Of a stretch of 64,000 bases of DNA, positions 1-64,000 are shown one piece after another. Under the pieces are notes generated by a model. It worked only from the letters and a program-made list of their open reading frames with translations, made no database searches and had not been told where the DNA came from. How positions within the stretch are numbered: the first letter of the stretch is position 1; every line of letters starts with the position of its first letter. The DNA is taken from contig NZ_BMTY01000013.1 of assembly GCF_014649915.1 (NCBI RefSeq), forward strand, positions 86,356-150,355. The letters run 5' to 3'. Position numbers and translations under genes: made by a program. This stretch comes from Streptomyces toxytricini (GTDB lineage Bacteria; Actinomycetota; Actinomycetes; Streptomycetales; Streptomycetaceae).

Positions 1-86
1 GGCCGGGGCCCGCCAGAGCAGGCGGACAGCAGGGGGGCCGCGACGAGCAGGGCGGCGGAGACGGAGAGCGCTGTGCGACGGTGCAA
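1..86 (-). CDS. Lipoprotein, N-terminal fragment (runs off window start)
   Basis: Only the first 28 codons are inside the window. From a TTG at 86-84 the minus strand encodes a basic n-region (MHRRT), a hydrophobic core of about 15 residues and a lipobox LSAC with the Cys at residue 23. A GGAGG lies five bases upstream of the TTG (92-96), which fixes this start. The product should be a diacylglyceryl-anchored, exported lipoprotein. The mature domain is outside the window, so function is unknown. It lies 170 bp downstream of the kinase gene on the same strand and could share its transcript. Confidence 0.65.
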   Translation of the reverse strand, partial: MHRRTALSVSAALLVAAPLLSACSGGPR

Positions 87-256
87 AGGAGCCTCCAGGG
101 CCGGGAGATTGTGCGTCGGTGCACAAAGGCCGTGCGGTGATCGATGGTATGCAGTCGGGGTGGTCCGGGCCACCCGTTCGACCAACGAGTCCCCTGGTGT
201 CGCGGGTACGCCCCGCCGCCGGGCCCCGCCGCCGCCCCCGGCCGGGCGGCGCGCGG

Positions 257-1756
257 TCAGCGGACCCGGGTCAGCCACTCCAGGGTGCGCCGGACCTCCG
301 TGGAGAAGGGGTGGCCGGGGCCGTGCACGCGCTCCGCGTCGAACAGCAGCCGGGCCAGGGTGTCGTGGGCGGCGGGCCGGTCGCCCAGCGACAGCAGCAG
401 GTGCCCGATCCGCCGCCGCACCTCCAGCGGCAGCCCCGGGTCCGGGTTGGCGTAGTGGTTCTCGAACAGCGGCAGCAGCGACCGGTACTCCGCCAGCGCC
501 GCCGCCGGCTCGCCGAGCTGCTCCAGGCACTGCGCGGCGTCGTAGCGGAACCGCAGCGACTGCGGGTCGCCCGCAGGGAACTCGTCCGCCAGGCGGCGCA
601 GTTCGGGCAGGGCGCGGCGGTACTGGCCGTCGTCCATCAGCGTGGCCGCGTACTGCTTGCGCAGGGACCGCACCACCGGCGAGTGCTCGCCGTGCTGGGC
701 GGCCGCGGCCGGGAGGATCCCGCCGAGGATGTCCACGGCCTGCGTGAGGCGGCCCTGGTCGAGCAGGCTGCGCGCCTCGTCGACCGCGGCCCCGATGTCC
801 GGCCGCGGCGGGGCCGTCGGCTGCGGCGGGATCGCCGTGCTCCGGTCCGGCCACGGCGCGTGCGGCCGCAGGAAGGGCCGGCTCGGGTCCAGGGACGCCG
901 ACGGCGCGCCCTGCTTGGGCAGCAGCGGCGCGAGGGCCTCGTACACGGCCTGCGCGGAGGCGGGCCGGTCCTGCGGGTCCTTGGCCAGCATGTGGAGCAG
1001 TACGGCCTCCAGCTGGTGGGGGATCTCCGGGCGGCCCCGGCGCACGGGCACCGGGGGCTCGTACAGGTGGCGGTGGAGGACCCCGAGCGCGGTGGATCCG
1101 GCGAAGGGCACGTTCCCGCTGAGCAGTTCGTAGAGCAGGACCCCGAGCGCGTACAGGTCGGTGTACGGGCCGACCGCGCCGCCCATCGCCTGCTCGGGCG
1201 CCATGTACGCCGGGCTGCCGATCGGCGTGCCGGTGCTGGTGAGGCGGGTGGTGTCGGTGTCCATCACCGAGGCGACACCGAGGTCGAGGACGAGGACAGT
1301 GCCGTCCGGGCGGACCATCACGTTCCGCGGCTTCAGGTCGCGGTGGACGATCGGCACCGCGTGCACCGCGGACAGCACCCCGCACAGCTGCGCGACCACC
1401 GAGACAGCCCACGGCCACGGGTAGGGGTCGTGCGCGGCCAGGTGGTCGGCCAGGTTCTCGCCCTCGACGTAGCCCATGACCAGGAACAGCTCGTCGCCGT
1501 CGCTGCCCGCGTCGTGGACCGTGACCAGGCCCGGGTGGTCCACCTGCGCCGTCACCCGGCACTCGCGCACGAAGCGGCGCCGCAGCTCCTCGGCCACGGA
1601 GCCGGGCCCCGCCACCTTGTCCGGGCGCAGCAGCTTGACCGCGACGCGCCGGTCCAGGCGCTGGTCGTACGCCGTCCACACCTGGCCCATGCCGCCCTGG
1701 CCCAGCAGCGAGGCCAGCCGGTAGCGCTCGCCGATGATCCGGCCGTCGTCCGTCAC
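257..1756 (-). CDS. Hanks-type serine/threonine protein kinase with TPR-like C-terminus
   Basis: 499 aa. The eukaryotic-type kinase domain spans about residues 10-275: glycine loop GQGGMGQV (19-26), VAVK lysine K41, catalytic HRDLKPRN with Asp140, DLG (158-160) in place of the usual DFG, and an APEQ motif near 186. All core residues needed for phosphotransfer are present. After a Pro-rich linker (about 290-325) the C-terminal 170 residues are Leu/Ala/Arg-rich helices resembling tetratricopeptide repeats, probably a protein-interaction module. No transmembrane segment is seen, so the kinase is predicted to be cytosolic, unlike PknB. The GTG start overlaps the stop of the upstream membrane-protein gene (GTGA), so the two are translationally coupled and may work together. 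The substrate is unknown. Confidence 0.93.
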   Translation of the reverse strand: MTDDGRIIGERYRLASLLGQGGMGQVWTAYDQRLDRRVAVKLLRPDKVAGPGSVAEELRRRFVRECRVTAQVDHPGLVTVHDAGSDGDELFLVMGYVEGENLADHLAAHDPYPWPWAVSVVAQLCGVLSAVHAVPIVHRDLKPRNVMVRPDGTVLVLDLGVASVMDTDTTRLTSTGTPIGSPAYMAPEQAMGGAVGPYTDLYALGVLLYELLSGNVPFAGSTALGVLHRHLYEPPVPVRRGRPEIPHQLEAVLLHMLAKDPQDRPASAQAVYEALAPLLPKQGAPSASLDPSRPFLRPHAPWPDRSTAIPPQPTAPPRPDIGAAVDEARSLLDQGRLTQAVDILGGILPAAAAQHGEHSPVVRSLRKQYAATLMDDGQYRRALPELRRLADEFPAGDPQSLRFRYDAAQCLEQLGEPAAALAEYRSLLPLFENHYANPDPGLPLEVRRRIGHLLLSLGDRPAAHDTLARLLFDAERVHGPGHPFSTEVRRTLEWLTRVR

Positions 1757-2373
1757 CGGCCCGTGCCCTCACCGTCGGCCGGGGGCTGGTTGGGGTGCGG
1801 GGTCTCCTTGCGCAGCAGCTCGCTCAGCTCGTCGAGTTCGGCGCGGACCTGCCCGATGCGCGGCGGGGTGACGGGGCCGGGGCCGGGCTGCGCCGGGCGC
1901 GGCACCGGGGTCGGCGTGTGGTGCACCGGCTGGTGCGGCTGCGGGTAGCCGTACGTCGGCCCGGCCGCCTGCTGCGGCGGAACGTAGGGGGCGGCGGGCT
2001 GCGGCGGGTACCAGGCGGCGGAGCGGGCAGCGGCCTTGGCCTCGTGGTGCCGGATGTCGGCGACGAGGAAGTAGATGCAGGTGGCGACACCGGTCAGGAT
2101 CGTGCCGAAGGCGCCGGTGTTGCCCTGCCAGCCGTCGGTGTTCGGGGTCGGGTCGGCACCGATCAGGGCGAGCCAGCCGACGGTGAGCCCGAAGTTGACG
2201 GCGAGGAGGATCCAGTCGGCGGACTTGCGGGTGACGACCGCGAGCCGCAGCATCGTCGCCCATCCCAGGAAGCCGCAGCTGAGGACGGGCAGCAGGGCGA
2301 ACAGCACGCGCAACGCCACCGCACCCCCGGAACTGGGCTGGGGCTGCTGCGGCGGGAGGCCGGGGCCGTGCAT
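1753..2373 (-). CDS. Small integral membrane protein coupled to Ser/Thr kinase
   Basis: 206 aa, not a family I recognise. Three hydrophobic segments are visible (about residues 20-45, 53-72 and 88-108). A cytosolic-looking tail follows, rich in Pro, Gln, Tyr and Gly (about 120-170), and ends in a charged helix containing ELDELSELL. The start is supported by AGGAG five bases upstream of the ATG. It is the first gene of a two-gene unit with the kinase (4-bp overlap), so it may be a membrane partner, sensor or substrate. That role is inferred from context only. Confidence 0.75.
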   Translation of the reverse strand: MHGPGLPPQQPQPSSGGAVALRVLFALLPVLSCGFLGWATMLRLAVVTRKSADWILLAVNFGLTVGWLALIGADPTPNTDGWQGNTGAFGTILTGVATCIYFLVADIRHHEAKAAARSAAWYPPQPAAPYVPPQQAAGPTYGYPQPHQPVHHTPTPVPRPAQPGPGPVTPPRIGQVRAELDELSELLRKETPHPNQPPADGEGTGR

Positions 2374-2592
2374 CGCTGCTCCTGACGGACCGTGTCGACA
2401 AGTTCAGGTCTGAGGGTATACAGCGTTTCCGGCCGCCAGTGAGGGGATGCGCGCAACCGTTGCAGCCTCGCTGCACACAGCCCCGCCCCGCGCCCCCTCC
2501 GGACGGACCCCGAGGACCGCACCGGCCGCCGGCCCGACCGGAACACCGGGCTAGCCTCATCCCTCCGACCACACTCCCAGGGGGGAACAACC

Positions 2593-3312
2593 ATGATCGT
2601 CAGCCGTTCCAGAGCGGTTGCCGCCGCCGTCGCCGGCGCGGCCCTGCTGGCCGGCACCACGGCCTGCGGTCCCACGGACCCGCTCGCGGGCCGGGATCCC
2701 GCCGACGTGCTCCGCCGCGCGTACGAGACGACGCAGCGGGCCCACTTCAAGCAGGGCACCGTGTCGATGAGCACGGGCGGCCGGGACATCCGCGCCGACC
2801 TGGGGGCGGCCGACCCCGACTTCTGCGAGGGGTCCGTCACCGTCTACAGGGCCGGGACGGCGCAGCTGCGGATGGAGCGCGGCACGCTCCTGCTCAACGG
2901 CGACTCCGGCTTCCTTAAGGACCACTTCCGGGACCGGCCCGAGGCAGAGGCGGAGAAGGCGGCGGAGCGGGCCGCCGGCCGCTGGCTGAAGCTGTCCGCC
3001 ACCGACCGGGCAGCCGCCCACCTCGTCGCGCTCTGCACCGCCGGCGCCGCTCCGGCCACCGCCTTCTCCCTGGACCGCACCGGCATCCGGCGCGAGCCCG
3101 ACACCGCCTTCAACGGCAGCGACGTGGCGGTCTTCACCTCCACCGACGCCAACGGCTCCAAGATCACCGACGAGGTGGTGCTCGCCGACAAGCCCTACCT
3201 CTTCAAACGCAACCAGCAGACCGGCAACGCCTTCGACGCCGCCGAGTACCGCATCGTGCACATACCGCCGCTGAAGACGCCCGTCGCCCCCGGCGACACC
3301 GTGGAGCCCTGA
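2593..3312 (+). CDS. Putative lipoprotein
   Basis: 239 aa. The N-terminus has a signal peptide with Arg in the n-region, an Ala/Leu core and the sequence GTTAC with candidate lipidation Cys25. The -3 residue is Thr rather than Leu/Val, so the lipobox is non-canonical. The mature part begins with a helix (DPADVLRRAYETTQRAHFK) reminiscent of LppX/LprG-like lipid-binding lipoproteins. Similarity is judged by eye only, and the ligand is unknown. AGGGGGG precedes the ATG with good spacing. The gene is divergent from the membrane protein-kinase pair and convergent with mfd, from which it is separated by a hairpin. Confidence 0.72.
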   Translation: MIVSRSRAVAAAVAGAALLAGTTACGPTDPLAGRDPADVLRRAYETTQRAHFKQGTVSMSTGGRDIRADLGAADPDFCEGSVTVYRAGTAQLRMERGTLLLNGDSGFLKDHFRDRPEAEAEKAAERAAGRWLKLSATDRAAAHLVALCTAGAAPATAFSLDRTGIRREPDTAFNGSDVAVFTSTDANGSKITDEVVLADKPYLFKRNQQTGNAFDAAEYRIVHIPPLKTPVAPGDTVEP

Positions 3313-3321
3313 GAACGGCCC

Positions 3322-3354
3322 GCGGCCGGAACCCCGCCAAGGGGCCCCGGCCGC
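3322..3354. terminator. Bidirectional hairpin between lipoprotein gene and mfd
   Basis: Arms GCGGCCGG and CCGGCCGC (8 bp), with an inner CCCC/GGGG pair. There is no U-tract, as is usual in Streptomyces. It lies exactly between two convergent stop codons. Confidence 0.6.
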
Positions 3355-3365
3355 AGGCCCGCGGG

Positions 3366-6300
3366 TCAGGAGCCCAGGACCGTCGTCAGGAACTCGCCCG
3401 TCCAGGCCAGGAGTTCCCGGCCGACCAGCGGCTTCCCGCCGACCCGGGCCGTCTTCGGCCGCGGCACCAGCACCTGCGACGCCGCCGGCTTCAGCACCGA
3501 CCCCGGGTAGAGCCGCTTCAGCCGCAGCTCCTGCGACTCCCGCAGCTCCACCGGCCCGAACCGCACGTTCGGCCCCTGCAGGGTGATGTCGCCGACACCG
3601 CAGGCCCGCGCCAGCATCCGCAGCCCCGCGACCAGCAGCAGGTTCTCCACCGGCTCCGGCAGCTTGCCGTAGCGGTCGGTGAGCTCCTCCCGGACCGCCT
3701 TGACGTCCTCCTCGGAGTTCACCGAGGCGATCGCCCGGTACGCCTGCAGGCGCAGCCGCTCCCCCGGCGCGTAGTCGTGCGGGACGTGCGCGTCGACCGG
3801 AAGCTCGATCTTCACCTCCAGCGGCGGCTCCTCCTCCACCCCGCCCTCGACGGCCGCCCGGTAGTCGGCCACCGCCTCGCCGACCATCCGGATGTACAGG
3901 TCGAAGCCGACGCCCGCGATGTGCCCGGACTGCTCCCCGCCGAGCAGGTTGCCCGCACCGCGGATCTCCAGGTCCTTCATCGCCACGTACATGCCGGCGC
4001 CCATCTCCGTGTGCTGGGCGATCGTCGCCAGCCGCTCGTGCGCCGTCTCCGTCAGCGGCTTCTCCGGCGGGTAGAGGAAGTACGCGTACCCCCGCTCCCG
4101 GCCGCGCCCGACCCGGCCGCGCAGCTGGTGCAGCTGCGACAGGCCGAAGTTGTCGCCGCGCTCCACGATCAGGGTGTTGGCGTTCGAGATGTCGATCCCG
4201 GACTCGACGATCGTCGTCGAGACGAGCACGTCGAACTTCTTCTCCCAGAAGTCGACGACGACCTGTTCGAGCGCCTGCTCCGACATCTGCCCGTGCGCCG
4301 TCGCGATCCGCGCCTCCGGCACGATCTCCCGCAGCCGGGCCGCCGCCCGGTCGATCGACTCGACCCGGTTGTGGATGTAGAAGCACTGGCCCTCGCGCAG
4401 CAGCTCCCGCCGGATCGCCGCCCCGATCTGCTTCTCCTCGTACGGGCCGACGAACGTCAGCACCGGGTGCCGCTCCTCCGGCGGCGTCGTGATCGTCGAC
4501 ATCTCGCGGATGCCCGTCACCGCCATCTCCAGGGTGCGCGGGATCGGCGTCGCCGACATCGTCAGCACGTCCACGTTCGCCCGCAGCTTCTTCAGCTGCT
4601 CCTTGTGCTCGACGCCGAACCGCTGCTCCTCGTCGACGATGACCAGGCCGAGGTCCTTGAACTTCGTCTCCTGCGAGAACAGCCGGTGCGTGCCGATCAC
4701 GACGTCCACCGAGCCGTCCTTCAGGCCCTCCAGGGTGGCCTTGGCCTCGGTGTCGCTCTGGAACCGCGACAGCGCCCGCACGACCACCGGGAACTGGCTG
4801 TACCGCTCGGAGAACGTGCCGAAGTGCTGCTGCACCAGCAGCGTCGTCGGGACGAGCACGGCGACCTGCTTGCCGTCCTGCACCGCCTTGAACGCCGCCC
4901 GCACCGCGATCTCGGTCTTGCCGTAGCCGACGTCGCCGCACACCAGCCGGTCCATGGGCACGGACTTCTCCATGTCCTCCTTGACCTCGGCGATCGTCGT
5001 CAGCTGGTCGGGCGTCTCCGCGTACGGGAACGCGTCCTCCAGCTCGCGCTGCCAGGGCGTGTCCGGGCCGAAGGAGTGGCCGGGCGCCGCCATCCGCGCG
5101 CTGTACAGCTTGATCAGGTCGGCGGCGATCTCCTTGACCGCCTTCTTCGCGCGGGCCTTCGTCTTCGTCCAGTCGGCGCCGCCGAGCCGGTGCAGCGTCG
5201 GCGCCTCGCCGCCCACGTACTTGGTGACCTGCTCCAGCTGGTCCGTCGGGATGTACAGGCGGTCGCCGGGCTGGCCCCGCTTGGCGGGCGCGTACTCCAC
5301 CAGCAGGTACTCGCGGGTGGCGCCCTGCACGGTGCGCTGCACCATCTCGATGTACCGGCCGACGCCGTGCTGCTCGTGGACGATGTAGTCGCCCGCCTCC
5401 AGCGTGAGCGGGTCGATGGACTTGCGGCGCCGCGTCGGCATCCGGCCCAGGTCCTTGGTGGCCGTCCGCTGCCCCGTCAGGTCCGTCTCCGTCAGGACCG
5501 CCAGCTGCAGCGCCGGATCGACGAAGCCGGTGGCGAGCGCCCCGCACGCCACCTGCACCAGACCGGTCGCCAGCTCGCCCAGCCCCGCCTCCAGGCGGGC
5601 CGCGATGCCCTCCCCGGACAGCACCTCGACGGTGCGGGCGGCGGGGCCGTGCCCCTCGGTCAGGTAGACGGTCCGCCAGCCGTCGGCGAGCCAGCCCTTG
5701 GTGTCGGCGAGCGCGCGGGCGATGTCGCCCCGGTAGGCCTCCGCGGCCTGCATGCCCAGCTTGAGGGTGTCGGCGGACAGCTCCTCGTCGGCGGCGAACG
5801 GCGAGACGGACCACCACATCATGCCGAGCTCGCGCGCCCGGTCGCGGACGTCGGCGATGCCGCGCAGCGAGGCGGCGCCGACGTCGATCGGCGCCTCGCC
5901 GCCGCCGGCGGTGGCCGCCCACGACGCCATCAGGAACTCCTGGCTGGTGGCGACGAGGTCCGCGGCCCGGGTGCGGACCCGCTCCGGGTCGCAGACGACG
6001 GCCATCGACCCGGCGGGCAGCACGTCGACGAGGAGCTCCATGTCGTCGACGAGGACCGGCGCGAGGGATTCCATGCCCTCCACCGCGATCCCCTCGGCGA
6101 TCTTGCCGAGGAGTTCGCCGAGCTCGGGGTGGTCCTCGGCCAGGGCCGCGGCCCGCTCGCGGACCTCGGGCGTCAGCAGCAGCTCCCGGCAGGGCGGCGC
6201 CCACAGCCCGTGCTCGGCGATCTCCAGGGACCGCTGGTCGGCGACCTTGAAGTAGCGGACCTCCTCGACCTCGTCGCCCCAGAACTCGATGCGCAGCGGG

Positions 6301-6896
6301 TGCTCCTCGGTCGGCGGGAACACGTCGAGGATGCCGCCGCGGACGGCGAACTCGCCGCGCTTCTCCACCAGTTCCACCCGTGCGTACGCGGCCGCCGACA
6401 GCGCCTCGACGACCTCGCCGAGGTCGGTGCTCTCGCCCCGCCGCAGACTGACGGGCACCAGGTCGGCCAGGCCCTTGACCTGCGGCTGGAGCACCGACCG
6501 GATCGGCGCGACCACGACCGAGACGGGCCCGGCCGCCGGGTCGTCCTTGCTGGGGTGGACGAGCCGGCGCAGGACGGCCAGGCGGCGGCCGACGGTGTCG
6601 CTGCGCGGAGAGAGCCGCTCGTGCGGCAGCGTCTCCCACGACGGGAACTCCGCGACCTCGTCCGGCGGCAGGAAGGAGCGCAGAGCGGCGGCGAGGTCCT
6701 CGGCCTCCCGGCCGGTGGCGGTGACCGCGAGGACGGTCCGCCCGGTGCGGGCGGCCAGCGCGGCGATCGCGAGGGGCCGTGCGGCGGGCGGGCCGACGAG
6801 GTCCACGTGCATGCGGTTGCCGTCCCCGGCCGCGGTGACCGCCTCGGCGAGGGCGGCATCCCGGGTGACGGCGTCGAGCAGTCCGTGCAGGCTCAT
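3366..6896 (-). CDS. mfd: Transcription-repair coupling factor Mfd
   Basis: 1176 aa, full length for the family. Mfd recognises RNA polymerase stalled at DNA damage, pushes it off with its translocase motor and recruits UvrA for nucleotide excision repair. Domains in order: UvrB-like N-terminal region (about 1-340), CarD-like RNAP-interaction domain starting around residue 490 (GDYIVHEQHGVGRY), superfamily 2 helicase lobes with Walker A GDVGYGKT near 653 and DEEQ box near 753 (DEEQRFGVEHKEQLK), and the TRCF C-terminal domain after about 1040. The ATG start follows a short leader with no strong Shine-Dalgarno. No close upstream gene shares its transcript, because a strong hairpin lies between it and the ABC permease gene. 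Confidence 0.98.
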   Translation of the reverse strand: MSLHGLLDAVTRDAALAEAVTAAGDGNRMHVDLVGPPAARPLAIAALAARTGRTVLAVTATGREAEDLAAALRSFLPPDEVAEFPSWETLPHERLSPRSDTVGRRLAVLRRLVHPSKDDPAAGPVSVVVAPIRSVLQPQVKGLADLVPVSLRRGESTDLGEVVEALSAAAYARVELVEKRGEFAVRGGILDVFPPTEEHPLRIEFWGDEVEEVRYFKVADQRSLEIAEHGLWAPPCRELLLTPEVRERAAALAEDHPELGELLGKIAEGIAVEGMESLAPVLVDDMELLVDVLPAGSMAVVCDPERVRTRAADLVATSQEFLMASWAATAGGGEAPIDVGAASLRGIADVRDRARELGMMWWSVSPFAADEELSADTLKLGMQAAEAYRGDIARALADTKGWLADGWRTVYLTEGHGPAARTVEVLSGEGIAARLEAGLGELATGLVQVACGALATGFVDPALQLAVLTETDLTGQRTATKDLGRMPTRRRKSIDPLTLEAGDYIVHEQHGVGRYIEMVQRTVQGATREYLLVEYAPAKRGQPGDRLYIPTDQLEQVTKYVGGEAPTLHRLGGADWTKTKARAKKAVKEIAADLIKLYSARMAAPGHSFGPDTPWQRELEDAFPYAETPDQLTTIAEVKEDMEKSVPMDRLVCGDVGYGKTEIAVRAAFKAVQDGKQVAVLVPTTLLVQQHFGTFSERYSQFPVVVRALSRFQSDTEAKATLEGLKDGSVDVVIGTHRLFSQETKFKDLGLVIVDEEQRFGVEHKEQLKKLRANVDVLTMSATPIPRTLEMAVTGIREMSTITTPPEERHPVLTFVGPYEEKQIGAAIRRELLREGQCFYIHNRVESIDRAAARLREIVPEARIATAHGQMSEQALEQVVVDFWEKKFDVLVSTTIVESGIDISNANTLIVERGDNFGLSQLHQLRGRVGRGRERGYAYFLYPPEKPLTETAHERLATIAQHTEMGAGMYVAMKDLEIRGAGNLLGGEQSGHIAGVGFDLYIRMVGEAVADYRAAVEGGVEEEPPLEVKIELPVDAHVPHDYAPGERLRLQAYRAIASVNSEEDVKAVREELTDRYGKLPEPVENLLLVAGLRMLARACGVGDITLQGPNVRFGPVELRESQELRLKRLYPGSVLKPAASQVLVPRPKTARVGGKPLVGRELLAWTGEFLTTVLGS

Positions 6897-7049
6897 GAAG
6901 GAGGCTTTCCATCCGGTGTAGAGGGCAGCGCGAGGGGCCCGACACGCGTGCGGGCCGGGGGTTCCACCCTACGCCCGCTCCCCCGGCCCCGGCCTCCGCT
7001 GGCGCGCCCCGCACGCCGCCCGCCGCCGCCCGCCGGGGCCCCGTACACG

Positions 7050-7097
7050 GGCGCGGGCCCCGGCGCGCCCCCGTCGGGGACCGCCGGGGCCCGCGCC
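7050..7097 (-). terminator. Strong hairpin downstream of ABC permease gene
   Basis: Two perfect 16-bp GC arms (7050-7065 and 7082-7097) separated by 16 nt. The hairpin lies 20 bp beyond the permease stop codon and upstream of mfd, so it probably ends the exporter operon. Confidence 0.7.
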
Positions 7098-7117
7098 GCC
7101 CCCCGTACGACCGCCGG

Positions 7118-9703
7118 CTAGTCGCCGGCGATCGCGTCCAGGACGTTCATCCGCCCCGCCCGGAAGGCCGGGACCAGTGCGGCGAACAGGCCGACGAACG
7201 CGGAGGCGGCGAAGACGCCGATGATCGTCGGCCAGGGGATCTCCAGCACCTTCAGCCCCTCCAGCGCCAGCAGCTGCTGGGCGGCGGCCCCCCAGCCCAT
7301 GCCCAGGCCGAGGCCGAGGAGGGCGCCGAAGAGGGCGATGACGACCGACTCCAGGCGGATCATGCGGCGCAGCTGGCGGCGGGAGAGGCCGATGGCGCGC
7401 ATCAGGCCGATCTCGCGGGTCCGCTCGACCACGGAGAGGGCGAGGGTGTTCACGACGCCGAGCACGGCGACGACGATGGCGAGGCCGAGGAGCCCGTAGA
7501 CCATGTTCAGCAGCTGGCCGACCTGGTCCTTCAGGTTCTCCTTGTAGTCGGTCTGGTTCAGCACCTGGTACTGCGGATACGGGGCGAGGGCCGCCTTGAC
7601 CGCCGCGTACGCCGGCTCCGCCTTCCCGTCGGCGGCCTTGGCCAGCAGCATGAACGGCCGCGGCATCCTGTCGGCCGGCACGTACTGCCCGGCGGTCGCC
7701 GTGGACACGTACATGACGCCCTTGTCGAGGTTGCCGTCGTCGGAGGTGATCGCCGCGACCTTCAGCCGGGCGGTCTTGCCTCCGGTGAACGCGACGGTCA
7801 GCTCGTCCCCGACCTTCACCCCGTGCTCGGCGGCGTAGAGCGAGCCGACCGACATCGCCCCGGCGCCGTACGCCTGCGGGTGCTCGCCCGCGGTCATCTT
7901 GCGCCGCACGTCCTGCGCGTACGAGGGGTCGGTGACGCTGACCTCCTCGTCCACGGTGCGGCCGTTCGGGGCGGTGACCTTGGCGGGGACGCCGCGGTAG
8001 GCGGTGACGTGGTCGAGGCCCGCGGTGGCGCGCAGCGCCTGCTCGGCCTGCGGCACGACCGGCTGGCCGGCCGGGGACTGGACGATGTAGTCGGCGCCGA
8101 CGGACCGGTCGAGCTCGTCGGTCGCGGAGGCGACCATCGAGGACCCGACGACCGACAGGCAGGCGACCAGCGCGAGCCCGATCATCAGCGCGGCGGCGGT
8201 GGCACCGGTGCGTCGCGGGTTGCGCAGCGCGTTCCGCTCGGCGAGCCGTCCCACGGCCCCGAACGGCCGCAGGACCGGCGCGGACAGCACCCGTACGACG
8301 ATCCCGGCGAGCAGCGGGCCGATGACGACGAACCCGATCAGCGTGAACACCACGCCGAGCCCCAGCCAGGCCGACCCGGCCGCGGCCCGGTCGGCGGTGA
8401 CGGCCAGGGCGAGCCCGGCGGCACCGGCACCGGTGAGGACGAGCCCGAGCACGGCCCGGATCCGGCCGGCCTTGCGGTCGCCGGGGGTGCCGGCGTCGCG
8501 GAGGGCGGCCATCGGCGAGACCTTCCCGGCCCGGCGGGCGGGGACGAACGCGGAGACGACGGTCACGACCACGCCGAGGACGAGACCGGTGACGGGCGTC
8601 GTCCACACGACCGTCAGGTCATCGGTGGAGAGGTTCATGCCCATCCGGCCCATCAGCTCCATCAGCCCGACGGCCAGCCCGATGCCCGCACCGATGCCGA
8701 GCGCGGAGCCGATGACGCCGAGCAGCAGGGCCTCGACGACCACGGACTTCAGCACCTGCCCGCTCTCGGCGCCGATGGCCCGCATCAGCCCGATCTCGCG
8801 GGTCCGCTGGGCGACCAGCATCGAGAACGTGTTGAAGATCAGGAAGATGCCGACCAGGAAGGCGATCCCGGCGAAGCCGAGCATCACGTACTTCATGACG
8901 TTCAGGAACGACGCGACGTCCTTGCGCCCGGCGTCCGCGGACTCCTTCGCGGTCTGCAGCTTGTACGTGTCCGCACCGACCGCGGCGGCGACGTTCCGCT
9001 TCAGCTGCTCGTCGCCGACGCCGTCCGCGGCGGTCACGGCGACGTGCGTGAACACACCGGGTGCCCCGAGGAGCTTCTCCTGCGCGGTCGCCGTGTCGAA
9101 GTAGACGACGGCCGCACCGGGGTTGGTGACGGTGAACGCGGCGATGCCGCTGATCCGCGCCCGGACGTCACCGATCACGGTGATGGCGCGCAGCTCCTGG
9201 CCCAGCTCCAGCCCGTGCTTGCGGGCGGTGTCGGCGTCGACCATCATCTCGCCCGGCCCGCTCGGCTCCCGGCCCGAGGCGATCTTCATCGACTTGAGCT
9301 CGCTCGCGGACCAGTTGGCGGCGATCGTCGGAGCGCCGGTGGTGGAGCCGAGGTTCTCGTTCTTGCCGTTGACCAGCGTGACGGACATCGAGAGCACCCC
9401 GCCCTGCACGTCCGCCACACCGTCGACCCGGCGCACCTGCTCCAGGACGGACCCCGCAAGCACCTCGGGCCGGCCGCTGCCCGGCAGGTCGTCGCCGTCC
9501 TCCGCCGCCTTCGGGCTGACGGTGACGTCGGCGCCCGTCACGGCGAACAGCTTGTCGAACGTCGTGTTCATGGTGTCGGTGAAGACCAACGTCCCGCAGA
9601 CGAAGGCAACGGACAGCATCACGGCGACGGCGGACAGCAGCATCCGCCCCTTGTGCGCGACGAGGTTCCGCCGCGACGTCTTCAGCACCGCACCTGCGCT
9701 CAC
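7118..9703 (-). CDS. ABC transporter permease, FtsX/MacB-like (duplicated)
   Basis: 861 aa. This is the large FtsX-type permease architecture: an N-terminal TM anchor (about 20-40), an extracytoplasmic MacB-like region (about 45-255), a TM block (about 265-400), then a second copy of the fold with a TM near 500, an extracytoplasmic region and a final three-TM block. Each half carries the cytoplasmic signature RTREIGLMRAIG (near 295 and near 770), the typical coupling segment of this family. It is translated from a GTG that overlaps the ATPase stop codon by 4 bp (GTGA). With the adjacent ATPase it should form a mechanotransmission-type exporter for a lipoprotein, peptide or antibiotic. The substrate cannot be told from sequence. 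Confidence 0.92.
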   Translation of the reverse strand: MSAGAVLKTSRRNLVAHKGRMLLSAVAVMLSVAFVCGTLVFTDTMNTTFDKLFAVTGADVTVSPKAAEDGDDLPGSGRPEVLAGSVLEQVRRVDGVADVQGGVLSMSVTLVNGKNENLGSTTGAPTIAANWSASELKSMKIASGREPSGPGEMMVDADTARKHGLELGQELRAITVIGDVRARISGIAAFTVTNPGAAVVYFDTATAQEKLLGAPGVFTHVAVTAADGVGDEQLKRNVAAAVGADTYKLQTAKESADAGRKDVASFLNVMKYVMLGFAGIAFLVGIFLIFNTFSMLVAQRTREIGLMRAIGAESGQVLKSVVVEALLLGVIGSALGIGAGIGLAVGLMELMGRMGMNLSTDDLTVVWTTPVTGLVLGVVVTVVSAFVPARRAGKVSPMAALRDAGTPGDRKAGRIRAVLGLVLTGAGAAGLALAVTADRAAAGSAWLGLGVVFTLIGFVVIGPLLAGIVVRVLSAPVLRPFGAVGRLAERNALRNPRRTGATAAALMIGLALVACLSVVGSSMVASATDELDRSVGADYIVQSPAGQPVVPQAEQALRATAGLDHVTAYRGVPAKVTAPNGRTVDEEVSVTDPSYAQDVRRKMTAGEHPQAYGAGAMSVGSLYAAEHGVKVGDELTVAFTGGKTARLKVAAITSDDGNLDKGVMYVSTATAGQYVPADRMPRPFMLLAKAADGKAEPAYAAVKAALAPYPQYQVLNQTDYKENLKDQVGQLLNMVYGLLGLAIVVAVLGVVNTLALSVVERTREIGLMRAIGLSRRQLRRMIRLESVVIALFGALLGLGLGMGWGAAAQQLLALEGLKVLEIPWPTIIGVFAASAFVGLFAALVPAFRAGRMNVLDAIAGD

Positions 9704-10488
9704 GAGGTCCGCCCCCGCGCGTCGAAGTCCTTCATCCGGTCCAGGACCTGGTCGGCGCTCGGCGCGTGCATCTCGTCCACGATCCGCCCGTCCGCGAGGA
9801 AGACGACCCGGTCGGCGTACGACGCGGCCACCGGGTCATGCGTGACCATGACAATGGTCTGGCCGAGCTCGTCGACCGAACGCCGCAGGAACCCCAGCAC
9901 CTCGGCCCCCGCCCGGGAGTCCAGGTTCCCCGTCGGCTCGTCACCGAAGATGATCTGCGGCCGGGCGGCCAGCGCCCGCGCCACGGCGACCCGCTGCTGC
10001 TGCCCGCCGGAAAGCTCCGTCGGCCGGTGCTTCAACCGCCCCGCCAGCCCCACGGTCTCCACGACCCGCTCCAGCCACTCCCGATCGGGTTTCCGGCCGG
10101 CGATGTCCATCGGGAGCGTGATATTCTCCAGCGCGTTCAGCGTGGGCAGCAGGTTGAACGCCTGGAAGATGAACCCGATCCGGTCCCGCCGAAGCTGCGT
10201 CAGCTTCTTGTCCTTCAACCGCGTGATCTCGGTGTCGTCCAGGTGGATCTCCCCGCTGGTGACGGTGTCCAGCCCCGCCAGGCAGTGCATCAGCGTCGAC
10301 TTCCCCGAACCGGACGGCCCCATGATGGCCGTGAACCGGCCGCGCACGATGTCCACGTCGACGTGGTCGAGAGCCACCACCCGCGTCTCGCCGGAGCCGT
10401 ACGCCTTGACGACCTGGCGCGCCCGGGCCGCGACGGCTTCATGGCCTCCAGTACCCCCGTGCCTGGTTTCGGTCATAGCCGTTGTCAC
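9700..10488 (-). CDS. ABC transporter ATP-binding protein, LolD/MacB family
   Basis: 262 aa. Walker A GPSGSGKST near residue 58, Q-loop in FQAFNLLP, signature LSGGQQQR, Walker B IIFGDEPTGNLD and H-loop VTHD are all intact. The phrase FGDEPTGNLDS is characteristic of the LolD/MacB subfamily that partners FtsX-like permeases. Start taken as GTG at 10488-10486, preceded by GAGGGGAAG; an in-frame ATG four codons later is an alternative. It overlaps the permease gene by 4 bp and the two form an operon. The short N-terminal extension rich in Thr and Gly looks disordered. Confidence 0.95.
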   Translation of the reverse strand: MTTAMTETRHGGTGGHEAVAARARQVVKAYGSGETRVVALDHVDVDIVRGRFTAIMGPSGSGKSTLMHCLAGLDTVTSGEIHLDDTEITRLKDKKLTQLRRDRIGFIFQAFNLLPTLNALENITLPMDIAGRKPDREWLERVVETVGLAGRLKHRPTELSGGQQQRVAVARALAARPQIIFGDEPTGNLDSRAGAEVLGFLRRSVDELGQTIVMVTHDPVAASYADRVVFLADGRIVDEMHAPSADQVLDRMKDFDARGRTS

Positions 10489-10786
10489 GGTGCTTCCCCT
10501 CGTTCGTTTGCCTGTGCGGTCGAGTGTCGGCCGCGCAGGGGCCCGGGCGCCCTGGTGCCCCTCGCCGTATCCACCGGGGGGTTAGCCCCACCCCGCGTAT
10601 GAACCAGTTAAGGACTCCTCACGGCGCGCCACCTCCTCCGCCGGGACGAACGGCCCCTGGGCCGTTGTAAGGAGCAGTCCCCTAGGGGATCTGCACCTTT
10701 CGGCGGACCCGAGACGGGGGTTCCCCCGGAGAGACCGCGGTGAGAAGGTGTCCCCCGGCCAGTACGTGCACGGTGAAAGGATCCGG
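10489..10786. promoter_or_regulatory. Divergent intergenic region with inverted repeats upstream of exporter genes
   Basis: About 300 bp between the divergent ABC operon and the MFS gene. It contains a perfect 8-bp inverted repeat AACGGCCC-CT-GGGCCGTT (10649-10666), a palindrome centred on TCCCCTAGGGGA inside imperfect GCAG/CTGC flanks (10674-10694), and CGGGGG-TT-CCCCCG near 10715. The first two are good candidate operators for a dimeric repressor such as a TetR or MarR protein, but no regulator gene is adjacent. The assignment is inference. Confidence 0.45.
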
Positions 10787-12322
10787 GTGGGCAGGCAGGA
10801 GAGCACCGACGGACACCCCGGGGACGCCGCCGCCGGGCACATACCCGCCGCCCCGGCCGCGGCCGCCGGCCGGCCCCCGGCCTCCGTCGTCGCCGCCCTG
10901 ATGCTCACCATGGCGCTCGTCGCCCTGGACGCCTCGGTGGTCGCCACCGCCGTCCCCCAGATCGTCGGCGACCTCGGCGGCTTCTCCGTCTTCTCCTGGC
11001 TCTTCGCCGGCTACCTCCTCGCCATCACCGTCACCCTCCCCGTCTACGGCCGGCTCTCCGACACCTTCGGCCGCAAGCCCGTCCTCCTCTTCGGCACCGC
11101 CCTGTTCCTCCTCGGCTCCCTGCTCTGCGGCATCGCCTGGGACATGGCCTCGCTGATCGCGTTCCGCATCGTCCAGGGCCTCGGCGGCGGCGCCCTCCAG
11201 GGCACCGTCCAGACCCTCGCCGCCGACCTGTACCCGCTGAAGGACCGCCCGAGGATCCAGGCCCGCATGTCCTCCGTGTGGGCCGCCTCCGCCCTCGCCG
11301 GCCCGGCCCTCGGCGGCCTCCTCGCCGGATACGCCGACTGGCGGTGGATCTTCCTCGCCAACCTGCCGCCCGCCGGGCTCGCCCTCTGGCTGGCCGCCCG
11401 CCACCTCGCCGAACCCGCCCGCGCCCCCGGCCGCCGCGGCCCCGTCGACTGGGCCGGCGCCCTCACCATCGCCGCCTGCGGCAGCGTCCTGCTCTTCGCC
11501 CTCGTCCAGGGCGGCGTCGCCTGGCCGTGGCTGTCCTGGCCGTCCCTCGCCCTGCTGGCCGCCGGCGCCGCCCTCGCGGCCGCGGTCGTCGCCGTCGAAC
11601 GCCGGGCCGCCGACCCGATCCTGCCCGGCTGGGTGTGGCGGCGGCGCACCACCGCCGCCGTGAACCTCGCCCTGGGCGCCCTCGGCCTCCTGATGGTCGC
11701 CCCGACCGCGTTCGTCCCCACGTACGCCCAGACGGTCCTCGGCCTCGACCCGGTCACCGCCGGGCTCGTCATGTCCGCGATGACCCTCAGCTGGCCTCTG
11801 TCCGCGGCCCTGAGCCAGCACGTCTACCGCCGCCTCGGCTTCCGCGACACCGCAGCCCTGGGCATGGCGGCCGCCGCCCTGACCCTCTTCACCTTCACCC
11901 GGCTCCCCTACCCGGGCAGCCCGTGGCAGCCGGCCCTCGTCATGCTGGCCCTGGGCGCAGCCCTGGGCCTGTTCCAACTCCCCCTGGTCGTCGGCGTCCA
12001 GTCAACGGTCGGCTGGGCGGAACGCGGCACCACCACCGCATCCGTCCTCTTCTGCCGCCAGGTCGGCCAGAGCCTGGGCGCGGCCCTCTTCGGAGCGGTG
12101 GCCAACGCCACCCTCACCACCCACCTGACCGGCGGCCACACCCTGGACGCACTCCCGGAAGCCCTGGACACCGAGGCGGCCGAACCCGTCCGCCGAGCAG
12201 TGGCCACGGCGGTGGACCACGTCTTCCTGGGCGCGACGGCCGCAGCAGCGGCAGCCCTGGCGGTCCTCCTCTTCCTGGCTCCCCGCCGCTTCCCGGTCCT
12301 CCCGGACCAGCAGTTGTCATGA
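10787..12322 (+). CDS. MFS drug exporter, DHA2 (EmrB/QacA) family
   Basis: About 511 aa with roughly 14 hydrophobic segments. Motif A (GRLSDTFGRKPV), the Asp-containing first helix (ALDASVVATAVPQI) and motif C (GPALGGLL) identify the DHA2 proton-antiporter family, which exports hydrophobic or cationic drugs and sometimes an endogenous metabolite. I chose the GTG at 10787 because AAAGGA sits five bases upstream; a GTG at 10748 would add 13 residues but has its purine run directly adjacent. The upstream palindromes suggest repressor control. The downstream membrane-protein gene is 46 bp away and probably co-transcribed. Confidence 0.92.
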   Translation: MGRQESTDGHPGDAAAGHIPAAPAAAAGRPPASVVAALMLTMALVALDASVVATAVPQIVGDLGGFSVFSWLFAGYLLAITVTLPVYGRLSDTFGRKPVLLFGTALFLLGSLLCGIAWDMASLIAFRIVQGLGGGALQGTVQTLAADLYPLKDRPRIQARMSSVWAASALAGPALGGLLAGYADWRWIFLANLPPAGLALWLAARHLAEPARAPGRRGPVDWAGALTIAACGSVLLFALVQGGVAWPWLSWPSLALLAAGAALAAAVVAVERRAADPILPGWVWRRRTTAAVNLALGALGLLMVAPTAFVPTYAQTVLGLDPVTAGLVMSAMTLSWPLSAALSQHVYRRLGFRDTAALGMAAAALTLFTFTRLPYPGSPWQPALVMLALGAALGLFQLPLVVGVQSTVGWAERGTTTASVLFCRQVGQSLGAALFGAVANATLTTHLTGGHTLDALPEALDTEAAEPVRRAVATAVDHVFLGATAAAAAALAVLLFLAPRRFPVLPDQQLS

Positions 12323-12368
12323 CCGCCGTCCCCCGAGTAGACCTGTCCGACAACCACACGGGGGAGAC

Positions 12369-13316
12369 ATGACCGCAACACTTCTCGCACTCGCGTTACT
12401 GATCGCCGCAGTGGGCCCCGCGGCCTGGCGCCTGCGCCGCAGCCCCGCCTTCATCACGGGCCGCGACGGCCGCCTCTCGACCTCCACCGCCCTGGCCCTC
12501 GCCTGGACGGTCATCCTCGTCTGGCTGCTCGTCGCGGTCCTCGCCCACGCCCTCACGACAGGCGACAGCACCCGCTACCTCAACGCCGACCCCGGCCCCC
12601 TGTCCCCCCTGGCCACGGTCTACCTCCCTCTCCTGGGCGGCCCGTACACGGCCCTCATCGGCGCCAAGGCCGTCGTCGGCATCCGCCTGCAACACGGCAC
12701 CCTCGCCAAACCGGCCTCCGCCTCCCCCCACCGCCCCCTCCGCGAACTCATCGCGAACGACAGCGGCCGCACCGACCTGGTCGACCTCCAGTACGTCGCC
12801 CTGAACACCGTGACGATGCTCTACGTCGTCGCCGCGTTCCTCGCCGACGCAGAAGCGGGCCTCCCCGACCTCCCGCCCCAACTCTGGGCCCTGACCGGCG
12901 CCCCGGCAGGCGCGTACCTGCTCAACAAACTGGCGACCCGCCCCAACCCGGTCATCACGGCGGTGTCCCTCACGAACGACACCCTCACGGTCCGAGGCGG
13001 CGGCTTCACCCCGGACGCCCGCCTGGAACTGAACGGCACCCCGGTCCCCACCACAGCCCCCACCCCCGACACCCTGACAACCCCCCTCCCCCACCCCACC
13101 CACCCCCTCACCGCGGTGGTCACCTCCCACGGCCTCCGCAGCGACCCGTACACGCACACACCACCCACGCACACACCGGCCCCCCACACACCGACCACCC
13201 CCACACCGACGGAAGACGAACGCACACCGGCGGGGGACGAAGGCACACCGGCGGGGGACGAACGCACACCGGCGGGGGACGAACTCACACCCCCGGGGGC
13301 TCGGCCCGGCCGGTGA
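12369..13316 (+). CDS. Membrane protein with repetitive DERTPAG tail and a TTA codon
   Basis: 315 aa, not recognised. Four or five hydrophobic segments occupy residues 1-190. A short beta-like segment follows (ITAVSLTNDTLTVRGGG, then FTPDARLELNGTPV), resembling the start of an IPT/TIG-like or Ig-like unit. The tail is low complexity: Thr/Pro/His-rich, then three and a half copies of a 7-residue unit (DERTPAG) encoded by 21-bp DNA repeats. Codon 10 (12396-12398) is TTA, the rare Leu codon read in Streptomyces only by the bldA tRNA, so translation may be tied to development. Spacing to the MFS gene suggests one transcript. Confidence 0.72.
   Translation: MTATLLALALLIAAVGPAAWRLRRSPAFITGRDGRLSTSTALALAWTVILVWLLVAVLAHALTTGDSTRYLNADPGPLSPLATVYLPLLGGPYTALIGAKAVVGIRLQHGTLAKPASASPHRPLRELIANDSGRTDLVDLQYVALNTVTMLYVVAAFLADAEAGLPDLPPQLWALTGAPAGAYLLNKLATRPNPVITAVSLTNDTLTVRGGGFTPDARLELNGTPVPTTAPTPDTLTTPLPHPTHPLTAVVTSHGLRSDPYTHTPPTHTPAPHTPTTPTPTEDERTPAGDEGTPAGDERTPAGDELTPPGARPGR
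13215..13298 (+). repeat. 21-bp tandem repeat encoding DERTPAG units
   Basis: Copies start at 13215, 13236 and 13257, with a degenerate fourth at 13278. The unit begins GACGAACGCACACC and the copies are nearly identical. The array is in frame within the 3' end of the membrane-protein gene. Copy number is likely to vary between strains by slippage. Confidence 0.85.
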
Positions 13317-13445
13317 CGGGGGTGGGGCGGGGTGCCGTCCGGGGTGTAAAACGTGATTTGTGGCCCCCACTCGGCATAACGACACAACTCCAGCCAAGGG
13401 GCCATAAATCATGCCTACCCCGGACGGCACCCCGCCCCGCCCCCG
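13317..13445. repeat. 129-bp imperfect inverted repeat (large hairpin element)
   Basis: Left arm 13317-13367 and right arm 13398-13445 pair over about 48 bp. An outer block of 29 bp has one mismatch (containing GGGGCGGGGTGCCGTCC), an inner block of 14 bp has one mismatch (TGATTTGTGGCCCC against GGGGCCATAAATCA), and a short unpaired bulge separates them. The loop is 30 nt. The inner arms are unusually AT-containing for this genome. It lies just after the stop of the membrane-protein gene. It may be a terminator, a MITE-like relic or a structured RNA; the sequence alone does not decide. Confidence 0.8.
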
Positions 13446-13501
13446 GCGCCGGCCCCACCCGAAGCCCCCGCCCCCCAGCCCCGCCGGCGCTTGAGGCGCG
13501 G

Positions 13502-13528
13502 GGGTGCGGGGGCGGAGCCCCCGCACCC
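13502..13528. terminator. Hairpin of the common Streptomyces GGGGGCGGAGCCCCC type
   Basis: Perfect 12-bp arms GGGTGCGGGGGC and GCCCCCGCACCC around a GGA loop, 14 bp beyond the stop of the DivIVA-like gene. From memory, near-identical GC palindromes recur in many intergenic regions of Streptomyces chromosomes. It could act as a bidirectional terminator for the two convergent genes. Confidence 0.65.
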
Positions 13529-13541
13529 ACCACACCCCGCG

Positions 13542-14435
13542 TCAGCCCTCCGCCGGAGCCGGCCGACCCGTCAACGCCGCCAGACTCGCCCGCACATGAC
13601 TCATGTGCGCCCGCATCTCGTCCTCGGCCTCCGCATGCTCCCGCAGGATCCGCTCGGTCTCCCGCCCGATCCGCTCCTCCCGCACACGCGCCTGCGCCAG
13701 CAGCTCGGCGGCCTGCGCCTCGGCGTCCTCCTGCCCGTGCCGGGCGGCTTCCTCCGCCTCGGCGAGCCCGCGCCGCGCCTCGGCGAGCCGCCCCTCGACG
13801 TGCCGCTCCAGCTCGGCGAGCCGGTCGTCGAGCCCGTTCTCCCGTACGGCGAGGGCCCGTTCGGCGGCCTCCCACCGCTCGGCCTGTTCCTGCTCCTGCT
13901 CGGCGAGCAGCTCGTGCGCCCGCCGCCGCGTCTGCGCGAGCACGGCCTGCGCCTGGTCGCGCCACCCGGCGGCGTCCTCGCGGGCCGCGGCCCGCAGCGC
14001 GTCCGCTTCCCGTTCGGCGGCGAGCAGCCCCTGCCGGGCCCGGACCTCGGTCTGCTCGCGCACGGCCTGCGCGTCCTGCCGGGCCAGCTCGGCGACCCGC
14101 TCGGCGTGCGCCTCGGCGGCGGCCAGCGCATCGGCGGCGTCGGCCTGCGCGTCGGCCCGTACGGCCTCGGCCTCCTCCTGGGCGAGCGCCAGGATCTGCC
14201 GGGCCCGCTCGCTCAGTTCGTCGTAGGTCTGCGGCGGCAGCGCGGCGACGACCTCCCGCAGCCGTTCCGCCTCCGCTTCCATCTGCTTGGCGAGGACGGT
14301 CAGCCGCGCCACCCGCTCCCAGGCCTCGTCCCGGCCGCCGGAGAGCCGCGCGAGGTAGCGGTCGACCTGGTCCGTGCGGTAGCCGCGGCGTACGGTCGTG
14401 AAACCCTGTCCGTGAGGTGACATGCGTGCAGCCAT
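13542..14435 (-). CDS. DivIVA-like coiled-coil protein
   Basis: 297 aa. The N-terminus (FTTVRRGYRTDQVDRYLARL, about residues 12-31) matches the DivIVA/GpsB-type lipid-binding motif, with a GY-x-x-x-x-VD core. The rest is an almost uninterrupted Ala/Glu/Arg-rich coiled coil to residue 285. Such proteins assemble into filaments or membrane-associated scaffolds; Streptomyces has several (DivIVA, Scy, FilP), and this appears to be an additional one. The start is ATG 14435; ATG 14423 (MSPHGQG) is equally possible. TTGACA occurs about 35 bp upstream. It lies 123 bp downstream of the deaminase/SUKH gene on the same strand. Confidence 0.75.
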   Translation of the reverse strand: MAARMSPHGQGFTTVRRGYRTDQVDRYLARLSGGRDEAWERVARLTVLAKQMEAEAERLREVVAALPPQTYDELSERARQILALAQEEAEAVRADAQADAADALAAAEAHAERVAELARQDAQAVREQTEVRARQGLLAAEREADALRAAAREDAAGWRDQAQAVLAQTRRRAHELLAEQEQEQAERWEAAERALAVRENGLDDRLAELERHVEGRLAEARRGLAEAEEAARHGQEDAEAQAAELLAQARVREERIGRETERILREHAEAEDEMRAHMSHVRASLAALTGRPAPAEG

Positions 14436-14558
14436 CCTGGAAGCGCCTCTCTCGCGGGGATTGCTGTCAAGGATGCGGCATGTGCCCCCTGAAGCCCGAA
14501 TGGCCGGGCCGGGACCCCCGGCAAGGGTCCCGGCCCGGCCATGCCGGTGATCATCCGA

Positions 14559-16985
14559 TCAGAGCAGTCCGTCCCACATCTGCTCCAGCAGCACGGACCA
14601 CCAGCTCTCCGGCGAGGTCAGCGCGGCACTGTCGAGGCCGGCCAGATTCGCCTGGAAATCGACCGTCCAGCGCCCCGCCTGCTCGGGCGTCAGATGCTGC
14701 CGCAGCCGCCACATGTGCCCCAGCATGGCGATCGACCGTGCGAACTGCGGCAGGCTGGAGTTCACGAACTGCGGCGGTACGGGCGCCCCGCCCGGCCCGC
14801 CTTCGACGGGCACGGCGACGATGTGCGCGGTCCCGTACTGCACGCACAGCGCCTTGCCGAAGTCGCTGCCGATGACCAGGTACGAGCCGGCGTCCGACGC
14901 GGGCTGCACCTGCCGCTGCAAAGCCAGCTCGGCCAGCGTCGGCACCGGCTGCCCGGGCACGGCCTGCGCCCAGAAGAACGGCCCGAAGTCCGTCGGCAGT
15001 CCGGCCCACATCAGCGTCTGCGCCACGATGTCGGGCACGCCCTGCCGGGAAACGGCCCGCTGGTCGAAGCGGAACACGCCCTGCGGCCCGAACGCCCCGG
15101 CGAGTTCCGCGCCGATCGCGTCGAGCGGGATCGCCGGCTGAAGCGGCACCTGCGGCAGCGGCGCCCGTACCGGAGCGGGGCGCGCCGGCCCGTCGGCCAC
15201 CTGGTGCAGTTCGCCCTGGTGGGTGAGGAGGTGCCGCATGCCGGCCTGCCGCCCGGCGTGGTCCTTCCCGTAGGGGGCGACGCTGGTGATCCGCACCTGC
15301 GGCCAGGTCTCGCGGATCATCCGGGCGCAGTAGCCGCCGGGAAGTTCGCAGGACTCCAGCTCGGTGTGGAGTTCCAGCACCTGCTGCGGCGGCACGTTCA
15401 TGGCGCGCAGCTCGTGCAGGATCTGCCACTCCGGGTGCGGGGTACCGGGCGCCGAGCGGCGGATGATCTGCTGCTCGGAGCCGTCGTTGCCGCGGTAGCG
15501 GAGTACGGCCTGGTAGCCGGGGCCCACGGTGGGCGTGCCGGAGGCGGCGGGCGCGGGCGGCGGCGCCGACGGGCCGGCCACGACGGCGGGCCCCGCCAGC
15601 ATCGTCGCGGCGTGCTCGATGCCGCCGGGCGGCGTACCGGGTCCACCCGGAGCGGCGGGCGGCGCGGGCGGCTGCGCACCCGGCGCCGGCGGCGGACCAG
15701 GAGGCGCAGGCGGCCCACCCACCACGGCAGGCCCCGCCAGCATCGTCGCGGCATGGTCCAGCCCACGCCCCATCGACCCCGGAGCCCCAGGAGGCCCGGG
15801 AGGCACAGGCGGCTGCCCCGCACCCGGCGCACCAGGAGCACCCGGCGCCGGCGGCGGACCAGGAGGCGCAGGCGGCCCACCCACCACGGCAGGCCCCGCC
15901 AGCATCGTCGCGGCATGGTCCAGCCCACGCCCCATCGACCCCGGAGCCCCAGGCGGCCCGGGAGGCGCAGGCGGCTGCCCCGCACCCGGCGCACCGGGAG
16001 CGGCAGGGGGCGCGGGCGGCGCGACGGGCGCCTTGCCCGTGGGCTCCTGCGCCAGCGCCTCGGGAGACCCCGGCGCCGCAGCGGGCGCGGGCGGCGCCCC
16101 GCCCAGGTCGAGCGCGGGCGCGATCGCGGTCTTCGGCAGCGCACTGCCCGCGGGCATGAGCTGCGTCCGGGCCTCAGGCGACACCGACGGCGCCGCGGAG
16201 GCATCGTCCAGGTCCGACCCGGACAGCGGTGGCGCGAACACGGTCGCGGGCAGCGGCACCGAGGCGTCGTCCGCACCCGGCGTCACATCCGTCCCCGCCC
16301 ACGGCGTCGCCCCGACGGGCACCCCGCCCTCGGCGGTCGGCTCGTACGGCACCTCGCGCCGCAGCGGCACCGGCTCGGGCACCTCGGCGGCCACCGCCGG
16401 CGACACGTCCGCAGCGCCGGAACCGGCAGCCGCACCCGAAGCCGCATCCCCGTCCCCGGAAGCGGCAGCACCCGCACCCGCAGACGCACCGGCAAGACCA
16501 TCGGCAGCCGCAGCCGGACCCGGAACGGACTCCGCAGCCGGAACGGACTCCGCCACCGGCACCGGAGCCGGCGCCGGCGGAATCCCCGCCCGGTCCGCAG
16601 CCTCCTGCAACCACTCCGGAGGACTCAGCATGAACGACGTCTGCTCCGAGTCGATCCGCGGCGCCGGCACCGACGGCTCCGCCGCCTGCACGGCCGCGGC
16701 CCCGTACTCCTCCTCGTACCGGCGGATGACCTCACCCACCGGCAACCCCGGCCACAACGTCACCTCACCGCTGTCCCGCGCGATCACCAGCCGCTGCCGG
16801 CCACCGCCGGCCACCGGCCCGCCCGCACGGTCCTCGGCCCACACCACGAAGCCGAGCCCGAACTCCCGCACCCGCACCTCGCGGTGCTGGTACGGCGGCA
16901 CGCCCCCGTTGATCCACTCCTCGGCGCGCTCCTGCGCCTGCGCAAACGTCACCATCGCGCCGTCACCCTTCCACCGGCGCCGCAC
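14559..16985 (-). CDS. Fusion: YrhB-like domain, repeat linker, nucleic-acid deaminase-like domain, SUKH-4 domain
   Basis: 808 aa. Residues 1-80 look like a YrhB-type immunity domain (AQERAEEWINGG, VWAEDR). Residues 85-470 are Pro/Ala/Gly-rich and contain a 54-residue tandem duplication with a degenerate third copy. Residues about 482-600 resemble polymorphic-toxin nucleic-acid deaminases: HTE with His540 and catalytic-type Glu542, then Cys546 and Cys553 in SCELPGGYC as candidate zinc ligands. Residues about 630-808 (FGPFFWAQAVPG, LVIGSDFGKALCVQ, SWWSVLLEQMWDGLL) match SUKH-4 immunity proteins. No signal peptide or secretion domain is seen, so it is cytosolic. It overlaps the stop of the upstream nuclease-like/SUKH gene by 23 bp. 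Enzyme and antidote folds in one chain suggest self-limited activity or an immunity scaffold; this is inference. Confidence 0.72.
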   Translation of the reverse strand: MRRRWKGDGAMVTFAQAQERAEEWINGGVPPYQHREVRVREFGLGFVVWAEDRAGGPVAGGGRQRLVIARDSGEVTLWPGLPVGEVIRRYEEEYGAAAVQAAEPSVPAPRIDSEQTSFMLSPPEWLQEAADRAGIPPAPAPVPVAESVPAAESVPGPAAAADGLAGASAGAGAAASGDGDAASGAAAGSGAADVSPAVAAEVPEPVPLRREVPYEPTAEGGVPVGATPWAGTDVTPGADDASVPLPATVFAPPLSGSDLDDASAAPSVSPEARTQLMPAGSALPKTAIAPALDLGGAPPAPAAAPGSPEALAQEPTGKAPVAPPAPPAAPGAPGAGQPPAPPGPPGAPGSMGRGLDHAATMLAGPAVVGGPPAPPGPPPAPGAPGAPGAGQPPVPPGPPGAPGSMGRGLDHAATMLAGPAVVGGPPAPPGPPPAPGAQPPAPPAAPGGPGTPPGGIEHAATMLAGPAVVAGPSAPPPAPAASGTPTVGPGYQAVLRYRGNDGSEQQIIRRSAPGTPHPEWQILHELRAMNVPPQQVLELHTELESCELPGGYCARMIRETWPQVRITSVAPYGKDHAGRQAGMRHLLTHQGELHQVADGPARPAPVRAPLPQVPLQPAIPLDAIGAELAGAFGPQGVFRFDQRAVSRQGVPDIVAQTLMWAGLPTDFGPFFWAQAVPGQPVPTLAELALQRQVQPASDAGSYLVIGSDFGKALCVQYGTAHIVAVPVEGGPGGAPVPPQFVNSSLPQFARSIAMLGHMWRLRQHLTPEQAGRWTVDFQANLAGLDSAALTSPESWWSVLLEQMWDGLL
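15679..16002 (-). repeat. Two tandem 162-bp repeats inside the SUKH-4 fusion gene
   Basis: Copies at 15679-15840 and 15841-16002 differ at only about four positions; a degenerate third copy of the core lies at roughly 15580-15678. Each encodes 54 aa with the conserved core HAATMLAGPAVV inside Pro/Gly-rich sequence (about residues 328-436 of the protein). The exact multiple of three keeps frame, so copy number can vary without breaking the gene. Confidence 0.9.
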
Positions 16986-17958
16986 CCGGCACCGGAACCG
17001 AACGCGCGAATCCGCCGTCCACCATCAGACCGGCCACCGTCTCCAACTCAGGGGGATTTCCCGCCAACTTCTCGAGAAAGGCATCGAAATCCGCACCGCA
17101 CGGCAGCAACAGCCGCTCCACGCGCTCCTGCACCGACCAACCGTCCCGGTCACGCCCGTCGTCGTACGGGGAGAACCACACGGAGCCGATGCCCTCGCCC
17201 TTGACCTTCACCGCCAGCAGACCGCCCTGCGCGAACGCCACGCACAGGTAGTCCTTCGTCAGGTGGTCCCGCAGGCACTTGTTCACGTACACCAGGTCGT
17301 TGACGGCAGCCTCCTCACGCACCGTGAAGAACGGCTGGTCGACCAGCACACCCAGGTCCACGTCCAGACCCGCGCCGACCGGCGCGCACCCGCCCGCGGC
17401 CTTCAGGAACGCCCGGTACGCCTCCGGCAGCCGGTAGCCGAGGTCCTCCTCGACCCCCTGCACCTGCTCCTCGCCCACCGACACCGCGGCCTTCGGCAGC
17501 GCCAGGTGCACCGGGCGCACCTCCTGCAGCGGACGCGTACCCCGCTTCTCGTGGTCCACGGGAGCCGTCGCCAGCCCGGCATGGTGCCGCAGCAGCGCCT
17601 TCACCTCGACCGGGACCAGCTCCATGCGCCGGGTCCCCGCCACGTGGTGCCACGTCCAGCCGTGCGGCGTCGCCACCGGCCCGACCGTGTCCCACAGGGG
17701 ATGGCCGGCGGCCTGCATGGCAGCGTTCGCCGACACGTAGTCCGTCAACCGCAGCTCGTCCACACCGAACCCCTCCGGGGGCTCGGCGATCTCCACGGCC
17801 GCACGCGCGTACGGCGAGAAGTCCGGATGTCCCTGCGCACCCATCCGCACGCCCTGGGGATGCCGAGCGGCCCGGACCGGGTCCGGGAAGTGCACGACCT
17901 GCCCCGAATACGCGGCGTTGGGTGGCGCGGCCTGCTCGCCGAGCCGACCTGTCGTCAT
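16963..17958 (-). CDS. Fusion of WHH-type HNH nuclease-like domain and SMI1/KNR4 (SUKH) domain
   Basis: 331 aa. Residues about 20-132 resemble HNH/ENDO VII toxin nucleases of the LHH/WHH group: HPDFSPYA, ANAAMQAAG, then WTWHHV (His104-His105), MELVP (112-116) and HHAG (125-128). The usual first His of the HxxxxH pair is Lys120, so metal binding could be altered. Residues about 160-310 are a SUKH domain (VEEDLGYRLPEAYRAFLKAAGG). SUKH proteins are best known as antidotes to nuclease and deaminase toxins. No export signal is present. The ATG is preceded by a purine-rich AGCAGGGGG. It is the first gene of a two-gene unit and divergent from the YwqJ-like/SUKH-3 pair. Confidence 0.72.
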   Translation of the reverse strand: MTTGRLGEQAAPPNAAYSGQVVHFPDPVRAARHPQGVRMGAQGHPDFSPYARAAVEIAEPPEGFGVDELRLTDYVSANAAMQAAGHPLWDTVGPVATPHGWTWHHVAGTRRMELVPVEVKALLRHHAGLATAPVDHEKRGTRPLQEVRPVHLALPKAAVSVGEEQVQGVEEDLGYRLPEAYRAFLKAAGGCAPVGAGLDVDLGVLVDQPFFTVREEAAVNDLVYVNKCLRDHLTKDYLCVAFAQGGLLAVKVKGEGIGSVWFSPYDDGRDRDGWSVQERVERLLLPCGADFDAFLEKLAGNPPELETVAGLMVDGGFARSVPVPGAAPVEG

Positions 17959-18083
17959 GGCAGTAGCCCCCTGCTGGATCTGGCTGGTTCACCACAGCCT
18001 ATGCGGTGGGGCAAGACCGGCCCCGCCCACGACCCGGTCCGTCCCACCCACCCCCACCATGACCGCAAACATCCGAATTGATA

Positions 18084-18093
18084 CGAATATTCG
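18084..18093. promoter_or_regulatory. AT-rich palindrome between divergent toxin-like operons
   Basis: CGAATATTCG is a perfect 10-bp palindrome inside an unusually AT-rich patch (about 18070-18095) in the 238-bp divergent region. It is well placed to be a shared promoter or operator for the two SUKH operons. No regulator gene is adjacent; the assignment is inference. Confidence 0.35.
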
Positions 18094-18196
18094 ACCCAGG
18101 TTCCACACCCCGGACGACATTTGACAGGCTGTCCCGCAAGCACGGGGGCGTGCGCACCAGCGGCCACCACCGCAGCCACGGGAGGGAAGACGCGAC

Positions 18197-18757
18197 ATGC
18201 AGAACACAGCGGCACGCGCAGCCGCGGGCACACGAGCCACGGCCGAGACCGGCCCGGGAACCCCCGGCCCCGCCGGAGACCCCCGCCTGCGCTGGAGCAC
18301 CGCCGACCGCACCGCGGTACCCGTACCGCGCTTCCGCCGCGACGGCATCCTGCCCACCGTCGCCGCCGCCCTCTCCGCCCGCGGCGAAATCCTCACCAGC
18401 ACCGCCGGCAAGGCCGACCAGCCGCCCGCGCTCCACCCGCTCGTCCAGGACTTCCTCGACACCCTCACCAGCGGCCAGCGCGAACGCTTCACCGGCCGCT
18501 GCCCCGAGGCCATCCTCCTCTCCCGACACCTCACCGCCACCGAAGGCGCCCGCAGCAAACGCGCCTCCCGCAAGCCCCTCACCGCCAACGAGGCCCGCCG
18601 CTCCCTCAAGAACTCCAAGATCACCGCACGCCGCATCCGGGAGGACGGCGACCCCCTCCACGGCACCTACGCACCTCCCTGCCGCTCCTGCGAGGCCCTC
18701 CTCGCCCACTTCGGCGTACGCCACGTCGACCTCACACCCGCGTCAGAGAAGGCCTGA
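18197..18757 (+). CDS. YwqJ-like nucleic-acid deaminase
   Basis: 186 aa. After a low-complexity N-terminus (1-30) the sequence carries the deaminase signature of the YwqJ family: GRCPEA with Cys102 and catalytic-type Glu104, and PCRSC with Cys162 and Cys165 as the remaining zinc ligands, at the spacing expected of this fold. In polymorphic toxins this domain sits at the C-terminus of large secreted proteins. Here it stands nearly alone with no signal peptide, secretion or pre-toxin domain, so an intracellular role is suggested. The SUKH-3 gene starts 11 bp downstream, giving a toxin-immunity-like pair. Known catalytic substrates of the family are nucleic acids or nucleotides; the specific target is unknown. 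Confidence 0.78.
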   Translation: MQNTAARAAAGTRATAETGPGTPGPAGDPRLRWSTADRTAVPVPRFRRDGILPTVAAALSARGEILTSTAGKADQPPALHPLVQDFLDTLTSGQRERFTGRCPEAILLSRHLTATEGARSKRASRKPLTANEARRSLKNSKITARRIREDGDPLHGTYAPPCRSCEALLAHFGVRHVDLTPASEKA

Positions 18758-18768
18758 ACCCCACCACC

Positions 18769-19281
18769 ATGACCACCCCCTCCGCCTCCTACGACCGCTC
18801 CTCCGCCACCCGCTTCCCCACCGCCGTCGACCACGCACTGCGCACCGCCGGCTGGGAACCGGGCCGCTGGGACATCAAGCAGGCCGAATACTGGGCCGAC
18901 GCCCTCCGCGACCACACCACCCCGGCCGGCCACCGCCACACCGTCTTCCCCGCCGCCGTCGAGGCCTGGGCCGAATTCGGCGGCCTCACCATCACCGCCC
19001 CGGGCCCCGGCCGGCAGATAGCGCCCGTCCCCGTCCGGCTCGACCCCCTCACGGGCCTCCACCTCGCCCGCACCTTCGCCGACCTCGGACGCGCCCTCAA
19101 CACCCACCTCTGCCCCCTCGGCACCGACTCCGACGGCGACTCCCACCTCGCCATCGACCAGGAAGGCCGCGTCTACGCCATCGACCACACCGGCGACTGG
19201 TACCTCGGCCCCCGCATGGACGAAGCCCTCACCCTCCTCCTGACCGGCCTCCAGCCGGCCCGGCTCATCAGCGCCCCCTGA
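18769..19281 (+). CDS. SUKH-3 family immunity-like protein
   Basis: 170 aa from the ATG at 18769, chosen because an in-frame upstream extension would overlap the deaminase gene completely. The pattern RFPTAVDHALRTAGW at the start, then AAVEAWAEFGGL and a terminal IDHTGDWYLGPRMDEALTLLL, is typical of SUKH-3 proteins. These bind and neutralise a partner toxin, often a YwqJ-type deaminase. The 11-bp gap to the deaminase gene and the same orientation imply co-translation. It is convergent with the histidine kinase gene across a hairpin. Confidence 0.8.
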   Translation: MTTPSASYDRSSATRFPTAVDHALRTAGWEPGRWDIKQAEYWADALRDHTTPAGHRHTVFPAAVEAWAEFGGLTITAPGPGRQIAPVPVRLDPLTGLHLARTFADLGRALNTHLCPLGTDSDGDSHLAIDQEGRVYAIDHTGDWYLGPRMDEALTLLLTGLQPARLISAP

Positions 19282-19332
19282 CCACCCGGGCACCGCCCGC
19301 CCCGCGGCGGCCGCCGGCACGGCATACCGCCC

Positions 19333-19357
19333 CCGCCCGCGTCCGTGCAGCGGGCGG
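19333..19357. terminator. Bidirectional hairpin between SUKH-3 and histidine kinase genes
   Basis: Perfect 8-bp arms CCGCCCGC (19333-19340) and GCGGGCGG (19350-19357) with a 9-nt loop, between two convergent stop codons. Confidence 0.55.
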
Positions 19358-19392
19358 CCCCCAGGGCCTGTCGTCACCGCAGCGGGCCGCCC

Positions 19393-20670
19393 TCACCCCC
19401 GCGGCACCCCCGGCAGCACCGCCGACACCCGGAACCCGCCCGCTTCCGTCGGACCGGACACGAACACCCCGCCCAGCCCCACCACCCGCTCACGCATCCC
19501 CACCAGCCCGTTCCCCCCGCTCGGCAGCCCCGGCAGAGCCGCACCCGCCGCCCCCGGCCCGTTCTCCACCTGCATCGCCACCTCCCCCTCCCGATGCGCC
19601 AGCCGCACCACCACACGCGCACCCGGCGCATGCTTGTGGCAGTTCGTGAGCGCCTCCTGCACCACCCGGTACGCCGTCCGCTCCACCACCGCCGGATACG
19701 CCCCCGCCGCACCCCGCACATCCAGCTCGACGACCATCCCCGCCGCCCGCGACTCCCCCACCAGCGCCTCCAGCCCCGCCAGCCCCGGCCCCTCCTCCCC
19801 ACCCGAAGACACCGCCACCGCCACTGCCGGCGCCTGCTCCACCACCCGCTCCGGCCGATCCGGCCGCGGCGACCGCAGCACCCCGAGCATCTCCCGCAAC
19901 TCCGTCAACGCCTGCCGGCCCATGTCCCCCACCAGCGCCGCGTTCTGCGCCGCCTTCACCGGATCCTTCGCCGCCACCGCCTGCAACGCCGCCGCATGCA
20001 CCACCATCAGCGACACCCGGTGCGCCACCACGTCGTGCATCTCCCGCGCAATGCGCGTCCGCTCCTCCGTACGGGCCCACTCCGCCCGCTCCTCCGCCCG
20101 GTCCGCAAGCAGCGACAGCTCCCGCTCCAGCGAATCCGCCCGCTCCTGCAGGCTCTCCATCAGCCGACGCCGCGCCCCCACGTACATGCCCAGCAGCACC
20201 GGCGGCACCGTCAGCGCCACCGCCATGAACAGCGACAGCCCGACCACCAGCGTCCGCCCGGCCTCCTCCTCGCCGACCGTGCGCACGTACGTCACGACGA
20301 ACGTGGCGACGAAGGACATCACGGAGAGCGTCGCCGTGATCCGCCGCGGAACCTCGCAGGCGGCGAGCGTGTACAGCCCCACCAGGCTGAGCAGGAAGCC
20401 CATCTCCGCCGGCGTGACGGCGATGCCGACGAGCACCACCGCGACCGGCACCCGCCGCCGCAGCACGACGACGGCCCCGGTCAACACCCCGAACAGCACT
20501 CCCAGCGCCACGGGCACACCGGCGTCACGGGCGAAGACCACCCCCTCCGCGGCACACTCGGCGACCGACACCCCCGCCAGCGACACGTCCAGCACGGCGG
20601 CCCGCCGCCGGTCCCACCACAGGGGCCCGTCCCGCCCGTCCCCACCCTGCTCTTCCCCCGAAACGGCCAT
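19393..20670 (-). CDS. Sensor histidine kinase, DesK/NarL-type, orphan
   Basis: About 425 aa from the ATG at 20670 (preceded by GGGTGGGG); an upstream in-frame extension to 20766 lacks signal character. The N-terminal half has about five hydrophobic helices (roughly residues 25-185), then a coiled-coil linker, the HisKA_3 dimerisation helix with REMHDVVAH (phospho-His) and an HATPase domain with N-box (ALTNCHKHA) and G-box (GNGLVGMRERV). All catalytic parts are present. Kinases of this class normally pair with an adjacent LuxR-type response regulator, but none is next to it. The nearest LuxR regulators in the window are more than 12 kb away. Confidence 0.9.
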   Translation of the reverse strand: MAVSGEEQGGDGRDGPLWWDRRRAAVLDVSLAGVSVAECAAEGVVFARDAGVPVALGVLFGVLTGAVVVLRRRVPVAVVLVGIAVTPAEMGFLLSLVGLYTLAACEVPRRITATLSVMSFVATFVVTYVRTVGEEEAGRTLVVGLSLFMAVALTVPPVLLGMYVGARRRLMESLQERADSLERELSLLADRAEERAEWARTEERTRIAREMHDVVAHRVSLMVVHAAALQAVAAKDPVKAAQNAALVGDMGRQALTELREMLGVLRSPRPDRPERVVEQAPAVAVAVSSGGEEGPGLAGLEALVGESRAAGMVVELDVRGAAGAYPAVVERTAYRVVQEALTNCHKHAPGARVVVRLAHREGEVAMQVENGPGAAGAALPGLPSGGNGLVGMRERVVGLGGVFVSGPTEAGGFRVSAVLPGVPRG

Positions 20671-20801
20671 GCGCCCCACCCTACGCAGCGCCCCCAGCAC
20701 ACCGGCGACGGGAATTCCCGCGAACCACCGGTATTCGCACGTACGACTGAATCGCCCACCCCTCAAGACCTGAATCCCACATTCCGGACGACAGTGGAGG
20801 C

Positions 20802-21716
20802 ATGACCGAAACCCGACAGGCGCACGGCGACGACACCGGCGGCCTGCGCAACGGCACGACCACCTTCGAGGCCCTCCGCGACCAGGCCGTCGCCCTCCGC
20901 CGCCAGGGCCTCAGCCGCCGCCAGATCCGCGACCACCTCCACGTCCACAACAACGACATCCTGACCCGCCTCCTGGAAGGCGAGCCCCCACCCGACTGGA
21001 CCCGCCGCCCCAACGCCAAGGACGACCTCCGCGCCCGCGCCCGCGAGCTCCGCCTCCAGGGCATGACCTACGACCGGATCCAGCTCGAACTGGGCTGCTC
21101 GAAGAGCTCGATCTCCCTCTGGGTCCGCGACCTCCCGAAACCGGACAGCCGCTCGCCGCAGGAGCAAGGACGCGAGGGGGCGTACAAGCGCTGGTCCCTG
21201 GAGGCCCCCCGCAGGGAAGCCGAGCGCAGCGCCGTGATCGACGCCGCGAGGGACGAGGTTGGCGCGATGTCCGAGCGCGAGCTGTTCCTCGCAGGCGTCG
21301 CCCTGTACTGGGCGGAAGGGAGCAAGAGCAAGCCGTACCGCCGGGATGAGAGCGTGATCTTCGTGAACAGCGATCCGGGCATCATCCGGGTGCACCTGGC
21401 ATGGCTGAAGCTCCTGGAGGTGGACCCGGCCCGGCTGCGTTTCCGTGTGATGGTGCACGAGACGGCGGACGTACAGGGCGCCGAGTCGTATTGGGCCGCC
21501 GTTGCCGGAGTAAAGCCGACGGAACTTCAGAGGACGACGCTCAAGAAGCACAACCCGAAGACCGTTCGCAAGAACACCGGCGAGAACTACCGGGGCTGTC
21601 TGGTCGTCCGGGTGTCCGCAGCACGCGACTTGTACCGTCGCATCGAAGGCACTTGGTGCGGCATAGTAGGTGCCGTCGACCCGGGCAGGAATAACCAAAT
21701 GTCCGATTCGGGTTGA
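20802..21716 (+). CDS. Two-HTH protein with LAGLIDADG-like C-terminal region
   Basis: 304 aa. Two helix-turn-helix-like segments are visible: residues about 24-57 (ALRRQGLSRRQIRDHL) and 75-110 (RLQGMTYDRIQLELGCSKSSISLWV). The C-terminal half starts with LFLAGVALYWAEG (161-173), which resembles motif 1 of LAGLIDADG homing endonucleases, followed by FVNSDPGIIRVHLAWLKLL and a second half with AESYWAAVAGV. It could be a domesticated homing endonuclease acting as a DNA-binding regulator. GGAGG lies only one base before the ATG, so a downstream start is possible. It ends 7 bp before tRNA-Gln. Codon use is slightly less GC-biased in its second half. Confidence 0.7.
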   Translation: MTETRQAHGDDTGGLRNGTTTFEALRDQAVALRRQGLSRRQIRDHLHVHNNDILTRLLEGEPPPDWTRRPNAKDDLRARARELRLQGMTYDRIQLELGCSKSSISLWVRDLPKPDSRSPQEQGREGAYKRWSLEAPRREAERSAVIDAARDEVGAMSERELFLAGVALYWAEGSKSKPYRRDESVIFVNSDPGIIRVHLAWLKLLEVDPARLRFRVMVHETADVQGAESYWAAVAGVKPTELQRTTLKKHNPKTVRKNTGENYRGCLVVRVSAARDLYRRIEGTWCGIVGAVDPGRNNQMSDSG

Positions 21717-21723
21717 TTTATTA

Positions 21724-21794
21724 TCCCCTGTGGTGTAAAGGCAGCACTGAGGTTTTTGGTACCTTATGTCCGGGTTCGAATCCTGGCAGGGGAG
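21724..21794 (+). tRNA. tRNA-Gln (anticodon UUG)
   Basis: 71 nt. Acceptor stem TCCCCTG/CAGGGGA, D arm GTGT-AAAGGCA-GCAC, anticodon stem GAGGT/ACCTT with loop TTTTGGT (anticodon TTG), T arm CCGGG-TTCGAAT-CCTGG, discriminator G. The 3' CCA is not encoded. It reads CAA codons, and possibly CAG by wobble. Confidence 0.95.
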
Positions 21795-21805
21795 CAATAG
21801 CGGTT

Positions 21806-21833
21806 CGGGTCCTGACCGGAAGGTCGGGACCCG
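21806..21833 (+). terminator. Hairpin downstream of tRNA-Gln
   Basis: 12-bp arms CGGGTCCTGACC and GGTCGGGACCCG (one G-U pair) with a GGAA tetraloop, 11 bp past the tRNA and upstream of glmU. Probable tRNA terminator. Confidence 0.75.
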
Positions 21834-21903
21834 CCCTCGTTTACGGCGTCTGGCCCCCCGGTATCCTTCGGGGGTCCACCACCCGAAGCCGAAGGGCACA
21901 CCC

Positions 21904-23352
21904 GTGAGCGCCAACCGCCCGGCAGCCGTCGTCGTACTCGCAGCGGGTGAGGGCACCCGCATGAAGTCGGCCACTCCCAAGGTCCTCCACGAGATCTGCG
22001 GGCGGTCGCTCGTCGGACACGTCGTCGCCGCCGCGCGCGAGCTGGACCCCGAGCACCTCGTGGTGGTCGTCGGCCACGCCCGTGAGCAGGTCGCGGCCCA
22101 CCTCGCCGAGATCGACGCGGACGTCCGCACCGCCGTCCAGTACGAGCAGAACGGCACCGGCCACGCCGTCCGCATGGCGCTGCAGGAGCTCGGCGGGTCC
22201 GTCGACGGGACCGTCGTCGTCGTGTGCGGTGACACTCCGCTGCTGACCGGTGAGACGCTCGGCGCCCTGGTCGCGACGCACAGCGCCGACGGCAACGCCG
22301 TGACGGTGCTGACGGCGGAGGTCCCGGACTCCACCGGGTACGGCCGCATCGTGCGCGACGCGGAGACCGGCGCGGTCACCGCGATCGTGGAGCACAAGGA
22401 CGCGACCGACGCGCAGCGCGCGATCCGGGAGATCAACTCGGGGGTGTTCGCGTTCGACGGCGCGCTGCTGGCGGACGCCCTGGGCAAGGTCCGGACGGAC
22501 AACAGCCAGGGCGAGGAGTACCTGACGGACGTGCTGGGGATCCTGCGGGAGGCCGGCCACCGGGTGGGTGCGTCGGTGGGGAGCGACCACCGGCAGATCC
22601 TGGGGATCAACAACCGCGTGCAGTTGGCGGAGGCGCGGGCGCTGCTGAACGGGCGGCTGCTGGAGCGGGCGATGCTGGCGGGCGTGACGGTGGTGGATCC
22701 GGGGAGCACGTTCGTCGACGTGTCGGTGACTTTCGGCCAGGACGCGCTGGTGCATCCGGGGACGCAGCTGCTGGGGGCCACGCATGTCGGCGAGGGTGCC
22801 GAGGTGGGTCCGAACACGCGGCTGCGGGACACGCAGGTGGGTGCGGGTGCGCGGGTGGACAACACGGTGGCGGAGTCGGCGGTGATCGGTGCGTCGGCGT
22901 CGGTGGGTCCGTACGCGTACCTGCGGCCGGGGACGAACCTGGGTGTGAAGGCGAAGGCCGGCACGTACGTGGAGATGAAGAACGCGACGATCGGCGAGGG
23001 CACGAAGGTGCCGCACCTGTCGTACGTGGGTGACGCGACGATCGGGGAGTACACGAACATCGGTGCGGCGAGCGTGTTCGTGAACTACGACGGTGAGCAC
23101 AAGCACCACACGGTGGTGGGCTCACATTGCAAGACGGGTTCGGACAACATGTTTGTGGCGCCCGTCACGATCGGGGACGGTGCCTACACGGCCGCGGGGT
23201 CGGTGATCACGAAGGACGTGCCGGCGGGTGCGTTGGCCGTGGCGCGGGGCCAGCAGCGGAATATCGAGGGCTGGGTGGCTCGGAAGCGGCCGGGGAGTGC
23301 GGCTGCTTCGGCGGCGCAGTCGGCGGCCGGTGAGGGGTCCTCGGGGGCCTGA
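21904..23352 (+). CDS. glmU: Bifunctional GlcN-1-P acetyltransferase / UDP-GlcNAc pyrophosphorylase GlmU
   Basis: 482 aa from a GTG at 21904. It makes UDP-N-acetylglucosamine for peptidoglycan in two steps: acetylation of glucosamine-1-phosphate, then uridylyl transfer. The N-terminal nucleotidyltransferase domain begins with LAAGEGTRM (about residues 13-21) and contains QNGTGHAV. The C-terminal half is a left-handed beta helix of hexapeptide repeats (from about 255), ending in the acetyl-CoA-binding segment near AAGSVITKDVPAG. The Ala/Ser-rich tail is disordered. The first half uses C-ending codons, the second G-ending codons, a strand-local skew also seen in neighbours. prs follows 146 bp downstream. 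Confidence 0.98.
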   Translation: MSANRPAAVVVLAAGEGTRMKSATPKVLHEICGRSLVGHVVAAARELDPEHLVVVVGHAREQVAAHLAEIDADVRTAVQYEQNGTGHAVRMALQELGGSVDGTVVVVCGDTPLLTGETLGALVATHSADGNAVTVLTAEVPDSTGYGRIVRDAETGAVTAIVEHKDATDAQRAIREINSGVFAFDGALLADALGKVRTDNSQGEEYLTDVLGILREAGHRVGASVGSDHRQILGINNRVQLAEARALLNGRLLERAMLAGVTVVDPGSTFVDVSVTFGQDALVHPGTQLLGATHVGEGAEVGPNTRLRDTQVGAGARVDNTVAESAVIGASASVGPYAYLRPGTNLGVKAKAGTYVEMKNATIGEGTKVPHLSYVGDATIGEYTNIGAASVFVNYDGEHKHHTVVGSHCKTGSDNMFVAPVTIGDGAYTAAGSVITKDVPAGALAVARGQQRNIEGWVARKRPGSAAASAAQSAAGEGSSGA

Positions 23353-23498
23353 GCGGCTCTTCCGGGTGAACTGTCCGGAAACAGGTGCGCCGGGGACGGC
23401 GTACCGTGATAGGTGCACGCAATTCGGCTGGCTCACCGTGTGCGGGACGGACGCACATGGGGGCGAGCAGCTTTCAACACGTCTGAGGAGACTGTGCT

Positions 23499-24476
23499 GT
23501 GACCGGGATCAAGACGACCGGCGAGAAGAAGCTGATGCTCTTCTCCGGCCGCGCCCACCCCGAGCTGGCCGAGGAGGTTGCGCACCAGCTGGGCGTCCAG
23601 CTCGTGCCGACCAAGGCTTTCGACTTCGCCAACGGTGAGATCTACGTCCGCTTCCAGGAGTCGGCGCGTGGTGCGGACTGCTTCCTGATCCAGAGCCACA
23701 CGGCTCCGATCAACAAGTGGATCATGGAGCAGCTGATCATGCTGGACGCGCTGAAGCGCGCGTCGGCCCGTTCCATCACGGTGATCATCCCGTCGTACGG
23801 GTACGCCCGCCAGGACAAGAAGCACAAGGGCCGCGAGCCGATCTCGGCGCGTCTGGTCGCGGACCTGCTGAAGACGGCGGGTGCGGACCGCATCCTGACG
23901 GTGGACCTGCACACGGACCAGATCCAGGGCTTCTTCGACGGCCCGGTCGACCACCTGTCGGCGCTGCCGGTCCTGGCGGACTACGTGGGTGCCAAGGTGG
24001 ACCGCACGAAGCTGACGATCGTCTCTCCGGATGCCGGCCGCGTGCGGGTGGCGGACCGCTGGTGCGACCGTCTGGACGCCCCGCTGGCGATCGTGCACAA
24101 GCGGCGTGACAAGGACGTCGCCAACCAGGTGACGGTCCACGAGGTGGTCGGCGAGGTCAAGGGCCGGGTGTGCGTCCTGGTCGACGACATGATCGACACG
24201 GGTGGCACGATCTGCGCGGCGGCCGAGGCGCTGTTCGCGCACGGTGCGGAGGACGTGATCGTGACGGCGACGCACGGCATCCTGTCGGGGCCGGCGGCGG
24301 ACCGTCTGAAGAACTCGAAGGTGAGCGAGTTCGTGTTCACGAACACGCTGCCGGATCCCTCGGACCTGGAGCTGGACAAGATCACGGTGCTGTCGATCGC
24401 GCCGACGATCGCGCGTGCGGTCCGCGAGGTGTTCGAGGACGGTTCGGTGACGAGCCTGTTCGAAGAGCAGCAGTAG
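23499..24476 (+). CDS. prs: Ribose-phosphate pyrophosphokinase (PRPP synthetase)
   Basis: 325 aa from a GTG with GAGGAG upstream. It converts ribose-5-phosphate and ATP to PRPP for nucleotide, His, Trp and NAD synthesis. Landmarks: the flexible-loop region YARQDKKHKGREPIS, the divalent-cation site around TVDLHTDQIQGFFD, and the PRPP-binding loop VLVDDMIDTGGTI. Length and motifs match class I enzymes. It sits between glmU and rplY in the order usual for actinobacteria; a separate promoter drives rplY. Confidence 0.98.
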   Translation: MTGIKTTGEKKLMLFSGRAHPELAEEVAHQLGVQLVPTKAFDFANGEIYVRFQESARGADCFLIQSHTAPINKWIMEQLIMLDALKRASARSITVIIPSYGYARQDKKHKGREPISARLVADLLKTAGADRILTVDLHTDQIQGFFDGPVDHLSALPVLADYVGAKVDRTKLTIVSPDAGRVRVADRWCDRLDAPLAIVHKRRDKDVANQVTVHEVVGEVKGRVCVLVDDMIDTGGTICAAAEALFAHGAEDVIVTATHGILSGPAADRLKNSKVSEFVFTNTLPDPSDLELDKITVLSIAPTIARAVREVFEDGSVTSLFEEQQ

Positions 24477-24487
24477 AGCAGGAGCGG

Positions 24488-24504
24488 GACGCCCCGGGGG
24501 CGTC
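24488..24504 (+). terminator. Hairpin after prs
   Basis: GACGCCCC-G-GGGGCGTC, 11 bp past the prs stop codon. The short dyad has a very tight loop, so the real loop is probably larger. It lies upstream of the rplY promoter. Confidence 0.45.
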
Positions 24505-24538
24505 GGCCGTGGTGGCCGGCGCCCTGGGGGAGATCCTT

Positions 24539-24567
24539 TTGGGTGCGGCCTCCGCGCCGGGTAGACT
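24539..24567 (+). promoter_or_regulatory. Predicted housekeeping promoter of rplY
   Basis: TTGGGT (24539-24544), 17 bp, TAGACT (24562-24567): a good match to a vegetative HrdB promoter. The predicted start is near 24574, leaving a leader of about 120 nt that contains GGTGAC/GTCACC arms shortly before the start codon. An 11-bp inverted repeat (24543-24553 with 24587-24597) spans the promoter. Confidence 0.6.
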
Positions 24568-24694
24568 CTCAGGGTTGCTCGGCGAGGGAGGCCGCACTTG
24601 TGTGCGGGTGCTCCGTTATCGACGCGCTCTTCGTAGCAGGCCGTTTCGTGGCCGGGTGACCGTTGTCCGTTCCGTCACCCCACGAGGAGTGAAC

Positions 24695-25282
24695 ATGTCC
24701 GAGGTCAAGCTTTCCGCTGAGCTCCGCACCGTCTTCGGCAAGGGCGCCGCCCGTGCCACCCGCCGCAACAAGCAGATCCCCGCGGTCATCTACGGCCACG
24801 GCGAGGCCCCGAAGCACGTGGCGGTCGAGGGTCACGCGCTGACCATGGCGCTGAAGACCCCGAACGTCCTGATCTCCCTGGACATCGCGGGCGACGGCAC
24901 CGAGCTGGTCATCCCGAAGGCCGTCCAGAAGGACCCGATCAAGCGCACCGTCGACCACGTGGACTTCCTCGCGGTCAAGAAGGGCGAGAAGGTCACGGTC
25001 GAGGTTCCGGTCCACACCGAGGGTGACCTGGCCGCCGGCGGCAACCTGCTGGAGCACGTCCTCGCCTCCGTGTCGGTCGAGGCCGAGGCCACCCACCTGC
25101 CCGAGGCGCTGACCGTGTCGGTCGAGGGCCTGGAGGCCGGCGCGTCCGTCCTGGCGAAGGACGTCACCCTGCCGTCCGGCGTGTCCCTGGTGACGGACGC
25201 GGACGCGGTCGTCCTGCAGGTCGTCGCGGCTCAGGCCGAGGAGCCGGCCGCCGAGGCCGAGGGCGAGGGCGCGGAGGCCTGA
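24695..25282 (+). CDS. rplY: 50S ribosomal protein L25 / general stress protein Ctc
   Basis: 195 aa. The long (CTC/TL5) form: an N-terminal 5S rRNA-binding L25 domain (about 1-90, with [14 protein letters not shown]) and a C-terminal beta domain (about 95-180), ending in an acidic Glu/Ala tail. GAGGAG upstream fixes the ATG. It binds 5S rRNA in the large subunit, and in Bacillus the homologue is a stress protein. It has its own promoter and a roughly 120-nt leader. pth follows at about 90 bp, a pairing conserved in many bacteria. Confidence 0.97.
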
Positions 25283-25376
25283 GCCTCCCCCTTTTCCCGT
25301 CGCACCGGTTGCGCACCCGACCGCCGTCCGGCTCCACTGGAGCAGGACGGCGGTCGTCCATGTTGAGGAGCTAGTG

Positions 25377-25967
25377 ATGTCGGACGACGCAGCGCCCTGG
25401 CTGATCGTCGGCCTCGGGAACCCCGGGGCGGAGTATGCGGGCAACCGCCACAATGTCGGGTTCATGGTGGTGGACCTGCTGGCCGAGCGGATGCGGGGGA
25501 AGTTCAAGGCGCACAAGGCGCGGGCGCAGGTGGTGGAGGGGCGTGTCGGTCCTCCGGGGCCGGCGAACCGGCGGGTGGTGCTGGCGAAGCCGATGTCCTT
25601 CATGAACCTGTCGGGCGGGCCGGTGACGGCCCTGCGGGACTTCTACAAGGTGCCGGTGGACCGGATCGTGGCGGTCCACGACGAGCTGGACATCGACTAC
25701 GCGACGCTGCGGCTGAAGGTGGGCGGCGGCGACAACGGGCACAACGGGCTGAAGTCGATGACGAAGTCGCTGGGCCCGGACTACCACCGGGTGCGGTGCG
25801 GCATCGGGCGGCCGCCGGGCCGGATGCAGGTCGCGGATTTCGTGCTGAAGGACTTCTCCTCCACTGAGCGCAAGGAGCTGGACTGGTTCGTGGACCGGGC
25901 CGCGGATGCGGTGGAGTGCCTGGTGACGGAGGGGTTGGAGCGGGCGCAGTCCGCGTACAACTCCTGA
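25377..25967 (+). CDS. pth: Peptidyl-tRNA hydrolase
   Basis: 196 aa. It cleaves peptidyl-tRNA released by stalled ribosomes. Motifs: [21 protein letters not shown] with the catalytic His, [13 protein letters not shown] with conserved Asn, VHDELD with conserved Asp, and [13 protein letters not shown] chose the ATG at 25377 rather than the adjacent GTG at 25374, because GAGGAG ends six bases before it. It is downstream of rplY and probably co-transcribed. Confidence 0.97.
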
Positions 25968-25986
25968 TGGTCTGACGGGTTTTGCG

Positions 25987-26022
25987 GTGGGCGGGGGCCG
26001 GGTGTTCACGGCTCCCGCCCAC
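25987..26022 (+). terminator. Terminator hairpin after pth
   Basis: 13-bp arms GTGGGCGGGGGCC and GGCTCCCGCCCAC (one G-U pair) with a 10-nt loop, 20 bp past the pth stop codon. Confidence 0.75.
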
Positions 26023-26168
26023 TGATCGTTGCTACGGACATAAGGCGCGCTCGCGTCTGGTTCGTACAAATGCTGACGACTGCCTCTTGACCCGGACGGG
26101 TCGCGGTCAGCATGCTGGGCCGCCACCTCCCACGGCACGCTTCCCTCATATGCGCCAGAGGTATCCCC

Positions 26169-26933
26169 ATGCCCATATCCCCCAAGCGCTGGGCGGTCGC
26201 CGCGGTTCCCGCCGCCGCCTCCCTGCTGCTCGCCGCGGGTGCCGCCCCCGCTTTCGCCGACGGGTCGTACACGATCCCGATCCACCAGAAGCTTCCGCTG
26301 ACGGCCACGTCCCAGGGCGTCGAGAACCAGAAGAAGTGCGCGGACATCCCGTCCTCGCAGGACGGCTGGCACTTCGTGCTGCCCGGCAACTCGACGACGT
26401 TCGTCGAGCTGAAGGTGACCTTCGAGCCGGGTGGCGAGAAGACCGTGACGGTCTTCGGCCCGCCGACCGACAAGCACGCGTACGTCGCGTCCGAGCCGGG
26501 TGCCAAGCTGACGGCCGCTTCGGCGAAGGTCACGGGCGGCTCGGTCGAGTGGTTCAACCTGTCGCACACTTGCCCGTCCTCTGCGACGGTGTCGCCGTCG
26601 CCGTCGGTGTCGTCCGGCGCGCCGTCCCCGTCGGGCAGCCCGTCCTCCTCGGCGTCGGCGTCGGCGTCGAGCAGCCCGTCTTCGTCGGCTTCGCCGTCCG
26701 CCAGTGCGTCGTCGTCGGTGTCGCCGTCCGGTACGCCGTCGGGTACGCCGTCGGGTTCCCCGGCCCCGTCGGGCTCCGCTTCGGCTCCGGCCACGGGCGG
26801 TACGACGGGCGGCGGTCTGGCGAGCACCGGCTCGGACGCCCCGGTCGGGCTGATCGCGGGCATGGCGGCCGCGCTGGTCGGCGCGGGCGCGTTCCTGGTG
26901 GTGCGCCGCCGCAGGGCGGGTGCCGAGGGCTGA
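26169..26933 (+). CDS. Exported cell-wall protein with LAxTG sortase signal
   Basis: 254 aa from the ATG at 26169 (AGAGG upstream); a longer frame to 26112 lacks an RBS. Signal peptide 1-32 ends AFA. The mature domain (about 33-140) is a beta-rich fold with two Cys (in KKCAD and SHTCP). A Ser/Pro repeat linker (about 141-210) follows, then a sorting signal: LASTG at 217-221, a hydrophobic stretch and RRRR near the end. LAxTG is the motif used by class E sortases of Streptomyces, which anchor chaplins and other wall proteins. No sortase gene is nearby. Function of the exposed domain is unknown. Confidence 0.88.
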   Translation: MPISPKRWAVAAVPAAASLLLAAGAAPAFADGSYTIPIHQKLPLTATSQGVENQKKCADIPSSQDGWHFVLPGNSTTFVELKVTFEPGGEKTVTVFGPPTDKHAYVASEPGAKLTAASAKVTGGSVEWFNLSHTCPSSATVSPSPSVSSGAPSPSGSPSSSASASASSSPSSSASPSASASSSVSPSGTPSGTPSGSPAPSGSASAPATGGTTGGGLASTGSDAPVGLIAGMAAALVGAGAFLVVRRRRAGAEG

Positions 26934-26973
26934 GTCCTCGTGAGCCGGGGGCCGGGTGCCCGCGGTGATGCGG

Positions 26974-27009
26974 CGGGGCCCCCGCACCGTGGTCGGTGCG
27001 GGGGCCCCG
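26974..27009. terminator. Bidirectional terminator between sortase substrate and ppc
   Basis: Perfect 15-bp arms CGGGGCCCCCGCACC and GGTGCGGGGGCCCCG with a 6-nt loop, between convergent stop codons. Confidence 0.85.
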
Positions 27010-27032
27010 TCGTGTTCCGGGCGGGCGGCGGG

Positions 27033-29807
<2,775 letters not shown>

Positions 29808-30171
29808 GGGTGCGGCTCCTTGCAGTGGTCGAGCGCTACGGGGAGGTGGGCTCCGGCGTGCGCGCGGGGTGACCGTCCCGGACGCGTCCGAGGGGTACCG
29901 CCGTCCTGGTGCGCAGCTCGGCTGCCCGTGCGGACCGCGCTGTCCGACGACACCAGGATAGGTGTCCGTGCCTCGTGCCTCGGTAAACGTCTCATCAGGC
30001 GGGCGGGGGGTGGCGCGGCGGGGTGGGGCGGGTGTGTTGCGGGGGGTTCGGCGGGTAGGCGCGGTCGACCGCGGCTCCCCTTGTTGCCGGGCCGGGCTTT
30101 GCAATACTTACGTCGCCGTAGGTTACGCATCCGTAGGGTGCGGGCCTTCTCCTCATCCTCCAGGGGCCACC
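29808..30171. promoter_or_regulatory. Divergent ppc-desA intergenic region
   Basis: 364 bp without a gene. The desA side holds a promoter and tandem operator-like repeats (next entry). Adjacent to ppc only the AAGGAG ribosome-binding site is clear. I see no riboswitch-like structure or small ORF that I can support in the rest. Confidence 0.5.
30081..30137 (+). promoter_or_regulatory. desA promoter with tandem 15-bp operator repeats
   Basis: TTGTTG (30081-30086), 16 bp, AATACT (30103-30108) is a plausible promoter. Starting inside its -10 region are two exact-phase 15-bp direct repeats, TTACGTCGCCGTAGG (30108-30122) and TTACGCATCCGTAGG (30123-30137), and across their junction a CGTA-GGT-TACG palindrome. 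A repressor bound here would block initiation. The TetR gene coupled to desA is the obvious candidate (inference). Confidence 0.65.
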
Positions 30172-31155
30172 ATGACCACCAGTCCCGATCTCGTCGAAGG
30201 CGCGTCGGTGCCTTCCCCTTCCGTCCCACCCGAGTCCGCGACGCTGGGCGGCGAGAGCAAGCGCTCCGTCGAGCAGGTCGCGCTGCTGTTCTTCATCGTC
30301 GTTCCGTTCGCGGCGCTGCTGGCCGCCGTGCCGCTGGCCTGGGGGTGGGGGGTGAGCTGGCTGGACCTGGGGCTGATGGTGTTCATGTACTTCCTGACGT
30401 GCCACGGGATCACGATCGGCTTCCACCGCCATTTCACGCACGGGTCCTTCAAGGCGAAGCGGCCGCTGCGGATCGCGCTGGCCGTGGTGGGGTCGATGGC
30501 GGTGGAGGGGCCGCTGGTGCGGTGGGTGGCGGACCACCGCAAGCACCACAGGTTCTCGGACCACGAGGGGGACCCGCATTCGCCGTGGCGGTACGGGGAG
30601 TCGGTGCCGGCGCTGTTGAAGGGGCTGTGCTGGGCGCACATGGGGTGGCTGTTCGACGAGGAGCAGACGGACCAGCGGAAGTACGCGCCGGATCTGGTGA
30701 AGGATCCGGTGATCCGGGGGATCTCGCGGGGGTTCGTGGGGTGGACGGTGCTGTCGCTGGCGCTGCCGCCGCTGGTGGGCGGTCTGGTGACGATGTCGTG
30801 GTGGGGGGCGTTCACGGCGTTCTTCTGGGGGTCGCTGGTGCGGGTGGCGCTGTTGCACCACGTGACGTGGTCGATCAATTCGATCTGCCACGCGGTGGGG
30901 AAGCGGCCGTTCCGTTCGCGGGACCGGTCGGGGAACGTGTGGTGGCTGGCGGTGCTGTCGTGCGGTGAGTCCTGGCACAACCTGCACCACGCCGACCCGA
31001 CGTCGGCGCGGCACGGGGTGCTGCGGGGGCAGATCGACTCCAGTGCGCGGCTGATCCGCTGGTTCGAGCTGGCGGGGTGGGCGACGGACGTGCGGTGGCC
31101 GTCCGGGGCGCGGATCGACTCCCGGCGCAGGGAAAACGCGGCGAACCCGGCATGA
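30172..31155 (+). CDS. desA: Membrane acyl-CoA/lipid fatty acid desaturase
   Basis: 327 aa from the ATG at 30172. It introduces a cis double bond into acyl chains using a di-iron centre. The three histidine boxes are intact: HRHFTH (near residue 83), HRKHH (near 122) and HNLHH (near 270), flanked by pairs of membrane helices. This is the delta-9 type desaturase of actinobacteria, similar to mycobacterial DesA3. It is controlled by a promoter with tandem operator repeats. Its stop codon overlaps the start of the TetR gene (ATGA), so enzyme and putative regulator are made together, a typical autoregulated fluidity circuit. Confidence 0.93.
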   Translation: MTTSPDLVEGASVPSPSVPPESATLGGESKRSVEQVALLFFIVVPFAALLAAVPLAWGWGVSWLDLGLMVFMYFLTCHGITIGFHRHFTHGSFKAKRPLRIALAVVGSMAVEGPLVRWVADHRKHHRFSDHEGDPHSPWRYGESVPALLKGLCWAHMGWLFDEEQTDQRKYAPDLVKDPVIRGISRGFVGWTVLSLALPPLVGGLVTMSWWGAFTAFFWGSLVRVALLHHVTWSINSICHAVGKRPFRSRDRSGNVWWLAVLSCGESWHNLHHADPTSARHGVLRGQIDSSARLIRWFELAGWATDVRWPSGARIDSRRRENAANPA

Positions 31156-31826
31156 TGGGGGGCGTGGCGATCGACGGCAGCATTTCCAGCAGCGACAAGC
31201 CCCGGCGGGGCCGCCGGGTCCGGATGACGGGCGCCGAGCGGCGCCAGCAACTGCTGGACATCGGCCGTGCCCTGTTCGCGGAGAAAGGTTTCGAGGGCAC
31301 GTCGGTGGAGGAGATCGCCGCGAAGGCGGGGGTGTCCAAGCCGGTGGTGTACGAGCACTTCGGCGGCAAGGAGGGCCTGTACGCGGTCGTCGTGGACCGG
31401 GAGATGCGCCAGTTGCTGGACATGGTGACGGGGGCGCTGACCGCGGGGCATCCGCGGGAGCTGCTGGAGCAGGCGGCGTTCGCGCTGCTGGACTACATCG
31501 AGACGTATACGGACGGGTTCCGGATCCTGGTGCGGGATTCGCCGGTGGCGCAGTCGACGGGGACGTTCGCGTCGCTGATCAGCGACATCGCCACGCAGGT
31601 GGAGGACATCCTGGGGCTTGAGTTCAAGGCGCGGGGGTTCGATCCGAAGCTGGCGCCGCTGTACGCGCAGGCGCTGGTGGGGATGGTCGCGCTGACGGGG
31701 CAGTGGTGGCTGGACGTGCGCAAGCCGAAGAAGGCGGAGGTCGCGGCGCACCTGGTGAACCTGGCGTGGCACGGGCTGGACGGTCTGGAGTCCAAGCCGC
31801 GGCTGGTGGGCCACCGCAAGAGCTGA
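31152..31826 (+). CDS. TetR-family regulator coupled to desaturase
   Basis: 224 aa from the ATG at 31152, which overlaps the desA stop; a GTG at 31164 has GGGGGG too close to serve. The N-terminal HTH (RRQQLLDIGRALFAEKGFEGTS, then AAKAGVSKPVVYEHFGGKEGLY) is canonical TetR, and the remaining 150 residues form the helical ligand/dimer domain. Position suggests it senses acyl-CoA and represses desA and itself through the repeats at 30108-30137. I recall the same pairing elsewhere in Streptomyces. Ligand and target are inferred. Confidence 0.9.
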   Translation: MMGGVAIDGSISSSDKPRRGRRVRMTGAERRQQLLDIGRALFAEKGFEGTSVEEIAAKAGVSKPVVYEHFGGKEGLYAVVVDREMRQLLDMVTGALTAGHPRELLEQAAFALLDYIETYTDGFRILVRDSPVAQSTGTFASLISDIATQVEDILGLEFKARGFDPKLAPLYAQALVGMVALTGQWWLDVRKPKKAEVAAHLVNLAWHGLDGLESKPRLVGHRKS

Positions 31827-31856
31827 CGAGGGGGCCGGGCCGGTGGGCCCGGGCGG

Positions 31857-31896
31857 GACGCCCCGCCGCCGCGGACTGCCGCGGCGGCGGGGCGTC
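31857..31896. terminator. Bidirectional terminator between tetR and tam
   Basis: Perfect 18-bp arms GACGCCCCGCCGCCGCGG and CCGCGGCGGCGGGGCGTC around an ACTG loop, between convergent genes. Confidence 0.88.
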
Positions 31897-31914
31897 GTCG
31901 TACGGGTGCTGCGG

Positions 31915-32775
31915 TCAGTCCTCCTTGACGGCGACGGCGAAGATCCGCCGGAAGGGGAAGACGGTGCCGCGGGGGCCGGGGGGATAGGCCTCGCGGAGCA
32001 GGTCGCGGTATTCGGCGAGAAAGGTTTCGGCTGCGTCGCGGTCGTCGCCGAGGGCGGTGAGGACGGGGCGCAGGGCGGTTCCCTTGACCCAGTCGAGGAC
32101 GGGGTCGGGGCCGGTCAGCAGCTGGTGGTAGGTGGTTTCCCAGGTGTCGGCGGTGCAGCCGAGTTCGGTGAGGCGGTCGAGGTACTCGGCGGGGTCGAGG
32201 ACGTGGACGTAGCGGGAGCCGTGGCCGGCGAGGCGGTCGCGCCAGCGGGGGCTTTCGCAGAGGGCTGCGAGGAGGGCGTGGCTGGGGGCCGTGTGGTTGC
32301 CGGGGACCTGGAAGGCGAAGGTGCCGCCGGGGCGGAGGGCGGCGATCCAGGCGGCGAAGGAGCCGGGGTGGGCGGGGACCCATTGGAGGGCGGCGTTGGA
32401 GGTGATCAGGTCGTAGGTGTCGTCGGGGAGCCAGTCGGCGATGTCGGCGCGGCGGAAGTCGAGGGTGCCGCCGCCGGGGGTGGGGCCTGCGTGGTCGGCT
32501 TCGGCGCGGGCGAGCATGTCGGGCGAGAGGTCGAAGCCGGTGATGCGGGCGTCGGGCCAGCGGTCGGCGAGGAGGGCGGTGACGTTGCCCGGGCCGCAGC
32601 CGAGGTCGGCGATGCGGGCGGGCCGGCTGGGGAGGGCGGGTATGCGGGCCAGGAGGTCGAGAAAGGGGCGGGTGCGGTGTCCTGAGTGGCGCAGGTACTG
32701 CTGGGGGTCCCATCCGGGGGCGGTGGGCGGGGCGGCCGTGCGGGTCCGTGCAGCGGGGTCGACGTCGGAATGCAT
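31915..32775 (-). CDS. tam: Trans-aconitate 2-methyltransferase
   Basis: 286 aa. An ideal AAGGAGG stands seven bases before the ATG at 32775, so the longer frame to 32913 is rejected. SAM-binding motifs: ADLGCGPGNVT (motif I), GFDLSPDML (motif post-I), and FRRADIADW with DLITSNAALQWV, which are typical of Tam. It methylates trans-aconitate, an inhibitor of aconitase that arises from spontaneous isomerisation of cis-aconitate. It is divergent from a MarR-family gene with palindromic sites between them, as in the tam/tamR system described for Streptomyces coelicolor. Confidence 0.92.
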   Translation of the reverse strand: MHSDVDPAARTRTAAPPTAPGWDPQQYLRHSGHRTRPFLDLLARIPALPSRPARIADLGCGPGNVTALLADRWPDARITGFDLSPDMLARAEADHAGPTPGGGTLDFRRADIADWLPDDTYDLITSNAALQWVPAHPGSFAAWIAALRPGGTFAFQVPGNHTAPSHALLAALCESPRWRDRLAGHGSRYVHVLDPAEYLDRLTELGCTADTWETTYHQLLTGPDPVLDWVKGTALRPVLTALGDDRDAAETFLAEYRDLLREAYPPGPRGTVFPFRRIFAVAVKED

Positions 32776-32856
32776 GTTCGAGCCTCCTTGCTGGGTGCGC
32801 GGGCGGAAGCGGAAGCGCCTCGGCCCCGTCCATGCCCAGCACCGCCCGCGAATATA

Positions 32857-32916
32857 TCTCGACATCAAGAATAACCACATCAAGATATACCCGTCCGAGA
32901 CTCTCGCATTCAAGAG
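32857..32916. promoter_or_regulatory. MarR-type (TamR-like) operator cluster
   Basis: Site 1 TCTCGACATCAAGA (32857-32870) is a TCTYGA-NN-TCRAGA dyad. A half-site ACATCAAGATATA follows (32877-32889). A second dyad CTCTCGCATTCAAGAG lies at 32901-32916. All fall in the AT-rich divergent promoter region of tam and tamR. The form agrees with known MarR/TamR operators. Confidence 0.75.
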
Positions 32917-32950
32917 ACTTCACATCGACAGACCCCTTACACTGATCGGC

Positions 32951-33448
32951 ATGGAGGACGAGGTCGACCGATTGGTCGCGGCATGGCGTCGGGAGCGCCC
33001 TGACCTCGACGTGGAACCGCTCGAAGTGCTGAGCCGCGTGAGCCGGCTCGCCCGCCACCTCGACCGCGCCCGCAGGCTGGCCTTCTCCGAGCACGGCCTG
33101 GAGCCCTGGGAGTTCGACGTCCTCACGTCGCTGCGGCGTGCCGGCTCCCCCTACCAGCTCTCCCCCGGCCAGCTCCTGACCCAGACCCTGGTCACCTCGG
33201 GCACCATGACGAACCGCATCGACCGGCTCGCCAAGAAGGGCCTCGTGGAGCGCCTGCCCGACCCCAGCGACCGGCGCGGCGTCCTGGTCCGCCTCACCCC
33301 CGAGGGCCGCGACCGCGCGGACGAGGCCCTCGCGGGGCTGCTGGCCCAGGAGCGGGCCATCCTGGCCCGCCTCTCGCAGGCCCAGCGCGCCGACCTGGCG
33401 GCCCTGCTACGCCAGTTGACCGCTCCGTTCGACAACATCCCCGGCTAG
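32951..33448 (+). CDS. tamR: MarR-family regulator, TamR-like
   Basis: 165 aa. Winged-helix MarR fold: FSEHGLEPWEFDVLTSLRRAG leads to the recognition region TQTLVTSGTMTNRIDRLAKKGLVER and the wing PSDRRGVLVRLT. In S. coelicolor TamR is derepressed by trans-aconitate, citrate and related ligands and controls tam and aconitase-linked genes. The divergent arrangement and shared palindromes support orthology, which I infer from context. Its last 42 bp overlap the 3' end of the convergent response-regulator gene. Confidence 0.87.
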   Translation: MEDEVDRLVAAWRRERPDLDVEPLEVLSRVSRLARHLDRARRLAFSEHGLEPWEFDVLTSLRRAGSPYQLSPGQLLTQTLVTSGTMTNRIDRLAKKGLVERLPDPSDRRGVLVRLTPEGRDRADEALAGLLAQERAILARLSQAQRADLAALLRQLTAPFDNIPG

Positions 33449-34180
33449 GTCGGCCGGCCGCACCCCCGCCCGCCGGGCCAGCGCCACGGCCGCCAGCGTG
33501 GAGTGCACGCCCAGCTTGCCCAGCACGTTCTGCATGTGCGTGCGGACGGTGTGCGGGGACAGGAACAGCCGGGCGGCGACGTCCTTGCGGCCCAGCCCGG
33601 CCACCATGCACCGCAGCACCTCGTGCTCGCGCGGCGTCAGCGACTCGACGAGCCGCTCGCTGTCGCTGCGGTGCTTGCGCGCCGCGGTCAGCTCCCGCAG
33701 CACCCCGGTCAGCAGCGCGGGCGGCAGGTGCGTCTCCTCCCGCAGCACGCCCCGTACGACGGCGAGCAGCCGGGAGAGCGAGCAGTCCTTCGCCACCCAG
33801 CCCGACGCGCCCGCCTGCAGGGCGAACGCGGCCCGGCGCGGGTCGTCGCGCTCGGCGAGGACGACGGTGCGCACGGCCGGATGGGCCGCCCGTACGCCCG
33901 CGACCAGCGCGATGCCGTCCGCCGTGTGCGGCGCCTGCCCCGCGGCGGTGCCCGCCTCGCGCTGGGCGGGCACGCCGCCGGCGGCGGTGCCGAGGTCGGC
34001 GTCCACCAGGAGCACGTCGAACCGGCGCCCCTCCGCGACGGCCCGCTCCAGGCAGCGCAGCGCGGCCGGGCCGCTGCCGGCGGCGGACACGTCGACGTCG
34101 GGCTCGGCGGCGAGTGCCGCGGCGAGCGATTCGGCGAAGATGCGGTGGTCGTCGACCACGAGAACTCGGATGCGAACCAC
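33407..34180 (-). CDS. Solitary LuxR/NarL-type response regulator
   Basis: 257 aa from a GTG at 34180 (TTGGGGG four bases upstream). The receiver domain (about 1-150) keeps the acidic pair (VVDD) and phosphoacceptor Asp in DVLLVDADLG. It has an unusual insertion after that Asp (GGVPAQREAGTAAGQAPHTADG). The LuxR HTH (SLTPREHEVLRCMV, then KDVAARLFLSPHTVRTHMQNVLGKL) is at the C-terminus. No histidine kinase is adjacent. The 3' end overlaps tamR by 42 bp in convergent orientation, so the transcripts are antisense to each other there. Confidence 0.88.
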   Translation of the reverse strand: MVRIRVLVVDDHRIFAESLAAALAAEPDVDVSAAGSGPAALRCLERAVAEGRRFDVLLVDADLGTAAGGVPAQREAGTAAGQAPHTADGIALVAGVRAAHPAVRTVVLAERDDPRRAAFALQAGASGWVAKDCSLSRLLAVVRGVLREETHLPPALLTGVLRELTAARKHRSDSERLVESLTPREHEVLRCMVAGLGRKDVAARLFLSPHTVRTHMQNVLGKLGVHSTLAAVALARRAGVRPADLAGDVVERSGQLA

Positions 34181-34675
34181 AAAACCCCCAAGGGTCGGGG
34201 AACGGACGGCGGCGGGTACGGCGTCAGGACCGGGCGATCCGCGGGCGCCGCGGCCGCCGCCGAGACACCTCTGCATTACCCCGGACCGGACGCCGTACCC
34301 GGCGCGTCTCGACCCCTGAATCAACACCGGCCCCCACCGGCGTCACGCATCAGCGTAGAGCGGGCGGGGGGCGGCAGTTGGCCGAATAGCAGAAGTTTTC
34401 CGAGCGATTTCCGGAGGGCGCCGCCTCGAACCGGCGCTTCCATGGCGGGATTTCACCGGTCTCGGAGGCGGGGGCCGCCGGCGTCCGCCCGGACGTGCCG
34501 CGGGCAGGTGCACGGGGGGCATGCCACCCCGGCGTGCGCGCGCCGGGCGCCAGCGCACCGCACCGCTCCACGGCGCGCCGACTCCCCCGCGCGCTCCCCG
34601 GCACCGGTGCCCCGGACGCGCCGCGCCCCCGGCACCGCGAGGGTGCCGGGGGCGCGGAAAGCGCGGCGGGGGCGG
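34181..34675. other. Intergenic region without a supportable gene
   Basis: 495 bp upstream of the LuxR regulator and downstream of galE. It contains the galE terminator (34621-34657) and, around 34380-34450, a patch of lower GC with AGAAGTTTTCC. Open frames across it lack ribosome-binding sites and streptomycete codon bias. Nothing else is clear. Confidence 0.5.
34621..34657 (-). terminator. Terminator hairpin downstream of galE
   Basis: Perfect 16-bp arms CCGCGCCCCCGGCACC and GGTGCCGGGGGCGCGG with a 5-nt loop, 18 bp beyond the galE stop codon. Confidence 0.85.
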
Positions 34676-35638
34676 TCAGACGCCGCGCAGGGCGCGCGTG
34701 AACTCCCAGGCGTCCCCGATGATTCCGGCGAGGTCCGGCCGGGACGGCGTCCAGCCGAGCCGGGCGCGGGCGTTCTCCGCGGAGGCGACGAGGACGGCCG
34801 GGTCGCCGGCGCGGCGCGGCGCGAGGACCTCCGGGATGTCCTTGCCGGTGACCTTGCGGACGGCCTCGACGACCTCGCGGACCGAGAAGCCGTTGCCGTT
34901 GCCCAGGTTGCAGATCAGGTGCTCGCCGGGGACGGCCGCGCCGAGCGCCGCGAGGTGGGCCTCCGCCAGGTCGGCGACGTGGATGTAGTCGCGCACGCAG
35001 GTGCCGTCCGCGGTGGGGTAGTCCTCGCCGAACACCGAGATCGCCTCCCGTTCGCCCAGCGCGACCTGGAGCACGAGCGGGATCAGGTGGGTCTCGGGGT
35101 CGTGGCGCTCGCCGAACTCCTTGTAGGCGCCCGCGACGTTGAAGTACCGCAGCGAGACCGCCGCGACGCCGTGGGCCGCGCACTCGCCGGTGATCATGTG
35201 GTCGACGGCGAGCTTGGTGGCGCCGTAGGGGTTGGTCGGCTTGGTGGGGGACTCCTCGGTGAGCAGAGGCTCGGTCGGCTCGCCGTAGGTGGCGGCCGTC
35301 GAGGAGAAGACCAGCTTGCGGACGCCGGCCCCGCGCATGGCCGCGAGCAGGGCGAGGGAGCCGCCGACGTTGTTCTCCCAGTACTTGCCCGGGTTCGTGA
35401 CGGACTCGCCGACCTGGGAGGAGGCCGCGAAGTGCAGCACCGCCTCGTAGGAGGGGTCCAGGTGGCGGGCGGCGTCCTGGATGCGGCCCTCGATGAACGC
35501 GGCGCCGGCCGGGACGCCCTCGCGGAAGCCGGTGGAGAGGTCGTCGAGGACGGTCACCTCGTGGCCCGCTTCCAGCAGGTGGGCCGCGACGACGCTGCCG
35601 ACGTAACCGGCACCGCCGGTGACCAGGTACTTACTCAC
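34676..35638 (-). CDS. galE: UDP-glucose 4-epimerase
   Basis: 320 aa from a GTG at 35638 with AGAGG upstream. Short-chain extended SDR fold: NAD-binding GGAGYVGS (about residues 9-16), catalytic Ser/Thr in FSSTAATYG and YGATK (Tyr-xxx-Lys). It interconverts UDP-glucose and UDP-galactose for Leloir metabolism and cell-surface glycans. It stands alone rather than in a galT-galE-galK operon, so a glycan-precursor role is likely. It lies between two solitary LuxR-type regulator genes on the same strand. Confidence 0.93.
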
Positions 35639-35709
35639 TCGCCTACTACCTCTCGCGGGGGAACGCACGCGCGGTGCGTGCTCGTGCTGCCGCCCTCTGG
35701 CTTACCGGA

Positions 35710-36408
35710 TTACGGGCGTCCGGGGAAATCGGGGGCCTGTCCGGGCAGTGCCGCCCGGTCCAGCAGGCCGGTCCGGGCGGCGAGCGCGGCCGCCTCCAGG
35801 CGGGAGCCGACGCCGAGTTTCATCAGCACCCGCTGGACGTGGGTGCGGGCGGTGCTCGGGGCGATCTCCATGCCGGCGGCGATGAGGCGGGTGTCCTCGC
35901 CCTCCGCGACCCGCACCAGGACCTCGATCTCGCGGGGGGTGAGCAGCCTGAGCAGCCGGCTGCCCTCGTCGTCGGGCGGGGCGGCCGGGTTCAGCAGCTC
36001 CGCGAACGCGCCCTGGAGCAGCTGCGGGGAGACGGCGGGCTCGCCGGCCCGGGCCTTGGCCAGGGCCCGCTCGACTCCCTCGATGCGCTCGTCGTGGCGT
36101 ACGTACCCGCAGGCGCCGGCGGCGAAGGCGGCGGCGATGCCGCGCGGGCTGGGCACCGGCCCGAGCACCACCACCGCGATCTGCGGCCGCTCGCGCCTGA
36201 TGCGGACGACGGGCTCGAAGACGCCGGGCTCGGCCGGGGAGGCCGTCCCCAGCAGGCAGACCTCCGGCGCCCGGCTGATGACGAGTTCGGCCGCACCGGA
36301 GGCCGGCGCCGCCGCGGCGAGCACGCGGTGCCCGCGCAGCTTCAGGGCCGAGGCGAGCGCCTCGGCCAGCAGCCGGTGCTCGTCGACCACCATGACCCGT
36401 ACGCCCAT
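35710..36408 (-). CDS. Atypical LuxR-type regulator with degenerate receiver
   Basis: 232 aa from the ATG at 36408 (GGGAG upstream). The N-terminal 120 residues fold like a receiver (VMVVDEHRLLAEAL), keeping the first acidic pair (Asp-Glu). At the phosphoacceptor position the sequence is EVCLLGTASP, with Gly where Asp is expected. It therefore cannot be phosphorylated in the normal way and is a pseudo-receiver. The C-terminal LuxR HTH (LLTPREIEVLVRVAEGEDTR, then APSTARTHVQRVLMKLGV) is intact. It is probably controlled by ligand, abundance or protein partners. It is a clear paralogue in layout of the regulator at 33407-34180. Confidence 0.85.
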   Translation of the reverse strand: MGVRVMVVDEHRLLAEALASALKLRGHRVLAAAAPASGAAELVISRAPEVCLLGTASPAEPGVFEPVVRIRRERPQIAVVVLGPVPSPRGIAAAFAAGACGYVRHDERIEGVERALAKARAGEPAVSPQLLQGAFAELLNPAAPPDDEGSRLLRLLTPREIEVLVRVAEGEDTRLIAAGMEIAPSTARTHVQRVLMKLGVGSRLEAAALAARTGLLDRAALPGQAPDFPGRP

Positions 36409-36484
36409 CGGGCTCCCGCCCCCTCCCCTTATGCCCCGGCAAGCTACACGCTTGTTCGACGGCGCGCGGCGGTTACCGCGCGAA

Positions 36485-36515
36485 AGCCCCCGGAAAGGCG
36501 GACCTTCCGGGGGCT
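36485..36515 (-). terminator. Terminator after the PQQ-like propeller genes
   Basis: Arms AGCCCCCGGAAAGG and CCTTCCGGGGGCT (one bulged A) around CGGA, 28 bp beyond the stop of the 36543-38345 gene. Confidence 0.75.
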
Positions 36516-36542
36516 CCGTGCGGCCGTGGGGACGGCCGGGGG

Positions 36543-38345
36543 TCAGCTGGCGGTGTAGGACACGAAGAGGTAGTCCGGGTCGCCGCCGGAGATCGAGCTC
36601 TTCCGCGCGCTGGTGCGGGACATGAAGAGCTTGCCGTTGTGGTAGCGGAACTCGGAGAACTCGGGGGAGAAGGCGATCTCGGCCTTCTTGGCGGCCCGGT
36701 CGCCGGGCGTCTCCATCAGGAGGGTCTGCTTCATCGTCGTGCCGTCGATGGAGACGACCTGGCCGCCCTTGTCGTAGGGGCCGGCCTTGTAGGCGATGAT
36801 GTTCGACCCGTCCATGCGGAGCGGGTACATGGTGTAGCGCTCGCCGGCGTCGGAGCGGTCGGTGGTCTGCTTTCCGGTCTCCAGCTCGAAGGAGAGCAGC
36901 TCGTTGGTGCGGCTGCTGTCCTGGCCCTGGTGCTCGATCGAGGGCAGGTAGACCTTGCCGTTGCCGACGACGATGTTGGAGCACATCTCGACCTCGGTGC
37001 TGCGGCACTTGCCGCCGAAGTTGCCGGAGGCCAGGGAGATGCGCGACTTCAGCTCGCCCTTGGGGTCGACGACGAAGAGGTCGCTGATGCCGGTGGCGTT
37101 CTTGGCGGTCTTGCCGACGTCGGCGGCGACGACGAGGGGCTTGGTGGAGATGATCGAGGCCCACTCGATGCCGTCGGACAGCTTGTACGAGGACGTGGGC
37201 GCGCCCGTGGCCGGGTCCAGGGTCTGGGCCTGGAGGGTCTGGTTCGGGGAGCGGCCGCACTTGCGGATGACGGCGAGGGCCTCGCCGCCGGCGTAGCCGG
37301 AGTCGTAGCAGCCCTCGGCGTCGGCCTTGGGGGTCCACAGGGACTTGCCGTCGGCGAGGTTCCAGGCGGCGCCGCCGCTGGTGCCGGCCGCGGCGACGGT
37401 GTTGCCGCTGATGGTGACTTCGTCGAAGTTCGCGGGCCGGTCGCCGGTGGCGCTGCCCTTGGCGTTGCCGGACCAGAGGAGCTTGCCCGAGGTGAGGTCG
37501 AGGACGCCGACCTCGGTGCACGGCGGGTACTTCACCTCCGGCGTGGGCTGGCTCGCGCGGAAGAGGAACGCCGTCTTGTTGTCGCTGACGTGCTTGGTGG
37601 CGCCGCAGATCTCGCCGGGGAGGGGCAGCTCCCACTTCTTGCCGCCGTCGACGAGGTTGTAGCCGACGATCTTGCCGATGTCCGACTTCGCGTACACGCT
37701 GTCGGTCAGCCAGGAGCCCTTGACGGAGGTGCTCTCCTCGGGGGCCGGGCTCGGGTGGTTGTAGAGCACCCGGGCCTTGGGGTTGGCGGGCGCCTTCTCG
37801 GAGCCGGGCGTGCCGGCCGGGGCGGCGCCGGTGCTCGCGCTCGGGCCGGCCTGGGGCTCGCCGTCGTCGCCGCTGCCTGAGGCGTACCAGAAGCCGCCGG
37901 CCACGATGAGGACGATGGCCAGCGCGGCCGCGCCGACGATCATGAGCTGGGTGCGCTTGTCGCCGCCCGAGGGGCCCTGCGGGGTGCCCGGCAGCGGCTG
38001 GGCCGCCTGCATGGGGGCCGTGGGCGCGCCGTACGGGTTGGGGGCGGCCGGGCCGCCGGGGGCGCCCTGCTGCGGGTAGCCGTAGCCCTGCTGGGGGTAG
38101 CCGTACGCGGGCTGCGCCGGCGCCTGCTGCGGGACGGTCGGCGGCTGCTGCGGGGCGGGCGGCTGCTGCGGGGCGCCGGCCGGCGGTGCGGGCGGCGCGG
38201 CCGGCGGTGCGGGCGGCTGCTGCGGGACGGGCGGCTGCATGGCCGGCTGGGTCGGCGGGGGTGCGCCGAAGCCTCCGGGCGGCGGGTCCGTCGGCGCTCC
38301 GAAGCCGCCGGCGGGCGGCTGGTTGGGGGGCGGCGGGGTACTCAT
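36543..38345 (-). CDS. Membrane-anchored PQQ-like beta-propeller protein (copy 1)
   Basis: 600 aa. Residues 1-135 are Pro/Gln/Gly-rich and cytoplasmic. One TM helix (about 138-160, MIVGAAALAIVLIVAGGFWYASG) is followed by a Gly/Ala linker and an extracytoplasmic domain (about 200-600) with repeated segments of the PQQ-like propeller type (LDLTSGKLLWSG, WNLADGKSLWTPK, LDPATGAPTSSYKL, FELETGKQTTDR). PQQ ligands are not recognisable, so this is a structural or sensor propeller, not an enzyme. It has two conserved Cys pairs. It is a paralogue of the next gene upstream, 40 bp away. Similar proteins in Streptomyces often sit near Ser/Thr kinases; function is unknown. Confidence 0.82.
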   Translation of the reverse strand: MSTPPPPNQPPAGGFGAPTDPPPGGFGAPPPTQPAMQPPVPQQPPAPPAAPPAPPAGAPQQPPAPQQPPTVPQQAPAQPAYGYPQQGYGYPQQGAPGGPAAPNPYGAPTAPMQAAQPLPGTPQGPSGGDKRTQLMIVGAAALAIVLIVAGGFWYASGSGDDGEPQAGPSASTGAAPAGTPGSEKAPANPKARVLYNHPSPAPEESTSVKGSWLTDSVYAKSDIGKIVGYNLVDGGKKWELPLPGEICGATKHVSDNKTAFLFRASQPTPEVKYPPCTEVGVLDLTSGKLLWSGNAKGSATGDRPANFDEVTISGNTVAAAGTSGGAAWNLADGKSLWTPKADAEGCYDSGYAGGEALAVIRKCGRSPNQTLQAQTLDPATGAPTSSYKLSDGIEWASIISTKPLVVAADVGKTAKNATGISDLFVVDPKGELKSRISLASGNFGGKCRSTEVEMCSNIVVGNGKVYLPSIEHQGQDSSRTNELLSFELETGKQTTDRSDAGERYTMYPLRMDGSNIIAYKAGPYDKGGQVVSIDGTTMKQTLLMETPGDRAAKKAEIAFSPEFSEFRYHNGKLFMSRTSARKSSISGGDPDYLFVSYTAS

Positions 38346-38385
38346 CGGTTGCTACTGCCTCTCGGTGGGCGGCTCGGGGACACGT

Positions 38386-40008
38386 TCACTTGCCGAAGAC
38401 CATCAGGAGCTTCTCGTCCGTGCCCTGGGCGCGCAGGAGCGCGGTGGAGAGGTAGAGGCGGCCGCCGACGTAGTCGATCTTCGGCTTGTAGAAGGCGGCC
38501 TCGACCGGTGCCGCGGTGCCCGACGGGCTGCGCAGCAGCGCGGTGGGGTTGCCGCCGGCGGCGGGGAAGGCGACGACCTCGCCGCCCTGGTCGGGGGTGG
38601 CCCGGCGGTAGGCGATCAGCTGGCCGTTCTCGGCGCGGATCGGGGTGAGGGTGCGGCCGTCGCCCGCGGGGGTGCGCCACTTGGCCTTGCCGGTGGCGAG
38701 GTCGAAGGCGACGATCTCGTTGGCCTTGCCGATTCCGGGCGAGGTCGGCATGTAGAGGGTGTTCTGGTCGACGACGGAGGTCTCGCAGACCTCGACGGAC
38801 CGGAAGAGGCCGTTGGTGCACTCGGTTTCGAAGGTGCCCTCGCCGCTGACGGTGGTGCGCTGCTTGCCGTCGGGTCCGAGGACGACGATGGCGCGCTCCT
38901 TCTTCTCCTCGTTGCCGACGTCGAGGATGACGGGGTCGAGGGAGTGGACGCTGGTGACCTTGTGCTTGGCGGGGAGCCGGTAGGTCCAGGTCTTCTTGCC
39001 GGTGACCGGGTCGGCGTCGGAGACCTCGGTGGTGAGGTTGTCGTCGTAGCAGGTCGCGATGGCGATCATCTTGGTGCGGTGGGCGACGTACGCGCCGGGC
39101 TTGCAGCCCTCGGCGCCGTCGCTGCCGAACAGCTTGTCGCCGGTGCTGATCCTGAAGGCGCTGGCGGTGCCGCTGCGGCTGACGGCGACGGTGTCGCCGG
39201 CGATGCCGAGGGTGGGGCTGGTCATGATGTCGAAGAGGCCCTCCTTGGGCACCTCCTTGGACCAGCCCTCCTTGCCCGCCTTGAGGTCGACGAGCCGCAT
39301 CTGGTTGCAGACGGCGCTCTCGGACTCGCCGTCCTTGTACATGACGACGGTCTTGGCGTCTGCGGTGGTCTGGCGGGTGACGGAGCAGATCTGCGTCGGG
39401 AAGGAGAGCTTCCACTTCTCCTTGCCGTCCGAGGCCCCGTAGGCGACGAGATCCTTCCAGATGCTCTTGACGACGGTGTCGCCGACGACCCACTGGCCGC
39501 CGGAGTCCACGCCCGAGCCGGGGCCGTCGATCTTGACGGTCTTCAGCCAGAGGGCCTTGTCCTCGCCCTGCTTGCGCCCGGCGTTGAGGTCCTCGGCCGC
39601 GCCGGAGCCGTTGCCGCTGCCGTCGCCCTTGTCCGGGGTGCCGGTCGGCTGCGGGGCGGCGGGCGGCGCGCTCTGCGCGGCGGGCTTGGGGTCGTCGCCG
39701 CCGTCCCCGGCGAACACGAAGAACGCGCCGGCGCCGGCGAGGAGCACGCCGGCCGCGGCGGCCGCGGCGATGACGGCCGTGCGGCGGCCGCGCGGGCCGC
39801 CGGGGACCGGGCCCTGCGGGGCGCCGGGGGCGGGCGGAACGGGCGGCGGGTAGCCGTAGCCGGGCTGCGCCATCGGCTGCGTCGGCGGCTGGGCGTAGGG
39901 GTTGGCGCCCTGCGGGGGCGTCCCGTAGCCGGGCTGGGGCGGGCCGGGCAGGTGGCTGTAACCGGACGGCGCGGGCGGCTGGTTCGGCGGCTGGGGCGGC
40001 TCGGTCAT
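38386..40008 (-). CDS. Membrane-anchored PQQ-like beta-propeller protein (copy 2)
   Basis: 540 aa from the ATG at 40008 (AAGG upstream); the frame extending to 40101 is rejected. Same architecture as its downstream neighbour: Pro-rich cytoplasmic N-terminus (1-75), TM helix (about 78-100), Ala/Gly linker, and a propeller from about 135 with blades such as VDLKAGKEGWSKE, DPVTGKKTWTYR and FDLATGKAKWRTP. Several Cys are shared with copy 1. The two genes are spaced 40 bp apart on the same strand, an operon born from duplication. Their exposed domains may form a heteromeric cell-surface complex (inference). Confidence 0.82.
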   Translation of the reverse strand: MTEPPQPPNQPPAPSGYSHLPGPPQPGYGTPPQGANPYAQPPTQPMAQPGYGYPPPVPPAPGAPQGPVPGGPRGRRTAVIAAAAAAGVLLAGAGAFFVFAGDGGDDPKPAAQSAPPAAPQPTGTPDKGDGSGNGSGAAEDLNAGRKQGEDKALWLKTVKIDGPGSGVDSGGQWVVGDTVVKSIWKDLVAYGASDGKEKWKLSFPTQICSVTRQTTADAKTVVMYKDGESESAVCNQMRLVDLKAGKEGWSKEVPKEGLFDIMTSPTLGIAGDTVAVSRSGTASAFRISTGDKLFGSDGAEGCKPGAYVAHRTKMIAIATCYDDNLTTEVSDADPVTGKKTWTYRLPAKHKVTSVHSLDPVILDVGNEEKKERAIVVLGPDGKQRTTVSGEGTFETECTNGLFRSVEVCETSVVDQNTLYMPTSPGIGKANEIVAFDLATGKAKWRTPAGDGRTLTPIRAENGQLIAYRRATPDQGGEVVAFPAAGGNPTALLRSPSGTAAPVEAAFYKPKIDYVGGRLYLSTALLRAQGTDEKLLMVFGK

Positions 40009-40164
40009 CAGCGCGTACCTTCGGCGTCGGGCGATCGGGGGGATCACCTTTCTACCACTGACGCGATTGCGCCAACCGGCCGGTCGCACCCCTGTTCCCA
40101 AGGGCGGACCGGCCCGTGACAGCGCCGTTATCCGACCGTTCGGCGGCCCCCCGCCGGGCCCGTG

Positions 40165-41961
<1,797 letters not shown>

Positions 41962-41989
41962 CAGACGCGCTCCAGGGAAGGGATGGGGA

Positions 41990-43324
41990 TCAGCCCCTCA
42001 GCCTAACGCTCCGCGAAGTGCCCGAACGTTCCACCAGGAGCCACCCGCCGAGTGCCATCGCGAGCGCGGCGGGCGCGGTGACGGGCAGGGCGACGAGGGT
42101 CGCCGTGTGGCCCTCCAGGAGGCCGCCGAGTCCGGTCGTCGACAGCCCGAGGACGCCGAACAGGCACAGGACGGTGCCGGCGGCGGCCCGCGGCCCCGAC
42201 CCGGCGGCCGGGGCCCCGGCGTCGGCCGGGGCGGCGGGGGACTCGAAGCGCCGGAAGACGGCGACGAGCAGCCCGGTCACGGCGGCGGCCGCGGCCAGCC
42301 GCAGCGGGACCTGCGCCCACCAGGCCGCCGAGGCGGGCTCGGGGAGCCGTACGCCGAGCGCGAGCTGGGCGGCGTACACGCCGAGCATCGCGGTGAGGTG
42401 CCACAGGAAGGCGGTCATGGCGATGCCGTTCGCTGCGACGACGGCCCGCCAGGCGCGGGGCCGGGCCAGCAGCCGCTCGGCGGGCCGCTGCAGCAGCTGG
42501 ACGGCTCCGACGAGCCACAGCCCGTGGCAGAGCAGGGCCGCGGTGGGCGGAGCCATGTTGGACACCTTCTCGCCGGGCATCCCGACCATGGACAGCGGGT
42601 ACGGCCCGTACGCGACCAGCAGCGCGGCGCCGGCGAGGCCGGCGGCGGCGAGCACGGCTGGGCGGCGCAGGCGGCCGTCGGCGCGCAGGAAGCCCAGCTG
42701 GTGCACGGCGAGCCAGACGAAGGCGAAGTTCAGGAACTCCGCGTACGGCACCCCGGCCGCGAAGCGGAGCACGTCGACGGCGGCGGCCGCGCCGGCGAGC
42801 GCGGCGAAGGCCCCCCACCCCCACCGGTGGTGCAGCCGCAGCAGCGGCGGGGTCAGGGCGACCATCGCCAGGTAGATCCCGATGAACCACAGCGGCTGGG
42901 TGACGATCCGCAGCGCAGCCCCGGTCAGCGGGCCGCCGCCGTGCCCGGCGGCCTGGACGGCGAGGGCGGCGGCGGTCCAGACGAGGACGAAGGCGAGCGT
43001 CGGCCGCAGCAGGCGGCGCAGCCGGGCCCGCAGGAAGGCGGCGTAGACGGGGGCGCCGCCGGCCCGGCGCTCCAGGGAGCGGTGGGACAGGGCGTGGGAG
43101 AAGCCGCCGACGAAGAAGAACACCGGCATGACCTGGAGGACCCAGGTGAGCCCCTGGAGCCCTGGGACGACCGCGAGGAGGTTGCCCATCCCTTCGGCGG
43201 TGACGGCGGCCATCAGCCAGTGGCCGAGGACGACGGTGCCGAGGGAGGCGACGCGGAGCAGGTCGACGTACCGGTCGCGCGTGGCGGGGGTGGCGTCGGC
43301 GAGCCGGCGGGCGGTGGTTTCCAT
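41990..43324 (-). CDS. Acyltransferase 3 family integral membrane protein
   Basis: 444 aa, about ten TM helices. The N-terminal DRYVDLLRVASLGTVVLGHW carries the conserved Arg and His of acyltransferase-3 (OafA/NodX) enzymes, which O-acylate sugars, peptidoglycan or antibiotics. PVFFFVGGFSHALS follows in helix 2. No SGNH domain is attached. The stop is 28 bp upstream of the ABC-F start, so the two may be co-transcribed. The substrate cannot be inferred. Confidence 0.85.
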   Translation of the reverse strand: METTARRLADATPATRDRYVDLLRVASLGTVVLGHWLMAAVTAEGMGNLLAVVPGLQGLTWVLQVMPVFFFVGGFSHALSHRSLERRAGGAPVYAAFLRARLRRLLRPTLAFVLVWTAAALAVQAAGHGGGPLTGAALRIVTQPLWFIGIYLAMVALTPPLLRLHHRWGWGAFAALAGAAAAVDVLRFAAGVPYAEFLNFAFVWLAVHQLGFLRADGRLRRPAVLAAAGLAGAALLVAYGPYPLSMVGMPGEKVSNMAPPTAALLCHGLWLVGAVQLLQRPAERLLARPRAWRAVVAANGIAMTAFLWHLTAMLGVYAAQLALGVRLPEPASAAWWAQVPLRLAAAAAVTGLLVAVFRRFESPAAPADAGAPAAGSGPRAAAGTVLCLFGVLGLSTTGLGGLLEGHTATLVALPVTAPAALAMALGGWLLVERSGTSRSVRLRG

Positions 43325-43391
43325 GCGCCCACGGTCGCGGCCGCGGCGGGCCGCCCGCCAGAGTGCGCGTACTCATCCCGTGCCTGGGTAC

Positions 43392-43427
43392 CCCGGCCCG
43401 GCCGGCTGGGAGCCGGGCCGGGCCGGG
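43392..43427 (-). terminator. Terminator hairpin after ispE
   Basis: Arms CCCGGCCCGGCCGGCT and AGCCGGGCCGGGCCGGG (one bulged base) around GGG, just beyond the ispE stop codon at the end of the rpf-rsmA-ispE unit. Confidence 0.7.
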
Positions 43428-43435
43428 CGGCCGGG

Positions 43436-44353
43436 TCAGATGCGGGTGGCCCCCGCGGTCGGGCTGGTGGCGATCCGCGTCGTGCGGCAGGTGCCGGACG
43501 CCTCCAGGGCGGCGGCGACCTTCGCGGCGGCCTCCGCGTCCCGGACGAGGAACGCGGTGGTCGGTCCGGAGCCGGAGACGATCCCGGCCAGCGCCCCGGC
43601 CGCGGTCCCGGCGGCCAGGGTCCTCTCCAGCTCCGGGCGCAGCGACAGCGCGGCCGGCTGGAGGTCGTTGGCCAGCGCGCCGGCCAGCGCGTCGGGGTCG
43701 CCTGAGGCGAGGGCGGCCAGCAGCGCCGGGGAGGCCTGCGGCTCGGGGATCTCACGGCCCGCGGTGAGCCGGTCGAACTCGCGGAAGACGGCCGGGGTGG
43801 ACAGTCCGCCGTCGGCGACGGCGAACACCCAGTGGAAGGAGCCGGCGTCGAGGGGGGTCAGCAGCTCGCCCCGGCCCGTGCCGAGGGCGGCCCCGCCGAG
43901 CAGGCTGAACGGGACGTCGCTGCCGAGCTCCGCGCACATCCCGAGCAGCTCGGCGACGGGTGTGTCGAGTCCCCACAGCCGGTCGCAGGCGAGGAGCGCG
44001 CCGGCCCCGTCGGCGCTGCCGCCGGCCATGCCGCCGGCGACGGGGATGTTCTTCGCGATGTGGAGGTGGACGGCTGCCCCGCCGGGGCGTCCGCTGCGGG
44101 CGGCGAGGAGCTCGGCCGCGCGGGCGGCGAGGTTCGTCCGGTCCAGGGGCACCTGGTCGGAGTCGGGCCCGGAGCAGGTCACCGTCAGGGTGTCGGCGGG
44201 GGTGGCGGTGACCTCGTCGTACAGGGAGACGGCGAGGAAGACGTTGGCGAGGTCGTGGAAGCCGTCGGGCCGGGCGGCGCCGACCGCGAGCCGGACGTTG
44301 ACCTTGGCGGGGACGCGTACGGTGACGCCGCCTGCGGCGGGCGCGGTGCTCAC
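43436..44353 (-). CDS. ispE: 4-(cytidine 5'-diphospho)-2-C-methyl-D-erythritol kinase
   Basis: 305 aa. Fourth step of the MEP isoprenoid pathway. GHMP-kinase landmarks: [10 protein letters not shown] near residue 15 with the active-site Lys, the phosphate loop [17 protein letters not shown] (about 105-121) and [11 protein letters not shown] with the catalytic Asp (about 148). Its GTG start overlaps the rsmA stop by 4 bp (GTGA). The order rpf-rsmA-ispE, all overlapping, is common in actinobacteria. Confidence 0.97.
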
Positions 44354-45252
44354 AGGGCGGGCCTCTCGGCTGCGGCGGGCTTGTGCTCGGCGATCGCGGC
44401 GAACTCCTCGACGGTAAGGGACTCGCCGCGGGCCTGCGGGGAGATCCCGGCGGCGGTGAGGGCCGCTTCGGCGGCGGCCGCGGAGCCGGCCCAGCCGGCG
44501 AGCGCGGCGCGGAGGGTCTTGCGGCGCTGGGCGAACGCGGCGTCGACGACGGCGAAGACCTCGGTCCGGCTCGCGGCGGTCGGGATCGGCTCGGCCCGCC
44601 GGACGAGGGAGACGAGCCCGGAGTCGACGTTCGGCGCGGGCCAGAAGACGTTGCGGCCGATGGCGCCGGCCCGCTTGACCTCGGCGTACCAGTTCGCCTT
44701 GACGGAGGGGACGCCGTACACCTTGCTGCCGGGCTTGGCGGCGAGCCGGTCGGCGACCTCCGACTGGACCATGACGAGGGTCCGCCGGATGCTGGGGAAG
44801 CGCTCCAGCATGGTCAGCAGCACGGGTACGGCCACGTTGTAGGGCAGGTTCGCGACGAGCGCGGTGGGCGGGGGGCCGGGGAGCTCCTCGACGAGCAGGG
44901 CGTCGGAGTGGACGAGGGCGAAGCGGTCCTTGCGGTCCGGCATGCGGGCCTCGATGGTGGCGGGCAGCGCCGCGGCGAGGACGTCGTCGATCTCGACGGC
45001 GGTGACCCGGTCGGCGGCTTCGAGCAGCGCCAGCGTCAGCGAGCCGAGGCCGGGGCCGACCTCGACGACGACGTCGTCGGGCCGGACGTCGGCGGTGCGC
45101 ACGATGCGGCGCACCGTGTTGGCGTCGATGACGAAGTTCTGGCCCTTCTGCTTCGTCGGGCGCACGCCGAGCGCGGCCGCGAGTTCGCGGATGTCGGCCG
45201 CGCCGAGGAGGGCGTCGCTGGTTCTGTCGGGCTGCTGCTCTGCGGTGCTCAC
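44350..45252 (-). CDS. rsmA: 16S rRNA dimethyladenosine transferase RsmA/KsgA
   Basis: 300 aa. It dimethylates two adjacent adenosines near the 3' end of 16S rRNA, and mutants are kasugamycin resistant. Motifs: [21 protein letters not shown]-binding [15 protein letters not shown] (about 62-76), VEIDDVLA and catalytic [11 protein letters not shown] (about 135). It is translationally coupled at both ends: GTGA overlap with rpf upstream and with ispE downstream. Confidence 0.97.
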
Positions 45253-46712
45253 CGGTAAAGCCTACGGCCGCAGTGGGGCCACGGACTCGCCCCCCGCTGC
45301 ACGTACAGCTTCTTGGCCCGGTAGGTCTGCTCGCCGCTGGTGGCGTCCTGGGGGCGGCCGCTGCCGCCGAGGCCCTGCCAGGTGCGGACGTCGAACTGGT
45401 ACAGGCCGCCGTACGTGCCGGAGGGGTCGGTGGCGTCGGGGCGGCCGCCGGACTCGCACTGGGCGAGGGCCGCCCAGTTCAGGCCCTCGGCTCCGGCGAC
45501 GGAGGCGGGCAGGGGCCTGGTGCCGACGCGGACGACCTGGGTGACGGGTTCGCGGACGGTCTCCTCGGTGACGCGGCGGGGCTTCTGCGCGACGCCGTTG
45601 ACGGTGCGCAGGGCGTAGGTGACGCGGCGGGCTCCGGGGCGGCCGGCCCGTTCGACGACTTCGGTGCCGGCGAAGAGGTCGGCGTCCCGGATGCGCTCGG
45701 TCTCGAAGGGGATGTGCTCCTCGCGGACCTCGCGGGTGCCGGTGATGCGGAGCACGGTGACGGTCTGCCCGTCGCGGGGGAAGGACTCGGGCGGGACGGA
45801 GGTGGTGTCCTGTCCGGCGAGGGTGATGCCGGCCTGGCCGAGGGCCTCGCGGACGGTGGCGGCGTTGGTGCGGACGGTGGTCTCGCCGCCGTCGGCGAGG
45901 AAGGTGACGCTGCGTTCGGTGCGGACGGCGAGGTCGAGGCCGGAGCGGGGCACGGCGGCGGTGCGGGGGACGGACAGGTGGGCGCCTTCGACGCGGACGC
46001 CGAGTTGGCGCAGGGCGGCTTCGACGGTGCGGGCGGTGGTCCACACCTGGCTGCTGCGCCCGTCGAGGGTGAGGCGTACGGGGCGGCCGTAGCGGACGGT
46101 GATCTCGTCGCCGTCGCCGAGGGCGGCGGTGCGGGCGGGGGCGACGAGGTCGTGGGCGCCGACGCCGAGGCCTTCGGCGGCGAGGAGTTCGCCGACGTCG
46201 CCGGCGAAGGTGTGCAGGGTGCGGGAGCGGCCGTCGACGGTGAGGCGTACGGCCTTGTCGGCGGCGACGAAGGCGGTGGTGCCGCCGGCGAGGAAGGCGA
46301 CGACGAGGGCCTGCGGGATGATCCGCCGCCAGGCGGCGGGGCCGGCTGAGGGGGCCGCGGGCGGGGTGGCGGCGGGGGTCGGCGGGCGGCGGCGCCGTCC
46401 GGTGCCGGGGGTGCCGGGGGGCTCGGCGGGTCTGCGGCGGTGGCCGGCGCGGCGCCCGCCGGGCGCGCGGGGGGCGGGGACGGCCCGGTCGGGGGCGTGC
46501 GGGGCGGCGGCGGCCGGGTCGGCGGGGTGGGGGTACGGGTCGGCCGGGTCGGCGCCGGGGTGCGGCGCGGTGCCGGCGGGCGGGAACCCGTACGGGTCGA
46601 GCGCGGTGCCGGTCGCGGCGGTGTGGGCGGCCGGGTCGGCGTACGCGGACGGCCCGTACGGGCGGGGGTCGGGATCGGCCCCGTGGCCCCCGGTGAAAGG
46701 TTTCTCGCTCAC
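45249..46712 (-). CDS. rpfB: Resuscitation-promoting factor, RpfB-like (DUF348-G5-SLT)
   Basis: 487 aa from the GTG at 46712 (AGGGGAGCG upstream). A long disordered Pro/Ala N-terminus (1-125) leads to one TM or signal-anchor (about 132-155). Three DUF348 repeats (about 155-325) and a G5 domain (about 330-405) follow, then the Rpf transglycosylase domain (about 415-487) with [13 protein letters not shown] carrying the catalytic Glu, and a disulfide pair (Cys in QCESGG and WPHCG). It cleaves peptidoglycan and promotes growth resumption, including spore germination in streptomycetes. It is coupled to rsmA by a 4-bp overlap. Confidence 0.95.
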
Positions 46713-46825
46713 GCCGCTCGCTCCCCTGGTCCGGCCCGGCTTCGGTTGGGCACGGCACCCTAGCGGAGTGTCCGTCACTCTCCAAAGCCGGGCGGACACG
46801 CAGCGTGTCGGTTCGGTGGCGGGGG

Positions 46826-47698
46826 TCAGTAGGCGAAGGCGCGCGCCGTGTTCGCGGCGATGGCCGTGGCCATCGCGTCCTCGTCGATGCCGCGGACGGC
46901 GGCCATCGCGCGGACCGTCAGCGGAATGAGGTACGGGGCGTTCGGCCGTCCGCGGTACGGCGCGGGGGTGAGGTAGGGGGCGTCGGTCTCGACGAGGACG
47001 AGCTCCGCCGGGGCCGCGGCGAGGGCGTCGCGCAGCGGCTGGGCGTTCTTGAAGGTGACGGTGCCGGCGAAGGACATGTAATAGCCGGCGGCGGCGCACT
47101 CCCGGGCCATGTCGGCGTCGCCGGAGTAGCAGTGGAAGACGGTCCGCTCGGGGGCGCCCTCCTCGCGCAGGATGCGCAGGACGTCGGCGTGGGCGTCGCG
47201 GTCGTGGATGACGAGGGCCTTGCCGCGGCGCTTGGCGATCTCGATGTGGGCGCGGAAGGACAGCTCCTGGGCGGCCATGCCCTCGGGGCCGGTGCGGAAG
47301 TGGTCGAGGCCGGTCTCGCCGACGGCCTTGACGTGGTCGAGCGCGGCGAGGGCGTCGATCTCGGCGAGGGCGTCGTCCAGGGCGGCCTGCCCGCCGCCGG
47401 GGCGGGCGCCCTGCCGCGACCAGCCGTCGGGGTCTCCCAGGACGATGCGGGGAGCCTCGTTCGGGTGGAGGGCGACGGCGGCGTGGACGTTGTCGTACGC
47501 GGCGGCCGTCTCGGCGGCCCAGCGGGAGCCCTTCACGTCGCAGCCCACCTGCACGACGGTCGCCACGCCGACCGAGGCGGCCTTGGCGAGGCCCTCCTCG
47601 ACGGTTCCGGCCTGCATGTCGAGGTGGGTGTGCGAGTCCGCCACGGCGACCCGGAGCGGTTCGGGCAGCGGCGGCGGGGTGTCCTTGGAGGCGCTCAT
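46826..47698 (-). CDS. tatD: TatD-family metal-dependent DNase
   Basis: 290 aa. TIM-barrel hydrolase with metal ligands in DSHTHLD (near residue 20), a Glu in GETGLDHF, His in VIHDRDAH and YSGD, and the terminal VETDAPYLTPAP motif with the Asp. TatD enzymes are 3'-5' exonucleases or D-aminoacyl-tRNA-like hydrolases. It is 10 bp downstream of the CxxC protein gene and just upstream of rpf, as in many actinobacteria. Confidence 0.95.
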   Translation of the reverse strand: MSASKDTPPPLPEPLRVAVADSHTHLDMQAGTVEEGLAKAASVGVATVVQVGCDVKGSRWAAETAAAYDNVHAAVALHPNEAPRIVLGDPDGWSRQGARPGGGQAALDDALAEIDALAALDHVKAVGETGLDHFRTGPEGMAAQELSFRAHIEIAKRRGKALVIHDRDAHADVLRILREEGAPERTVFHCYSGDADMARECAAAGYYMSFAGTVTFKNAQPLRDALAAAPAELVLVETDAPYLTPAPYRGRPNAPYLIPLTVRAMAAVRGIDEDAMATAIAANTARAFAY

Positions 47699-47708
47699 AC
47701 GGCCGATC

Positions 47709-48221
47709 TTATGACCGGCGGCGCCGCCCCAGCAGTCGGGCGAAGAGGCCGCGGCGCTCCTCGCCGTCGTCGACCGGCACCGGTCCGGGGGCGTCGTGCC
47801 GGGGGGCGGTGCGGTGGGCGGCGCGCGGCGGGTTCGCGCCGGCCGGGACGGGTCCGGCGATGCCGGGCGAGACGGGGTGGTGGTAGATGCTGTCCATGGT
47901 GCCGCGGACCGTGGACACCTGCCCCTCCCGCATGATCCGCACGACGTGGCTGCCGCAGTTGTGGCAGGTCGGGTTGGACAGCGGGGAGGGGACGCGCTCG
48001 CCGCCCGCCCGGTGGACGATGAAGGGGCGGCCCTGCCCGTCGGTGTGGTGCTCGATCTCGTAGGCCTGCTCCCAGCCGTAGCCGCACCGCATGCAGGCGA
48101 AGGAGTACGCCTCGTGCGCGACGTGGACGCCGGGAGCGGCGGCGCGGGCCGGCGAGGGCGAGGGGACGGGGGCGGGCGTCGGGGCGGGGGCGGATGCGGG
48201 GGTGTCTGCTATCTCACTCAT
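47709..48221 (-). CDS. Small CxxC zinc-ribbon-like protein
   Basis: 170 aa from the ATG at 48221, supported by GAGGAG five bases upstream; the longer frame is rejected. The Pro/Ala N-terminus (1-28) is disordered. Two knuckles, CMRCG and CHNCG (about residues 42 and 83), form a likely zinc ribbon around an EIEHH segment. The tail has HRTAPRHDAP and ends with an Arg-rich RLLGRRRR. I do not recognise a named family. It is in an operon with tatD (10-bp gap). A nucleic-acid or protein-binding role is plausible but unproven. Confidence 0.75.
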   Translation of the reverse strand: MSEIADTPASAPAPTPAPVPSPSPARAAAPGVHVAHEAYSFACMRCGYGWEQAYEIEHHTDGQGRPFIVHRAGGERVPSPLSNPTCHNCGSHVVRIMREGQVSTVRGTMDSIYHHPVSPGIAGPVPAGANPPRAAHRTAPRHDAPGPVPVDDGEERRGLFARLLGRRRRS

Positions 48222-48381
48222 GCCAGCTCCTCTTTTTCCACTGGTGCCGTTGCCAGTGGACGCCTCGCCGGGCGGGAGCGCATCAGGCCATGTCGAGAAT
48301 TGGACGGTCCTTGGGCGACTCATGCCCGAGGCGCCCGGTGCGCGGTCCGAGCTTTGCTTTTCAGGTTATCCCTTTACCCTC

Positions 48382-49275
48382 TTACGGCATCTTTTCGGCC
48401 GCGTTCTTTGCCGCGACGACGGCGTCGAACACCTCCCGCTTGGGTACGCCGGCTTCGGCGGCGACCGCCGCAATGGCCTCCTTGCGCCGCTCCCCCGCCT
48501 CCTCCCGCACCCGCACCCGGCGCACCAGCTCCGCGGCGTCCAGGTCGGCGGGCCCGGCCTCGGGGGCGCCCTCGACGACGACGGTGATCTCACCGCGCAC
48601 CCCTTCGGCGGCCCAGGCGGCGAGGTCGCCGAGCCCGCCGCGCTTGACCTCCTCGTACGTCTTCGTCAGCTCCCGGCAGACCGCGGCCCGGCGGTCGGCT
48701 CCGAAGACCTCGGCCATCGCGGCGAGGGTGTCGTCGAGCCGGTGCGGGGCCTCGAAGTAGACGAGGGTGCGCCGCTCGGCCGCGACCTCGCGGAGCCGGG
48801 CGAGCCGCTCCCCCGCCTTGCGCGGCAGGAAGCCCTCGAAGCAGAAGCGGTCCACGGGCAGCCCGGACAGGGCGAGCGCGGTGAGCACCGCGGACGGCCC
48901 GGGCACCGCGGTGACCTTGATGTCCTGCTCGACGGCGGCGGCGACGAGCCGGTAGCCGGGGTCGGAGACGGACGGCATGCCGGCGTCGGTGACGAGCAGC
49001 ACCCGGCTGCCGTCCTGCAGCGCCTCGACGAGCTCGGGCGTGCGCTGCGACTCGTTGCCCTCGAAGTACGACACGACCCGGCCGGAGGTGTGCACGCCGA
49101 GCCCCTGGGTCAGCCGGCGCAGCCGGCGGGTGTCCTCGGCGGCGACCACGTCGGCCCGCTCCAGCTCGGCCGCGAGGCGGGGCGGGGCGTCGGCGAGGTC
49201 GCCGATCGGGGTGCCGGCGAGGACGAGCACGCCGTCTGCGGCGGCTCCGGTGCGGGTGGGCTGGTCGGTCGTCAC
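48382..49275 (-). CDS. rsmI: 16S rRNA 2'-O-ribose C1402 methyltransferase RsmI
   Basis: 297 aa. SAM-dependent TP-methylase fold: VLAGTPIGDLADAPPR at the start, AEDTRRLRRL, the conserved SYFEGNE, LLVTDAGMPSVSDPGYRLV and VPGPSAVLTAL. It methylates C1402 of 16S rRNA in the decoding centre. It has its own short intergenic region and is divergent from the pmt gene. Confidence 0.96.
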   Translation of the reverse strand: MTTDQPTRTGAAADGVLVLAGTPIGDLADAPPRLAAELERADVVAAEDTRRLRRLTQGLGVHTSGRVVSYFEGNESQRTPELVEALQDGSRVLLVTDAGMPSVSDPGYRLVAAAVEQDIKVTAVPGPSAVLTALALSGLPVDRFCFEGFLPRKAGERLARLREVAAERRTLVYFEAPHRLDDTLAAMAEVFGADRRAAVCRELTKTYEEVKRGGLGDLAAWAAEGVRGEITVVVEGAPEAGPADLDAAELVRRVRVREEAGERRKEAIAAVAAEAGVPKREVFDAVVAAKNAAEKMP

Positions 49276-49388
49276 CCGTCCATCCTCTCAGCCGTCCCGC
49301 CCGGCACACGCTCCGGCGGCGGGCAGCACTCGGGAGCGCACTGCCACGGCACTGTGGATCGCGACCGGGCGTTCCCTACGATGACCCG

Positions 49389-51155
49389 GTGACCAGTACC
49401 GCGACGCCGCCGCCCAGCCCCGCGGGGGCCCCGACCGCCCCGCCGGCGGGCCGGGCAGAAGAGCCGTCCCCCTGGCTGCGCCGGCTGCGCGGCTTCGGCT
49501 ACGCGCCGCCCGCCGGAGCGCGCCCGGCGGACGTGCGCGCCCGCCTGGTGCCCCCGTACGCCCGCCCGTCCGGGCAGTTGTGGGCCGCGCTCGGCTTCTC
49601 CCCGGCCGCGGCGGCGGTCTGGCAGCGCGTCATGGCATGGGCCGGTCCGATCGCGGTGGCGCTGGTCGCCGGGGTGATGCGGTTCTGGCAGCTGGGCAGC
49701 CCGAAGGCCGTGATATTCGACGAGACGTACTACGCGAAGGACGCGTGGGCGACGATCCGGCAGGGCTACGAGGCCAGTTGGCCCAAGGACATCGACAAGT
49801 CGATCCTGGCCAACCCGGACGGCGTCTCCCTGCCGGCGGACCCCGGGTACGTGGTGCACCCGCCGGTCGGGAAGTGGGTCATCGGGCTCGGCGAGTGGAT
49901 GTTCGGCTTCGACCCGTTCGGCTGGCGGTTCATGACGGCCGTGCTCGGCACGCTGTCGGTGCTGCTGCTGTGCCGGATCGGGCGCCGCCTGTTCCGCTCC
50001 ACGTTCCTGGGCTGCCTGGCGGGCGGGCTGCTCGCCGTCGACGGCCTGCACCTGGTGATGAGCCGGGCAGCGCTGCTCGACCTGGTGCTGATGTTCTTCG
50101 TGCTGGCCGCGTTCGGGGCGCTGCTCGTCGACCGCGACCGGGCAAGGGAACGGCTCGCGGCGGCGCTCCCCGTGGACGCGGAGGGCCGCACCCGGCCCGA
50201 CGCGGTGATCGCCGAGACGCTGCGGCTGGGCGTGCGCCCGTACCGGATCCTCGCGGGCGTCTGCCTGGGCCTGGCGTTCGGGACGAAGTGGAACGGCCTG
50301 ATCACGCTGGCGTTCTTCGGGATCCTGACGGTCCTGTGGGATGCGGCGGCCCGCCGCACCGCGGGCGCGGCCGCCCCGTACGCGGCGATGCTGCGCCGCG
50401 ACGCCCTGCCGGGCTTCGTCTCGACGGTGCCGGTGGCGGTCGCGGTGTACGTCGCCTCCTGGCTGGGCTGGATCCTCAGCCCGGACGACGGCCGCGGCGG
50501 CTACTTCCGCGACTGGGCGGCGAAGCAGGACCGCAGCAGCTCCCTGTCGTTCCTGCCGGAGTGGCTGCGCAGCCTGTGGCACTACGAGACGGAGGTCTAC
50601 AACTTCCACGTGGGCCTGACCTCGGGGCACACGTACGACTCGAACCCGTGGAGCTGGCTGGTCGTCGGCCGGCCGGTGTCGTACTTCTACGAGTCCCCGG
50701 AACCGGGCGCGGACGGCTGCCCGGCGACGGAGGCGGGCAAGTGCGCCCGCGAGGTGCTGGCCCTCGGGACACCGCTGCTGTGGTGGGCGGGCTGCTTCGC
50801 GCTGCTGTACGTGCTGTGGCGGTGGTTCTTCCGCCGCGACTGGCGCGCGGGCGCCATCGCGTGCGCGGTGGGCGCCGGCCTGCTCCCCTGGTTCAACTAC
50901 CAGGAGCGCACCATCTTCTACTTCTACGCGGTGGTGTTCGTCCCGTACCTGTGCCTGGCACTGGCGATGACGGTGGGCGCCCTCCTGGGCCCGCGGAACT
51001 CGACGGAACGCCGCCGCACCCTCGGCGCGGTGGCGGCGGGCGTCCTCGTCCTGCTGATCATCTGGAACTTCATCTACTTCTGGCCGATCTACACGGGCCA
51101 GGCGATCCCGATGGACTCCTGGCGCAGCCGCATGTGGCTGGACACCTGGGTCTGA
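49389..51155 (+). CDS. pmt: Protein O-mannosyltransferase (PMT)
   Basis: 588 aa from a GTG. GT-C glycosyltransferase with about eleven TM helices; the catalytic acidic pair lies in VIFDETYYAKDAW (about residues 103-115). Other landmarks are VHPPVGKWVIG (luminal loop), FGTKWNGL and a C-terminal PMT four-TM domain (NYQERTIFYFY). In Streptomyces, Pmt mannosylates exported proteins from polyprenol-phosphate mannose. It makes phage receptors such as that of phiC31, and its loss raises sensitivity to cell-wall antibiotics. The next gene is a PBP on the same strand. Confidence 0.95.
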   Translation: MTSTATPPPSPAGAPTAPPAGRAEEPSPWLRRLRGFGYAPPAGARPADVRARLVPPYARPSGQLWAALGFSPAAAAVWQRVMAWAGPIAVALVAGVMRFWQLGSPKAVIFDETYYAKDAWATIRQGYEASWPKDIDKSILANPDGVSLPADPGYVVHPPVGKWVIGLGEWMFGFDPFGWRFMTAVLGTLSVLLLCRIGRRLFRSTFLGCLAGGLLAVDGLHLVMSRAALLDLVLMFFVLAAFGALLVDRDRARERLAAALPVDAEGRTRPDAVIAETLRLGVRPYRILAGVCLGLAFGTKWNGLITLAFFGILTVLWDAAARRTAGAAAPYAAMLRRDALPGFVSTVPVAVAVYVASWLGWILSPDDGRGGYFRDWAAKQDRSSSLSFLPEWLRSLWHYETEVYNFHVGLTSGHTYDSNPWSWLVVGRPVSYFYESPEPGADGCPATEAGKCAREVLALGTPLLWWAGCFALLYVLWRWFFRRDWRAGAIACAVGAGLLPWFNYQERTIFYFYAVVFVPYLCLALAMTVGALLGPRNSTERRRTLGAVAAGVLVLLIIWNFIYFWPIYTGQAIPMDSWRSRMWLDTWV

Positions 51156-51380
51156 GGGGTCGGGGGCCGGCGGCCGGCCATTCGCTGCCGTAGTGGCCGA
51201 AGACGTCGACGACAGGTCGGCGCGGTCTCGGGCGCTGCGGGGTGCTGCCCGCTCGCCTTGAACCGGAATGTCCGGCTCCCGCAACAACATGCACCGGGCA
51301 CCCGGACAGCCCGTAAGGTCGTCTGCCGGAAGGAGCCTTGAACGCGTTCAAGGCGACGCATGTCCTGGGGAGGGGCGCGG

Positions 51381-53009
51381 ATGAACGGGGCGGCCAAGGG
51401 CGCGGTCATAGGCGGGGCGTTCCTCGCGATGGTCGGCGGCACCGCATACGGGGTGTACACGCTGGTCGACGACGCCGGCAGCGGCGGGAAGACGGCCACC
51501 GCATCCGCGCCCGGAAAGGGCAGCGGGCCGGTCACGAGCGAGGAGGCCGCCCGGACGGCGAAGGCGTTCCTCGACGCCTGGGCCGCCGGGAAGGACCGCG
51601 CGGCCGCCGAGCTGACGAACAACGCCGCCGCCGCGCAGGCCGCGCTGGCCGGCTACCGGGACAAGGCGCACATCGGCAGGGCCGCGTTCACGCCCGGCGC
51701 CCCGGAAGGGACGACCGTCCCGTTCGCGGTGGCCGCGGAGGTCGCCCACGGGGGCGCGGCCAAGCCCCTCGCGTACGCCTCGAAGCTGACGGTGGTGCGC
51801 GGGGAGACGAGCGGGAAGCCGCTCGTCGACTGGCAGCCCTCGGTGGTCCACCCCGAGCTGGGGCGGGGCGAGGAGCTGCGGGCCGGCCCGCCGCCCGCGC
51901 CGCCCGTCAAGGCCGTCGACCGGCGCGGCGAGGAGCTCGACCCGCAGCGCCACCCGTCGCTGCGGCCCGTCCTGGACCAGCTGCGCAGCACGTACGGCAG
52001 GAAGGCGGGCGGCCGGCCCGGCGCCGAGCTGTGGATCGAGCCGGCCCTCCCGGACACGCCGCGGCGCACGCTGCTGACGCTGGCCGAGGGCGAGCCGGCG
52101 AAGCTGGAGACCACCCTGGACGCCCGGGTGCAGGCGGCGGCCGAGAAGGCGGTGGCCCGCTACCCCGAGGCGTCGGTCGTGGCGATCCAGCCGAGCACGG
52201 GGCACGTCCTGGCGGTCGCCAACCACCGCAAGGACGGCTTCAACGCGGCCATGGAGGGCGCCCGCGCCCCCGGCTCGACGTGGAAGATCGTCACGGCGGC
52301 GATGCTGATGGACCGCGGCGCGGCGGCGGCCGACCAGCCGGCGCAGTGCACGAAGGAGGTCTCGTGGGGCGGCCGCCCCTTCCACAACCTCCGCGGCTTC
52401 GACCTGCCCGGCGGGGCGGACTTCGCGACGGCGTTCGCCCGGTCCTGCAACACCTCGTTCATCAAGCGCATCAAGGCCGTGGACGACGACGGGGCGCTGG
52501 CGAAGGAGGCGCGCGAGGTCTTCGGGATCGGCCTCGACTGGAAGACCGGCGTCCGCTCCGTCGACGGCAGCGTGCCCGAGGCGACCGGCGCCGCGGCGGC
52601 GGCCGCGTACATCGGGCAGGGCCGGATCACGATGAACCCGCTCACCATCGCGTCGGTGACGGCCACGGCGCGCACCGGGGTGTTCCGGCAGCCGGTGCTG
52701 GTCGCGCCGGACCTGGACGGGCGGCCCATCGCCCGGGCCGAGCGGCCGATGAAGCCGGCGGTGGCGCGGCAGCTCGCGGGCATGATGCGGAAGACGGCCG
52801 CAGAGGGCACGGCGGCGCAGGCGATGGCGGGCGTACGCGGTTCGGACAAGGGCGCGAAGACGGGCTCCGCGGAGGTCGACGGCGCGGGCAGCCCGGACAG
52901 CTGGTTCACGGGCTACAGCGGCGATGTCGCAGCGGCGGCCATGGTGGAGGCCGGCGGCCACGGCGGCGACGCGGCGGGCCCGATCGTGGCGGCGGTCCTG
53001 AACCACTGA
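51381..53009 (+). CDS. Penicillin-binding protein, transpeptidase
   Basis: 542 aa. The ATG at 51381 follows GGGGAGGGG; an ATG at 51360 is less well placed. A single N-terminal TM or signal-anchor precedes an NTF2-like (MecA_N) domain (about 55-165), a short PBP-dimer-like stretch, and a transpeptidase domain from about 235. Catalytic motifs are STWK (SxxK, about 300), SCN (near 355) and KTGS (near 492). It is a class B monofunctional PBP for cell-wall crosslinking. The MecA_N-like domain is typical of enzymes with low beta-lactam affinity. It sits 225 bp after pmt, with its stop only 11 bp from a convergent small gene. Confidence 0.92.
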   Translation: MNGAAKGAVIGGAFLAMVGGTAYGVYTLVDDAGSGGKTATASAPGKGSGPVTSEEAARTAKAFLDAWAAGKDRAAAELTNNAAAAQAALAGYRDKAHIGRAAFTPGAPEGTTVPFAVAAEVAHGGAAKPLAYASKLTVVRGETSGKPLVDWQPSVVHPELGRGEELRAGPPPAPPVKAVDRRGEELDPQRHPSLRPVLDQLRSTYGRKAGGRPGAELWIEPALPDTPRRTLLTLAEGEPAKLETTLDARVQAAAEKAVARYPEASVVAIQPSTGHVLAVANHRKDGFNAAMEGARAPGSTWKIVTAAMLMDRGAAAADQPAQCTKEVSWGGRPFHNLRGFDLPGGADFATAFARSCNTSFIKRIKAVDDDGALAKEAREVFGIGLDWKTGVRSVDGSVPEATGAAAAAAYIGQGRITMNPLTIASVTATARTGVFRQPVLVAPDLDGRPIARAERPMKPAVARQLAGMMRKTAAEGTAAQAMAGVRGSDKGAKTGSAEVDGAGSPDSWFTGYSGDVAAAAMVEAGGHGGDAAGPIVAAVLNH

Positions 53010-53020
53010 CGGCGATGCCC

Positions 53021-53314
53021 TTACGGTGCCGCGTCCGGGTCGTGCCCCGCGTACAGCGGGCAGGCGCCCCCGGCGTGCGGCTCCCGGCAGTCCGCCAGCT
53101 CGACCAGCTCGGGGGCGGCCGCGCGCGACCACCGCACCCACACCGTGGCCGCGCGGCGGCCACCCACCGCGAACAGGGGCGCGAGGTGCGGACCGTCATG
53201 GCAGATCAGGTCCATGCACAGGGCGTTGACGCGGTCGTCGTTCCCCGGTTGGCGCCGCGCGATCTCGGCGACCAGCGCCGCCGGGAACCTCACGTAGTCC
53301 AGACACTCAGCCAT
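53021..53314 (-). CDS. Small Cys-containing hypothetical protein
   Basis: 97 aa from the ATG at 53314. Not recognised. It has five Cys, including LCMDLICHDGPHLAPLFAVGG and DCREPHAGGACPLYAG, suggesting a small metal-binding fold, and no signal or TM. Its start overlaps the stop of the next upstream small ORF by 8 bp, so the two form a coupled pair divergent from the XRE regulator. Streptomyces genomes carry many such XRE-linked small genes. Function is unknown. Confidence 0.6.
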   Translation of the reverse strand: MAECLDYVRFPAALVAEIARRQPGNDDRVNALCMDLICHDGPHLAPLFAVGGRRAATVWVRWSRAAAPELVELADCREPHAGGACPLYAGHDPDAAP

Positions 53315-53627
53315 GCACCCCACCCCCGGCACGAGGAGACGCAGACACCCGACCGTCGTCCGGGTGGCCGAACCACATGTGCGCGAGCATGCACTCGGTG
53401 ATCTCCGCGATGCCGTACCCGCAGGCGGCCGCCGTCCGCAGCTCCTCGCGAAGCTGCCCGCACTGCAGGCACGTTGCGGGGTCGACCGGTCCCGGCCGCG
53501 GCATCGTCAGCCATGCCCACTCCGCCAAGAGGCCCTGCGGGCCGAACGCCGCCCCGAGCCCGGCGCCCGGCGCGGTGTCGACCGGCTCGCCCAGCCGTCG
53601 TTCACGCTTCGGAAGCTGTTGTCCCAT
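53307..53627 (-). CDS. Small hypothetical protein upstream partner of 53021-53314
   Basis: 106 aa from the ATG at 53627. No Shine-Dalgarno is visible, so it may be translated leaderless. The C-terminal half contains CLQCGQLREELRTAAACGYG, then CMLAHMWFGH, again a Cys/His pattern compatible with zinc. The N-terminal region is charged and the middle Pro/Gly-rich. It is divergent from the XRE regulator with a 109-bp shared region. Not recognised. An in-frame extension upstream to 53855 would overlap the regulator and is rejected. Confidence 0.5.
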   Translation of the reverse strand: MGQQLPKRERRLGEPVDTAPGAGLGAAFGPQGLLAEWAWLTMPRPGPVDPATCLQCGQLREELRTAAACGYGIAEITECMLAHMWFGHPDDGRVSASPRAGGGVHG

Positions 53628-53672
53628 GGACCGATGGTGCGACGTCGAAGGGGGCGTTCCCACCTCGTTCTC

Positions 53673-53707
53673 AGGACGTTTGGGACGTTTCATGGCTAGC
53701 GTTTCAC
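53673..53707. promoter_or_regulatory. Direct repeats in XRE divergent region
   Basis: GGACGTTT (53674-53681) and GGACGTTT (53683-53690) lie 9 bp apart, with a related GCGTTTCA at 53699-53706, just upstream of the XRE gene. Candidate operator for autoregulation; inference. Confidence 0.35.
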
Positions 53708-53736
53708 CCAAGGCTTCACGTCCTTGGAGGCGACTC

Positions 53737-54498
53737 ATGAACCAGGCCCTGCGCCGAGCCATGGCCGATGCGAACATGACAGAGGCGCGGCTCGCAGAGC
53801 GCTGCGGGGTCGACGTCAAAACGGTGGCGCGTTGGATCACCGAGCCCAGCCGCATCCCTCACGCCCGGCACCGGTGGGCGGCCTGCGAGGCTTTAGGTGA
53901 GGAGGAACAGAACTTGTGGCCCACAGCGATTCGTTCGGCTCTCACGACGGGGCCGAACCGCGAACTCGTCCAGGTTTACCCCTACCGCTCGGCAGCACCC
54001 GCGAGCCTCTGGCGTTCCCTGATCACCAAGGCGCAACGTGAACTCGTCTTCGGCGGATACACCAACTACTTCCTGTGGCTGGAGCAGGCGAACTTGAGCG
54101 GTGCACTGCGGCGGAAAGCACAGGCCGGATGCCGAATCCGCTTCCTGATCGGTGACCCTGAGAGCCCGGTGACGGCCGTACGCGAGGAAGAGGAAGGCGT
54201 GCCGCTCACCCTGTCGACGCGGATCGCCGTCACTCTCGCCGAGCTGGCGAAGCTACGAGACGTACCCGAAATCGAGGGGCGCTTCGAAACCGGCCACGTC
54301 AGTCTCTCGGTCTTCCGCTTCGACAACGAGATGATCGTGACTCCGCACCTGGCCCGCAAGGTCGGGCACGACTCACCGATGATGCACCTGCGTCGCTACC
54401 AGGCGGACGGCATGTTCGACCGCTTCGCCGCGCACGTCGAAGAGCTGTGGAGCCGCGGACGGGACATTCGGGAGGGTGACGGCGATGCCCAGGCGTGA
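53737..54498 (+). CDS. XRE-type HTH regulator with DUF5919-like C-terminal domain and a TTA codon
   Basis: 253 aa. TTGGAGG six bases before the ATG. N-terminal Cro/CI-like HTH (about 5-50: RRAMADANMTEARLAERCGVDVKTVARWI). The C-terminal 170 residues (ELVFGGYTNYFLWLEQ, then CRIRFLIGDPESPVTAVREEEEG and MHLRRYQADGMFDRFAAHVEELW) have a phospholipase-D-like alpha/beta pattern matching what I recall as DUF5919. Codon 53 (53893-53895) is TTA, so full translation should need the bldA leucyl-tRNA and be growth-phase controlled. The 3' end overlaps the Nudix gene by 14 bp. Codon bias is lower in GC than in neighbours. Confidence 0.85.
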   Translation: MNQALRRAMADANMTEARLAERCGVDVKTVARWITEPSRIPHARHRWAACEALGEEEQNLWPTAIRSALTTGPNRELVQVYPYRSAAPASLWRSLITKAQRELVFGGYTNYFLWLEQANLSGALRRKAQAGCRIRFLIGDPESPVTAVREEEEGVPLTLSTRIAVTLAELAKLRDVPEIEGRFETGHVSLSVFRFDNEMIVTPHLARKVGHDSPMMHLRRYQADGMFDRFAAHVEELWSRGRDIREGDGDAQA

Positions 54499-54952
54499 CT
54501 ACGAGGACGACCCCGACGCCCCCAAGGCGAACAGCCTGGTGCCGGCCGCGTCGGCGGTCGTCGTGGACGGCGCCGGGCGGGTCCTGTTGCAGCGGCGCGC
54601 GGACAACGGGATGTGGGCGCTGCCCGGCGGGGTGATGGAGCTCGGGGAGTCCCTCGCGCAGTGCGCGGCCCGGGAGACGCTGGAGGAAACCGGCATCAGC
54701 GTGGAGATCACGGGGATCGTGGGGACGTACACCGACCCGGGGCACGTGTTCGCGTACGACGACGGCGAGGTGCGGCAGGAGTTCTCCATCTGCCTGCTGG
54801 CCCGCCCCACGGGCGGCACCCTGCGCGCCTCGGACGAGTCCTTCGAGGTGGCCTGGTTCGCCCCCGAGGCGGTCGACGACCTCCCGATGGTCCCGAGCAT
54901 CCGCAAGCGCATCGACGACTGGCGGGCCGGCCGCGGCCCCGTCGTCCGGTGA
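54485..54952 (+). CDS. Nudix hydrolase
   Basis: 155 aa from the ATG at 54485, supported by GGGAGG eight bases upstream; the GTG at 54476 is too close to that site. The Nudix box spans residues 49-71, with Glu55 and the RETLEETGI end matching GX5EX7REUXEEXGU. It hydrolyses a nucleoside diphosphate linked to another moiety, such as oxidised nucleotides, ADP-ribose or dinucleoside polyphosphates; the exact substrate is unknown. The start lies inside the XRE regulator gene, so the two are translationally linked and perhaps act in one response. Confidence 0.9.
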   Translation: MPRRDYEDDPDAPKANSLVPAASAVVVDGAGRVLLQRRADNGMWALPGGVMELGESLAQCAARETLEETGISVEITGIVGTYTDPGHVFAYDDGEVRQEFSICLLARPTGGTLRASDESFEVAWFAPEAVDDLPMVPSIRKRIDDWRAGRGPVVR

Positions 54953-54993
54953 CGGCCGGTGCACCGGTCGTACGCGGGCGCGGCCCCCGCCCC

Positions 54994-56157
54994 TCAGAGG
55001 GCCGTGCGCAGGGCGCGGAGGAGGGACTGGGCTCGGGGGTCCGCCGTGACCGAGGGGGCCAGGGCGTTCGTGACGTAGCCGAAGGCCGTGCCCGATTCCG
55101 GGTCGGCGAGGGCCAGGGAGCCGCCGCGGCCCGGGTGGCCGAAGGAGGTGGGGGACAGCATCGGGGAGGCGGGGCTGTGGAGCATGTGGCCGGGGCCGAA
55201 GCGGGTGTTCACGACGAGGACCCGGTCGGGGCCGGAGGACAGCTCGGTGCCCGCGAGGGCGGTCGTCTCGGGGGTGAACAGGCGGGGGCCGTCCTCGGTG
55301 TCGCCGAGCAGGGACGCGTACAGACCGGCCAGGGCGCGCGCCGTGCCGATGCCGGCGGAGGCGGGGAGTTCGGCGGCCCGGTAGGCGGGGGCGTTCTCGT
55401 CGGCGAGCGGGGTGATCGCGGCGAAGGCGCGCCGGGTGAGGGAGGCGGGGTCGGCGTACGCTTCCGAAACGTTTCGCCGCGGCCGGGTGCGCAGCGTCCC
55501 CGCCGACTGCGGCGGCGGGGCGGCGCCGATCCGGCCGACCCGCCCCGACTCGGCGACCGCCTGCGGCAGCCCGATCCAGAAGTCCAGGCCGCGCGGGCCG
55601 GTGACCTCCTGGGCGAGCCAGGAGCCCAGTGAGGCGCCGGTCACCCGCAGCACCAGCTCGGACAGGAGCCAGCTGAAGGTCTGCGCGTGGTAGCCGTGCT
55701 GCGTGCCCGGCTCCCAGAACGGCCGCTGCGCGGCGACCGCCCGCGCGCCGGAGAGCCCGTCCGCGGCCTGTTCCGGGGTCAGCGGAACGTCCAGGGCGGG
55801 TACGCCGGCCCGGTGCGCGAGCAGGTCGCGGACGAGGGCGCCCTCCTTGCCGCCGGCCTTGAACTCGGGCCAGTAGTCGCCGACGGGCGCGTCCAGGTCG
55901 AGCAGCCCGCGCTGGTGCAGCAGCAGCGGGACGACGGCCGCGACGCCCTTGGTGGCCGAGCGGACCACCTGCGCCGTGCCCGCCGTCCACGGGTCGGTGC
56001 CGTCGGCGTCGTGCGTGCCGCCCCACAGGTCGACGACCCGCCGCCCGTCCCGGTACACGGCCACGGCCGCGCCCCGGTCGCCGAGCACCTCGAAGTTGCG
56101 TACGAAGGCGTCGCGGACGGCCTCGTAGCCCTCCGCCACCTCACCCTGGATGTTCAC
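54994..56157 (-). CDS. Serine hydrolase, beta-lactamase/EstB-like
   Basis: 387 aa. Class C beta-lactamase fold: SATK (Ser67-Lys70) as SxxK, YHA (156-158) in the position of the YxN motif, and HPGRGGSLALAD near the end in place of KTG (typical HxG of esterases such as EstB and LovD-like acyltransferases). No signal peptide, so it is cytosolic and probably an esterase or transacylase, not a resistance enzyme. It lies 28 bp downstream of cbiO on the same strand and may be co-transcribed, though a functional link is not obvious. Confidence 0.85.
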   Translation of the reverse strand: MNIQGEVAEGYEAVRDAFVRNFEVLGDRGAAVAVYRDGRRVVDLWGGTHDADGTDPWTAGTAQVVRSATKGVAAVVPLLLHQRGLLDLDAPVGDYWPEFKAGGKEGALVRDLLAHRAGVPALDVPLTPEQAADGLSGARAVAAQRPFWEPGTQHGYHAQTFSWLLSELVLRVTGASLGSWLAQEVTGPRGLDFWIGLPQAVAESGRVGRIGAAPPPQSAGTLRTRPRRNVSEAYADPASLTRRAFAAITPLADENAPAYRAAELPASAGIGTARALAGLYASLLGDTEDGPRLFTPETTALAGTELSSGPDRVLVVNTRFGPGHMLHSPASPMLSPTSFGHPGRGGSLALADPESGTAFGYVTNALAPSVTADPRAQSLLRALRTAL

Positions 56158-56185
56158 GTGCGGTCCAACCCTCGCCTGCGCCTGC

Positions 56186-56962
56186 TTATGCCCGCGACTG
56201 TGCCACCCGCACCGACCGCGGGTCGAACCCGAAGGGAAGCTCCAGGCGGTGGGCGCGCATCAGCTCCTCGTCGCACAGCAGCTCCTGCGTGGGGCCGTCG
56301 GCGGCGATGGCGCCCTCGCTGAGGACGACCGCGCGGGGGCACAGCTCCAGGGCGTACGGCAGGTCGTGGGTGACCATGAGGACGGTCACGTCGAGGGAGC
56401 GGAGGATGTCGGCGAGCTCGCGGCGGGAGGCCGGGTCGAGGTTGGAGGAAGGCTCGTCCAGGACGAGGATCTCCGGCCGCATGGCGAGGACGGTCGCGAC
56501 GGCGACGCGGCGGCGCTGCCCGAAGGAGAGGTGGTGCGGGGGCCGGTCGGCGAAGCCGGCCATGCCGACGCGCTCCAGCGCCTCGCGGACGCGTTCCTCC
56601 AGCTCGGCGCCGCGCAGGCCGGCGGCGGCCGGCCCGAAGGCGACGTCCTCGCGGACGGTCGGCATGAACAGCTGGTCGTCGGGGTCCTGGAAGACGATGC
56701 CGACGCGGCGGCGGATCTCGGCGAGGTGCTGTTTGGCGACGGGCAGCCCGGCGACGCGGACGGTGCCGACGCCGCCGGCGAGGATGCCGTTGAGGTGGAG
56801 GACGAGGGTGGTCTTGCCGGCGCCGTTGGGTCCGAGGAGGGCGACGCGCTCGCCGCGGCCGATGGTGAGGTCGACGCCGAAGAGGGCCTGGTGGCCGTCG
56901 GGGTAGGCGTACGCGAGGCCGGCGACCTCCAGCGAGGGGGCGGCGGCGGTGGCGGGGGTCAT
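56186..56962 (-). CDS. cbiO: Cobalt/nickel ECF transporter ATP-binding subunit
   Basis: 258 aa. Energy-coupling ATPase: Walker A LLGPNGAGKTT (about 42-52), Q-loop VFQDPDDQLF, signature LSFGQRRRVA, Walker B ILVLDEPSSNLDP and H-loop VTHD. The DPDDQLF Q-loop is typical of CbiO/NikO proteins. Its ATG overlaps the cbiQ stop (ATGA). It supplies the energy for metal uptake with CbiQ and the CbiMN fusion. Confidence 0.95.
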   Translation of the reverse strand: MTPATAAAPSLEVAGLAYAYPDGHQALFGVDLTIGRGERVALLGPNGAGKTTLVLHLNGILAGGVGTVRVAGLPVAKQHLAEIRRRVGIVFQDPDDQLFMPTVREDVAFGPAAAGLRGAELEERVREALERVGMAGFADRPPHHLSFGQRRRVAVATVLAMRPEILVLDEPSSNLDPASRRELADILRSLDVTVLMVTHDLPYALELCPRAVVLSEGAIAADGPTQELLCDEELMRAHRLELPFGFDPRSVRVAQSRA

Positions 56963-57720
56963 AGGGTCCATCCGATCAGGCAGACGGCGAGGGCCGCCGT
57001 CGGGAGTACGGCCGCGCGGGCCCATTGGGCGCGGGTGGCCGTGACGTCGTCGATGACCGGCATGGTGCCGGTGTAGCCGCGGCTGACCATCGCGAGGTGG
57101 ACGCGTTCGCCGCGTTCGTAGGAGCGGATGAACAGCGCGCCGGCGGTCTTGGCGAGGACGCCCCAGTGCCGGATGCCGCGGGCCTCGAAGCCGCGCGAGC
57201 GGCGGGCGATCGACATCCGGCGCAGCTCGTCGGCGATGACGTCCCCGTAGCGGATCATGAAGGTGGCGATCTGCACGAGGAGCGGCGGCAGCTTCAGCCG
57301 CTGGAGGCCGAGCAGCAGGGCCCGCAGCTCGGTGGTGGCGGCGAGCAGGACGGAGGCGGCGACGCCGAGGGTGCCCTTGGCGAGGACGTTCCAGGCGCCC
57401 CACAGCCCGGAGACGGAAAGGGACATGCCGAGCACCTCGACGCGCTCGCCCTCCGCGACGAACGGCATGAGGACGGCGAACGCGACGAACGGCACCTCGA
57501 CCAGCATCCGGCGCAGGACGAACCCGGGCGGGATGCGGGCCGCCGCGGCGACGGCGGCGAGGAGGAGGGCGTACAGGCCGAAGGCCCACACCGCCTCGCG
57601 CGGGGTGGACACGACGACCAGGACGAACGCGAACGCCGCGACGATCTTGCAGTGCGGGGGCAGTGCGTGGACCGGCGAGGTCCGTTCCAGGTGGAGCCGG
57701 TGGGCGTGGCCCGCCCCCAT
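56959..57720 (-). CDS. cbiQ: Cobalt/nickel ECF transporter transmembrane subunit
   Basis: 253 aa, about five TM helices. The two coupling motifs of EcfT/CbiQ are visible: ARRSRGFEARG (near 178) and MVSRGYTG (near 215), with the Ala-Arg-Gly type signature that contacts the ATPase. The start is 1 bp after the cbiM stop, and the end overlaps cbiO. Together the three genes encode a complete Co/Ni ECF importer. Confidence 0.95.
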   Translation of the reverse strand: MGAGHAHRLHLERTSPVHALPPHCKIVAAFAFVLVVVSTPREAVWAFGLYALLLAAVAAAARIPPGFVLRRMLVEVPFVAFAVLMPFVAEGERVEVLGMSLSVSGLWGAWNVLAKGTLGVAASVLLAATTELRALLLGLQRLKLPPLLVQIATFMIRYGDVIADELRRMSIARRSRGFEARGIRHWGVLAKTAGALFIRSYERGERVHLAMVSRGYTGTMPVIDDVTATRAQWARAAVLPTAALAVCLIGWTL

Positions 57721-57721
57721 G

Positions 57722-58786
57722 TCAGACCGCCGAGGTTTCGGGGTCGGCGGCGGGGCGCGCGGCGGCGGTGCGGCGGCTGCGGGCCGCCCAGAAGACGCCG
57801 GTGCCGACGGCGACGGTCGCGCCGACTCCGATGACGCCCGCGAGGCCGACGGAGAGGCGCTCGTCGTCGACGTCCTTGACGCCGTAGTCGGCGAGCGGGG
57901 AGTCGGCGGTGGCGTGCTCGTACTGCTCGGCCTTGGCGTCGATGCCCTGGTCGGCGGCGACCTTCTCCAGGCCGTCGGGGCTGGCGGAGGCGTAGAAGGA
58001 GACGAAGCCGGCGAGGACGAGGGCGGCGGCCAGGCCGGCGGCCCACACGGCGCGGCCGGAGCGTGCGGGACCGGCGGCGGGGGCCTCGGCGGCCGGGGCG
58101 TCGACGAGTTCGCCGCCGACGCGCAGCTTCAGCGGGGCGGCGAGGCCCTTGACGCCGTGGACGAGGTCCGGGCGGACGGCGAGGACGGCGCCGACGGTCG
58201 CCGCGGTGATGGCGGCCTCGCCGATGCCGATCAGGACGTGGACGCCGAGCATGGCGGCGAGCACCTTGCCGACGGGCACGTCCGTGGTGCCGCCGACGGC
58301 GTACAGCAGGGTGAACGCGGCGGCGGAGGCGGGCACGGAGACGAGCGCGCCGGCGAAGGCGGCCGCGAGCGCGGAGCCGCGCCCCCGGGGCAGCACGGCG
58401 AGCAGGCCGCGGAAGACCAGGTGCGCGGTGATCACGGTGACCACGCCCATGACGGTGATGTTGACGCCGAGGGCGGTGAGCCCGCCGTCGGCGAAGAGGA
58501 CGCCCTGCATCAGCAGGACCACCGAGATGCACAGCACCCCGGTGTACGGGCCGACGAGTATCGCGGCGAGCGCCCCGCCGAGGAGGTGCCCGCTGGTGCC
58601 GGCCGCGACCGGGAAGTTCAGCATCTGCACGGCGAAGATGAAGGCGGCGACGAGGCCTGCGAGGGGGGCGGTGCGCTCGTCGAGCTCGCGGCGGGCGCCG
58701 CGGAGGCTCACGGCGACCGCGCCGGCGGCGAGGACACCGGCGGCCGCGGACACGGGGGCGTCGATGAATCCGTCGGGCACGTGCAT
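57722..58786 (-). CDS. cbiM: CbiM-CbiN fusion, cobalt/nickel-binding subunit of ECF transporter
   Basis: 354 aa from the ATG at 58786, fixed by the conserved mature N-terminus MHVPDGFID, in which the Met amino group and His2 coordinate the metal. Residues 1-240 are the seven-helix CbiM/NikM domain. Residues about 255-350 are a CbiN-like domain: a TM, an extracellular loop with SPDGLEKVAADQG and a second TM. The loop keeps the PDGLE motif of CbiN/NikN. CbiM and CbiN are usually separate genes; the fusion gives a three-gene importer. It may feed B12 synthesis (Co) or Ni enzymes. A Nur-like box lies upstream. Confidence 0.93.
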   Translation of the reverse strand: MHVPDGFIDAPVSAAAGVLAAGAVAVSLRGARRELDERTAPLAGLVAAFIFAVQMLNFPVAAGTSGHLLGGALAAILVGPYTGVLCISVVLLMQGVLFADGGLTALGVNITVMGVVTVITAHLVFRGLLAVLPRGRGSALAAAFAGALVSVPASAAAFTLLYAVGGTTDVPVGKVLAAMLGVHVLIGIGEAAITAATVGAVLAVRPDLVHGVKGLAAPLKLRVGGELVDAPAAEAPAAGPARSGRAVWAAGLAAALVLAGFVSFYASASPDGLEKVAADQGIDAKAEQYEHATADSPLADYGVKDVDDERLSVGLAGVIGVGATVAVGTGVFWAARSRRTAAARPAADPETSAV

Positions 58787-58823
58787 GGCTGGCTCCGCTT
58801 CCTGCCGTCCTTGAGCTGACAAA

Positions 58824-58869
58824 ATCTTTATCCACCCAAGATTAAGGCTCACCTGCAAACCATGGGCAA
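58824..58869 (-). promoter_or_regulatory. Putative cbiMN regulatory region with Nur-like box
   Basis: CTGCAA-ACCAT-GGGCAA (58853-58869) fits the Nur consensus tTGCaa-N5-ttGCAA at the TGCAA and GCAA cores. An AATCTT/AAGATT inverted repeat with 9-bp spacing (58824-58844) lies between it and the cbiM start in an AT-rich patch suitable for a promoter. Nur is the nickel-sensing Fur-family repressor of Streptomyces. Inference from motif and gene function. Confidence 0.5.
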
Positions 58870-58891
58870 GAGCGGGGAGGTCACAAAAAGC

Positions 58892-58921
58892 GCCTCGCAC
58901 TTTCGTGGGAATGTGCGAGGC
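58892..58921 (+). promoter_or_regulatory. Inverted repeat upstream of ssgE
   Basis: Perfect 9-bp arms GCCTCGCAC and GTGCGAGGC with a 12-nt loop, 45 bp before the ssgE start. It could be an operator, a leader hairpin, or part of the divergent promoter region shared with cbiM. Confidence 0.45.
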
Positions 58922-58965
58922 TGGGGGCAATACGGACTTATATGTTCCGATTCGAGGAGTTGTCG

Positions 58966-59421
58966 ATGTCGCCGACCGCCGAGAATCCGACCGGGCCTGC
59001 AGCCGGGGCCGCCACCGCCTCGCTCACCGCCGTCGCGCCCGCCGCCGCGGTGGTGCCGGGTGTGGAAGAGCGCGTCATCGCCCGCGTCATCAGCGACGAT
59101 CCGCTCTACCGGAAGATCCCCGTCGCCCTGCGGTACGCACCCGCCGAGCCGCTCGCCGTACGGATCGTCTTCCCGGCGGGCCTCTCCCCCGAGGGCACCG
59201 ACAACGAGTGGGTCCTCCCCCGGGCCCTGCTGGAGTCCGGGCTGCAGGCCCCCACCGGCACCGGCGACGTGCGCGTCTGGCCCTGCGGCCGGGTCCAGGC
59301 CGTCGTCGAACTCCACTCCCCCGAGGGAGTCGCCGTCATCCAGTTCGACATCGCCGCGCTGCGCCGCTTCCTGCGCCGCGCCGCCGCCTCCGCCCCGGCC
59401 GCCGCCACCCGTCCGGCGTAG
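58966..59421 (+). CDS. ssgE: SsgA-like sporulation/cell division regulator (SALP), probably SsgE
   Basis: 151 aa. GAGGAG six bases before the ATG at 58966 decides the start over the ATG at 58942. The SsgA/SsgB fold is seen in IPVALRYAPAEPLAVRIVF, EWVLPRALLESGL, GDVRVWPCG and FDIAALRRFLRRA. SALPs occur only in morphologically complex actinomycetes and control septum and autolysin events during sporulation; SsgE is linked to spore-chain separation. The Ala-rich N-terminal extension and the C-terminal tail are variable in the family. Assignment as SsgE rests on remembered synteny with pmt/PBP genes. Confidence 0.82.
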   Translation: MSPTAENPTGPAAGAATASLTAVAPAAAVVPGVEERVIARVISDDPLYRKIPVALRYAPAEPLAVRIVFPAGLSPEGTDNEWVLPRALLESGLQAPTGTGDVRVWPCGRVQAVVELHSPEGVAVIQFDIAALRRFLRRAAASAPAAATRPA

Positions 59422-59466
59422 AGCGCGCCACCGGGCTCCGGCCCGCGCGGCCGCCGGACGCGCGGA

Positions 59467-59514
59467 CGGCCCGGCCCCGCACCCGCCGTCAGAAGGGGGT
59501 GCGGGGCCGGGCCG
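59467..59514. terminator. Bidirectional terminator between ssgE and mmpL gene
   Basis: Perfect 18-bp arms CGGCCCGGCCCCGCACCC (59467-59484) and GGGTGCGGGGCCGGGCCG (59497-59514) with a 12-nt loop between convergent genes. Confidence 0.85.
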
Positions 59515-59553
59515 CAGGCGCACCGGGCCGCCAGGGCACCGGGTGGCAGGGCG

Positions 59554-61752
59554 TCAGGCGCTGACCAGCTCGCGGTCCTTGCCCGTCCCCTCCCCGGAGT
59601 CCCCGCCGGCCAGGTGCTTGCGCAGGCTCTCGCCCTCGACGTCCACGTTCGGCAGGATCCGGTCCAGCCAGCGCGGCAGCGCCCACGCCCGGTGTCCGAG
59701 CAGCGCCAGCACCGCCGGGACGATCGCCATGCGGACCACGAACGCGTCGAAGAACACGGCGACGGCCAGGCCGAAGCCGATCATCTTGACCATCTGCTCG
59801 CTGGAGCCGATGAAGCCCGCGAACACCGCGATCATGATGACGGCCGCGGCGACGACGACCCGCGCGCTGTACTTGAAGCCGGTCACGATGGCCTGGCCGG
59901 GCCGCTCGCCGTGCACGTACGCCTCGCGCATGCGGGTGACGAGGAAGACCTCGTAGTCCATCGCCAGGCCGAAGACGACGCCCACCATGAAGATCGGCAT
60001 CATGCTCATGATCGGACCGGTCTGCTCTACCCCGAACACCGAGCCCAGCCAGCCCCACTGGAAGACCGCGACGACCGCGCCGAGGGCGGCCACCACCGAC
60101 AGCAGGAAGCCGAGGGCCGCCTTGAGCGGGACCAGGATCGAGCGGAACACCACCGTCAGCAGCAGGAAGGCGAGGCCGACGACGAGCGCCAGGTAGGGCA
60201 GCAGCGCCTCGTCCATCTTCTGCGAGAAGTCGATGTTCATCGCGGTGGCGCCGGTGACGAGCACCTCGTCGCCGCTGGCGTCGCGGATCTCGCGGACGAG
60301 GTCCTCGGTCGCGACGGAGGACGGCCGGTCCTTCGGGATGACGGTGATCACCGCGGCGTCGCCCGCCTCGTTGGGCGTCGGCGGGGTGACCACGGCCACG
60401 CCCTCCATGCCCTTGATCCGCGCCTCGGCTGCGCCGGCCAGCTTCTCGTCGCCGTCGACGACGACCATCAGCGGGCCGTTGAAGCCGGGCCCGAAGCCCT
60501 CGGACAGCAGGTCGTACGCCCGGCGCTGGGTGGTGGAGACCGGCTGGGAGCCGTCGTCGGGCAGGCCCATCTCCAGGCTGCCGGCCGGGACGGCGATGGC
60601 GCCGAGGCCGATCACGCCGAGGAGGAGGACGGCGACGGGGCGGCGCAGCACGAAGCTCGCCCACCGGGTGCCGACGTTGGCCTTGGGCTCCGCGCCGGCC
60701 GGCCGGCCCTTGCCGAACAGCCTGCTCTTCGTCCCCGCCGGGAGCACCTTGCGGCCGGCGAAGCCCAGGATGGACGGGACGAGCGTCAGGGCGACGAGGA
60801 CCGCGATGACGACGGTGCCCGCGGCCGCGAGGCCCATCTTGGTCAGCATCGGGATGTTGACGACGGCCAGGCCCACCAGGGCGATGACCACGGTCAGGCC
60901 GGCGAAGACGACCGCGGAGCCGGCAGTTCCGGCGGCGCGGCCCGCGGCCTCGTCCCGCTCGTGGCCCTCGGCGAGCTCCACGCGGTAGCGGGAGACGATG
61001 AAGAGGGCGTAGTCGATGCCGACCGCGAGGCCGATCATCATCGCGAGGGTCGAGGTGGTGGTGCCGAGGTCCAGCACGTTCGCGAGGGCGGTGATGGTGG
61101 AGACGCCGATGCCGACGCCGATCAGCGCGGTGAGCAGCGGCAGTCCGGCCGCGACCAGCGATCCGAAGGTGATGACCAGGACGACGGCCGCGACGAGGAT
61201 GCCGATGACCTCGCCCGAGCCGGTCTCTGGGGCCGCCATCAGGGCGTCGCCGCCGATCTCGACGGTCAGCCCGGCCTTCTTCGCCGCGTCGCCGGACTCG
61301 GTGAGCGCCTCGCGCGTCTCGTCCTTCAGCTCCATGCCGCTGACGGTGTACTTGACGCTCACGTACGCGGTGGAGCCGTCCTGGCTGACGGCCTGCACCT
61401 GGAAGGGGTCGGCGACCGAGGCGACCTGGGCCTTGCCCGGGCCCTCCTGGAGGCCGGAGACGATCTTCTGGACCTGCGCCTTGTTCGCCTCGTCGGTGAT
61501 CCTGGCGCCCTGCGGCGCCTTGACGACGATCCGGGCGGACGCGCCGTCCGCGGCCATGCCCGGGAACTTCTCGTCGAGCAGGTCGAAGGCCTTCTGGGCC
61601 TCCGTGCCGGGCATCGAGAAGGAGCCTGAGGTGGGGGCGGACGCCGATGCCGCGCCGAAGCCGGCGGCGAACAGCAGCGCCACCCATATGAGGGCGACGA
61701 GGCCGCGGCGCCTGAAGGCGCCCCTGCCGAGTCGGTAGAGGAAGGTGGCCAC
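59554..61752 (-). CDS. MMPL/RND-family exporter
   Basis: 732 aa from a GTG. Two repeats of one TM, a large extracytoplasmic loop and five TMs give 12 helices; the loops lie at about 40-185 and 370-535. Helix 4-type motifs GIGVSTITALAN and IGLAVGIDYALFIVSRYR, and the second-half FGLAMDYEVFLVTRMREAY, carry the buried Asp-Tyr pairs used for proton relay in MmpL proteins. MMPL proteins export lipids, siderophores or drugs. The upstream TetR gene and its operators suggest inducible efflux. A hairpin sits in the 192-bp gap between them. Confidence 0.92.
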   Translation of the reverse strand: MATFLYRLGRGAFRRRGLVALIWVALLFAAGFGAASASAPTSGSFSMPGTEAQKAFDLLDEKFPGMAADGASARIVVKAPQGARITDEANKAQVQKIVSGLQEGPGKAQVASVADPFQVQAVSQDGSTAYVSVKYTVSGMELKDETREALTESGDAAKKAGLTVEIGGDALMAAPETGSGEVIGILVAAVVLVITFGSLVAAGLPLLTALIGVGIGVSTITALANVLDLGTTTSTLAMMIGLAVGIDYALFIVSRYRVELAEGHERDEAAGRAAGTAGSAVVFAGLTVVIALVGLAVVNIPMLTKMGLAAAGTVVIAVLVALTLVPSILGFAGRKVLPAGTKSRLFGKGRPAGAEPKANVGTRWASFVLRRPVAVLLLGVIGLGAIAVPAGSLEMGLPDDGSQPVSTTQRRAYDLLSEGFGPGFNGPLMVVVDGDEKLAGAAEARIKGMEGVAVVTPPTPNEAGDAAVITVIPKDRPSSVATEDLVREIRDASGDEVLVTGATAMNIDFSQKMDEALLPYLALVVGLAFLLLTVVFRSILVPLKAALGFLLSVVAALGAVVAVFQWGWLGSVFGVEQTGPIMSMMPIFMVGVVFGLAMDYEVFLVTRMREAYVHGERPGQAIVTGFKYSARVVVAAAVIMIAVFAGFIGSSEQMVKMIGFGLAVAVFFDAFVVRMAIVPAVLALLGHRAWALPRWLDRILPNVDVEGESLRKHLAGGDSGEGTGKDRELVSA

Positions 61753-61870
61753 TGGAGTGGTTCTCCCGTTCGAGTCGTGGGATGGATCCGGGTGGATCAG
61801 GGCGTGGAGAGCCGGCCCGACGACGAGAGCGGCGTGTCAGGAGCAGCGTGGATCTGGTGCGGTGGAGCGT

Positions 61871-61888
61871 GCGCGGCGGGAGCCGCGC
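61871..61888 (-). terminator. Hairpin between tetR and mmpL genes
   Basis: GCGCGGC-GGGA-GCCGCGC, 7-bp arms and a tetraloop, in the 192-bp gap. It may attenuate or stabilise the operon transcript rather than fully terminate it. Confidence 0.4.
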
Positions 61889-61944
61889 GGTGCATCTGTG
61901 CGGTTGTCTGCCGTACGGGGCCCGGGCGGGTCCCGCGCGGCGGC

Positions 61945-62535
61945 TCAGACGCCGAGGGCGGGGAACACCACGGCGTCGATGAACTCTCCGAGGAAGGCCC
62001 GGTCGACGGGACGGTCCTCGATCAGCGGGAGCGCGATGAACGCGCCCACGATGACGTGCGGCACGAACTCCAGGGCGGGGCAGTCCGGGGAGACCTCGCC
62101 CCGCTCGACGGCCCGTTGCAGCATCAGCTGCATGCCGTTGAGCTCCGGTTCGACCAGCAGGTCCCGCAGCGCCTTGTGGAGCTCCGGGCTCTCGTGGACG
62201 GCATGCGCCAGGCCCCGCAGCAGGGCGGTGTCCTTGGCCATCTGCGCGTCGTCCGAGTACTGGACCATGAGCCCGAAGTCCCCGCGCAGGCTGCCCGTGT
62301 CGATCTCCGCGAGGGGGACCGGCTGGGTGCAGCGAAGGGCCCGGGCGACCAGCTCCGGCTTGCTCCCCCACTGGCGGTAGAGGGTGGCCTTGCTGGACTT
62401 GGTGCGGGCGGCGACGGCGTCCATGGTCAGCGCCTCGTACCCGACCTCCCGGAGCAGGTCCAGGACCGCCCCGTGGAGTTCGGCCTCGCGCTCGGGGGTG
62501 ATGCGGCTGCGCCGGGACGACACCTCGTCGGACAT
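61945..62535 (-). CDS. TetR-family repressor of the MMPL exporter
   Basis: 196 aa from the ATG at 62535 (GGGAGG nine bases upstream); the frame extending to 62574 would cover an operator. The HTH is LHGAVLDLLREVGYEALTMDAVAARTKSSKATLYRQWGSKPEL; the TLYRQWG version and C-terminal domain resemble the TetR_C_11 group. Two palindromes matching each other lie just upstream, so autoregulation is very likely. It is the first gene of an apparent tetR-mmpL operon. Confidence 0.92.
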   Translation of the reverse strand: MSDEVSSRRSRITPEREAELHGAVLDLLREVGYEALTMDAVAARTKSSKATLYRQWGSKPELVARALRCTQPVPLAEIDTGSLRGDFGLMVQYSDDAQMAKDTALLRGLAHAVHESPELHKALRDLLVEPELNGMQLMLQRAVERGEVSPDCPALEFVPHVIVGAFIALPLIEDRPVDRAFLGEFIDAVVFPALGV

Positions 62536-62555
62536 CGCTGGGCACCTCCCGTCGA

Positions 62556-62570
62556 ACGAAACCGTTTCGT
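62556..62570. promoter_or_regulatory. TetR operator 1 (ACGAAACCGTTTCGT)
   Basis: Perfect 15-bp palindrome, 7-bp arms about a central C, 21 bp upstream of the tetR start codon. It shares its sequence, bar one base, with operator 2. Confidence 0.8.
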
Positions 62571-62594
62571 ACACCGAAGACGATACCCCGTACG

Positions 62595-62625
62595 CAAGCG
62601 AAACGAAACCGTTCCGTTTCGCTTG
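62595..62625. promoter_or_regulatory. TetR operator 2 with extended inverted repeat
   Basis: ACGAAACCGTTCCGT (62603-62617) differs from operator 1 at one position and lies inside a longer dyad with 11-bp arms CAAGCGAAACG and CGTTTCGCTTG. Centre-to-centre distance to operator 1 is 47 bp. It also lies close to the divergent protease gene start at 62689, so that gene may be affected. Confidence 0.75.
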
Positions 62626-62688
62626 TCGCCGTGGCCTGGATCACCTGTACGGGTTGCCGGGCCCCTTCCCCGCGGAAAACATGGGGAC

Positions 62689-64000
62689 GTGAGCCACGAC
62701 GTCGCGTACCTCCGCTATCCCCACCTCCACGACGACCTCCTGTGCTTCGCCGCCGAGGACGACCTGTGGGTCGCGCCGCTCGTCCCCGACGGCGCCTCTC
62801 CCGGCCGGGCCTGGCGCATCACGGTGGACCGCACCCGGATCGGCCACCCCCGCTTCTCCCCCGACGGCCGCCACATCGCCTTCACCACGTGGCGCAGCCT
62901 GGACCCCGAGGTCCACCTCGCCCCCGTCGAGGGCGGCCCGGCCCGCCGGCTCAGCCACTGGGGCGCCACCGACACCCGGGTCTGCGGCTGGACGCCGCCC
63001 GACAAGGACGGCCGCAGCGACATCCTCGCCGTCTCCTCGCACGGGCAGCCCTTCTCCCACTACGCGTGGGCGTACAGCCTGCCCACCGACGGCTCCCCCG
63101 GCGGACGGCTGCCCTGGGGCCCGGTCTCCGACATCGCCGTGCACGACGAGCCCGGAGCGGACGGCTCCGTCGAGCGGCGCACCCTGCTCCTGACCGGCAA
63201 GCCCCCGCACGAGCCGGCCGCCTGGAAGCGCTACCGCGGCGGTGCCACGGGCCGGCTCTGGCTGCACGGCAAGCGGCTGCTGGAGGACATCGGCGGCCAC
63301 CTCGACGCGCCCATGTTCGTCGGCGGCCGCATCGCCTTCCTCTCCGACCACGAGGGCATCGGCAACCTCTACTCCTGCCTGCCCGACGGCACCGACCTGC
63401 GCCGGCACACCGACCACGAGGAGTTCTACGCCCGCCACGCCGCGAGCGACGGCTCCCGCGTCGTCTACCAGTGCGCCGGCGACCTGTGGCTCGTCGAGGA
63501 CTTCGGCTCCGAGGGCGTGCCGCGGAAGCTGGAGGTCCGCCTCGGCGGCCCGCGGGCCGGCCGGCGCACCCACCAGGTGCCCGCCGCGCACCACGTCGAC
63601 TCGCTGTCCGTCGACACCACCGGGCGGGCCAGCGCCGTCGTCGTCCGCGGCAGCCTGTACTGGCTCACCCACCGCGACGGCCCGGCCCGCACGATCGCCG
63701 ACACGCCGGGGGTGCGGGTGCGGCTGCCGGAGATGCTCGGCACCGGCGGCCAGGTCGCGTACGTCACGGACGCCGAGGGCGAGGACGCCGTCGAGATCGC
63801 CTACCTGCCGCGCGCCTCGGGCGAGCGGGAGCCGCGCCGGCTGGCCTCCGGGAAGCTGGGGCGCGTACTGGAGCTGGTGGCCGACCCGGACGGGGAGCGC
63901 CTCGCCATCGCCTCGCACGACGGCCGGCTGCTGCTCCTCGACGCGACGGAGGAGTCGAACGGCGAGGTCACCGAGCTGGTCGCGTCCGTCAACGGGCCGG
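62689..64000 (+). CDS. Tricorn-like protease (S41), N-terminal part, runs off window end
   Basis: Open from a GTG at 62689 to the window edge, about 437 codons. The start (VAYLRYPHLHDDLLCFAAEDDLWV) and repeated beta-propeller segments (FSPDGRHIAF, GGRIAFLSDHEGIGNLYSC, CAGDLWLVE, LADPDGERLAIASHDG) match the N-terminal six-bladed propeller of tricorn core proteases. These trim peptides released by the proteasome or other ATP-dependent proteases. The catalytic S41 and PDZ domains lie beyond the window. No strong SD is seen (GGGGAC adjacent to the start), so leaderless translation is possible. Confidence 0.85.
   Translation, partial: MSHDVAYLRYPHLHDDLLCFAAEDDLWVAPLVPDGASPGRAWRITVDRTRIGHPRFSPDGRHIAFTTWRSLDPEVHLAPVEGGPARRLSHWGATDTRVCGWTPPDKDGRSDILAVSSHGQPFSHYAWAYSLPTDGSPGGRLPWGPVSDIAVHDEPGADGSVERRTLLLTGKPPHEPAAWKRYRGGATGRLWLHGKRLLEDIGGHLDAPMFVGGRIAFLSDHEGIGNLYSCLPDGTDLRRHTDHEEFYARHAASDGSRVVYQCAGDLWLVEDFGSEGVPRKLEVRLGGPRAGRRTHQVPAAHHVDSLSVDTTGRASAVVVRGSLYWLTHRDGPARTIADTPGVRVRLPEMLGTGGQVAYVTDAEGEDAVEIAYLPRASGEREPRRLASGKLGRVLELVADPDGERLAIASHDGRLLLLDATEESNGEVTELVASVNGP

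Follow-up and report, generated by a model that had tools for sequence, protein, structure and literature searches.

What is the long palindrome that sits between two convergent genes of Streptomyces toxytricini? Within the window, the whole stretch of 64,000 nucleotides that was analysed, positions 13317-13445 carry an inverted repeat for which the first-pass annotation had offered three readings: a MITE-like relic, a cruciform or recombination site, and a structured RNA at the 3' end of a TTA-containing gene. We propose, with a probability of roughly 0.6, that it is a solitary copy of a dispersed, extragenic, REP/REPIN-like hairpin family of Streptomyces.

Folding of 13300-13460 gave -127.3 kcal/mol, in comparison to a mean of -76.7 (standard deviation, 5.1) for 200 dinucleotide shuffles, none of which equalled this energy (z = -9.9), indicating that the inverted repeat is real. 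The two paired blocks, bulge, AT-containing inner stem, and 30-nt loop described beforehand were all recovered in the fold; the arms are long, as claimed, with 46 paired bases in 13317-13445 rather than about 48 bp. The hairpin reaches out to 13308-13454, its base being lengthened by 8 pairs (13308-13315) beyond one unpaired base on each side, and a repeat search delimited arms at 13308-13345 and 13417-13454 that are 92% complementary. Its parts are as follows.

13308-13454, plus strand (orientation of the conserved core): whole hairpin element, from the fold, the repeat search, and the covariance model.
13317-13346, plus strand: 5' outer arm, 30 bp with 13416-13445, from the fold; covarying helix 1.
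13346-13351, plus strand: GTAAAA, 5' side of the internal loop (GTARAR in many relatives), from the fold and the alignment.
13352-13361, plus strand: conserved core CGTGATTTGT, from the pattern search, alignment, and covariation.
13362-13367, plus strand: 5' side of the inner stem, covarying between lineages, from the fold and covariation.
13368-13397, plus strand: variable terminal loop of 30 nt, from the fold and the alignment.
13398-13404, plus strand: 3' side of the inner stem, from the fold and covariation.
13405-13413, plus strand: conserved core TAAATCATG, from the pattern search, alignment, and covariation.
13416-13445, plus strand: 3' outer arm, from the fold and covariation.

The inner stem comprises 16 bp (13352-13367 with 13398-13413), and the pairing of TAAATCATG with CGTGATTTGT includes two G-U wobbles. 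The internal loop is asymmetric, with 13347-13351 facing 13414-13415; G13346 of the GTAAAA segment is drawn as paired, and three weak pairs are drawn inside the 30-nt loop (13368-13397). The immediate surroundings contain the following features.

12369-13316, plus strand: upstream gene of 315 aa, without Pfam match at E 0.001, from the ORF list and Pfam search.
13476-13528, plus strand: second dispersed repeat, CCCCGCCGGCGCTTGAGGCGCGGGG..GGAGCCCC, from a pattern match at 13479-13503, with outer limits set by eye.
13542-14435, minus strand: downstream convergent gene encoding a DivIVA-domain protein, from the ORF list and Pfam search.

The TGA codon of the upstream gene (13314-13316) falls within the extended base of the hairpin. 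The TTA codon ascribed to this gene was located near its start, at 12396-12398, provided that translation begins at 12369, making bldA control possible. Tandem repeats of 21 bp (13202-13306) extend the C terminus of the same gene just before the hairpin, and in relatives without the element the gene seems, by eye, to stop earlier. On the other side, a separate and shorter stem of 23 bp (14495-14547) occupies the gap that divides the DivIVA-type gene from the next one, and positions 14559-16985 encode a protein of 808 aa that combines a SUKH-4 immunity domain, an XOO_2897-like deaminase domain, and proline-glycine repeats.

Like intrinsic terminators and other 3'-end stem-loops, the element is a strong stem between convergent genes, and it probably acts in addition as a block or buffer against read-through from either gene, as any such stem might. 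It differs from these structures by its far greater length, its lack of a T-run, its conserved internal core, and its membership of a dispersed family. A search for intrinsic terminators, defined as a stem followed by a T-run, returned no site in 12000-15000. No Rfam family reached its gathering score, the best match in 12800-14000 being a microRNA model with 47 bits of the 72 required; the microRNA models were rejected, since the scores were below threshold and any long hairpin may resemble them.

Is the hairpin repeated? A BLAST search for other genomic copies returned only the one in its own genome, whereas relatives carry up to 32. No further copy was found in the 7.2-Mb assembly by BLAST (40 of 150 candidates scored) or with the covariance model (150 of 21335 candidates scored). 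Across the window, searched with filters off, there was neither a second copy nor a neighbouring partner, the next place scoring 20.8 bits versus 114.6. BLAST of 295 Streptomyces genomes, with two candidates scored in each, revealed relatives of full length in about a dozen, frequently as two copies at separate locations, and an asymmetric core common to these relatives was recognised on reading them. Exact matches to the core pattern, CGTGATNTGT-N38-66-AAATCATG, occurred in 35 of 392 Streptomyces genomes, G000 included, with 1 to 32 copies per positive genome (32, 21, 19, 18, and 14 in the richest); the reversed control pattern had no match in any of the 392. A covariance model built from 24 copies matched 63 of the 392 genomes, its copy counts being floors, since nine candidates per genome were scored. 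These searches uncovered a dispersed family among Streptomyces, and the prospect of a single-copy sequence with neither conservation nor a transcript boundary, which the first-pass annotation had set against its own proposals, fails on conservation. The status of the sequence as a member of a repeat family is firm.

The family appears confined to this genus in the material covered. An order-wide covariance search matched 26 of 197 genomes, all of them in Streptomyces, from a sample that covered six genera. Among the matches listed, the model confirmed as carriers S. lavendulae CCM 3239, S. jumonjinensis, S. scopuliridis, S. abyssalis, S. flavidovirens, S. goshikiensis, and S. bikiniensis. At least 114 stretches matching the pattern were collected in a wider sequence search; all 25 listed as Streptomyces matched the model, as did nine of the other 89 at E < 0.05, all nine being Streptomyces records. 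A match in Winslowiella (E 0.06) was taken as chance, and extension of the family beyond Streptomyces was rejected on these listed matches. A 161-kb Streptomyces plasmid carries one copy, placed between two genes that run in the same direction, which counts in favour of the REP/REPIN-like reading. Viral contigs contained 88 pattern stretches, and none of the 80 run through the model matched at E 0.1; phage records returned no match to one query. Several draft contigs end in or beside hairpin copies (G209:C79, G241:C50, G042:C53 and C59, and G277:C18). We recognised no description of this Streptomyces family in the open-access literature searched.

Conservation of the structure was assessed with 50 loci of different genomes, 44 of which passed a script filter and 43 of which were aligned, one per genome (L375 was omitted and the start of L065 corrected by hand). 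In the 43 rows, 90.5% of cells were paired, a share biased upward by the filter, which demanded the core and complementary arms, versus 34 to 47% with partners slid by 1 to 3 columns. Two-sided changes affected 134 cells, in comparison to 43.9 ± 4.8 in shuffles, none of 500 reaching 134. The core helix is nearly invariant: of its two G-U wobbles, one is kept in all 43 rows and the other in 41, and the third core pair is U-G, U-A, or C-G in 37 of 40. These wobbles are pairs on the strand bearing CGTGATTTGT and A-C mismatches on the opposite strand. In a diverged subfamily (L376, L378, L387, and L388) the core reads GGTTATTTG...TAAATAATCC, with the two G-U positions retained by eye; its copies lie on either side of a TetR-like gene (G494 and G257) and of a phosphomutase-like gene (G494 and G373). 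Retention of the wobbles suggests that the folded CGTGATTTGT strand is the recognised form.

A functional RNA hairpin at gene 3' ends, acting as a bidirectional terminator or mRNA-stabilising stem with a protein-recognised core and kept by selection without being mobile, would accommodate the very stable fold, the stem covariation, and core wobbles compatible with RNA of the core strand. Also counted for it are the short abundant transcripts that map to palindromic sequences in Streptomyces coelicolor, many of them in 3' UTRs, most of which their authors interpret as probable decay intermediates (PMC4681348). Across 140 copies, G-U and A-C occurred at a ratio of 213:167 in the arms and of 45:92 in the inner stem, which argues against this explanation; RNA selection on one strand was rejected, G-U not being clearly favoured over A-C. 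The 43-row set contained 48 G-U versus 21 A-C, but 21 of the 48 came from a single column pair.

The position of the copies relative to genes bears on the same alternative. Among 113 copies placed with a purpose-written simple gene caller, 40 had convergent neighbours, 33 plus 27 had tandem neighbours, 6 had divergent neighbours, and 7 fell within a called gene or at the edge of a locus, so that 106 lie in called intergenic gaps and the family is extragenic. With one count per gap, copy-bearing gaps were convergent in 39 cases, tandem in 54, and divergent in 6, compared with 17, 92, and 88, respectively, for the remaining gaps in these loci that measured 100 bp or more. The convergent excess (Fisher, 9e-10) and the divergent deficit (5e-13) became 2e-4 and 8e-9 with the copy-bearing gaps left in the background, in tests whose gaps are not independent when they belong to one genome or to orthologous loci. 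Occurrence at gene 3' ends, in convergent gaps above all, favours a 3'-end RNA. In tandem gaps, however, the core strand ran opposite to the genes in 33 cases and along them in 27 (p 0.52), indicating that the asymmetric core is transcribed at part of the sites only. With this random orientation, the absence of a T-run, and G-U barely exceeding A-C in the arms, the structured RNA envisaged in the first-pass annotation is weakly supported, its covarying stems notwithstanding, and we regard an immobile RNA element as possible though rather unlikely.

A nearly invariant asymmetric core within a long palindrome could also be a DNA site for a chromosomal protein, placed by selection and acting as a cruciform or extruded hairpin in nucleoid organisation, recombination, or decatenation. 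The imperfect pairs show a weak strand bias, and 15 of 18 copies in G074 point toward oriC (relative to dnaA), both in line with such a site. This orientation was missing in the other three genomes counted (11 of 18 in G089, 3 of 9 in G098, and 15 of 32 in G225; pooled p 0.25), and a replication-strand bias, clear in one of four genomes, was rejected. Since most congeners are without the element by both pattern and model, the site cannot be essential; copy numbers ranging from 1 to 32 among pattern-positive genomes also speak against a selected DNA site, which we consider improbable.

The arrangement of neighbouring copies favours the REP/REPIN-like reading. All 17 distinct close pairs (cores less than 450 bp apart) found among the loci retrieved, from 11 genome records of which some are closely related and with at least one orthologous locus pair (G039/G268), were of the "- then +" type, i.e., inverted with their 5' ends facing. 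Five wider pairs, up to 4 kb, comprised three "- then +", one ++, and one --; by eye, the four at 450 to 1000 bp comprised two, one, and one, respectively, and the -- pair encloses a degenerate + copy. Comparison of doublets within one genome (n = 8; six in G225, one in G388, and one in G480) revealed that corresponding ends are 92 to 100% identical in G225, 84 to 91% in G388, and 94 to 99% in G480, whereas the two ends of one doublet share 74 to 82% identity. Thus, in the doublets compared, each unit consists of a left-type and a right-type hairpin. Doublets were present in both orientations in G225 and G480, and their spacers are recognisably common between doublets in G388 and G225 by eye. 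Most of the copies read are singlets, the window copy among them, so the doublet unit is insufficient for all of the spread unless singlets move or doublets decay.

Palindromic ends, small size, and dispersed copies would also be expected of a classical MITE, which derives by deletion from a DDE insertion sequence, has terminal inverted repeats, and duplicates its target; like MITEs, the hairpin is a short, repeated palindrome that carries no gene. In the family it is the centre that is conserved, not the ends, and the two hairpins of the doublets compared differ. The check for target-site duplications, made by eye in G-C-rich flanks without a sequence-exact empty site, gave none that was clear. 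The genes enclosed by the wider pairs examined look, by eye, to be of the TetR, phosphomutase, and secreted types; no transposase was recognised among them, and a cargo transposon was rejected. A classical MITE is very improbable on these grounds. The MITE-like relic of the first-pass annotation nevertheless comes closest of the earlier readings, as regards a dispersed and apparently mobile repeat.

Presence and absence at orthologous loci were followed through the DivIVA-type gene, a close orthologue of which exists in 25 of 392 genomes. The element was found on its 3' side in six (G000, G038, G173, G074, G042, and, in a degenerate form matched by the covariance model, G039), is possible in G277, whose contig terminates there in similar sequence, and was not found at 18 of the 25 gene ends. 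The gene on the far side of the element varies: detectable similarity to the window extended over both flanks in G074 only and was restricted to the DivIVA side in G038, G042, and G173. In G330, G071, G209, G012, and G320 the same two genes are apparently kept and the element is absent, by eye. In an earlier, wider-range set of 30 loci, the core words occurred only in the window's own locus. Absence from these 18 gene ends, like that of the pattern from 357 of the 392 genomes, disfavours a 3'-end RNA kept by selection. Element positions common to orthologous loci fit old insertions kept by function as well.

Copies are also more alike within than between genomes, which again disfavours an immobile 3'-end RNA: among 98 copies, mean identity was 0.90 within genomes (439 pairs) versus 0.74 between them (4314 pairs). 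Paralogues on both sides were available for 40 orthologous pairs; the best paralogue was closer than the orthologue on each side in 20 of them, on at least one side in 29, and on neither in 11. Higher within-genome identity is compatible with recurrent insertion and with gene conversion alike. Homology stops near the arm ends for copies in G173, G089, and G098, which favours the REP/REPIN-like reading; in G225, G074, and G256 weaker similarity reaches beyond the arms, into the spacers of doublets or into the second repeat, which counts against it.

The second repeat, located next to the hairpin in the window, has a core, GCCGGCGNTTGAGGNGCGGGG, with 38 copies in its own genome (at most one mismatch), 197 in G173, and 227 in G256, the control giving 0 to 1 hits per strand. 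It adjoins several hairpin copies in G173, G074, and G256, and these neighbouring copies resemble mosaic REP clusters. Since it is absent or nearly absent in G225, G089, and G098, the hairpin and the second repeat are independent families.

REP-like repeats are best known in proteobacteria. ERIC elements, found in Enterobacterales, are intergenic imperfect palindromes of about 127 bp; they are not known to form inverted doublets. By this general shape the hairpin resembles ERIC in its length, imperfect palindrome, and intergenic location, and differs in host group. REPINs are REP doublets forming hairpins, for which excision junctions have been sought by deep sequencing, and a Y1 transposase is proposed to spread REP-like repeats (PMC3116915). 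The same study provides the closest parallels to the Streptomyces family: extragenic palindromes, inverted close pairs that can count as a replicating unit, compensatory changes in stems, and singlets beside doublets (PMC3116915). Three differences separate the two systems. The Streptomyces unit is about 130 nt and the REP core is short (a few tens of bases), the two members of a Streptomyces doublet belong to distinct types wherever they were compared, and a Y1 gene is missing in the four richest Streptomyces genomes.

The enzyme was sought as Y1_Tnp (PF01797) in 28 genomes. It was present in six of them, four of 15 carriers (G256, which is the fifth richest in copies, G098, G277, and G085) and two of 13 others, and absent in the other 22, including G000, G173, G225, G089, G074, G388, G042, and G039. 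Because the four genomes richest in copies are without it, a Y1/RAYT transposase was rejected as the general engine of the family; as a mover in G256, G098, G277, and G085, it is not excluded. The family is not classed as REP because tests for a Y1 association and for a short core both had a negative outcome.

We infer the mobility of the REP/REPIN-like family from its dispersal, the anatomy of its doublets, and its pattern of presence and absence, and we infer its mechanism likewise. The unit would spread as DNA, chiefly as inverted doublets, with singlets being remnants or half-units. The strand bearing CGTGATTTGT would fold while single-stranded, and a trans-acting enzyme, which in the richest genomes would be other than a Y1/RAYT transposase, may recognise its core. 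Copies would then persist between gene ends, where they are least harmful. The consistent replication orientation expected under single-stranded DNA transposition was not seen in the four genomes counted, and the window copy itself bears no sign of ever having moved. More tentatively still, and with the odds somewhat against it, the family may represent a class of miniature mobile DNA in Streptomyces, made of a non-coding spacer and two inverted, non-identical hairpins of about 130 nt as left and right ends, which would be recognised, folded as single strands, via the nearly invariant wobble core and would be moved and homogenised by a non-Y1 enzyme.

If this is true, a REP-like lifestyle with far longer hairpins, two distinct end types, and no Y1 in the richest genomes would mean that such a lifestyle has more than one engine. 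The core and the countable doublets would provide a defined sequence with which to seek the enzyme, and the family would explain one class of the very stable hairpins found at gene ends in Streptomyces genomes.
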